From: an uncultured Lachnospiraceae bacterium
Lineage (GTDB): Bacteria; Bacillota; Clostridia; Lachnospirales; Lachnospiraceae
Assembly (NCBI GenBank): GCA_946632055.1
Contig: CAMPAR010000016.1
Coordinates: 1-34,097 of the forward strand
DNA length: 34,097 nucleotides
Direction: 5' to 3'
The position numbers were made by a program, and so were the translations under genes. The notes under the pieces were generated by a model that did no database searches, had not been told where the DNA came from, and saw nothing but the letters and a program-made list of their open reading frames with translations. The first letter of the stretch is position 1. Each line of letters starts with the position of its first letter. This document shows positions 1 through 34,097 of the stretch, in pieces.

Positions 1-393
1 CGGCAGGAACATCATGGTCTGAGAAACCTTACGGAAGGCCTTCGACTGGATTTCCTTCAGAAGAATTGCCGTAACAACCGCCACGAGGTTGTCGAGAATA
101 ATGAACACGACATTGAAAAGGATCGTATTTCTCGTCAGTGTCCAGAGCTTTCCGGACTGCGCCACGAACTCGAAATTGGCAAGTCCGATGAACTTACTGC
201 CGAAGATACCTTTTCTGTAGTTGTACTTAACGAACGCCACATAAATACCGGGAAGCGGCATGTAGCTGAACGCAATGAAAAAGATGATCGCGGGCACACA
301 CATCAGAAGCAGTGTCCTTCCCTGGAAAAGGCGCTTGCCAAGGCTGGCCTTGCGCTTTACCACGGCCGCATCGGTGATCTTTTTTCCGGCCAT
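1..393 (-). CDS. Sugar ABC transporter permease, LplB/MalF type (partial, N-terminal 131 aa)
   Basis: Inner-membrane permease subunit of a carbohydrate importer; the gene runs off the left edge, so only the first 131 residues are present. The start is the ATG at 391-393, preceded by a GAAAGGGGA ribosome site. Reading from there gives MAGKKITDAAVVKRK, a basic cytoplasmic segment, a first membrane helix (about residues 28-48, LLLMCVPAIIFFIAF), an exported loop with KFIGLANFEF, typical of LplB/YtcP permeases for oligosaccharides, and a second helix (about 88-108). The substrate cannot be read from this fragment. The gene lies downstream of a consensus promoter flanked by two identical palindromic operators, so it is probably the first or an early gene of a LacI-regulated sugar operon that continues leftwards. 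Family call fairly sure; substrate unknown. Confidence 0.85.
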   Translation of the reverse strand, partial: MAGKKITDAAVVKRKASLGKRLFQGRTLLLMCVPAIIFFIAFSYMPLPGIYVAFVKYNYRKGIFGSKFIGLANFEFVAQSGKLWTLTRNTILFNVVFIILDNLVAVVTAILLKEIQSKAFRKVSQTMMFLP

Positions 394-487
394 ATCTTTC
401 CCCTTTCTCTCCGGTTTCAGGCTCTCTCTCCGATAGTCTTCCCATCATGCTGCCCGTTTTTAAGCATATCGACGGAACAGACAAGTC

Positions 488-501
488 TGAAATCGATTTC
501 A
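488..501. promoter_or_regulatory. LacI-family type operator, downstream copy
   Basis: TGAAATCGATTTCA, a perfect 14-bp palindrome with the central CG step common in LacI/GalR-family operators. It lies just downstream of the -10 box of the ABC-permease promoter, over the predicted transcription start, where a bound repressor would block initiation. Confidence 0.8.
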
Positions 502-508
502 TATCCAC

Positions 509-537
509 ATCATAGACGAAAGAAGCCCATTTGTCAA
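509..537 (-). promoter_or_regulatory. Sigma-A promoter of the ABC-permease gene
   Basis: On the minus strand, TTGACA (532-537) and TATGAT (509-514) are separated by exactly 17 bp. Transcription would start near 502, giving a leader of about 110 nt before the ATG at 393. Operators sit on both sides. Confidence 0.85.
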
Positions 538-546
538 GCACTTTTT

Positions 547-560
547 TGAAATCGATTTCA
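547..560. promoter_or_regulatory. LacI-family type operator, upstream copy
   Basis: A second exact copy of the palindrome TGAAATCGATTTCA, just upstream of the -35 box. The two operator centres are 59 bp apart, so a dimeric or tetrameric LacI-family repressor could occupy both. The regulator gene is not in this window. Confidence 0.8.
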
Positions 561-570
561 TGAAATTTCA

Positions 571-618
571 TAAAAACATCCGGCGGGATTTTCGAGAACT
601 TCTCTTCCGCCCGCCGGA
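571..618 (-). terminator. Rho-independent terminator of the C11 protease gene
   Basis: On the minus strand a 9-bp GC-rich stem (arms 610-618 and 579-587, CCGGCGGG/CCCGCCGG) is followed by TGTTTTTA. It lies about 70 nt past the stop codon at 686, between this gene and the operator region. Confidence 0.7.
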
Positions 619-630
619 ATGGCTGAAGTA

Positions 631-681
631 TTTTTACTGTCGTTTACTGTTTCAGTCAGTTTTTACTGTCATTTACTGTTT
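631..681. repeat. Direct repeat pair with four TTTACTGT motifs
   Basis: Two 22-bp copies (631-652 and 660-681) differ at one base. Each holds two TTTACTGT motifs 10 bp apart, giving motif starts at 633, 643, 662 and 672. They lie in the 3' untranslated region of the C11 protease gene, between its stop codon and the terminator hairpin. Function unknown. Confidence 0.6.
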
Positions 682-685
682 TTGT

Positions 686-3103
686 CTATTCCTCGTAATA
701 CGTAATGCTCCCATCCTCCTCGACGGTATACATCACAAAGTCCGTCATATAGTAATCGCCGAAGATGTCATCGATGCAGAAGGCGTAGAGATAGTCGCCG
801 GTCTCCATCAGCTCGTAGTACAGTTCGGTGTCCTCGGTGACGGTATACTCCCAGCCCGTGTATTCAAGATCCTCCTCGGTATCCAGGTTCCAGGCATAAT
901 AGCGCGGGAGGATCACATCTCCCGGCGCCACGGTCTTCGTTTCCCGTGCGGAAGCGCCGTAGTCCGTAATGCCGTCCCAGGCGCCCTCTATTACGACGCG
1001 CCCGTCCTCGTAATACTGCTTGAGGCGCAGGTTCGTCTCCTCGCCGTTCAGATAGACCGGACTCGAGTAAATCACATAGTCGTCCGCGTAGTCGACGATA
1101 TAAAGTGCGAGATTCTGGCCGTCCGGAAGGGAAATCCAGTAGCCGTCGAACTGGTCCGCGAAGAAGCCGTATTCCCAGTCGGCCTCCACGTCGATCGTTT
1201 CGCCGAGCTCGATCACGTCCTCGCCGTCCGGCGAGATCTGATACACATAGGCGAGCACGTCCGAGGTATAGTACCAGCCGTCGTCATCCAGAACGAAATA
1301 GTAATTTCCCTCTTCGTCAAGCTGCGGAGCCACCTCGAAGGTGATGAGGCTGCTCTCTCCGGTCGTCTCGTAGCCGTCGAGATAATCCCAGTAGCTGTCG
1401 CCCGCGCCGGGCTCTTCCCCCGTACCGTAGGAGCCTTCGGATTCCCAGCCGGGCTCCTCCTCTTCATAGTCCTCGTAGTCTCCGCCGCCTTCTTCGAAAA
1501 GCCAGCTCCAGAAGCCGTCGTCCGAGAACCAGGTGTCGTCGTCATAATTCTCTGTATCGCCGTCCGACACGCTGCCGTGCGCCTGCCGGTCCACGAAGGA
1601 CAGGTAATAAGGGCTGACGCTGATCGCGCTGAACGTCGAAAGCTCCGAGCTTCCGCCGATTTCCAGCGGATAATACAGGGAAAGGCCGCCGGCGTTTTCA
1701 TGATCCGCGCCGGAAATCTGATAGACGACCGCGTTTTTCAGGTCGCGTAACACCTCCTCCGACGAGGGCGCGTGGGACGAGGCGGAACGCACCATGCCGG
1801 CGAGGTCGACCATGTTCGTATAGCCGTCGATCCGGTTGTTGCCGCCGAAGTTTTCCGCGCTCCGGATGCCGCGCACGAGCTCCGTGAGGAGCGCGCTGTC
1901 CGAGCCCGCCTCATAGATCTCTTGAGAGAAGCGGTTGAAGGAAACAAGAAGCGGATCAATTTTCGCAAGGTCAACGACGGAAAGCGTGGCGATGTCCGCG
2001 TCGTTCATCTCGACGCAGGCTTCATAGAAGCGGTCGCAGATTTCCTTTCCGACCGCCGCGCCGTCCGCCTCCGGATGCGCCGTAAGAAACCCTCCGAGGG
2101 TCGAATAATCCCAGCCGGAGCCGGGCTCGCTTTCCTCGGAGGCCACCATGTAGCGTGCGTAATTTGCCAGGATATTCGCGGTTTCGAGCGTCCCCATCAG
2201 GCAGGCGTCGAAGCCGATGATTTCAAAGCGGTCCGTCATCAGACGCGAGATGTTTCCGAGCGCCGTGCTGATTTCGGCAAGCGTCAGCGAATCGTAGTCG
2301 TAAAGCTCGTCGAAGCAGACGCCGGTAATGCTTCCGCCGCCGTGATTCCAGAACACAAGCCCCATCTTTTCTGAGGCGTAGTTTTCAATGCCGAAGCTTA
2401 AGAAATCCGCAAGCGTTCCCGGAGCGCCCATGCAGCGCTTTCCGACATTCGCAAGCAAGGTCTTTTTCCCGTCCTCGATCAGCCAGCGCTCGTTCACGCG
2501 GGCCGTCGCCGTATTCCGGTACCAGTAGGCGGTTCCGCCGGTCTCCACGACGAAGCGCACGCGGGAGGAGCGGCTGCTCTCCAGCATTTCGGAGAGGTCC
2601 ATCGTGCCCATGCCGCCTTCTCCGTTCCCCGCGGACTCGAGATCCGTTCCGCAGAGATAAACGAAGAAGGTCCAGAGCCCCTTTTCTCCCATCGGCGTCT
2701 CCTGATCCCGCGAAGGGCGGGAAATCACGAGCTCGCCGCTCTTATTGTCGACCTTCATTTCGGCATTTTCCGCGGAGGGAGCAGTGTTTTCGGTGGAGGG
2801 AGCAGTACTTTCCGAAGAAGAGATGCTCTCCGTCTCTTCCGAAGGCTCCTCAGGCTCCGTGCCGCTTTCCGTCTCCGTTTCTCCGTCTTTTTCCGGAATG
2901 TCAGGCGCGGCAGTCACGGAAAAACCGCTCTCTCCGGCCGTCGACAGGGCCGTGCTCTCCTCATCCGATTCATCGCCGCCGAAAAGCGCCGATCCGAGGA
3001 GGGCCGCAGGGCCAAGAAGACAGCCTGAAAGAGCGGTCATCATATAGAGCACCGCAAGTAAAGCAGCTAATTTTTTCAGCAGAACTTTTCCCAGGTGTTT
3101 CAT
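686..3103 (-). CDS. Clostripain-family (peptidase C11) lipoprotein
   Basis: Predicted surface-anchored cysteine protease of 805 aa. An N-terminal signal ends in a lipobox (LSGC, Cys28), followed by a long Ser/Glu/Thr-rich linker to about residue 135. The C11 core starts near TFFVYLCGTDLES (145-156) and carries the catalytic pair seen in clostripain: His254 in FWNHGGG and Cys301 in GFDACLMG. C11 enzymes usually cleave after Arg or Lys. The C-terminal 300 residues are acidic and aromatic-rich, without a motif I can name, and may be beta-sandwich substrate or wall-binding domains. The start lies 8 nt after the guaB stop, with only a weak GAAGAA ribosome site inside the end of guaB, so it is probably translated from the guaB transcript. 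The family call is strong; the physiological substrate is unknown. Confidence 0.88.
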   Translation of the reverse strand: MKHLGKVLLKKLAALLAVLYMMTALSGCLLGPAALLGSALFGGDESDEESTALSTAGESGFSVTAAPDIPEKDGETETESGTEPEEPSEETESISSSESTAPSTENTAPSAENAEMKVDNKSGELVISRPSRDQETPMGEKGLWTFFVYLCGTDLESAGNGEGGMGTMDLSEMLESSRSSRVRFVVETGGTAYWYRNTATARVNERWLIEDGKKTLLANVGKRCMGAPGTLADFLSFGIENYASEKMGLVFWNHGGGSITGVCFDELYDYDSLTLAEISTALGNISRLMTDRFEIIGFDACLMGTLETANILANYARYMVASEESEPGSGWDYSTLGGFLTAHPEADGAAVGKEICDRFYEACVEMNDADIATLSVVDLAKIDPLLVSFNRFSQEIYEAGSDSALLTELVRGIRSAENFGGNNRIDGYTNMVDLAGMVRSASSHAPSSEEVLRDLKNAVVYQISGADHENAGGLSLYYPLEIGGSSELSTFSAISVSPYYLSFVDRQAHGSVSDGDTENYDDDTWFSDDGFWSWLFEEGGGDYEDYEEEEPGWESEGSYGTGEEPGAGDSYWDYLDGYETTGESSLITFEVAPQLDEEGNYYFVLDDDGWYYTSDVLAYVYQISPDGEDVIELGETIDVEADWEYGFFADQFDGYWISLPDGQNLALYIVDYADDYVIYSSPVYLNGEETNLRLKQYYEDGRVVIEGAWDGITDYGASARETKTVAPGDVILPRYYAWNLDTEEDLEYTGWEYTVTEDTELYYELMETGDYLYAFCIDDIFGDYYMTDFVMYTVEEDGSITYYEE

Positions 3104-3111
3104 TGAAAAAA

Positions 3112-4614
<1,503 letters not shown>

Positions 4615-4633
4615 TCAAAAGTGTATTTTATAA

Positions 4634-4662
4634 ATTATAACAAAGGGGCTCCGGGAAGTCAA
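4634..4662 (-). promoter_or_regulatory. guaB promoter
   Basis: On the minus strand, TTGACT (4657-4662) and TATAAT (4634-4639) are spaced by 17 bp. The -35 box lies within the hairpin of the upstream gene's terminator (loop and one arm). Confidence 0.8.
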
Positions 4663-4687
4663 CTTGAATCTGCTTCCCGAAAGCCCC
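4645..4687 (-). terminator. Terminator of the CxxC-repeat lipoprotein gene
   Basis: Arms GGGGCT-cc-GGGAAG (4645-4658) and CTTCCC-ga-AAGCCCC (4673-4687) form a strong hairpin 6 nt after the stop codon at 4694. On the minus strand it is followed by TTTGTTATAA, a weak U-tract that also forms the guaB -10 region. Confidence 0.75.
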
Positions 4688-4693
4688 TGTTTT

Positions 4694-5950
4694 TCATTGT
4701 TTTTGTCCGCTCTTCTCTGAAGAGGACTCACTGCCCTTTTCAGACCCGGATGCGCTTTCGGACGATCCTTCCGAACTGCCCGACGAGTCAGAGCTCTCCT
4801 CTTCTTTGGTCGGTTCGAGCTTCGGAATCACGAGCTCCTGCGCCGTCACATTCTGCATGCCGTCGGCATCCCGGAACTGTCCGCCGCAGACGCTGCAGAC
4901 ATAATGCTCGCGCACGCCTTCCGCTTCCTCTGTCGCGGGCTTCTCCGAAACCTTTGTGATGGTATGAATGCCTGTCGCCGAGATCTCAAGATCCTTGTCC
5001 GACGCCTTCGCAGTTCCCTCTTCATCGAGGAAGAGCGCGCCGCAGACGCTGCAGACATAATGCGCCTTCACGCCCGGATGCACGCAGTCTGGCTTCACTT
5101 CCTCTGCCTTTTGGAGGCTGTGTGGCACCGCCGGAATGACAAGATCCCGCTCCGGATCCTCGACAGGCTCTTTCGCCTCCGCGTCATAGAAGCGCCGGTA
5201 GCAGATCGCGCATTTCCAGTGCTCCTTCACGCCGAAGTCCGTGCAGCTTGCCGCAACCGCGTCGACATGCGAAAGCTGATGTGCTCCGTCCGTCACAAGC
5301 GCCGCAGGATCCGGAACAATCTCCGTCGCCGCCTCGTCGAAATAACAGTTCCCGCAGTTTGTGCATTCGTAGTAGGTGGTCGTGAGACCATTCTCATTAC
5401 AGTCCAGCCGTTTTGCTTCATGAACCTCAAGGTGATGTCCTGTCGGCGGGATCGTGATTTCGTCAAAGGAAGCGATAAAGCGCGTCATCTCCGCGTCCCG
5501 GAAGCAGGCGCCGCAGCCGCTGCAGCGGTAATATTCATAATGTCCGGCCTCGGTACAGGAAGCATACACGCCCGGAATGAACTCGAGCGTATGGACATGC
5601 GCCGTCTCGGCAGGTTCCGATGAGCTTTCGGTGCTTTCCTCAGGCGAAGATGTTTCCTCCTCGGAGGAATTTTCCGTACTTTCTTCCTCGGAGGATTCCT
5701 CCGTACTGCCCGTCGCGGTTTCTTCCGATTTTTCCGTTTCCTTCGCGCTTTCGGATTCCGTTTCGCCGCTCTTCGCGCTTTCGGATTCTTCACTCGTCTT
5801 CTCTTCGGGAGTCTCTGCCTCACGGCTGATGCTTTCGGAGGACGCCTCCGCGGAAGGATTGTTTTCTCTCTTCCGGCAGCCGCTGAAAGCCAGGACAGCA
5901 GCGAGCAGGATCGTGATCAGCAGCATGCCGGACCGTTTATTATTCTTCAT
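4694..5950 (-). CDS. Lipoprotein with five CxxC-containing repeats
   Basis: Predicted surface lipoprotein of 418 aa. The signal peptide ends at FSGC (Cys25). A long Ser/Glu/Thr linker (about 30-115) is probably a spacer from the membrane. Then come five repeats of about 50 residues, each of the form His...CTxxGxxxYYxCxxCGxxFxDxx followed by an IPxTG-like end; examples are YRCSGCGACFRD, YECTNCGNCYFD and YVCSVCGALFLD. The third repeat reads CAICYRRFYD and the fifth lacks the first Cys. A second Ser/Glu tail closes the protein. The paired cysteines suggest metal-binding or disulfide-stabilised modules. I recognise such repeats from surface proteins of gut Firmicutes but know no function for them. 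An AAAGG ribosome site precedes the ATG. Confidence 0.75.
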   Translation of the reverse strand: MKNNKRSGMLLITILLAAVLAFSGCRKRENNPSAEASSESISREAETPEEKTSEESESAKSGETESESAKETEKSEETATGSTEESSEEESTENSSEEETSSPEESTESSSEPAETAHVHTLEFIPGVYASCTEAGHYEYYRCSGCGACFRDAEMTRFIASFDEITIPPTGHHLEVHEAKRLDCNENGLTTTYYECTNCGNCYFDEAATEIVPDPAALVTDGAHQLSHVDAVAASCTDFGVKEHWKCAICYRRFYDAEAKEPVEDPERDLVIPAVPHSLQKAEEVKPDCVHPGVKAHYVCSVCGALFLDEEGTAKASDKDLEISATGIHTITKVSEKPATEEAEGVREHYVCSVCGGQFRDADGMQNVTAQELVIPKLEPTKEEESSDSSGSSEGSSESASGSEKGSESSSEKSGQKQ

Positions 5951-5993
5951 ATATTTGCAACCTTTTATCTGATAAAACCTTTCTCTCCGCCGT

Positions 5994-6020
5994 CATTCAA
6001 AATGTGAAGCATTTCGAATG
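5994..6020. repeat. Hairpin element in the lipoprotein leader (dispersed repeat candidate)
   Basis: Arms CATTCAAAATG (5994-6004) and CATTTCGAATG (6010-6020) form an 11-bp stem with one G-T pair. It lies within the predicted leader of the gene ending at 4694. Nearly the same sequence in the opposite orientation occurs at 10999-11019. Confidence 0.55.
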
Positions 6021-6044
6021 AGGCCTTCTATACCATTCTGTTTT

Positions 6045-6072
6045 ATTATACCATCTCGCCAGTTTTTTTCAA
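6045..6072 (-). promoter_or_regulatory. Promoter of the CxxC-repeat lipoprotein gene
   Basis: On the minus strand, TTGAAA (6067-6072) and TATAAT (6045-6050) are 16 bp apart, with an extended -10 (TGG before TATAAT). The leader would be about 85 nt and contains the hairpin at 5994-6020. Confidence 0.7.
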
Positions 6073-6145
6073 GATGCGAAAAGAAAGATAAATTGACTTT
6101 GCAGACGCTTCGGGATATCGCCCGCGAATAAATCGAACCCTCTAA

Positions 6146-6189
6146 AGGAAAACAAGTCCTCCCGCAGCCTTTTTGGTACGGGAGGACTT
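6146..6189 (-). terminator. Terminator of the RraA-like gene
   Basis: A perfect 11-bp stem AAGTCCTCCCG/CGGGAGGACTT (6154-6164 with 6179-6189) lies just after the stop at 6204. On the minus strand it is followed by GTTTTCC. Confidence 0.8.
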
Positions 6190-6203
6190 TAAATTCACTG
6201 TAA

Positions 6204-7175
6204 TTAAATGGTGGAACGTCCGCTGACCGTGGAGCCTGCCGGCGGATTATCGGTTCTCGGACCGCGCCAGTTCGCACGGGCTTTCTCGGGGTTCTCGCGG
6301 ATTTCACGCGCGCGCTCCACATCCTCTGTCCAGTCAAGATACTTGAACGGAGCCGCGATCTCGCTGGTCTCGAGCCAGCCGAGGAAATCCTGCCACATTT
6401 CTTCGGACCACATCGCGTCAATCTGCGTTGCGGAATAGACGCCCTGTTTCAGCCGCTCAAAGCCGAAGTCGTCGCGAAGGTGAGACTTCTCGGCGCTGTC
6501 AACAACCTTCTCCGCCATGTGGGCCGGAATGAAGCACACGCCTTCATTGGAGCCGAATACGACGTCGCCGGGCATGCAGATCGCTTCGCCGATCCGGCAG
6601 GGCGCGTTGTAGCCGGTCATGATGTAGTCGCGGATCGGGGTCGGATGAACGCCGCGGTAATAAATCTGGATGCCTTCGATCTGCTTGATCTGGTCCAGAT
6701 CGCGGATGCCGCCCCAGATGACCGCGCCGCCGCGCTTGGTCTTATTCTTGACCTGCGTGGACAGATTGCCGCCGAAGAAGGTTCCGTAATAGATTTTGTC
6801 AAACAGGTCGACGACCATGACGTCGTCCTCGACCAGACGGTCGACTGCCGACTTGTTGTAGCCGCCCTTGAAGCCGAATTCGCGGGACTCGGCGGTCGCC
6901 ACATCGTGCAGGTCCTGACGGAAAGGCACGCAGACGCAGGTCACGGCGCGTCCGACAAGGCGATGACCGGTATCGGTCGGATGGGTGGTCAGAAGATGTG
7001 CTTCGGTCTGGAACTCAAAGCCCTGTGAATATGCGAGGCCCCAGACTTCCTCCAACGTCAGTCTGCGCATTCTGTCCAGAACGCTTGCCGGTACCTTCGG
7101 ACGTCCGTCCTCCAGACGCTCACCTTCCCACAGCGGGGTCATTGCAATTACTTCTTCCGGTTTGTTAAAAAACAT
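6204..7175 (-). CDS. RraA-like family protein (aldolase/decarboxylase fold)
   Basis: A 323-aa cytoplasmic protein of the RraA / 4-hydroxy-4-methyl-2-oxoglutarate aldolase group. The typical core is visible in GGAVIWGGIRDLDQI (GG..V..G..RD signature with the metal/substrate Arg-Asp pair) followed by GDVVFGSNEGVCFIP. It is longer than the roughly 160-aa RraA; an extra N-terminal segment (MFFNKPEEVIAMTPLWEGER) and a Trp/Glu-rich C-terminus flank the core, as in members linked to sugar-acid catabolism. The start is the ATG at 7173-7175, with an AGGGAG site 9 nt upstream; an in-frame upstream ATG at 7256 lacks a ribosome site and lies in the promoter region. It has its own promoter and terminator and appears monocistronic. 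The exact substrate is unknown. Confidence 0.75.
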   Translation of the reverse strand: MFFNKPEEVIAMTPLWEGERLEDGRPKVPASVLDRMRRLTLEEVWGLAYSQGFEFQTEAHLLTTHPTDTGHRLVGRAVTCVCVPFRQDLHDVATAESREFGFKGGYNKSAVDRLVEDDVMVVDLFDKIYYGTFFGGNLSTQVKNKTKRGGAVIWGGIRDLDQIKQIEGIQIYYRGVHPTPIRDYIMTGYNAPCRIGEAICMPGDVVFGSNEGVCFIPAHMAEKVVDSAEKSHLRDDFGFERLKQGVYSATQIDAMWSEEMWQDFLGWLETSEIAAPFKYLDWTEDVERAREIRENPEKARANWRGPRTDNPPAGSTVSGRSTI

Positions 7176-7246
7176 TTTAAGCTTCTCCCTTTTTGTGTAT
7201 TCAGACTGCCCATGAAACCGCTCCGGCAGACTGTAGCTTTGAAAAC

Positions 7247-7275
7247 ATATTAGCACAGGAGAAGAGAACTTGCAA
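7247..7275 (-). promoter_or_regulatory. Promoter of the RraA-like gene
   Basis: On the minus strand, TTGCAA (7270-7275), a 17-bp spacer, and TATA-like TAATAT (7247-7252) with an upstream TGC extended -10. Transcription would start near 7240. Confidence 0.65.
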
Positions 7276-7283
7276 GGCTCTTT

Positions 7284-8561
7284 TCACTTTCGGCTTCTTA
7301 CGGTAATATCCCCGCTCGTCGTTGAGATGACATACCGGTCGGAAGCGCCTTCGGATGCGGATGAGGGCTCCACCCTTTCGTCTCCGGAGATCGTATTCGT
7401 CTGAATGTACGGGATCTTCATAAGCTCCATCTTCACATCGCCGCTCGTGCTTTTGATCACAAAGCGCTCCAGTCCCGGGCTTGCAAGCTTCGCCTCGGAA
7501 AAATCAATCTCTCCGCTCGATGTGGAAATGTCGAGATCGGAAACTCTGGACTCCGAGGAAGAAACGTCTCCGCTTGAGGTCCTGATTTCCAGATTTTTCG
7601 CCATGATATCATCCAGCCTGACGTCTCCGCTCGACGTCCTGATACTCAGTTTGCCGGATACCGCACTGGCCAGATTGTCTCCCGCGATCCGGATGTCTCC
7701 GCTGCTGGTCCATAAAGACAGCGTATCCTTTACCAGAATTTCGCCGGAAACGCTGATGTCCCCGCTCGAGGTCTCGATGGAACCGCTGTCCAGCACATAG
7801 CTGGCCGCGGATGCTTTTGCAGGAAGGCCGATCTCGACGTTTCCGCTGCCGGCAAACGGTAAAAGATGCATCACCGGACTGTAGCTGCTTCTGATGATCA
7901 GGGTCTCGCCTTCGAAGGAAATCGTATATCTGCTCTTTGCTCCGCGGGGGACCTTCACCGTCACCATATCGCTCCCGGAATCCGTTACGAATACGTCGGC
8001 TGACGAAACCTCCACCTTCAGGCTGCTGATCTTACGATCGATGGTATGGTTATCCGTCCGGTTGATCCAGGGGAAGAAGGACAGCGTCATTCCGGTGACG
8101 CGGACGGCAAGCATGGTCAGGATGATCGCGATGCCGATTCCCGCAAAGATCAGGATCAGCGCCGGAACCAGCTTCCTCCTGGTCCTTCCTGCGACGTCAG
8201 CGCCGCTCGGCACCGGCACGGGTTCCTCGGGTCGGATGTTTTTAATGGCTTCATTGATCGCTTCTTCGGAAAGTCCTGTGTAAGAAGCTGCGCTTTCTCC
8301 GTTCTTCTCGGCCTCTTCGATCTTTTCTGCGGGTTCGTCGGCTTTGATTTCAAGCCTTCCGGACCTGCGAAGCTCCTCCAGCATTTCCCTCGCGTCCGTC
8401 TCTGGATCGCCGAAGGATTCGATTGCCTCCTCTTCCGTCAGCCCCTCCTCGATCCGGTCGTCGATCATCTCGCTGTAGAAATCAGTCACACGGCGCTGAT
8501 CCGAAGGAGATAAATCACTGAGCTTTGCACTTAAGGCGGCCAAGAATTCATACCTGTTCAT
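7284..8561 (-). CDS. HAAS (DUF1700) / DUF4097 membrane protein
   Basis: A 425-aa protein. Residues 1-60 (MNRYEFLAALSAKLSDL...EEAIESFGDP) form a HAAS/DUF1700 domain, the usual partner of PadR-like regulators. An acidic linker is followed by one membrane helix (131-154). The exported C-terminal half (about 177-425) is a DUF4097 beta-strand repeat region with many TSSGD(I/V) turns. The likely arrangement is a cytoplasmic signalling domain joined to an extracytoplasmic beta-helix. The start is the ATG at 8561, inside the last codons of the PadR gene with a GGAAGGAGG site. The 14-nt overlap implies translational coupling. An upstream in-frame ATG at 8603 is rejected because it lacks a ribosome site. 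Role inferred: envelope sensing or stress output controlled by the PadR protein. Confidence 0.85.
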   Translation of the reverse strand: MNRYEFLAALSAKLSDLSPSDQRRVTDFYSEMIDDRIEEGLTEEEAIESFGDPETDAREMLEELRRSGRLEIKADEPAEKIEEAEKNGESAASYTGLSEEAINEAIKNIRPEEPVPVPSGADVAGRTRRKLVPALILIFAGIGIAIILTMLAVRVTGMTLSFFPWINRTDNHTIDRKISSLKVEVSSADVFVTDSGSDMVTVKVPRGAKSRYTISFEGETLIIRSSYSPVMHLLPFAGSGNVEIGLPAKASAASYVLDSGSIETSSGDISVSGEILVKDTLSLWTSSGDIRIAGDNLASAVSGKLSIRTSSGDVRLDDIMAKNLEIRTSSGDVSSSESRVSDLDISTSSGEIDFSEAKLASPGLERFVIKSTSGDVKMELMKIPYIQTNTISGDERVEPSSASEGASDRYVISTTSGDITVRSRK

Positions 8562-8925
8562 AATTTTCCTCCTTCCCGGGGATGCGCTCCTGCACCCTTT
8601 CATCGATCGCTGCCCGGGCCATTCGTCCGTTCACGAATTCATAGATCGCCATGATTTCCTTCCACTCCTCCGTGAATTCCTCCAGGCGTCTGATTCCCGG
8701 CTTCGTAATATGATAGTATTTTCTCAGGCGGCCGTTGTGCTCGACGGAATGCTCATTCATCATTCCGCTGTCCTCCAGCCGCCGGAGGATCGGGTAGAGG
8801 GTCGACTCGGAGATCGAAATAAACGGTTTGACGTCCTTGATGATCTGATATCCGTAGGACTCCTCATTCCGGATGGCCGCAAGTACGCACACATCCAGAA
8901 GTCCGCGCTTCATCTGATTATCCAT
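8548..8925 (-). CDS. PadR-family transcriptional regulator
   Basis: A 125-aa DNA-binding protein. It starts MDNQMKRGLLDVCVLAAI and continues with the winged-helix signature YGYQIIKDV...ESTLYPILRRLEDSG, then RKYYHITKPG. The C-terminal helix probably makes the dimer. The AAAGGAGGT site sits 8 nt before the ATG. The gene overlaps the HAAS/DUF4097 gene downstream, the classical PadR-HAAS pairing. A perfect inverted repeat overlaps its -10 box (see 8947-8978), so autorepression is likely. The ligand or signal is unknown. Confidence 0.92.
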   Translation of the reverse strand: MDNQMKRGLLDVCVLAAIRNEESYGYQIIKDVKPFISISESTLYPILRRLEDSGMMNEHSVEHNGRLRKYYHITKPGIRRLEEFTEEWKEIMAIYEFVNGRMARAAIDERVQERIPGKEENYEQV

Positions 8926-8946
8926 CGGAAATACCTCCTTTCACAG

Positions 8947-8978
8947 AATACTATACATCATATAGTATTGTTTGTCAA
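8947..8978 (-). promoter_or_regulatory. padR promoter with overlapping palindromic operator
   Basis: On the minus strand, TTGACA (8973-8978), a 17-bp spacer and TATAGT (8950-8955). A perfect inverted repeat AATACTATA-catca-TATAGTATT (8947-8969) covers the -10 box and part of the spacer. This is the expected place for PadR autorepression; the protein-site link is inferred. Confidence 0.8.
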
Positions 8979-8995
8979 GAAGTATTCTTTCTCCT

Positions 8996-9024
8996 TTGAC
9001 AAGCCCGCCGCTCTATGCTATGAT
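8996..9024 (+). promoter_or_regulatory. Promoter of the YkgJ-like gene (leaderless)
   Basis: TTGACA (8996-9001), a 17-bp spacer and TATGAT (9019-9024). The ATG at 9031 is 6 nt after the -10 box, so the expected start of transcription falls on or next to the A of the start codon. Confidence 0.8.
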
Positions 9025-9030
9025 GACCGT

Positions 9031-9765
9031 ATGAAAAGAACCATTGATTTGTCGGAGATTTCCGACGGAAAGCTGTATGAAATAGACGATCTGTGCCGGC
9101 TCGGGTGCTCTGACTGCGCCGGCTGCTCCTCCTGCTGTCATGACACGGAGGGACTGGTGCTGGATCCTTTGGACCTCTCGCGCCTCCGCGCGGTCACCGG
9201 CCGGGATTTCATGAGTTTGATTCAGGAAGAGCTGGAGCTTGTGATGATCGACGAAATGCTCCTTCCGAAGATGAAAATGGACGCGCGGTCGGCCTGTCAC
9301 TTCCTGGATGAAAACGGCCGCTGCCGGATCCACGCGATGCGCCCCGGCATCTGTCGCCTCTTCCCGCTCGGCCGCTTCTACGAAAACGACGATTATAAAT
9401 ACTTCCTCCAGACCCTGGAGTGCCGCAAGCACGACCGCTACAAGGTCCGGATCCGGGAATGGCTTGATGAGGCGGACGCCGAGGGCTATCACGATTATAT
9501 CATGAGCTGGCACCGCTTTTTGAAGCTGATGGAAGAAAAACTCCCGCTCTTAACCGATGAGAGCAGGAGTTCCGTCACAAGCTATGTGTTAAAGGTGTTT
9601 TTCCTGGCGCCTTACCAGGCGGAAGCCGATTTTTCCAGCGCAGGCTCCGAAGGCCGGTATTCCACGGATTTATTTTTCAGCGAATACTACGGCCGGATGC
9701 TGCAGGTCAGAGAAGCGCTTCATCCGCTTTTTCCCGAGTTAGAGGTTCCAGATTTCGATTCATGA
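9031..9765 (+). CDS. YkgJ-family zinc/iron-chelating Cys-cluster protein
   Basis: A 244-aa cytoplasmic protein. The N-terminus MKRTIDLSEISDGKLYEIDD leads into the dense cysteine motif CxxCxxCxxCC (residues 26-36, CSDCAGCSSCC). More family cysteines follow in SACHFLDENGRCRIHAMRP and CRLFPLGR, and a late Cys in TLECRKH. This is the YkgJ/FliB-like CxxCxxCC family, believed to bind a metal ion or an Fe-S cluster; its reaction is not known. There is no ribosome site before the ATG, and the promoter ends 6 nt upstream, so the transcript appears leaderless. The last 59 bp overlap the 3' end of the opposing CARF-nuclease gene. Confidence 0.85.
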   Translation: MKRTIDLSEISDGKLYEIDDLCRLGCSDCAGCSSCCHDTEGLVLDPLDLSRLRAVTGRDFMSLIQEELELVMIDEMLLPKMKMDARSACHFLDENGRCRIHAMRPGICRLFPLGRFYENDDYKYFLQTLECRKHDRYKVRIREWLDEADAEGYHDYIMSWHRFLKLMEEKLPLLTDESRSSVTSYVLKVFFLAPYQAEADFSSAGSEGRYSTDLFFSEYYGRMLQVREALHPLFPELEVPDFDS

Positions 9766-10900
9766 CCCGGATTTCCATCTCTTCGGCGCGCAGAAGGTCC
9801 GTTTCCGACATTCCTTTTGCCGTCACGAGCATCATTTTGGAATATTTTCCGCCGAAACGCGCTGCGACAGCCGAAAGCTCGTACAGCGCGTTTTTGTCGG
9901 CCATTCCGATCTTGCAGGAGACAAAGGTCGGAATCAGGCCGTGCAGCGCCAGCACGTCGATTTCATTCACAACATCCCGCCCGGACTTCGTGTGAATCAC
10001 GCCGTCCCAGTCGAGATGCACGCCAACCTTGCAGTTCGGCGTCAGCGCGCGGAGGATCTGGTAGGTATGCAGCTCGAGGATCGAGCCGGCGTCCGTCAGG
10101 ATGTTCCGAACCGTGCGGCTCCGGAAAGTAAAGCGGAAGCTCCTTCTCGAGCACTCCACCTCCCGGAAAATGCCGCGCATCTCTCCTTCTCTTAGGAACG
10201 TTTCCAGGAATTCATCCGTGAAGGCGCGGGTTTTCTTAAGATTCTCCCGCGTTTCCCGCGCGTCAAGATCGACCGAGAGGCTCTCGGATCTCAGCGTCTT
10301 CTGCAGGAAACCGGAAAGCGACGACCACTGATTCTCATACTTTTCAAACATCTCCCAGATCGCATTCACAACCTCCTCGGTCTCATCATCGTCAATCTCC
10401 TTGATTTCCTTATGCATCCGGTAATTGATGACGCCGCCCCGCATCTCGATGAAGCGGTCGAGGTCAAGCTCGACGGACTGCGGCTGCACTGTCTCTGACA
10501 GGCGCCTTTCCCTGTCCTCGCAGTACTCGATCAGGCGGTCCTCGCTGATCCAGTACAGGTGCATCGGCAGGGAAAGCTCCTTCTCCACCATGCCGAAGGC
10601 CGCGAGCACCTGCCCCTTCCCGCCGGTCAGATCCAGATACACCCGGTTGCCTCTCGCATGCTCCGCCGCCACCTCGTCCCGGATTTTCTTCAGGATATTC
10701 GCGAGATTCGTTCGAGAAACCGCGTGGAATTCCACCCGCTCGACGCCGCAGTATTTATTCAGGAAGCGCTCCGTATCCTTCTGCCGGAGCTTCAGATAAT
10801 CTTCATATCCGAAAAAGATCACCTTGTTCAGCCGCCAGTGCATGGTGGTGATCAGATTTTCAACCGGTTCCTTGCTGAGGAATTTAATCAGTATATTCAT
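9707..10900 (-). CDS. Orphan Card1/Can2-like CARF nuclease (DUF1887)
   Basis: A 397-aa protein with the layout of DUF1887 / Card1-type effectors. The N-terminal half resembles a CARF Rossmann domain: starts MNILIKFLSKEPVENLIT, with a ligand-loop motif YLDLTGGKGQ at 88-97. A helical middle region follows. The C-terminal PD-(D/E)xK nuclease shows GSILELHTY (Glu276), VNEIDVLA (Asp315) and FVSCK (Lys330); Ser328 stands where most such nucleases have Glu. Card1 is activated by cyclic tetra-adenylate from type III CRISPR and degrades RNA and ssDNA. Here no CRISPR array or cas gene is nearby, so the activator is unknown. An AGGAG site precedes the ATG, and the gene has its own promoter. The 3' end overlaps the convergent YkgJ-like gene by 59 bp. 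Confidence 0.82.
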   Translation of the reverse strand: MNILIKFLSKEPVENLITTMHWRLNKVIFFGYEDYLKLRQKDTERFLNKYCGVERVEFHAVSRTNLANILKKIRDEVAAEHARGNRVYLDLTGGKGQVLAAFGMVEKELSLPMHLYWISEDRLIEYCEDRERRLSETVQPQSVELDLDRFIEMRGGVINYRMHKEIKEIDDDETEEVVNAIWEMFEKYENQWSSLSGFLQKTLRSESLSVDLDARETRENLKKTRAFTDEFLETFLREGEMRGIFREVECSRRSFRFTFRSRTVRNILTDAGSILELHTYQILRALTPNCKVGVHLDWDGVIHTKSGRDVVNEIDVLALHGLIPTFVSCKIGMADKNALYELSAVAARFGGKYSKMMLVTAKGMSETDLLRAEEMEIRVMNRNLEPLTREKADEALL

Positions 10901-10930
10901 GTGGTGTCTCCTGTTGTAAAAATCAGTTAT

Positions 10931-10959
10931 AGTTTACCCCCTGAAAAGGACGCTGTCAA
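10931..10959 (-). promoter_or_regulatory. Promoter of the CARF-nuclease gene
   Basis: On the minus strand, TTGACA (10954-10959), a 17-bp spacer and TAAACT (10931-10936). The leader would be about 25 nt. Confidence 0.65.
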
Positions 10960-10976
10960 CCGTTTCCATCCTCCTC

Positions 10977-11027
10977 GTGGGATGCGGCTGGCATCCCACA
11001 TTCGAAATGCTTCGCATTTATTCTGGG
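10977..11027. repeat. Double-hairpin intergenic element (dispersed repeat candidate)
   Basis: A perfect 9-bp stem GTGGGATGC/GCATCCCAC (10977-10985 with 10991-10999) is followed by a second hairpin-like sequence CATTCGAAATG-cttcg-CATTT (10999-11019) and TGGG. The second part nearly repeats 5994-6020 in reverse orientation. CCCA at 10995-10998 could pair either with the first arm or with the TGGG at 11024-11027, so the two folds compete. It sits in the 271-bp gap between divergent genes; nothing else was recognised there apart from the promoter at 10931-10959 and the ribosome site of the next gene. Confidence 0.5.
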
Positions 11028-11171
11028 AGATGAACAAATTTTCAGCTTTGTTTCAGCAAGGCCTGATATACTTGCGCCATCCAAAGGAAAAACCGCCGGA
11101 TCAACGACAACAGAAAAGATCAAACAGCGGCCGCGGATAAAAGCGGTCCGAAACCTTAAAGGAGGTATATC

Positions 11172-12872
11172 ATGAATCTGAACAGAAAGCTTACAAAGAA
11201 CTGGAAAAAAGCCTTGATCGGCATCAGCGCGGCGGCCATGCTCACGGCCGGCATCGGAGGTACGGCTTCCTACGCGGCATCCGACGATACCGCACAGGCA
11301 TCGGAAACCAGCACCCTTTCCGACACTGCACTTGCAAAAGGACAGCAGGGCGGTTTTACCTTTGGAAACGGCGGAAGGAACGGAAACGGCCAGGGCGGCT
11401 TCGGCGGAGGTCAGATGCCCGGAAACGGCCAGATGCCGGAAGGCATGATGCCTCCGGATATGTCCGGGATGCCTCAGTTTGAAAAGGGTGAAATGCCTGA
11501 ATTCGGACAGGGCGAAATGCCTCAGGGCGGCCAGATGACGGGGCCCGGAGCTCAGATGGGCGGTATGGCTGGCGGACAGATGATGGACCAGAACGTCACT
11601 TATCAGGAGGAGCCCTCCGAGATCGTGACAAGCGACGCCGAAAATACGGCGATCACTCTCACGGCGGATGAAGCGAACGCCGAAACCATCGTGATGACGG
11701 ACGAAAACAGCGAAGTCAAAATCGAATCCGCCGGCACCTACATCATCACCGGCAGCTGCGAAGACGGAAATATTACCGTCAAGAAGGGAACGACCGGCGT
11801 GGTTCTGATCCTGAAGGACCTGGATCTCAGCTCCTCAAGCGGCGCGGCCGTCTCCTGCAATAAAGGCAGCGAAGTGAAGATCATTGTCGAAGGAAACGTC
11901 ACCCTCACAGACGCCGAGGATCCGGCGGACGAGACCAGCACGGATACCGAGATTGCGGACGCATTTGACGGAGCCGCTCTGAAAATCAAGGACGGCGCAA
12001 ATGTCGCACTCACCGGCACCGGAACGCTCACGATCGATGCTTCTGCCTGCAAGAACGGTATCAAGGTCGGCGACGCGGACACGCCTTCCTTCGTCATCGA
12101 CGGCGATCTGACCCTCAATATCACCGCGGCGAACGACGCAATCAACAGCGGCTATGACCTGACGATTCTCTCCGGAACTCTGAATATCACGGCAGGCGAC
12201 GACGCGATCCACGCGGACCGGATCCTGACGATCGGCTCGGAGGACGGTTCCGGCCCGGCCATCAATATTCTTTCGAGCAACGAAGGACTTGAGGGCACCG
12301 TGGTCAATCTTTTCGGCGGTACCGGCTCGATTCAGGCCTCTGACGACGGAATCAACGCTGCAAACAGCGACAATACCTATGCGGATTCCCTGACCTTCTC
12401 GATCAATATCACCGGCGGGACCTGGACAGTGAATTCAGGCGTCGACGGTCTGGACTCGAACGGAAACGTCAACGCTGTCGGCGGTTCCACGACGATCCAC
12501 AGCGCCGCAACGGCTGTCGACTGCGGTATTGACTATGACGGACTTCTTTACATCGCCGACGGTACCGTCGACAACTCCTGCGGCGTCTCCGGCCCGGACG
12601 GCATGATGGACGGCATGGGACAGAGAGGCGGCATGGGACAGTCTGGTGATATGGGCGAGAGAAGCGGTATGGGTCCGATGCGCGGTTCAGAAAACGCCGA
12701 AAACAGCACCGGAGGAGCAACTGCTCCAACGGCCGATGCCGGGGATCTCGACTCCTCCGAATCCGTACAGCCGGATGCCGATGCCGGCTCCGAGACTTCC
12801 GAGCCGGGCTTCTTCTCCCGGATCGGCAGCAGCATTTCCGGTTTCTTCGGAAGAATCTTCGGCGGCAGATAA
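11172..12872 (+). CDS. Secreted Cthe_2159-like carbohydrate-binding beta-helix protein
   Basis: A 566-aa secreted protein. The signal peptide (about 1-35, KALIGISAAAMLTAGIGG ending near ASYA) is followed by a low-complexity Gly/Met/Gln/Pro region (about 55-145, QMPGNGQMPEG-like repeats). A right-handed beta-helix domain (about 155-455) carries repeated TSDAENTAITLTADEA, LKDLDLSSSSGAAVSCNKG, AFDGAALKIKDG and GDDAIHADRILTI turns. This matches the Cthe_2159 family, whose founding member binds acidic polysaccharide such as polygalacturonate and calcium. A second Gly/Met-rich stretch (GGMGQSGDMGERSGMG) leads to a hydrophobic/Gly C-terminus (FFSRIGSSISGFFGRIFGGR). Start: AAAGGAGGT site 8 nt before the ATG. 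Binding target inferred from the family only. Confidence 0.8.
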   Translation: MNLNRKLTKNWKKALIGISAAAMLTAGIGGTASYAASDDTAQASETSTLSDTALAKGQQGGFTFGNGGRNGNGQGGFGGGQMPGNGQMPEGMMPPDMSGMPQFEKGEMPEFGQGEMPQGGQMTGPGAQMGGMAGGQMMDQNVTYQEEPSEIVTSDAENTAITLTADEANAETIVMTDENSEVKIESAGTYIITGSCEDGNITVKKGTTGVVLILKDLDLSSSSGAAVSCNKGSEVKIIVEGNVTLTDAEDPADETSTDTEIADAFDGAALKIKDGANVALTGTGTLTIDASACKNGIKVGDADTPSFVIDGDLTLNITAANDAINSGYDLTILSGTLNITAGDDAIHADRILTIGSEDGSGPAINILSSNEGLEGTVVNLFGGTGSIQASDDGINAANSDNTYADSLTFSINITGGTWTVNSGVDGLDSNGNVNAVGGSTTIHSAATAVDCGIDYDGLLYIADGTVDNSCGVSGPDGMMDGMGQRGGMGQSGDMGERSGMGPMRGSENAENSTGGATAPTADAGDLDSSESVQPDADAGSETSEPGFFSRIGSSISGFFGRIFGGR

Positions 12873-12896
12873 GCCTCCGTTTATCATAAAACAGGA

Positions 12897-12922
12897 GCGG
12901 CCGGGAAAAGCCTCCCGGCCGC
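12897..12922. terminator. Bidirectional terminator
   Basis: A perfect 9-bp stem GCGGCCGGG/CCCGGCCGC (12897-12905 with 12914-12922) is followed by TTTCTCTC on the plus strand and, after the minus-strand stem, by TCCTGTTTTA. It lies between convergent genes ending at 12872 and 12930 and can serve both. Confidence 0.8.
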
Positions 12923-12929
12923 TTTCTCT

Positions 12930-13502
12930 CTATCTTCCGCGCTTTACCAGGATCATCCCGAACAGGAAGCCGAAAATAAAGCCGAAGAGATGTCCCAGAT
13001 AGTCCACGGAGCTGCTGTCCGGGACCAGATTGATCGCCGCGTAAATGCCGAGTCTCAGAAGCTGGCTTTTCAGCACTGCTTTATCCAGAAGCTTCCGGTT
13101 CTTGATATAGAAGGCCGCATTGACGCCGAGAAGCCCCATGATCGCGCCGGAAGCGCCGAGCGACCAGGTATTGTCCCGCATCAGATATCGGAAGCCCGCG
13201 TCGGCAAGCCCGCCCGCGATGCCGGAGGCAAAGTACAGGGTGTAGTATTTCCACACCGGCTGCGTCAGGAGCACCAGCCCCGAAAGGCCGAAAAGGGAAA
13301 TCATATTGAAGGTGATGTGGCGGATATCCGCGTGAAGGAACATGGAGGAAAGCACCCGCCAGTATTCGTGATCCGCGTACACCGTTTGCGCGTTCATCAT
13401 CCAGTCGTATTTATCATAGGCAAAAAAGCCGAGGATAAAGATGATCACATTCGCGGCAATCAGGATATAAACCGGTATCTGCTTTTTGATGCTTAAGCCC
13501 AT
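12930..13502 (-). CDS. Rhomboid-family intramembrane serine protease
   Basis: A 190-aa polytopic membrane protease with six predicted helices. Signature residues: an FLHADIRHITFNM segment (oxyanion-site Asn66 with His57 and His62), catalytic Ser118 in SLGASGAIMG, and catalytic His171 in DYLGHLFGF. Rhomboids cut transmembrane helices of substrate proteins within the membrane. The GGAG site lies 6 nt before the ATG. It is the last gene of the operon starting at 16257, 33 nt after the unknown 388-aa protein, before a shared terminator. Its place in the operon suggests it may cut or release a product of the same pathway, but independent housekeeping use is equally possible. Confidence 0.92.
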   Translation of the reverse strand: MGLSIKKQIPVYILIAANVIIFILGFFAYDKYDWMMNAQTVYADHEYWRVLSSMFLHADIRHITFNMISLFGLSGLVLLTQPVWKYYTLYFASGIAGGLADAGFRYLMRDNTWSLGASGAIMGLLGVNAAFYIKNRKLLDKAVLKSQLLRLGIYAAINLVPDSSSVDYLGHLFGFIFGFLFGMILVKRGR

Positions 13503-13535
13503 GTATGCTCCATTCCTTTTAAAGGCTGACGCCTC

Positions 13536-14702
13536 TTAGAGTTCCGTCCAGTTCAGGCGGTTCAGCGTCTCCTGGTCCGGCGCCGCGCCGGACACGCCGT
13601 ACACATCCCCGTAGCGGTTTTCGTAGACATGATCGGCCGTCACGGAAACCTCGACCGGGCGGCCGTCCGTCGTATAATAGGTATTGACGCCCCGCACAGC
13701 TTCCGAATAGTTCTGGCTGATCCGGCTCTCCGAGGCCATCTTCTGATTCCAGCTGTCCATGATTCCGGCGGAAATCTGCTGCGAGTTTTCCTGCAGCATC
13801 CGCGTCAGCTTCTGCTGCTGGTACTGCAGATTCATCCGCGCCTGATTCGCCATCTGCTGGTACTGCAGGCTCTGCTGCAGCCTCCATCCGGCCCGCTCCG
13901 AGCGCAGCCGGATAAACTCGCTGCGAAGCGAGGGCTCCATCTGCCAGGTCGATACGACGTCGATAAAGGCCGAAGACGCTTCCTTCTCGTACTCCGCCGG
14001 CGTGATGAGGACGAAACGGTTCTCCGCGCCCCATTCGATCGCGTCGCAGGGGCTGCCCTCTCCGAACACATAGCTCCCCTTCGCCTGCTGCCGCGCACCG
14101 CCCATGCCGAACATCCCGTAACCGGTCGGCGCCGTCGTATAGTATTCAATTCCCTTGTAATCCACGCCTGCGTATACCACGAAAGGAATTCCGTCCTTCT
14201 CGCCGGTATAGCGCGACAGAATCGACCGGAACATCACGTTCTGCGGATAGGTCGGCGCGCCGCCCATGGCTTCATACTGGAAGTAGACGTCGTACTCCGC
14301 CCGGAAATCCGCCAGCTTCTTCCGGAGATTCCGGTCGAAAACGCTCGGCAGCGTCGCCCTCGCGGTCTCCGTCAGCCTCATTTCGGCCATATACTCCGCA
14401 GTCTCCTTCACATAGAGCCAGGGATCGATAAAATCCCGGACAGAGTCCCAGAGAATGCCCGGCACCTGCCTCAGCGCCTTTTTGATGACCGGGTTCTTAT
14501 AGGTCGTGAACATCTCGTCCGACATCGCGTAAATGCGGATCTTTCTCGGGTAATCCTGCACAAAGGAAAGCACGGTGAAGGGCACGCGTTCATGCTTCAT
14601 CTTCGGTGAGAAGATCCCGCTGCAGGCGTAGCCCGCCGGGACCGCCGAGGAAGCGACGACCCGGTTATCCGAAGTCCTGATAGTCATCATGCTCGAACTC
14701 AT
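13536..14702 (-). CDS. Unknown 388-aa protein in the radical SAM operon
   Basis: I do not recognise this protein. No signal peptide or clear membrane helix is seen. The N-terminal half has a start like SSAVPAGYACSGIFSP, a region of alternating hydrophobics (VPFTVLSFVQDYPRKIRIYAMSD, about 41-63) and a Gly/Met patch (PTGYGMFGMGG). It contains YAG in VVYAGVDYKG, but not the YAGP motif of the first operon gene. Around residues 270-310 it is rich in Gln and Met (QQSLQYQQMANQAR), probably a coiled coil. The end has VNTYYTTDGRPVEVS followed by NRYGDVYGVSG. An AGAGGTGA ribosome site precedes the ATG at 14702, 6 nt after the radical SAM gene stop. Tight coupling suggests a partner, scaffold or delivery protein of the modification system. 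Confidence 0.75.
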   Translation of the reverse strand: MSSSMMTIRTSDNRVVASSAVPAGYACSGIFSPKMKHERVPFTVLSFVQDYPRKIRIYAMSDEMFTTYKNPVIKKALRQVPGILWDSVRDFIDPWLYVKETAEYMAEMRLTETARATLPSVFDRNLRKKLADFRAEYDVYFQYEAMGGAPTYPQNVMFRSILSRYTGEKDGIPFVVYAGVDYKGIEYYTTAPTGYGMFGMGGARQQAKGSYVFGEGSPCDAIEWGAENRFVLITPAEYEKEASSAFIDVVSTWQMEPSLRSEFIRLRSERAGWRLQQSLQYQQMANQARMNLQYQQQKLTRMLQENSQQISAGIMDSWNQKMASESRISQNYSEAVRGVNTYYTTDGRPVEVSVTADHVYENRYGDVYGVSGAAPDQETLNRLNWTEL

Positions 14703-14708
14703 TCTGTT

Positions 14709-15737
14709 TCACCTCTTTTCTTCCGGAATCTCCCGCGCGCAGCCGATGTTTTCATACAGCTTTCCATGCGTGAACCAGTTGTAAGAGCGGCAGCCGCCCG
14801 CACAATAGGCCGAAACGCTGCAGGACGCGCATTTTCCGGTCAAAAACTTCTTCTGAAAGCCCCGGTTATAGGAAAAGGCCTTCTCGTCCTCCCAGATTTC
14901 CCGGAGGCTTTTCTCGCGCAGATTTCCTTCATTGAAGCGTTCATCGTACATCGACTCGCAGCCGCGCACATTCCCGACAGAATCGATGCCGAGCGACGTG
15001 AGTCCGGCGCGGCAGCCGGTAAAGCGGAAGCGGCCGTTCTGTACGCCGCGAAGCGAGCCTTCCGTTTCCGTATAATATCCGATGTTGTCCGCAATTCCGA
15101 GCGCGAACGGCGCTTCTCTCCGGTGCCTTTCCACGAAGTCCACCGCTTCCCGGAAGGAAAAGCGCCAGGGCACGCCTCCGTTTGCCGCGTTGCCCATCGG
15201 CGAGCAGGCCTGCAGCTGCCATGCGAAGATCGGGAGCGGCTCCAGATACCGGTACATCTCCGGGAGACGCTTCACATTCTCCGCGTTCAGCGTGCTGATC
15301 ACGGACACCGGAATCCCGGCCTCTGTCAGCACCCGGATGGCCTGATCCGCGCGCTGAAATGAGCCCTCCTGCCGGTACTTGTCATGGACGTCCTTCGGTC
15401 CGTCGATCGAGACGGCGACGGATTCCACCTGAAGCGTCTTCAGCGTGTCCACCAAAGCGTCCCCGAAAAGGAATCCATTCGTAATGATCGTGACACGGAG
15501 ACCTGCGTCCCGAAGAGCCCGGACAATCTCCTCCCAGTCCTTCCGCATGAAGACTTCGCCGCCGATCAGATTCACCCGTTTGCATCCGAGCTCCGACAGC
15601 TGCTTCACGACAGAGAGACATTCTTCGGTCGTAAGTTCATTCTCCCTCGCTCTTCCGCCGGAAGACCCGCAGTATTTGCAGGAGAAGCAGCAGGCCAGCG
15701 TGATTTCCCAGACAATGCTGTTCAGCCGATACTTCAT
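14709..15737 (-). CDS. Radical SAM/SPASM peptide- or protein-modifying enzyme
   Basis: A 342-aa cytoplasmic radical S-adenosylmethionine enzyme. The [4Fe-4S] motif CX3CX2C is LACCFSCKYC (Cys16, Cys20, Cys23), followed by the SAM-binding GGEV motif (NLIGGEVFMR). The C-terminal SPASM domain binds auxiliary clusters: Cys242 and Cys260 (GX4C type, GNVRGC), then CX2CX5CX3C (303, 306, 312, 316) and a last Cys333. SPASM enzymes include RiPP maturases and sulfatase maturases. No N-terminal RRE precursor-binding domain is present. The start is the ATG at 15737 with an AGAGGAAG site; an in-frame ATG at 15755 has none. The gene follows the VYAGP-repeat protein by 28 nt and precedes the unknown 388-aa gene by 6 nt. 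That context, rather than any motif, suggests the VYAGP protein as substrate. Confidence 0.9.
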   Translation of the reverse strand: MKYRLNSIVWEITLACCFSCKYCGSSGGRARENELTTEECLSVVKQLSELGCKRVNLIGGEVFMRKDWEEIVRALRDAGLRVTIITNGFLFGDALVDTLKTLQVESVAVSIDGPKDVHDKYRQEGSFQRADQAIRVLTEAGIPVSVISTLNAENVKRLPEMYRYLEPLPIFAWQLQACSPMGNAANGGVPWRFSFREAVDFVERHRREAPFALGIADNIGYYTETEGSLRGVQNGRFRFTGCRAGLTSLGIDSVGNVRGCESMYDERFNEGNLREKSLREIWEDEKAFSYNRGFQKKFLTGKCASCSVSAYCAGGCRSYNWFTHGKLYENIGCAREIPEEKR

Positions 15738-15765
15738 AGCGCTTCCTCTTTGCATGCGGGCTTCG

Positions 15766-16257
15766 TCAGCCCTGACGGTTCAGGAAGAAATCCGGTCCCG
15801 CATAGACCATCTTCATGGCGGCATCATCCGGTTTGTCTTCCTGATCCTTCAGCGGCGTGCCGCACTCCGTACAGAAGGGAGAATTTTCCGGGACCTTCGC
15901 CCCGCAAGCGGGACAGACGCGCCAGTTTCCTTCCTCCTCTTCCGCAAAATTCCCGGGATACGGCTTCAGATCCTCCTCTTCGACCGGTTCCTCCTCCGGT
16001 CCGTCCCACATGTCCGGACCGCCGTAGACATCTTCGATCTCCGCGTCAGACGGGTTCCCGTTCTCCGGCTTATCGGGCGATACCGGCTTCGGACCGGCAT
16101 ACACGCGGCCCATCACGCCCTTAGGCCACTCCATATTCTGCGGACCGGCATAGACGGCTCCTGTCTCCGCCGGATCCGGCCTTCCGATCTCGCGGGGTCC
16201 GGCATAGACCCCGCTTATTTCCACTTTTCTCTTTTTCCGTTTCAGAAAGTCAAACAT
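15766..16257 (-). CDS. Zinc-ribbon protein with five VY(A/G)GP motifs (candidate radical SAM substrate)
   Basis: A 163-aa protein. After a basic start (MFDFLKRKKRKVEISG), five copies of V-Y-(A/G)-G-P occur, with Tyr at 18, 36, 53, 78 and 152. The contexts are VYAGPREI, VYAGPQNM, VYAGPKPV, VYGGPDMW and VYAGPDFF, the last 12 residues from the C-terminus. The linkers are Pro/Glu/Asp-rich and probably unstructured. A zinc ribbon CPAC...CTEC (Cys115, 118, 129, 132) separates motifs 4 and 5. There is no signal peptide or membrane helix. The start is the ATG at 16257 with an AGGAGG site; an in-frame ATG at 16584 is rejected because the promoter lies downstream of it. It is the first gene of the operon, upstream of the radical SAM gene. 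Repeated short motifs beside a SPASM enzyme are typical of modified substrates; that role is inferred. Confidence 0.8.
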   Translation of the reverse strand: MFDFLKRKKRKVEISGVYAGPREIGRPDPAETGAVYAGPQNMEWPKGVMGRVYAGPKPVSPDKPENGNPSDAEIEDVYGGPDMWDGPEEEPVEEEDLKPYPGNFAEEEEGNWRVCPACGAKVPENSPFCTECGTPLKDQEDKPDDAAMKMVYAGPDFFLNRQG

Positions 16258-16344
16258 ACAGCCTCCTGTCATTTTACGGAAGCGATTTCTCACTCCCAGG
16301 GCAGCCATTCCTGAAGCCGCCTTTTCACGGTCTCTTTTCTTTTT

Positions 16345-16373
16345 ATCATAAATCCCGGAAAGAGGACTGTCAA
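16345..16373 (-). promoter_or_regulatory. Promoter of the VYAGP / radical SAM operon
   Basis: On the minus strand, TTGACA (16368-16373), a 17-bp spacer and TATGAT (16345-16350), near-consensus sigma-A boxes. The transcription start would be near 16338, giving a leader of about 80 nt. No further promoter was seen between the four genes. Confidence 0.82.
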
Positions 16374-16467
16374 CCGGAAAATGCCGCCGCAGGGACAGGA
16401 ACCTCTTCCGCAGGTGATTTCTGGCGCAGCCTGTCCCGAAAAGATACAAAAAATCAAATGTTGTGGC

Positions 16468-16496
16468 TTGTTCGTTCACGCAGCTTGCATTATAAT
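16468..16496 (+). promoter_or_regulatory. Promoter of the GH2 gene
   Basis: TTGTTC (16468-16473), a 17-bp spacer and TATAAT (16491-16496). The leader would be about 58 nt. Confidence 0.65.
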
Positions 16497-16561
16497 GTAA
16501 GTACAATGCATTTTCGACACGATTATCACAATTCACAAATATGCTGATCAGGAGGCAAAGA

Positions 16562-18784
16562 ATGAGAACAGTTACCCCCTTCAATGAACACTGGCTTTTT
16601 CATAAGCCCGACGAGGAAAAAACGCCGGTTGACCTGCCCCACACCTGGAACGCCAAGGACGGTCAGGACGGCGGCAATGACTACTGGCGCGGAACCGCTT
16701 ATTACGAGAAGCAGTTCAAAAAGCCGGCGCTTCAATTCGGCGAACGCGTCTTCCTCGAAATCAACGGCGCCGCGATGAGCGCTTCCGTCCGCCTGAACGG
16801 GCAGCTCCTTACGGAGCACGCGGGCGGCTACTCCGCCTTCCGCACCGATCTCACGGACGCGCTTCAGGATGACAACCTTCTGGAAATCGCCGTGGACAAT
16901 TCCGAGAACGACCGCGTCTATCCGCAGATGGCCGACTTTACCTTCTACGGCGGCCTGTACCGCAGCGTCAATCTGATTACCGTTCCGTCCGCGCACTTTG
17001 AACTCGTAAAAGACGGAACCCCGGGCATCCGCGTCACGCCGCTTGTGGATCTGGAGAAGAAATGCGCCGAAGTCACCGTCACGGCCTGGGCAACGGGCGG
17101 CGACCGGGTTGTCTTCACACTGCCCGCCGAGGACGGCGAAAAGATCCTGACATCCGAGCTTCACGACGGCATCGCGGAAGTCGTTTTCACGCTTGAAAAC
17201 GTTCACCTCTGGGACGGTCTTTGTGATCCGTATCTTTACTGCGTGAAAGCCGAGCTCTGTTCCGGCGATACGGTCTCGGACTGCATTTTCTCCCGCTTCG
17301 GCTGCCGCGTCTTCGAAATTGATCCCGAGAAGGGCTTCTTCTTAAACGGACGCGCCTATCCGCTCCGGGGCGTATCGCGCCATCAGGACCGGCTTGGGCT
17401 CGGAAACGCGATCACCGTCAAGGAACACCGGGAGGATATTGAGATCGCGCTTGAAATCGGCGCGAACACCCTGCGCCTCGCGCACTATCAGCACGCGCAG
17501 GAATTCTATGATCTCTGCGACGAAAAGGGCCTCATTGTCTGGGCGGAAATTCCGTATATCACCCGGCATATGCCAAACGGCCGTGAAAACACGATCTCCC
17601 AGATGAGGGAGCTGATCACCCAGTGCCATCATCATCCCTCGATCTTCTGCTGGGGGCTTTCGAACGAAATCTCCGCTTCCGGCGGCGTCACGGACGATCT
17701 TCTCGAAAACCACCGGATTCTGAACGAGCTCTGCCATAAGATGGACCCCACGCGCCCGACGACAATGGCGCACGCCTTCATGCTGGAGCAGGAAAGCCCG
17801 CTGATCGGCATCGCGGATCTCGGCGCCTACAACCTGTATTTTGGCTGGTACCTGGGAGAACTCGAGCAGAACGACAGCTTCCTCGATGAATACCATGAGA
17901 AATTCCCGGAGCGCCCCTTAGGCTTCTCCGAGTACGGTGCGGACGCGAATCCCGCTTTCCACTCCTCCGCTCCGGAGCGCAGCGATTACACGGAAGAATA
18001 CCAGTGTGTCTATCATGAGCACCTTCTTCAGTGCATCGAAGAGCGGCCCTACCTCTTTGCCACCCACGTCTGGAATCTCTTTGATTTCGCGGCCGACGGC
18101 CGGGATGAGGGCGGCAAGAACGGCCAGAATCAGAAAGGACTTGTGACCTTTGACCGCAAGACCCGCAAGGACGCGTTCTATCTCTACAAGGCCGCCTGGT
18201 CGCAGGAGCCCTTTGTCCATCTCTGCGGCTCGCGCTATGCGGACCGCGCCGAGGAAGTGACGGAGGTCAAGGTCTACTCGAACCTCGGCCGCGTATCGCT
18301 TTATGTGGACGGAAAGCTCCTGGAAACGCAGGAAGGCCGCCGGATCTTCCGCTTCCGCGTGCCGATCACGGGCGAGCACGAGCTTCACGTCACAGCAGAA
18401 GGAAGCCTTTCGGGTGCCGCCGCGACTGCTGAAGATACGATGCGCATCCGCCGCGTATCGGAGCCGAATCCCGCTTATTTCTTCGGGAAGAAAAAGGTGG
18501 TCAACTGGTTCGATAAAGAGGACCTGAAGGAAGGCTTCTTCTCGATCCACGACACCTTCGGCGAGCTGATGTCGAATCCCGCCGCTGCCGCCGTCGTCGG
18601 CCCGATCATGCAGAAGGCCCGTGACAGCCGGGGCGACGTGGCAAAATCCACGGCGGACAATCCGAACCTCCAGAAAATGATGGCCTCGATGCGCTTCGAT
18701 TCGATGCTGAAGGCCGCCGGAGACGCAATTCCGGAAGAAGCCGTCCGCGCGATGAACGCCGCGCTGCAGCGGATTCCGAAGTGA
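16562..18784 (+). CDS. Glycoside hydrolase family 2 (beta-galactosidase/beta-glucuronidase type)
   Basis: A 740-aa cytoplasmic glycosidase with the GH2 domain order: jelly-roll sugar-binding domain (LPHTWNAKDGQDGGNDYWRG, about 25-45), immunoglobulin-like domain, TIM barrel, and C-terminal accessory domains. The barrel has RGVSRHQDRLG. The acid/base Glu369 is in WGLSNEIS and the nucleophile Glu457 is in GFSEYGADAN, so it should be active. The tail from about 660 on (NWFDKEDLKEGFFSIHDTFGELM onward) is a helical extension seen in Clostridia GH2 proteins. No signal peptide, so it probably acts on imported oligosaccharides. The start is the ATG at 16562 with AGGAGG 6 nt upstream; an upstream in-frame ATG at 16541 is weaker. 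The exact sugar cannot be decided from the sequence. Confidence 0.92.
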   Translation: MRTVTPFNEHWLFHKPDEEKTPVDLPHTWNAKDGQDGGNDYWRGTAYYEKQFKKPALQFGERVFLEINGAAMSASVRLNGQLLTEHAGGYSAFRTDLTDALQDDNLLEIAVDNSENDRVYPQMADFTFYGGLYRSVNLITVPSAHFELVKDGTPGIRVTPLVDLEKKCAEVTVTAWATGGDRVVFTLPAEDGEKILTSELHDGIAEVVFTLENVHLWDGLCDPYLYCVKAELCSGDTVSDCIFSRFGCRVFEIDPEKGFFLNGRAYPLRGVSRHQDRLGLGNAITVKEHREDIEIALEIGANTLRLAHYQHAQEFYDLCDEKGLIVWAEIPYITRHMPNGRENTISQMRELITQCHHHPSIFCWGLSNEISASGGVTDDLLENHRILNELCHKMDPTRPTTMAHAFMLEQESPLIGIADLGAYNLYFGWYLGELEQNDSFLDEYHEKFPERPLGFSEYGADANPAFHSSAPERSDYTEEYQCVYHEHLLQCIEERPYLFATHVWNLFDFAADGRDEGGKNGQNQKGLVTFDRKTRKDAFYLYKAAWSQEPFVHLCGSRYADRAEEVTEVKVYSNLGRVSLYVDGKLLETQEGRRIFRFRVPITGEHELHVTAEGSLSGAAATAEDTMRIRRVSEPNPAYFFGKKKVVNWFDKEDLKEGFFSIHDTFGELMSNPAAAAVVGPIMQKARDSRGDVAKSTADNPNLQKMMASMRFDSMLKAAGDAIPEEAVRAMNAALQRIPK

Positions 18785-18806
18785 TCCCGCAGGCGAGTTA
18801 CATACT

Positions 18807-18847
18807 TACAGGAACACCCCGGGGAAAAAACCCGGGGTGTTCCTGTA
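18807..18847. terminator. Long perfect hairpin between convergent genes
   Basis: A 17-bp perfect stem (18807-18823 with 18831-18847; core ACAGGAACACCCCGGG) encloses a GAAAAAA loop. It lies between the GH2 stop (18784) and the isomerase stop (18859). Neither strand has a proper U-tract after the stem, so it may instead act as an mRNA 3'-end protector. Confidence 0.6.
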
Positions 18848-18858
18848 TACATAATGAA

Positions 18859-19500
18859 TTATCCTACAATCTCCTTCACCTTCGCACCGATCTTCTCGTC
18901 CTTGCAGTCCCGGAAGAAGTATTCCCTGAAATGCTCTCCGCCGAAAGCGCCCTTCACAAGCTCCGGATCCAGACGGTCCAGAATATCGCACATGTCGGTA
19001 TTGTGCGTAATCGTCTTGACCACGTCGAGAATCTTCTTGTTCCTCTGCTCCGGCACGACACGCTCCGGCGGATATCCGCCGCCGCCTTCGCACTCGAAGG
19101 TCTTCTCGAAGATGTATTTCAGATTCACTTCACCGCCCCAGCCGAAGCCTTCCGCATAGGGGATCGCGATCGCGTTGCCGTCATTGACCTGCCGGAAAAG
19201 GAAGCCGTCGAGCGGCGTCACCACATGTCCGCAGAGAACGCCGGGGAAGCTGTTCAGGGCGAGCATCGCACCTTCACCGGTTCCGCAGCCGGTAACGACA
19301 AAGTCCGCCGCGCCGGAATTCAGGAGCGTCGCCGCAAGGACGCCAGCGATTACATAGGTAATCTGGTTCTCCTGATCCGCCGTATACATTCCGTAGTTCA
19401 CGACCTCGTGACCCAGCGGCTCCACAACCGACTTCAGGGTTTCCGCGATCATCGCATTCTTGGCCGCCTGCGAGTTCTCGTTAATCAGTGCAATTTTCAT
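18859..19500 (-). CDS. RpiB/LacA/LacB-family sugar-phosphate isomerase, extended form
   Basis: A 213-aa cytoplasmic isomerase. The core starts MKIALINENSQAAKN and has the RpiB-type active-site loop FVVTGCGTGEGAMLALN, whose Cys matches the catalytic cysteine of RpiB. It continues with FPGVLCGHV and NDGNAIAIPYAEGFG. RpiB enzymes are about 150 aa; this one has about 60 extra C-terminal residues (IFEKTFECEGGGGYPPERV onward), including a Gly-rich loop. Family members interconvert ribose-5-phosphate/ribulose-5-phosphate or galactose-6-phosphate/tagatose-6-phosphate; the substrate cannot be chosen here. The start is the ATG at 19500 with an AGAGGAG site 9 nt upstream. It lies 27 nt after the HD-GYP-like gene and is probably cotranscribed with it. 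Confidence 0.85.
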   Translation of the reverse strand: MKIALINENSQAAKNAMIAETLKSVVEPLGHEVVNYGMYTADQENQITYVIAGVLAATLLNSGAADFVVTGCGTGEGAMLALNSFPGVLCGHVVTPLDGFLFRQVNDGNAIAIPYAEGFGWGGEVNLKYIFEKTFECEGGGGYPPERVVPEQRNKKILDVVKTITHNTDMCDILDRLDPELVKGAFGGEHFREYFFRDCKDEKIGAKVKEIVG

Positions 19501-19527
19501 TTTCTGTTCTCCTCTCAATGCTTTCCT

Positions 19528-21330
19528 TTATAAGGTGTAGCTGTCATAGACTTCTCTGAAAAAAGCCTCCCGGCTTCCGAAAAGGATCTCCGACAGTTCC
19601 TTCTTCAATTTTTCATCCCCGAGATAGCGTGTGACCATCGGGGAAAAGCGCCGTCCTTCCTCCGCATAGATTTCCGCCAGCGCTTCCTCCAGATCCGTAA
19701 AGCCCCCTTCCTGCAGGAATACTGCGACTGCCGCGATATCCGTCATCATCCGGTAAGGCGAGCGGGTCCGGATGTAGTCCTCCGGGTATCCTCCCTGGCC
19801 GTTATACCAGGCGTGATGTCCGAAGGCGATGTCCGCAAACTTCTCCGTCGAGGGGTTCTTCAGAAGATCCTCCTGCCCGGACCGGGTGTGGACTCTCATG
19901 ATCTGGTCCTCTTCATCGAAGAGGTTCCGGGTCGACATCGTGCGCGCGAGGTTCATTTTCAGCAGGCCGAAATCGTGATACAGGCCGCAGTCCGCCGCGT
20001 ACTGCAGGATCCGCTCCTCCTTCGCGTCCGGGTTCTGAATCGCCTTCACAAAGGGGATATCGTCGAAGAAGTCCGGCTCCGAGGCGAGGATCCTCGCCGC
20101 GATCGAACGCATCAGCTCTCCTGTGATCCGCCCCTCCACATATTCTCTCGGGAACATCCGCTTCATGAGAATTCCGGAAACCTCGCGGAAGCTCCGCGTC
20201 CCGGCGGTTTCATGATAGCCGGAAATGACCAGCGTGATTTCATAACGGAAAAAAACGTCCTGATTTTCCGTCGGACAGCTGAGGATCGTCTTCAGCATCT
20301 TCTCATAGGCTTCCGACAGAAACTGCCGCTTCTCCGGGTCCTCCAGGAGCGACGGATTCGTGCGAAGAAGCTCCCCGTAATAGACCGGAAGCTGAACGTT
20401 TCCGTAGAGTCCGGACATGTCATAGCGGTCGTAGGGCTGAAGGCGGATCAGTTTTTCCAGCCGGCTGCAGGTCGTGGCAAGGTCCGCGAAGCCGCAGCTG
20501 TACTCCATCTCATAATACGGCCAGAGCCAGCGGATATTCGGGTTCTCCTGGTCCTTTTCCGGCTCGAAAACCGCAAGACAGGCTTCCAGAATTTCCGAAA
20601 GCTCCGACGGGGACAGTCCGCCCTTCGAGAGCATGCTCCGATTCGCGCTCATCTGCTGATTGGAGGCACGCAGGAAACGGTCCCAGGGAAGGCCAGGCGC
20701 GAGCTCCCTGTAGTACGGATCCCGGATGATTTTCAGGATCCTCGAAGTCACCGCCACGCGCTTCTTCCGGTCCACGGCGCAGATCGCGATGTTCGCGAGC
20801 GACCGGATGATATAGCCCTTCGTCTCCTCGCTCTCAATCTCCGCGAAAAACTTCAGATACGAGCCCGCTTCCGTAAACAGCATTTCGTTGCGGAAAAAGA
20901 ACCGCGCCGCCACGCGCTTATCCATCCCCTGAAGCGCCCGGTTCAGATAATAGTGCCCCATCCCGAGCTTGTAAAGCTCCATGATGATGCGGTCCCGGTC
21001 GCGGTCATGACGGGCAAGTGACAGCAGGGCGTCGTGAATCACGACATAGATTCCGTTGTCCAGATTGGTATTCCAGTCCATCAGGCGGTCGGCGAAGGCA
21101 AGAAGCCCGTCGATCGTGTCCTGATCTGCTTCATACAGCCGGTCAAGAACCGGGAAGAGCTTCTCCGAAAGAAGCCTTGTGTTCTCGGCCTTTCTTCGGA
21201 CAATTTCTTCTTCGGCCTCCATCCGCCGCAGATACCAGTCGTCAAACGACGAATGCTCCGCGTCGGTTTCCGCAATCAGCGCCGCGATCCGCTCTGTGTT
21301 TTCAATGATTTTTTCCTGATATGCAACCAT
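19528..21330 (-). CDS. Helical protein with divergent HD-GYP domain
   Basis: A 600-aa soluble protein. Residues 1 to about 430 are predicted helical and may be TPR-like; I recognise no named domain there. The C-terminal part carries the HD-GYP metal ligands in order: YHDFG (His452, Asp453), VHTRSG (His481), GHHAWYNGQGGYP (His505, His506; GYP at 514-516) and MMTDIA (Asp531). The usual HHExxDGxGYP has become HHAWYNGQGGYP, with Glu to Ala and Asp to Asn. HD-GYP domains hydrolyse cyclic dinucleotides such as c-di-GMP; activity here is uncertain. A CGGGGGTG ribosome site precedes the ATG. The gene lies 24 nt after the hybrid kinase, suggesting an output partner. Confidence 0.7.
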   Translation of the reverse strand: MVAYQEKIIENTERIAALIAETDAEHSSFDDWYLRRMEAEEEIVRRKAENTRLLSEKLFPVLDRLYEADQDTIDGLLAFADRLMDWNTNLDNGIYVVIHDALLSLARHDRDRDRIIMELYKLGMGHYYLNRALQGMDKRVAARFFFRNEMLFTEAGSYLKFFAEIESEETKGYIIRSLANIAICAVDRKKRVAVTSRILKIIRDPYYRELAPGLPWDRFLRASNQQMSANRSMLSKGGLSPSELSEILEACLAVFEPEKDQENPNIRWLWPYYEMEYSCGFADLATTCSRLEKLIRLQPYDRYDMSGLYGNVQLPVYYGELLRTNPSLLEDPEKRQFLSEAYEKMLKTILSCPTENQDVFFRYEITLVISGYHETAGTRSFREVSGILMKRMFPREYVEGRITGELMRSIAARILASEPDFFDDIPFVKAIQNPDAKEERILQYAADCGLYHDFGLLKMNLARTMSTRNLFDEEDQIMRVHTRSGQEDLLKNPSTEKFADIAFGHHAWYNGQGGYPEDYIRTRSPYRMMTDIAAVAVFLQEGGFTDLEEALAEIYAEEGRRFSPMVTRYLGDEKLKKELSEILFGSREAFFREVYDSYTL

Positions 21331-21354
21331 ACGGCACCCCCGAGGAATCCGGCT

Positions 21355-22965
21355 TCAGCTCAGCCGGCGGAGCACCTGCATCAGGGCCGTCATATCAATC
21401 GGTTTCGCCAGGTGGCCGTCCATTCCGGCGTTTCTGGCCTTTTCAATATCCTCCGCGAAGGCGTTGGCGGTCATGGCGTAGATCGGAATCCGCTTCGCGT
21501 CCTCTCTTGAGAGCGCCCGGATTTCACGCGACGCCGTATAGCCGTCCATGAGCGGCATCTGGATATCCATCAGAATGACCGCGAAATGCCCCGGCTCCGA
21601 GGCCTCGAAGAGCTGCAGTGCTTCTTTTCCGTTTTCGGCGGTCTCGATCCCCGCGCCGGTCGCGATCAGTATTTCCTTCGCGATTTCGCGGTTGATCATA
21701 TTGTCTTCGGCAAGAAGAATATGCTTTCCGCCAAGATCCGGGATGCCGCCGTTTCCGTCCCTAACGGAGGAAGCCGCGGACAGCGCGTCGATCAGCGTGC
21801 CAAGGAGCGACTTCCGGAAAAACGGTACCGGAAGATATCGGTCGATTCCGGCGCGTTCCGCCCGGTATTCGATCTCCTCGAAACGGCACTCTTTCGCCAG
21901 AATCATCACGAGATGCGGGTAGGACTTCCTGAAATACGAAGCCGCCTCGAAGATATCGTCGTCGGCGCAAAGCTCCTGCCCAAGGATCACGCCGTCAACC
22001 GTTTCCTTATGATAATCGGCCTCCGTGAGCGCCGAGACCGCCTCCGCAATTGTGGAAACAATCTCAAGCTGAAGGCCGCTGCCCTCCAGATACTGTTTAT
22101 AATTCGAGATGATGCCGGGATCGTTTTCAATCAGGACGACCCGCTTTCCCTGCAGTTCCTCGGTGTGCACGGTCAGCTTCTCGAAGCGGAGCGGGATCCG
22201 AATCCGGACCTTCGTACCTTCTCCTTCCCGGCTTTCGATTTCGATCGTCCCTTCCATGGCGTCGATCAGCTTCTTCACGATGCTCATCCCGAGGCCTGTG
22301 CCTTCGATGCCGGAAACCGTGCTGGAATTCACGCGCTCGAAGGGATCGAAAATGCGCCGCAGGAAATCCTCGCTCATGCCGATACCGTTATCTTCACACT
22401 CGAAGATCAGCGCGCAGCGCTCCCCGAGGCTCTCTTCGGAAACCCGCACGCGGATGTTTCCGCCCTCTTCCGTGTATTTGACGGCGTTGCTGATGATATT
22501 GACATAGATCTGCCGTAAGCGGAGGGCGTCGCCGTACAGGCTTTCCCGGACAATCTCCCCGCTTTCGAAGCTGAAATGATGTCCGCGCGCGTCACTCATC
22601 GGCCGCACGATCACAAGCACGTCGTGCAGAAGATCGCTGAGCTGAAACAGCTCTTCCTGAATCCGCATGCGGCCGGAATTGATCCTCGACATATCGAGGA
22701 CGTCATTGATCAGGGACAGGAGATGTCCGCTCGCAATCTCGATTTTGTCCAGCGCATCCATCACCCGGTTCTTTTCGTCAATATGGTTCTTGGCGAGCGC
22801 GGTCATTCCCACGATCGCGTTCATCGGCGTACGGATATCGTGGGACATATTGCTCAGGAAATTTTCCTTCGCTTCGGAAGCGGCCTCCACCTCCTTCAGG
22901 CGTACGCGGAGCTCTTCGCATTCCTGCTGCAGCTCCTCAATCCGCCGGATGCTGTTCTCTGTCAC
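21355..22965 (-). CDS. Soluble hybrid histidine kinase with pseudo-receiver and receiver domains
   Basis: A 536-aa cytoplasmic kinase without a membrane helix or sensor domain. A short coiled coil (IEELQQECEELRVRL) leads to the HisKA box FLSNMSHDIRTPMN (phospho-His42). The HATPase domain has NAVKYTEEGG, DNGIGM and GTGLGMSIVKKL. The first receiver-like domain (RVVLIENDPG) lacks the phospho-acceptor Asp: the strand reads GVILGQEL. The second receiver (ILLAEDNMINR) has the Asp in LMDIQMPLMDG and Lys-Pro in HLAKPI, so it is intact. The start is the GTG at 22965 with an AAAGGA site; the in-frame ATG at 23016 has none. The stimulus must come from a partner protein. It is followed after 24 nt by the HD-GYP-like gene. 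Confidence 0.87.
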   Translation of the reverse strand: MTENSIRRIEELQQECEELRVRLKEVEAASEAKENFLSNMSHDIRTPMNAIVGMTALAKNHIDEKNRVMDALDKIEIASGHLLSLINDVLDMSRINSGRMRIQEELFQLSDLLHDVLVIVRPMSDARGHHFSFESGEIVRESLYGDALRLRQIYVNIISNAVKYTEEGGNIRVRVSEESLGERCALIFECEDNGIGMSEDFLRRIFDPFERVNSSTVSGIEGTGLGMSIVKKLIDAMEGTIEIESREGEGTKVRIRIPLRFEKLTVHTEELQGKRVVLIENDPGIISNYKQYLEGSGLQLEIVSTIAEAVSALTEADYHKETVDGVILGQELCADDDIFEAASYFRKSYPHLVMILAKECRFEEIEYRAERAGIDRYLPVPFFRKSLLGTLIDALSAASSVRDGNGGIPDLGGKHILLAEDNMINREIAKEILIATGAGIETAENGKEALQLFEASEPGHFAVILMDIQMPLMDGYTASREIRALSREDAKRIPIYAMTANAFAEDIEKARNAGMDGHLAKPIDMTALMQVLRRLS

Positions 22966-23019
22966 AGTTCGTTCCTTTCCGGTTCGTCGGTTACGGACCC
23001 TGTGTCCTACATACATGAA

Positions 23020-23052
23020 CGCCCAGAGTGACCGTTTCCGTCACTCTGAGCG
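23020..23052 (-). other. Hairpin upstream of the hybrid kinase gene
   Basis: A 9-bp perfect stem CAGAGTGAC/GTCACTCTG (23024-23032 with 23040-23048), extended by CGC/GCG beyond one mismatch. It lies in the 111-bp gap after the TPM gene stop. No U-tract follows on the minus strand and no clear promoter was seen for the kinase, so it could be a weak terminator, a processing site or a leader attenuator. Confidence 0.45.
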
Positions 23053-23076
23053 AATGAATTGATCTGCCTTCCGGCA

Positions 23077-23856
23077 TCAGAACGAAGCTCCTCCGCCATG
23101 ATGCCCGTCGGAGCCCGAGGACGAATCAATGGTGCTCGGTCCTCCGCCGCTGTCCGAAGACTGCTGGCGTTCGATGTGCCGCACTTCGGTCGTGGTGCCC
23201 ATGAAACGGTCGTTCGCGCGAAGCGGAACCGTCCCGTTGTCCTTCCGGTAGAAGGTCTTCGGCGTCGCCGGCTGCCGTTTATGCCTTCCGATCAGGATGC
23301 CGGAGAGCGCGCCGCCGCCCGCAAGGCCGGAGGTCAGCCAGCCCCAGATCGTTCCGAAGAAGCCGGGCTTTGTAGCGCCGTAGGCGTCGTCCACAAACTG
23401 CATCGAAGCGCCGTAATAATTGCCCTGGGACATATAATCCCGGACCGTTCCCTGAACGATTCCGTCGATATCGCCGTCCGACAGACGCCAGTTTTTATTG
23501 ACATTGTATTCGTCCACAAAGAAGAAGCGGTTCGCCATATCCACATAGAAGCAGATGGTCTCCTTCTCTTCTCCGTATCCGCCGCCGGAAGAGACGAAGC
23601 TGTTGTTGCACTTCTCCGCTTCCGCGCGGTAATCGTTTGACGCGGGGCTGTCGGTAAAGACGACGATGAAATCCGCCTGCACCTTGTCGCGAAGCTCCAG
23701 AATGTGATTCTGAATCTGCTGTTCCTGCTCGGCTGTCAGGAAATCGCCCTGATCAAAGACATAGTTCGAAACTGCCGGCCAGGAGGCTTTCGAGCATCCG
23801 GCCAGAAGGAACAAAGCCGCGAGGGCCGTAAGAATTAATACCGCTGTTTTTCTCAT
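23077..23856 (-). CDS. TPM-domain lipoprotein (YgcG-like)
   Basis: A 259-aa predicted lipoprotein. The signal ends at LLAGC (Cys21). The TPM domain follows (FDQGDFLTAEQEQQIQNHIL ... ADFIVVFTDS), then a Gly/hydrophobic membrane segment (FFGTIWGWLTSGLAGG...GILIG, about 167-188) and a basic, disordered tail ending in SGSDGHHGGGASF, as in YgcG proteins. TPM domains are known from thylakoid photosystem repair factors and bacterial envelope proteins; their function here is unknown. The ATG overlaps the stop of the zinc-ribbon gene by one base (TGATG), so the two are translationally coupled. It is the third gene of the 25940 operon. Confidence 0.85.
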   Translation of the reverse strand: MRKTAVLILTALAALFLLAGCSKASWPAVSNYVFDQGDFLTAEQEQQIQNHILELRDKVQADFIVVFTDSPASNDYRAEAEKCNNSFVSSGGGYGEEKETICFYVDMANRFFFVDEYNVNKNWRLSDGDIDGIVQGTVRDYMSQGNYYGASMQFVDDAYGATKPGFFGTIWGWLTSGLAGGGALSGILIGRHKRQPATPKTFYRKDNGTVPLRANDRFMGTTTEVRHIERQQSSDSGGGPSTIDSSSGSDGHHGGGASF

Positions 23857-24902
23857 CAGAAGACCCTCCCCAAAAGAAATGCAATCAGGAAGAATACCGC
23901 AAACGCAATTCCGAAGATGGCCAGGGCTTTCAGGCGGCTGTAGGGAACCACACCGTCAATTTCCCCGGTTTCGCCGTTCATGTACAGCGGGTACTTCTTG
24001 CCCATGTACTCGAAGATCAGCGTCCAGATCGGAAGATAAACATATTCCGCGCGCTGGTCCGTATAGTTCACCTGTGAGCTGACAATATTGACGGTTTCGT
24101 AATCGGTAATCGTCGCGCGCGCGTCGTTCACCATGTTCTGTTCCACCTGCGGCCGGATCTTTTCATTGAGATCCGCGGCCGAATAGTCATAGGTGTCCGC
24201 CGTAAAGCCTGCCATATAGGGCATGGTAAAGTTCACCAGCTTCGTAAAGTCAAAGGGCTCCAGCACATGCATGTTCTCGTCCGGGAAAGCCTCGGAGGCG
24301 TCCGCGGGAACATTCTCATAGGCCGTCTGAACCGTACGGTCCAGCTCGTAATGATCGGTTTCAATGATCTCGTCGTCGCCCTGACGCGTGACGCGCATGT
24401 TCAGTCCCTCGCCCTGAAGCGAGACGTTTCCGGCATAGCTGTACAGCCAGTACGGAACGTAGACGCCGGTCACCTTGTCCATGGTCGCGGCGGATTTGAA
24501 CTTTCCGGGCGTCAGAAGGCCGGTTCCCTTCCAGGTCTTGAACTTGTTCTGTGCTTCCTTCTTGTCAAACTGGAACGGAAGCACGCGGCTCGGACGGTAC
24601 TGCCCCGCAAAGCGGCTGTCGATCAGCGCCGGGCTCTTGCAGTACGGGCAGAACGTCGCAGCCGTATGGTCATTTGTGGTCAGCGGGCCGCCGCAGGCCG
24701 GACACACCATGTTTTCCGCGCCGCTTCCTGAATTGTCTGCCCTTTCCTGACCGGTCAGGCCCACCGGCTTTCCGTCAGCCCCCTTCTGGTCCACCGCACT
24801 GATGGCCTGCGTGTTCCTGCAGTTCGGACAGATCATCTCGTCCGTTCCGGGACGGTACTGAAGCGCCCCGCCGCAGCTCGGACATTTGTAGATACGGATC
24901 AT
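23856..24902 (-). CDS. Double zinc-ribbon membrane-anchored protein
   Basis: A 348-aa protein. Two zinc ribbons lie in the N-terminal part: YKCPSCGGALQY...MICPNCRN (about 6-29) and MVCPACGGPLTT...TFCPYCKS (about 65-90), resembling TFIIB-type ribbons. A domain follows with RVLPFQFDKKEAQNKFKTW and VTGVYVPYWLYSY, typical of Firmicutes zinc-ribbon membrane proteins. One C-terminal helix (about 325-345, LAIFGIAFAVFFLIAFLLG) anchors it, so the ribbons probably face the cytoplasm. AAAGGAGGT precedes the ATG. It is coupled to the TPM gene and 12 nt after the polytopic membrane protein gene. The molecular role is unknown; envelope quality control is a guess from context. Confidence 0.8.
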   Translation of the reverse strand: MIRIYKCPSCGGALQYRPGTDEMICPNCRNTQAISAVDQKGADGKPVGLTGQERADNSGSGAENMVCPACGGPLTTNDHTAATFCPYCKSPALIDSRFAGQYRPSRVLPFQFDKKEAQNKFKTWKGTGLLTPGKFKSAATMDKVTGVYVPYWLYSYAGNVSLQGEGLNMRVTRQGDDEIIETDHYELDRTVQTAYENVPADASEAFPDENMHVLEPFDFTKLVNFTMPYMAGFTADTYDYSAADLNEKIRPQVEQNMVNDARATITDYETVNIVSSQVNYTDQRAEYVYLPIWTLIFEYMGKKYPLYMNGETGEIDGVVPYSRLKALAIFGIAFAVFFLIAFLLGRVF

Positions 24903-24914
24903 ATCCCACCTCCT

Positions 24915-25940
24915 TTACTTGTCAGGCATGACAATATGCGGCATTTTCTTCTTCTCGCCGTCCCCTTTGTCACGCCGGTTGCGCCGGTGGCTGTACGTCA
25001 GAGTGTGCAGTTCTTCCGGCATGTACTGTTTTGCCAGCTTTATCGTTATGACTGCGACCGCCGCCGTAATCACACAATTCACAAGAACGCCTGCCCAGCT
25101 CGGGAAGGAAGTCACGGACACGAGAATGCTCGGCACGATGGAAAGCATCAATCCGCCGAAGCCGACAAACATCCATTTCTCCTCCAGCTTCTCCGTCATG
25201 GCGCCATATACGAGAATCGCCGCCATGGTTTCCAGGACTCCGATCAGGATATAATAGAAGGAATTCAGGAAGAAGGAAATCGAAGGCTCCGTCATCATGC
25301 TGTGCAGCGATTCCGTCGCCGTCTTCGTCGCCTCTTCCAGGGTGTAGCCGTTCTCCACCATGGACTGAACCGTCGTGGTGACGGCTTCGTCAAAGCCCAT
25401 CTTATTGATGGAAACCGACATCATAATATACTGAAGATTGGTCATGATCTCCCGGTTCGTGAGCACGGCGGCCGCGAACATGCCGATGCCGACGCCGAGC
25501 GGCGTGCCGATCGTCATCGACTGCCCCCGCTTCATCGCCTGGGAGCTCACATACTTCAGAGCCAAATATACCGCAAGGCTGGCCAGAATGCCGGAAAGAA
25601 TCGTCATGATGATCGTCATCTGCTTCGGATTCTGCTGCACAAAGCCCTGGGTAAAGGGAAGCGCGTTCAGGCCGATCTGAATTCCCATATACAGGAGGTA
25701 GCAGAAAATCATGTAGGCCGCGAGACCCGCGATCAGCGCCATGCCCCAGTTGTCCGTACGGTCAAACAGCAGGTAAATCCCCGCAATGAGGACCGCAAGC
25801 GTCACCACCGCCGCAAGACCCATCATGATCATGCTCATCACCGGCATTTTCAAATCAGAGAATTCCGTCACGATCGGATCAATCGTGACTGCCGCCGTTG
25901 TTTCTTCCGCTGCCTTAAGAAGCGTTGCCAGAATATTCAT
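24915..25940 (-). CDS. Polytopic membrane protein, first gene of the zinc-ribbon/TPM operon
   Basis: A 341-aa integral membrane protein with about seven predicted helices: near 34-59, 66-88, 105-127, 140-160, 226-248, 256-275 and 281-299. A soluble loop of about 60 residues (MSVSINKMGFDEAV...) separates the fourth and fifth, and the tail is basic (YSHRRNRRDKGDGEKKK). The pattern loosely recalls the YhfC putative membrane peptidases, but I see no metal-binding motif and do not claim that. An AAGGAG site precedes the ATG. It has a consensus promoter at 25988-26016 and leads the zinc-ribbon and TPM genes, so the three products probably form one envelope complex. Confidence 0.7.
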   Translation of the reverse strand: MNILATLLKAAEETTAAVTIDPIVTEFSDLKMPVMSMIMMGLAAVVTLAVLIAGIYLLFDRTDNWGMALIAGLAAYMIFCYLLYMGIQIGLNALPFTQGFVQQNPKQMTIIMTILSGILASLAVYLALKYVSSQAMKRGQSMTIGTPLGVGIGMFAAAVLTNREIMTNLQYIMMSVSINKMGFDEAVTTTVQSMVENGYTLEEATKTATESLHSMMTEPSISFFLNSFYYILIGVLETMAAILVYGAMTEKLEEKWMFVGFGGLMLSIVPSILVSVTSFPSWAGVLVNCVITAAVAVITIKLAKQYMPEELHTLTYSHRRNRRDKGDGEKKKMPHIVMPDK

Positions 25941-25987
25941 GAAAACAGTATCTCCTTCCTGCTCCCGGGATGATCTCCCTGTTTCAT

Positions 25988-26016
25988 AGTATATCGAAAG
26001 CAGAGTTTTCTGTCAA
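25988..26016 (-). promoter_or_regulatory. Promoter of the membrane/zinc-ribbon/TPM operon
   Basis: On the minus strand, TTGACA (26011-26016), a 17-bp spacer and TATACT (25988-25993). Confidence 0.8.
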
Positions 26017-26111
26017 GAAGTTGTGACAAATCCGATCTCTCCAGATCATATCATATTCAAATTCATTCACACGAATTATTATTTATTTTTATTATTTCCG
26101 GTCCACTTTGC

Positions 26112-26140
26112 TTGACTTTTAAAAATCATTGTGCTACATT
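26112..26140 (+). promoter_or_regulatory. Promoter of the cold-shock gene
   Basis: TTGACT (26112-26117), a 17-bp spacer and TACATT (26135-26140) with extended -10 TGC. An A/T-rich run upstream (about 26055-26100) resembles an UP element. The leader would be about 47 nt. Confidence 0.65.
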
Positions 26141-26193
26141 GTATAAGGCTTTTAAACGAGCAAATTCAGATGTCTTATTTTGGAGGTATTCAC

Positions 26194-26394
26194 ATGAACA
26201 AGGGAACGGTGAAGTGGTTTAACAATCAAAAGGGGTATGGGTTTATCTGCGATGAGAACGGCAAAGATATTTTTGTCCACTACTCCGGGCTCAATATGGA
26301 AGGGTTCAAGACTCTTGATGAAGGTCAGGAAGTAGAGTTCGACATCATCGAAGGTGAAAAAGGACCCCAGGCAGTCAATGTCACGAAGCTTTGA
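26194..26394 (+). CDS. Cold-shock domain protein (CspA family)
   Basis: A 66-aa single-stranded nucleic-acid-binding protein, an RNA chaperone in the cytoplasm. The sequence [33 protein letters not shown] carries RNP1 (KGYGFI) and RNP2 (DIFVHY), and ends [10 protein letters not shown]. The start is the ATG at 26194 with GGAGGT 6 nt upstream; an in-frame ATG at 26131 lies inside the promoter and is rejected. It is monocistronic between its own promoter and the bidirectional terminator at 26471-26516. A weaker CCCGGC/GCCGGG stem (26423-26454) follows the stop. Confidence 0.95.
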
Positions 26395-26470
26395 GGCTAT
26401 TTGAAAAATCCTGATTATTTTCCCCGGCTGAAGGAGTTTTCCGTCTGTGCCGGGCGGTTTAAATATTGTT

Positions 26471-26516
26471 CAGGAAAAAGGAGCACCCCCTGTATAGAGA
26501 GTGCTCCTTTTTCCTG
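26471..26516. terminator. Bidirectional terminator between csp and fba
   Basis: A perfect 16-bp stem (26471-26486 with 26501-26516; core AGGAAAAAGGAGCAC) whose arms themselves give U-rich ends on either strand (CTCCTTTTTCC). It serves the convergent csp and aldolase genes. Confidence 0.85.
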
Positions 26517-26530
26517 TTATTGCTTCAGGC

Positions 26531-27394
26531 TCAGGCCTTTCCGGCACAGCCGAAAGCTTCCATGAGCTCAATCGTCTTGGCGATGACCGCTTCGCAGCCG
26601 GGCGCCAGCAGTTTTCTCGGGTCAAAGCCCTTGCCCTGCTGATCCTTGCCGTCTTCGATGTACTTTCTGGTCGCAGCGGCAAATACCAGCTGAAGCTCGG
26701 TATTGACGTTGATCTTGGAAACGCCCATCGAGATTGCCTTCGAGGTCTGGTCGAACGGAATGCCGGAACCGCCGTGAAGAACGAGCGGCTTGCCCTCTAC
26801 CGCCTTGTCGATTTCAGACAGACGATCGAAATTCAGGCCGGCCCAGTCCGCCGGATAGACGCCGTGGATATTGCCGATGCCGGCTGCAAGGAAGTCTACG
26901 CCGAGCGCAGCGACCTTCGCGCACTCTTCAGGATCCGCCAGTTCGCCGCTGGAGGTCACGCCGTCTTCCGTGCCGCCGATGCCGCCGACTTCGCATTCCA
27001 CCGAGATGCCCTTCGAATGAGCCAGCGCGATGATTTCCTTGGACTTCTCCACATTCTCTTCAAAATCATAGTGAGAGCCGTCGAACATAACCGATGTGAA
27101 TCCGCACTCGATGCAGGTCTTCGCGCCTTCAAAGGTGCCGTGGTCCAGATGCAGTGCAACCGGAACCGTGATTCCCATGGAATCATGCAGATCCTTCACG
27201 AGATCGACAACCATCTTGAAGCCGCCCATATACTTCGCAGCGCCTTCCGAGCATTGGATCATGACCGGAGCCTTTGCCTTCTCGGCAGCCGTCAGAATGC
27301 ACTTGGTCCATTCCAGGTTGTTGGTGTTGAACGCACCGATCGCATAATGGCCTTCATGGGCCTTTTTTACCATTTCAGCAGCATTAACTAACAT
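26531..27394 (-). CDS. fba: Class II fructose-1,6-bisphosphate aldolase
   Basis: A 287-aa zinc-dependent cytoplasmic aldolase that splits fructose-1,6-bisphosphate into dihydroxyacetone phosphate and glyceraldehyde-3-phosphate in glycolysis. Family motifs: LHLDHGTFE, the SVMFDGSHYDFEENV segment, CEVGGIGGTEDG, a zinc-ligand His in GIGNIHGVYP and another in LVLHGGSGIP, then INVNTELQ for phosphate binding. Length is normal. AAAGGAG precedes the ATG. The gene is 31 nt after the transketolase stop with no promoter between, so it is probably cotranscribed. A tagatose-bisphosphate aldolase is a closely related alternative that cannot be fully excluded by motif alone. Confidence 0.93.
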   Translation of the reverse strand: MLVNAAEMVKKAHEGHYAIGAFNTNNLEWTKCILTAAEKAKAPVMIQCSEGAAKYMGGFKMVVDLVKDLHDSMGITVPVALHLDHGTFEGAKTCIECGFTSVMFDGSHYDFEENVEKSKEIIALAHSKGISVECEVGGIGGTEDGVTSSGELADPEECAKVAALGVDFLAAGIGNIHGVYPADWAGLNFDRLSEIDKAVEGKPLVLHGGSGIPFDQTSKAISMGVSKINVNTELQLVFAAATRKYIEDGKDQQGKGFDPRKLLAPGCEAVIAKTIELMEAFGCAGKA

Positions 27395-27425
27395 GTGTTT
27401 TCTCCTTTGATTTAATGACTATATT

Positions 27426-29414
27426 CTACATCATTTCTTTAACGGCTGCAACAACATTTTCTGTCGTGAAGCCGAAATACGGGAAGAGCTTGGAATACGG
27501 TGCCGACGCGCCGAAGCCGTTCATCGAGATCACCTTGCCGTCCAGGCCGGTATAGCGCTCCCATCCGAAGCCGATCAGCGCTTCGACAGCCACGCGGGCG
27601 CGGACATTCTTCGGCAGAACCTTCTCCTTGTACGCCTCATCCTGTTCTTCGAACAGATCCACGCAGGGCATGGAAACCACGCGCACGTCGATGCCTTCCG
27701 CCTTCAGGCAGGCCTTCGCTTCCACGGCAAGGGAAACCTCGGAGCCCGTGGCCATGATGATCGCATCCGGCACTTCCTTTTCGGAATCCTGCAGGATATA
27801 TCCGCCCTTCAGCGCTTCCTTCGAGGAGCCTTCAAGCTGCGGCAGATTCTGGCGGGAAAGCGCCAGCGCCGTCGGTGTGGAGGTGCTCGTCAGCGCGCTG
27901 AACCAGGCTGCGTTCGTCTCCATCGCATCCGCCGGACGGAACAGATGGAAATTCGGCATTGCACGGAACATCGCCGCCTGCTCGATCGGCTCATGTGTCG
28001 GGCCGTCTTCGCCGACGCCGATCGAATCATGCGTAAATACATAGATCAGCGGAAGCTTCATGAGAGAGGACAGTCTCGCCATCGGCTTCGTGTAATCCGA
28101 GAATACGAAGAAGGTCGAAACATACGGAATCAGGCCGCCGTGAAGCGTCATGCCGTTTCCGATCGCCGCCATCGCAAGCTCACGGATACCGAAATGCAGG
28201 TTCCGTCCGCTGTAGTCTTCCGCGGAGAAATCGCCGGCGTCCTTCATATTGGTCTTCGTGGAAGGTGCCAGGTCCGCAGCGCCGCCGAAGAGGTTCGGAA
28301 GCACATCCTTGACGCGGTTGATGCAGGCGCCGGAAAGATTTCTCGTGGCCTCCGCCTTGTCGGGAATCTGCCAGTAGTCTTCCGTATCGATCTTGGCCGC
28401 AATTCCGTCGCGGCTGTGCCATTCGTCCCACTTCTTCGCAAGCTCCGGATACTTCTCCGTATAAGCCTTGAAGAGACTGCACCAGTCTTCTTCCGCTTTT
28501 CCGAGCTTCTCCACGATGGAGGCGTAGTTCGCGTAGACTTCGTCCGGTACGAAGAACGGCTCCTTGGACGGCCATTCCAGGAAGTCCTTCATCGCGAGGA
28601 TGTTGTCTTCCCCAAGGGGTTCGCCGTGCGCCGCGGCCTTGCCCTGCTTCGCGGGGCAGCCGTATCCGATCTCCGTGTGGATGGTGATGAAGCTCGGCCG
28701 GGAAAGATCGGCCTTCGCCTCTTCGATGGCCTTTCCGATGGCCTCAAGATCATTGCCGTCCTCGACCTCCAGAAGCTGGAATCCGAAGGCCTCCATACGC
28801 TTCTGCACATTCTCGCGGAAAGCGATATCCGTAGAGCCCTCGATGGAGATCCGGTTCGAATCGTACAGGATGATCAGCTTGCCAAGGCCGAGCGTGCCGG
28901 CGAGCGAGAAGGCTTCCGAGCTGATGCCCTCCATCATGCAGCCGTCGCCGCCGAGCGCGAAGGTGTAGTGATTAACAACCGGGAAGCCTTCGCGGTTGAA
29001 TTCGGCCGCGAGATGCGCTTCCGCCATCGCCATACCGACCGCCATCGCCATGCCGGCGCCAAGGGGTCCGGTCGTCGCTTCCACGCCGACCGTGTGGCCG
29101 TACTCCGGATGACCGGGCGTCAGGGAGCCGAACTGGCGGAACTCCTTCAGATCATCGATGGACAGATTGCCGTAGCCGAACAGGTGGAACAGGGAATACA
29201 GCAGCATGGAACCGTGTCCGCCGGAAAGGATGAAACGGTCGCGGTTCGGCCACGAGGGATCCTTCGGGTTGTGATTCATGTGATGCGCCCACAGTTCATA
29301 GGCAGCCGAAGCCGCGCCGAGCGGCAGACCCGGATGACCGGATTTTGCCTTCTGGATCGCATCCGCACTGAGGACGCGAATCGCATTGACTGACATTTCT
29401 TCGATACTCTTCAT
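27426..29414 (-). CDS. tkt: Transketolase
   Basis: A 662-aa thiamine-diphosphate enzyme of the non-oxidative pentose phosphate pathway, moving two-carbon units between sugar phosphates. N-terminal domain: [17 protein letters not shown], the His-rich [14 protein letters not shown], and the ThDP/metal motif [15 protein letters not shown]...DSNRISIEG. The pyrimidine domain has [17 protein letters not shown] and the conserved [17 protein letters not shown]. Full length, with an AAAGGAG site before the ATG. It leads fba, an understandable pairing since both act on glyceraldehyde-3-phosphate. No confident promoter was found in the 81-bp gap upstream, only poor boxes. Confidence 0.97.
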
Positions 29415-29467
29415 ACTGACTCCTTTATATTTTTAAAAATTCATATTGCAAGATTGAAAAACCGTTC

Positions 29468-29487
29468 AGGCTTCCTTTTATAAGCCT
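29468..29487 (-). terminator. Weak terminator of the DUF5711 gene
   Basis: A 6-bp stem AGGCTT/AAGCCT (29468-29473 with 29482-29487) is followed on the minus strand by GAACGGTTTTTC. The short stem and the distance to the T-run make it doubtful. Confidence 0.35.
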
Positions 29488-29495
29488 CCGCCGCC

Positions 29496-30740
29496 TTACT
29501 TCAGCGTAATCTCCTCGATCAGGTTTCCTGTGTTGAACAGGAGACTCCGCGCCCCGGAAAAGGCAAAGGAAACCGGCGCGTCCACAAGTGTTCCTTCATA
29601 GCGCTTCCGTCCCGAAAGATTATAGACGGTCAGGTCCTGCCCGTTCAAAAAGGCCAGCGATTTGTCATTGACGGCCGCAAGCTTGTACTCGTCGGTTACG
29701 GCGAAATGTCCGTTTTCTTCTCCGAGGGCGTTGTAGGATCTGCAGACCGTCCCCTCTTCCTCCGTTTCGACAAACAGCAGGCTGTCCCGGTTGAAGAGCA
29801 CCGAACGCACCGGATCCGTATATTCCAGCGTTTTGTCCGTCACCTCGCCCTTCTTGGGATCGTAGCTGTAGAACTTGGTCAGGTTGGTTCCGACCGCCGC
29901 AAAATGCTGATTGTCCAGGAATTTACCGTCCACAAGATAGGTTCCGGTATCATAGAAGGAGTGGTCGCTCCGGATGATGTAGGAATCCTCTTCCCGGCCC
30001 CGCTCGAAATCGTAGAGCACCATCCGGCTCTCGCCGATTCCGTTCTCCGTCGAATAATACAGCACCATCAGCTTCTGGCTGTCCGGCGAAATCGACACAT
30101 GCACCGGAATACCGGTAATGCTTAAGACCGCCTTGACTTCGACCGGAATCCGGGACCCGTAGCGGTCAAACCAGGAGATGTAGGCGGAATCATCCGATTC
30201 CGTCACGACCGCCACCACGCCGGTCTCGGAAATATCCATCCCGTACACGATTCTTGACAGCTTCAGCGTACACAGGATTCCCGTCGTATCGCAGACATAC
30301 ACCTGGTAGCCCCCGGTATCATAGACCGAGAAGAAGTCTCCGTTCACCGCGATGACCGGCTTCTTCACCTCCGCCTGAGTCGTCCAGATCACCTTTCCCT
30401 TTTCCATATAGGTAATCGTATCGCCGCCGATCACCACATTTCCGTGGGTCAGTTCCCGCACGACCGTCCCGGAGAGAGCGCCGAGCGTGGATTCCGTATC
30501 GAGGGAATAGGTCGTATATTCATAATTTCTGAAATAAAACAGTCCGAATAAGGCGATCACCAGAATCACGGCAAAAGCGGTCAGCGCATCCCGCATACGG
30601 TCCCTTCTCTGCAGCTTTTCGCGCTCCAGAAAGGCCGGGTCGGAATTGACGCCCGACTCGCGCGTCTGGCGCACCAGACGCCTTCTCGCCTCCTGCCGGT
30701 TCATCTGTTCCTGTTCGGTTCCGTTTTCGTAATCAGCCAA
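29496..30740 (-). CDS. DUF5711-family membrane-anchored beta-propeller-like protein
   Basis: A 414-aa protein. A charged cytoplasmic head (MADYENGTEQEQMNRQEARRR) is followed by one membrane helix (about 51-70, ALTAFAVILVIALFGLFYF). The exported domain consists of repeated beta-strand blades such as VIGGDTITYMEKGKVIWTT, NGDFFSVYDTGGYQVYV and YLVDGKFLDNQHFAAVGTN, typical of DUF5711. The function is unknown. The start is read as TTG at 30738-30740 behind an eight-G ribosome-site tract; a later ATG at residue 13 is the alternative. It lies 20 nt after the GH2-fold gene and is probably cotranscribed with it. Confidence 0.8.
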   Translation of the reverse strand: MADYENGTEQEQMNRQEARRRLVRQTRESGVNSDPAFLEREKLQRRDRMRDALTAFAVILVIALFGLFYFRNYEYTTYSLDTESTLGALSGTVVRELTHGNVVIGGDTITYMEKGKVIWTTQAEVKKPVIAVNGDFFSVYDTGGYQVYVCDTTGILCTLKLSRIVYGMDISETGVVAVVTESDDSAYISWFDRYGSRIPVEVKAVLSITGIPVHVSISPDSQKLMVLYYSTENGIGESRMVLYDFERGREEDSYIIRSDHSFYDTGTYLVDGKFLDNQHFAAVGTNLTKFYSYDPKKGEVTDKTLEYTDPVRSVLFNRDSLLFVETEEEGTVCRSYNALGEENGHFAVTDEYKLAAVNDKSLAFLNGQDLTVYNLSGRKRYEGTLVDAPVSFAFSGARSLLFNTGNLIEEITLK

Positions 30741-30760
30741 GATGTTTTTTCTCCCCCCCC

Positions 30761-33553
30761 TCAGGGTTTTACAATCGCCTGGAGCTCAGAAAGCTTCATT
30801 TCCTGGGCCGGTGAAAAATCATAAGAATCCATATAGCGGTAGATTTCAGACACAAGATACCGCACTTCCGGGCGGTCCATGTGGTTCTTCAGCCCCATCG
30901 TGCACAGGAAAACCGTACCGGAAAGGCAGCGGAATTCGATCATCTCCGCCATCGGGCGCAGGCTATGCACAGAGTCCAGCGCGGACACCACGCACTTCAT
31001 CCGCCTCGGAAGAAGAACCGCGCGGCCAAGAGAAAGCTGCCACAGAGGAAGACCGCCCCAGCTCTCCGCCAGAAAATCGCGGAAAACCGGATGAGCGGTA
31101 TCCACAAGCCGCCCCATCTGCCCCGACTGTCTCGGATAAATGCGGTTGCTGATGAAATCCGTTGAAAACTCCGACCGCACCGACTGCGGCAGGCTGTCGA
31201 TCGAAGGACGCGGCGTCAGGAAAACCTTTCCGCCCTCCTTCAGCATGAGGAGCGCCGTCTGATTCAGCGTATCCGTCTCGTAAATGTCCATCGGGCAGAG
31301 CGGAAGCACGCGCGGATAGACATACAGCGGATAGGAAAGCTCGTTCCTTCCGATTTTCAGCGTCAGCGTGAAGCGTTCCGGCTTCTCAGCGTCTTCCGGC
31401 AGAAGCGGAAGGGTGATTTCCTCCGAAAATTCCGTCACGCCCCCGGCCGGACAGCGCTTTTCTTCAAACTGTCCGCGCAGATTCGCCGATTCCGAACGGA
31501 GCGCATAGCTTAAAGCCGCCTCCAGGTCCTCCCGTCCGTAATTCGACACCGCCGCCGAAAAGGTGATCGATTCGCCCGCTTCGAAGCAGAATTTCTCCGT
31601 CCGAAGGAAGGGAACCACCGGCCCGAAAAACGAGCGGAAGCGCTGCGGCTCGGCAAAGGGGAAGGGCTTCGGCAGAAGGTGCGCGTTCAGCATACCCACA
31701 AGCGCCGTCTCTCTTCCGGGGTAATCCTGCAGGGAGAACAGCACCGTTCCGGCGAGCTCCTCCGATAAAAGCGCGCGTTCCGCCTCCATCCGGTAAGAAA
31801 CTGCCGCCGCCTCTCCGGAAGACACGACCAGACGGTCCCAGACGGTCAGAAGCCCCTGCTCTTCCGCTTCGTCGCGCATCTTCATCAGGTTTTTCGGCTC
31901 CAGAAAGCCGGAAAAATAGCTGATTTCCCGGAAGTCCGGCAGAATACTGTATCCGCCCGTCTGACAGGCAAGAAGGGGCTTTTTCAGCCTCTCATGCAGC
32001 TCCTTCAGCTCTTCATCATAGTTCTTTCCGGCGGAAGGATACTCGTTATTGACAAAGCCCTTCAGCCCGGCCTCCTGCTTCGTGGCATAATCCGTTCCCC
32101 GGAACAGAAGCGCGCCGTAGGAAGGCGTCATGACAAAGTCCGTCGTCTCGAAGAACTTCTTCTCCATCTCTTCCGGAAAAGCCAGTCCCTGATCCGTCAT
32201 CGGTTCCCCGGAAGTCAGCGTGAAGAGCCGCCCCGGATCGATCTTGCGCGCAAAGTCCGCAAGCTCCTCCGCGTACGCCAGACTGTCCTCCGAAAAGCGC
32301 AGGCGCTCCCCGAAGCCCAGCATGACAAAGGAAGGATGACTTCCGTAGTCTCTTAAAATCGCAGCAAGCTCCGAGCGGTAGTAGGCCTGAGCTTTTTTCT
32401 CCGCAAACACATCCGCGGGTCCCGCCGCGGAAAGCTCCGGCATCAAAAGCATTCCCAGCTCGTCCGCAGCCGCAAAGGCCTGTTCCGGCGGGCAGTAAGA
32501 CTGAAACCGCACAAAATTCACGCCATAGTCCCGAAGCACCCGGAACTTCTTCTTCCAGGCCTCCTTATCCATCGGCGCATAGGAAGTCTCCGGATAAACC
32601 GACGAATCGGTCTGTCCCCGCAGGAACATTCTCCGCCCGTTCAGATAAAAGGCGGTTTCATCCGCCGTAAAATCCCGGATGCCGAAGGAAACCGTCTTTC
32701 CTTCGCCGTTCACGGAAACCGTCAGTTCGTACAGATTGCCTTCCTCTTCATCCCAGCGCGCAAGCCCCTCTTTCAGACTGAGGCCTTCCGCCGTGAAGGA
32801 GAAAAAGCTGTCCTCAATCTCAATCTCGTGGCGGTACTCCCGCTGCAGTGCCTCCGAGGAAAAAGCAATTTCATAGCTGCCGGGCTCCGCGCACAGAATC
32901 TCCACATAAACCGAGAGCGTCCCCTCCTTCGGATACACGACCGCGCGCTCCACAAAGCAGGGTTCTTCCTGCCGAAGCCGCACATAGCCCAGAAGCCCGT
33001 TCCAGTTGGTCTGCGTATCGTCCGAAGCCATGTTGGAGCGAAGGATCGCCTCCCGCGGCAGCCCCGGATAGCTGTTATCGGAAATAAAGGACAGAATATG
33101 GCTGCCCTGCATCCTGCCGGTCACTTCAAAGCTCTGACGCGTCGCCAGAGTCGCGGTTCTGAGCGGCATAATCTCTTCGCCGTCAACGGAAAGCGAAAGC
33201 ATCCTTGCCCGCTCCACATCGAGGAACAGCCGTTTCCCCGGCATTTCCCGGATATCCAGCATGCGGTAAATCCGGACCGGTCCTTCATAGGTATACTTCC
33301 GCGTAAAGCGCGAATAAATATTCTCATCCGGATCCGGCGCCGACGCGTCGGCAAACACAAGGTCGTCATCCGTGAAAACCTTGTCCAGGTTGGACGCCGC
33401 CGGGCCGAGCTTCTCCGTCAGGCCTTTCTCGGGATTCTTCTTATCCCTGTGCCCGATATTGCTCTCGTCCAGCGTTCCGGGTATTTTCAGATTGTGAATC
33501 ACGCCGTCCTCTGCTGATACCGTCCAGACTCCGGCGAGGCTCGCTGTTTTCAA
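30761..33553 (-). CDS. GH2-fold protein with apparently lost catalytic glutamates
   Basis: A 930-aa cytoplasmic protein with a GH2 layout: LAGVWTV start, sugar-binding domain to about 200, then a barrel from YLNGRRMFLRGQTDSSVYP and VRFQSYCPPEQAFAAADELG. The overall pattern, including LQDYPGRETALVGMLN near 655, fits the GH2 group that normally has LGNEL (acid/base) and HExGQ (nucleophile). Here these read GFGERL (Glu416, Arg417) and CQTGGY (Cys530, Gln531), so both carboxylates appear replaced; the usual FHSW is FQSY. It may be a binding or scaffold protein, or have a changed mechanism. The start is the TTG at 33553 with a GGGAGG site 11 nt upstream; an ATG at 33613 lies upstream of the extended -10 box. 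Confidence 0.75.
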   Translation of the reverse strand: MKTASLAGVWTVSAEDGVIHNLKIPGTLDESNIGHRDKKNPEKGLTEKLGPAASNLDKVFTDDDLVFADASAPDPDENIYSRFTRKYTYEGPVRIYRMLDIREMPGKRLFLDVERARMLSLSVDGEEIMPLRTATLATRQSFEVTGRMQGSHILSFISDNSYPGLPREAILRSNMASDDTQTNWNGLLGYVRLRQEEPCFVERAVVYPKEGTLSVYVEILCAEPGSYEIAFSSEALQREYRHEIEIEDSFFSFTAEGLSLKEGLARWDEEEGNLYELTVSVNGEGKTVSFGIRDFTADETAFYLNGRRMFLRGQTDSSVYPETSYAPMDKEAWKKKFRVLRDYGVNFVRFQSYCPPEQAFAAADELGMLLMPELSAAGPADVFAEKKAQAYYRSELAAILRDYGSHPSFVMLGFGERLRFSEDSLAYAEELADFARKIDPGRLFTLTSGEPMTDQGLAFPEEMEKKFFETTDFVMTPSYGALLFRGTDYATKQEAGLKGFVNNEYPSAGKNYDEELKELHERLKKPLLACQTGGYSILPDFREISYFSGFLEPKNLMKMRDEAEEQGLLTVWDRLVVSSGEAAAVSYRMEAERALLSEELAGTVLFSLQDYPGRETALVGMLNAHLLPKPFPFAEPQRFRSFFGPVVPFLRTEKFCFEAGESITFSAAVSNYGREDLEAALSYALRSESANLRGQFEEKRCPAGGVTEFSEEITLPLLPEDAEKPERFTLTLKIGRNELSYPLYVYPRVLPLCPMDIYETDTLNQTALLMLKEGGKVFLTPRPSIDSLPQSVRSEFSTDFISNRIYPRQSGQMGRLVDTAHPVFRDFLAESWGGLPLWQLSLGRAVLLPRRMKCVVSALDSVHSLRPMAEMIEFRCLSGTVFLCTMGLKNHMDRPEVRYLVSEIYRYMDSYDFSPAQEMKLSELQAIVKP

Positions 33554-33592
33554 ATGAATCGGATTCCTCCCAGCATAATTCTCTAAGTATAG

Positions 33593-33601
33593 AGTATAGC
33601 A
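33593..33601 (-). promoter_or_regulatory. Extended -10 promoter of the GH2-fold gene
   Basis: On the minus strand TGC-TATACT, an extended -10 without a good -35 box. Transcription would start near 33586, about 33 nt before the TTG start. Confidence 0.55.
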
Positions 33602-33716
33602 CAAACAATGCAAAAAGCAAAATGCTTTTTCGTACCTGAATTATCGCAAAATCGGCTTTTCTTTCCCACGGACGCTTTTTTTCGGCAAAACTTCCTTCAT
33701 CCCGCAAACTTTCCGG

Positions 33717-33745
33717 TTGACATTTTCAGAAAACAATAGTAAAAT
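33717..33745 (+). promoter_or_regulatory. tRNA-Asn promoter
   Basis: TTGACA (33717-33722), a 17-bp spacer and TAAAAT (33740-33745), 12 nt before the mature tRNA 5' end. Confidence 0.8.
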
Positions 33746-33757
33746 ACACATCTGTAA

Positions 33758-33829
33758 TCCTCGATAGCTCAATGGTAGAGCATCCGGCTGTTAACCGGAG
33801 GGTTGTAGGTTCGAGCCCTACTCGGGGAG
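33758..33829 (+). tRNA. tRNA-Asn (GTT)
   Basis: A 72-nt cloverleaf. The acceptor arm TCCTCGA pairs with TCGGGGA (one T-G pair) and the discriminator is G. The D-arm is AGCTCAATGGTAGAGC. The anticodon stem TCCGG/CCGGA encloses CTGTTAA, anticodon GTT. The T-arm holds GGTTCGAGC. No CCA is encoded. Confidence 0.95.
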
Positions 33830-33888
33830 GGTCCTTGAGGCTTGCCGAGGCAAGTCCGGAGGACGCAGGCGAGGCTTAGCCGGGACCC
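33829..33888 (+). other. Structured 3' trailer of tRNA-Asn
   Basis: GGGTCC (33829-33834) can pair with GGACCC (33883-33888), closing a domain with small stems CTTGC/GCAAG (33841-33854) and GTCC/GGAC (33854-33864). Two related 14-nt copies of GAGGCTTGCCGAGG start at 33837 and 33871. The start of the outer stem overlaps the tRNA discriminator base. Confidence 0.45.
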
Positions 33889-33937
33889 CTCGGCGCACTT
33901 AGTGAGACGAGTCTGAAAGACGAAGTCGAACTTTAGT

Positions 33938-34003
33938 AAGCCGAGCTCCGTTAAGGCTCCGCATCAAGCCGAGCCCCATTAAGGCTTAGCATTAAGCCGA
34001 GCC
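33938..34003 (+). repeat. 28-bp tandem repeat, 2.4 copies
   Basis: Units at 33938-33965 and 33966-33993 begin AAGCCGAGC and match at 23 of 28 positions; a partial third copy (AAGCCGAGCC) ends at 34003. Each unit contains AAGCC and GGCT, so neighbouring units can pair with each other. Confidence 0.75.
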
Positions 34004-34010
34004 TTTTTTT
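33983..34010 (+). terminator. Terminator-like hairpin between the two tRNAs
   Basis: GGCTT-agcatt-AAGCC (33983-33998), then GAGCC and seven T (34004-34010). The T-tract touches the first base of tRNA-Arg, and no separate promoter for tRNA-Arg was seen, so real termination here is uncertain. Confidence 0.45.
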
Positions 34011-34084
<74 letters not shown>

Positions 34085-34097
34085 ATTTTTTTATGTT

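Follow-up and report, generated by a model that had tools for sequence, protein, structure and literature searches.

The window (the whole 34,097-nucleotide stretch of DNA analysed, from an uncultured Lachnospiraceae bacterium) contains four closely spaced ORFs on the minus strand, encoding a motif-bearing zinc-ribbon protein, a SPASM radical-SAM enzyme, a 388-aa protein and a rhomboid protease (Table 1). All four were found where the initial annotation had placed them, and the ORF coordinates bear out its gaps of 28, 6 and 33 nt, the 28 nt separating the upstream motif-protein gene from the radical-SAM gene. We took the ATG preceded by AGAGGAAGCGCT as the start of the enzyme; the longest ORF begins at 15755. 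The one strong promoter that had been assigned to the four genes was recovered by our scan, but a second, weaker promoter-like site (10/12) lies upstream at 16517-16489, so that a single promoter is uncertain. Altogether, the scans returned 6 promoter-like and 8 terminator-like sites, compared with shuffled means of 1.4 and 4.4.

The motif protein carries the five VY(A/G)GP motifs attributed to it, four VYAGP and one VYGGP, and its zinc ribbon scores above the Pfam cut-off. A DNA pattern for the motif gave 10 matches in the window's genome, compared with 4 for the reversed control, and five of the ten are the window motifs.

Table 1 Features of the locus encoding the motif protein and the radical-SAM enzyme.
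Feature	Positions	Strand	Evidence
Substrate candidate, 163-aa zinc-ribbon protein, five VY(A/G)GP motifs	15766..16257	-	ORF call, Pfam, motif scan, family P0002-P0059
Motif 1, VYAGP	16195..16209	-	motif scan, DNA pattern search
Motif 2, VYAGP	16141..16155	-	motif scan, DNA pattern search
Motif 3, VYAGP	16090..16104	-	motif scan, DNA pattern search
Motif 4, VYGGP (strict x-Tyr-Gly)	16015..16029	-	motif scan, DNA pattern search
Motif 5, VYAGP	15793..15807	-	motif scan, DNA pattern search
Zinc ribbon PF13240, residues 115-136	15850..15915	-	Pfam, above cut-off (E 3.3e-8)
SPASM radical-SAM enzyme, putatively splicease-like, 342 aa	14709..15737	-	Pfam, NCBIfam, alignment, trees, fold comparison
388-aa protein without known family, outside the conserved unit	13536..14702	-	homologue search, neighbourhoods, predicted fold
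Rhomboid protease, accessory, close relatives only	12930..13502	-	Pfam, neighbourhoods
Sigma-70-type promoter TTGACA-17-TATGAT, 11/12 positions matched	16345..16373	-	promoter scan
Intrinsic-terminator-like stem, 12 pairs, at operon end	12896..12923	-	terminator scan

Co-occurrence of the motif protein and the enzyme

We observed a motif-bearing ORF upstream of the enzyme in 77 of 80 fetched loci, with two or more strict motifs in 67 of them. In one further locus (L071) the motif ORF is downstream, 287 nt from the enzyme, and within 828 kb this is the only other ORF with two or more strict motifs. Among 397 genomes of the family, 14 encode the enzyme and 12 of these have a motif ORF upstream; in three of the 12 (L136, L139, L141) a lone VYAAP or TYAGP is the only motif. 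A single copy is also all that is present in 8 of the 75 strict-motif loci, and since x-Tyr-(Gly/Ala) comprises only three residues, such a copy can arise by chance. The enzyme was without an adjoining motif ORF in two of the 80 loci (L096, L099) and in two of the 14 family genomes (L135, L140). Co-occurrence across genomes, one of the two grounds on which the initial annotation had staked its proposal, thus held, and these counts strongly support a conserved two-gene pair of motif protein and radical-SAM enzyme in uncultured gut and rumen bacteria. A full-length profile of the motif protein (A1) had matches in 175 of 397 genomes, largely owing to the zinc ribbon, and this figure is therefore not taken as a count of systems. 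Of 30 profile-A1 loci that we examined, the best eight (E ≤ 1.1e-11) adjoin the enzyme and the other 22 are without enzyme or repeat array.

The pair does not extend to the remaining genes. It had been suggested that all four act as one modification system, and the short gaps, together with the flanking promoter and terminator-like stem, would suit a unit in which the rhomboid frees modified pieces and the 388-aa protein serves as a partner. Neighbourhood comparison led us to reject this very improbable arrangement. For the rhomboid (Pfam 3.2e-29, above cut-off), homologues were found only in close relatives, namely in two of the 80 loci (L035, L036) and also in L005. The window genome is the only one in which the 388-aa protein adjoins the enzyme; both genes are local additions. 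In L002, the 388-aa protein occurs among other genes. It matched no Pfam family, and its predicted fold (mean pLDDT 83) gave no PDB match at E ≤ 0.001. A search with this protein returned 236 homologues, of which P0181-P0183 are the closest; among the best 120, the seven with an organism name are all Erysipelotrichaceae.

The repeated motif and the radical-SAM enzyme

In 134 distinct proteins we counted 426 copies of VYAGP, compared with 0.05 expected from composition. The set is enriched for the motif, because the window protein and the matches of a search with it make up 59 of the 134. The Tyr is almost invariant: in V(x)AGP (n = 427) the middle residue is Tyr in 426 cases and His in one. 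Of the two sites originally put forward, Tyr or Pro, the Tyr is hence the best candidate for modification. The residue after Tyr in VY(x)GP (n = 481) is Ala in 426, Gly in 23, Met in 19 and another in 13, and the fourth residue of VYA(x)P is Gly in 426 of 470. Nearby residues are more variable, with Glu four positions after the Tyr in 173 of 426 and Cys directly before the Val in 69 of 426, and there is no fixed partner residue. In the window protein, no Nif11 or NHLP model matched at E ≤ 1; the matches were of zinc-ribbon type, together with other weak families.

A kinase-FHA protein (L139) also bears the motif, as does a KsgA-type ORF (L066) at its end, and neither an exporter nor a leader peptidase is conserved next to the pair in the 80 loci. 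These observations would be consistent with a zinc-ribbon scaffold or chaperone whose motif serves as a docking tag, the enzyme's target lying elsewhere. We consider this improbable, since repeated target sites would better explain the one to eight strict copies per protein, their variable spacing and the near-invariant Tyr, and KYGYP repeats are found in the same layout next to related enzymes.

The enzyme is a SPASM radical-SAM protein. Radical_SAM (PF04055, 1.5e-27) and SPASM (PF13186, 1.1e-8) both score above the Pfam cut-off, and the CxxxCxxC motif and seven SPASM Cys are present, with C16, C20, C23, C242, C260, C303, C306, C312, C316 and C333 invariant in the 85 rows of alignment A3. These rows comprise the window enzyme, six of the seven other profile-A1 enzyme loci and 78 of the 80 fetched loci; L011, L063 and L109 were omitted because of uncertain or truncated starts, or length. 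Against NCBIfam, the window enzyme scored 221 bits for TIGR04103, 215 for TIGR03913 and 152 for the next family, and the best E-values over the 85 members were 8.3e-83, 1.3e-70 and 1.6e-47, respectively. All 85 members also match the other listed families, so the evidence is the ranking and not the match. The cut-offs are 725 bits for TIGR04103, for which a Nostoc control reached 853, and 591.75 for TIGR03913. We take TIGR04103 (nif11 maturase 3) to be the PlpX splicease family, IPR026482. In PMC11002830, IPR026482 is the PlpX entry. At E ≤ 1e-90, TIGR04103 had no match in 299 genomes of the window's phylum, and 14 control genomes were equally silent, so that this result carries no information on absence. 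Searching for homologues of the Nostoc enzyme yielded 7631 matches; the best 120 are all near copies, and PlpX is not named among them.

The enzymes of the VYAGP loci (VY) form one group with SPL (TIGR04103), GDL and KYG enzymes, separate from the MftC, NirJ and TIGR04053 rows, with support of 99/99 in tree 2 and, with PqqE included, at 95/99 in tree 1. Within tree 2, the branch uniting VY with SPL and GDL is weak (81/63) and the outgroup branches are long. Tree 1 has 39 rows; tree 2 has 41, without UNK_Phocaei, PQQE, VY_L035 and GDL_Azoory and with six added. Neither contains an AhbD row, and TIGR04545 matched only the window enzyme in the window's genome. The combination of Val-Tyr and a SPASM enzyme also recalls mycofactocin, and the window enzyme matches TIGR03962 (mycofactocin) at 132 bits, below the cut-off of 265. 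A similar reaction here, the oxidative decarboxylation of a Val-Tyr end described in PMC8326336, is barely credible, as the Val-Tyr pairs are internal and both trees place the MftC rows outside the group.

Proposed excision of tyramine from the motif

Substrate candidates beside three neighbouring enzyme groups share x-Tyr-Gly/Ala, in the form of LYGLPP, LYGG/LYAA and repeated KYGYP. A Nif11 precursor of Nostoc, at one locus, ends in ALYGLPPELF next to the TIGR04103 enzyme of 853 bits. GDL peptides beside TIGR03913-type enzymes carry LYGG, PYGV, PYGP, LYAA, MYAA, PYGA and MYMA, KYGYP-type repeats number at least four per protein in other Lachnospiraceae (L143, L144, L145), and L142 has AYA cores. 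Among 13 loci examined for the non-VY members of the group, L119 and L148 gave no convincing motif ORF, and neither did L126, which lies outside the 13 and is of uncertain placement.

The closest enzyme families and their x-Tyr-Gly/Ala substrates favour splicease-type tyramine excision over an unspecified Tyr or Pro modification. PlpX-type spliceases take C8H9NO, about 135.07 Da, from x-Tyr-Gly sites. From relatedness to these enzymes we infer, with a probability of roughly 60%, a leaderless splicease-like system that excises tyramine at each motif. The SPASM enzyme would cut out the motif Tyr as tyramine and close the backbone again, leaving at each repeat a peptidyl alpha-ketoamide, Val-CO-CO-NH-Ala/Gly, with Val preceding each ketone. 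Up to five excisions would be expected per window protein (~ -675 Da).

Several points speak against the splicease reading: the enzyme scores far under the TIGR04103 cut-off, Ala follows the Tyr in 426 of 481 cases, and the substrate has no recognisable leader. The motif Tyr may instead be modified with tyramine retained, for example by oxidation, by beta-carbon chemistry or by cross-linking to a neighbour. Pairing and Tyr conservation are compatible with any Tyr reaction, as is the low TIGR04103 score, and the closest solved folds are PqqE, SuiB and SkfB, which form bonds other than that of a splicease. However, a Tyr-x-x cyclophane to a beta carbon is impossible in 426 of 470 VYA(x)P because the third residue is Gly, the motif lacks a fixed partner residue, and the ORFs adjoining the nearest relatives carry x-Tyr-Gly/Ala. 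Such chemistry is therefore a possible alternative, though a clearly less likely one than tyramine excision.

Excision may require more than the motif. In PMC10533398, most tags tried in FtsZ, LYGLPI tags included, were unspliced and two GYGLPI constructs were spliced, which suggests that the motif by itself may not suffice. More speculatively, docking of the enzyme could fall to the zinc ribbon or the YPxN box, replacing a leader and RRE. The modified protein might remain intracellular, as no conserved exporter or leader peptidase accompanies the pair.

If the enzyme cuts Tyr from each VYAGP, one protein would carry a string of reactive, likely protease-blocking groups, and the ketoamides could act as reversible traps of serine or cysteine proteases. 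Rhomboid proteases bind peptidyl ketoamides. PMC11117315 terms spliceotide products protease inhibitors. We tentatively suggest, as a rather doubtful extension, that gut Clostridia make polyvalent alpha-ketoamide protease traps by leaderless multi-site splicing of zinc-ribbon proteins. P1 would be the residue that precedes the excised Tyr, and it would set the target, elastase-like for Val (VYAGP) and trypsin-like for Lys (KYGYP); one regulated target may be the rhomboid encoded in the operon itself. None of the three KYGYP proteins has a Pfam family above cut-off, so it is the chemistry that suggests an inhibitor.

If tyramine is indeed excised, the known range of this internal reaction would grow from leader-type peptides of cyanobacteria to entire repeat proteins of gut and rumen Clostridia, which have no recognised leader and hold as many as eight strict sites each. 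The enzymes would be candidates for the more processive spliceases wanted for protein labelling in PMC10533398, and the system would offer a testable idea on how gut bacteria might resist or control proteases. Further systems may be sought as x-Tyr-(Gly/Ala)-x-Pro beside the enzyme clade. By title and the start of the abstract, we found no paper describing a VYAGP system; Scott et al. 2022 (Chem) may already cover it.

Comparison with known systems

Sactipeptides and ranthipeptides have a Cys donor in the core, and no Cys is fixed at the VYAGP motif. In triceptides, three-residue cyclophanes, the rule is aromatic-x-x with a third residue that has a beta carbon, and here that residue is mostly Gly. 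By these rules the VYAGP proteins belong to none of these families. Mycofactocin (MftA/MftC) shares a SPASM enzyme and a Val-Tyr substrate, but its Val-Tyr is C-terminal and comes with an RRE partner, whereas the VYAGP motifs are internal and the enzymes form a separate clade; the TIGR03962 score likewise argues against membership.

The GDL-motif (DUF1843) system with TIGR03913, the second nearest family, resembles ours in that Tyr is followed by Gly, Ala or Met and in having a zinc ribbon. Its substrates are short peptides, however, and in Azospirillum and Aureibacter the zinc ribbon (by eye) is on the enzyme and not the substrate. The window enzyme stays well short of the TIGR03913 cut-off and Pfam gave no DUF1843 match on the window motif protein, so we did not assign it to these maturases.

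Spliceotides and the PlpXY splicease, reportedly described by Morinaka in 2018, are closer. TIGR04103 is the nearest curated family of the VYAGP enzyme, the site is hydrophobic-Tyr-Gly/Ala in both, the Nostoc core LYGLPP and the GYGLPI tags have Pro at the third position after Tyr, as VYAGP does, and PlpXY acts independently of a leader. By the tests run, the window system falls outside the spliceotides (221 vs 725 bits; Gly after Tyr in 23 of 481; no Nif11/NHLP leader). One of five window motifs, VYGGP, has the strict x-Tyr-Gly site, Ala replacing Gly elsewhere, and the substrate is usually a zinc-ribbon protein with one to eight strict motifs. A PlpY-like truncated-RRE partner was not recognised among the recurrent neighbour families of the 80 loci, as clustered from ORFs of at least 70 aa.

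The KYGYP proteins (L143-L145) differ from VYAGP proteins in the Lys before Tyr, in a different N-terminal part and in that a zinc ribbon was not found. In both, a repeat candidate lies directly upstream of a related enzyme and keeps the Tyr-Gly/Ala-x-Pro spacing.

Pairing of the enzyme with motif-bearing ORFs

Genomes were scanned with an alignment of eight enzymes and we kept the loci of the best 80 of 429 relatives, which by title are Clostridia or Bacillota, with one labelled merely "bacterium". The strict motif ([VLI]Y[AGSC][AGSPC]P) occurs one or more times in an upstream ORF at 75 of the 80 loci, and at least twice at 67; the one-copy cases (8 of the 75) could include chance matches. 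Variants lie directly upstream of the enzyme at loci L090 (VYFGP) and L114 (VYDGP, VYMGP), the motif ORF of L071 lies 287 nt downstream of the enzyme, and at the L096 and L099 enzyme loci a motif ORF is absent. In the rest of the 827,929 bases, the L071 ORF was the sole other with at least two strict motifs. At E <= 1e-110, 14 of 397 genomes from the window's family carry the enzyme, and 12 of the 14 also have a motif ORF upstream of it; three of these 12 (L136, L139, L141) depend on one TYAGP or VYAAP, and L136 is clipped by a contig end. The eight best genomes by substrate profile (E <= 1.1e-11) all fall within the 14, and the enzyme adjoins each match. Across genomes, these counts bear out the co-occurrence of motif proteins with this enzyme clade on which the modification system proposed in the initial annotation depends.

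A homology search returned 58 relatives of the motif protein, 57 of them with at least two VY(A/G)GP motifs, in which the order of zinc ribbon and repeats varies; the zinc-ribbon pattern is present in 61 of the 75 proteins from enzyme loci. Over 134 distinct proteins (these 75 plus 59 from the homology search and the window, a subset biased towards the motif by its recruitment), the variable position of V(x)AGP is Tyr in 426 cases and His in one. YAGP is preceded by Val in 426 of 473 cases, and in VY(x)GP the position after Tyr is taken by Ala (426), Gly (23), Met (19) or another residue (13).

At L048, two differing VYAGP proteins stand in tandem ahead of one enzyme, and at L139 VYAAP sits between the kinase and FHA domains of a protein encoded directly upstream. 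The L071 product, with VYAGP and LYAAP, is kinase-tail-like by eye; Pfam gave nothing there. At L066, LYAAP, VYAAP and zinc-ribbon-like Cys lie in frame at the end of a KsgA-type (rRNA adenine dimethylase) ORF, either a fusion or an assembly effect.

The gene run in the window and other neighbours

The four genes form a minus-strand run with gaps of 28, 6 and 33 nt, as initially described, and encode, in order, a 163-aa zinc-ribbon protein bearing VYAGP four times and VYGGP once, the SPASM radical-SAM enzyme, a 388-aa protein and a rhomboid. The one strong promoter claimed for the run is matched by a site with 11 of 12 positions, but a second, weaker site is also present. The 388-aa product matched no family, and its predicted fold had no PDB match at E <= 0.001; its 236 homologues form an unnamed family, and among the matches listed the seven with names are all Erysipelotrichaceae. 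Outside the window a rhomboid was found at L035, L036 and L005, and the 388-aa protein adjoins the enzyme in the window genome alone, which argues against the earlier inclusion of both in the unit.

Clustering of neighbouring ORFs of at least 70 aa from the 80 loci joined motif proteins by similarity in 34 loci and turned up no family of exporters, leader peptidases or RRE-like proteins with a constant position. ABC-transporter ORFs occurred at 10 loci, on both strands and at scattered distances, and at 6 of the 80 a KsgA-type family lay upstream on the enzyme's strand, no more than 740 nt away, the L066 in-frame ORF included.

Features in the window and at comparison loci (each locus in its own coordinates)
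Locus	Position	Strand	Feature
Window	16373-16345	minus	strong promoter-like site; 5' bracket of the four genes
Window	16517-16489	minus	weaker promoter-like site
Window	13536-14702	minus	gene 3 (388 aa)
Window	12923-12896	minus	terminator-like stem; 3' bracket of the four genes
L048	4543-5004, 5089-5961		tandem VYAGP proteins
L066	4804-5991		KsgA-type ORF with motifs
L071	7316-7762		motif ORF
L139	2483-3748		kinase/FHA protein
L115	3707-3913		unannotated 68-aa ORF ending PVMYGTGVRM, just upstream of related enzyme, Agathobacter rectalis plasmid
L117	3875-5431		GDL-type radical-SAM enzyme, C-terminal zinc ribbon by eye
L118	3977-5401		as L117
L142	430-600, 852-1037, 2737-2913		three leader-like peptides, AYA core, around related radical-SAM enzyme
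L143	265-1428		protein with at least four KYGYP-type repeats, encoded immediately before a related SPASM enzyme, Lachnospiraceae
L144	2620-3159		as L143
L145	2657-3580		as L143

Enzyme family and related loci

Against NCBIfam, the window enzyme scored 221 bits with TIGR04103 (nif11-class maturase 3), which we take to be IPR026482, and 215 with TIGR03913 (GDL peptide maturase), missing the curated cut-offs of 725 and 591.75; the next score was 152. The best E-values over 85 aligned members were 8.3e-83 (TIGR04103) and 1.3e-70 (TIGR03913), then 1.6e-47. The AlphaFold model has a SPASM fold (mean pLDDT 85), with PqqE, SuiB and SkfB nearest. Sixty-one columns, each shared by 95% or more within each group, are common to 21 VY rows (enzymes paired with VYAGP-type proteins), six TIGR04103 and four GDL (TIGR03913) rows, and 14 of these are not in five outgroup rows. 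In two maximum-likelihood trees these groups and KYG, a second Lachnospiraceae clade (its Agathobacter row only in the first tree), grouped against MftC, NirJ and TIGR04053 rows with support of 95/99 with PqqE included (first tree) and 99/99 without it (second); branching order within the group is weak (81/63) and outgroup branches are long.

Motif ORFs of the kinds listed next were present at 11 of 13 non-VY loci examined and absent at L119 and L148; L126, where none was seen, was left out of the 13 for its uncertain placement. The TIGR04103 comparison is one inspected locus, a Nostoc plasmid encoding an 853-bit enzyme and a Nif11 precursor ending ALYGLPPELF; we read the 71-aa ORF after this enzyme as sitting where PlpY could be. 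Azospirillum and Aureibacter GDL peptides carry LYGG, PYGV, PYGP, LYAA, MYAA, PYGA or MYMA near their start. The N-terminal part of the KYGYP-type proteins at L143, L144 and L145 matches no Pfam family. Near the L142 peptides an ORF resembles a C39 peptidase by eye, and the arrangement looks like an exported RiPP cluster. The single PYAAP of L146 and the MYG ORF of L115 could be chance.

Proposed reaction and comparison with known systems

A review (PMC11002830) describes PlpX, subclass IPR026482, as removing tyramine from Xaa-Tyr-Gly; PMC10533398 gives MYG and LYG as natural splicease sites and the leader as dispensable, with most FtsZ tags, LYGLPI ones included, left unspliced. Our best reading is that the enzyme would act like a splicease on the internal VYAGP sites of the protein encoded just before it, each site yielding Val-CO-CO-NH-Ala, a peptidyl alpha-ketoamide. 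A protease-trap role for the modified protein would be plausible, since spliceotides, the splicease products, are termed protease inhibitors (PMC11117315) and peptidyl ketoamides inhibit rhomboids covalently (PMC5746060). A literature search over titles and abstract starts gave no description of the VYAGP/enzyme pair, which Scott et al. may cover.

We estimate at roughly 60% the probability that the VYAGP enzyme works like the spliceotide system, though outside that family. The VYAGP system is kept out of the family because it misses three tested features: the enzyme score lies under the cut-off (221 against 725 bits), Gly after Tyr is not the rule (Ala 426, Gly 23), and no Nif11 or NHLP leader model matched the substrate. 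In VYAGP systems the zinc ribbon is on the substrate, whereas in GDL systems it is, by eye, on the enzyme, which suggests a possible shared docking role for the ribbon in both.
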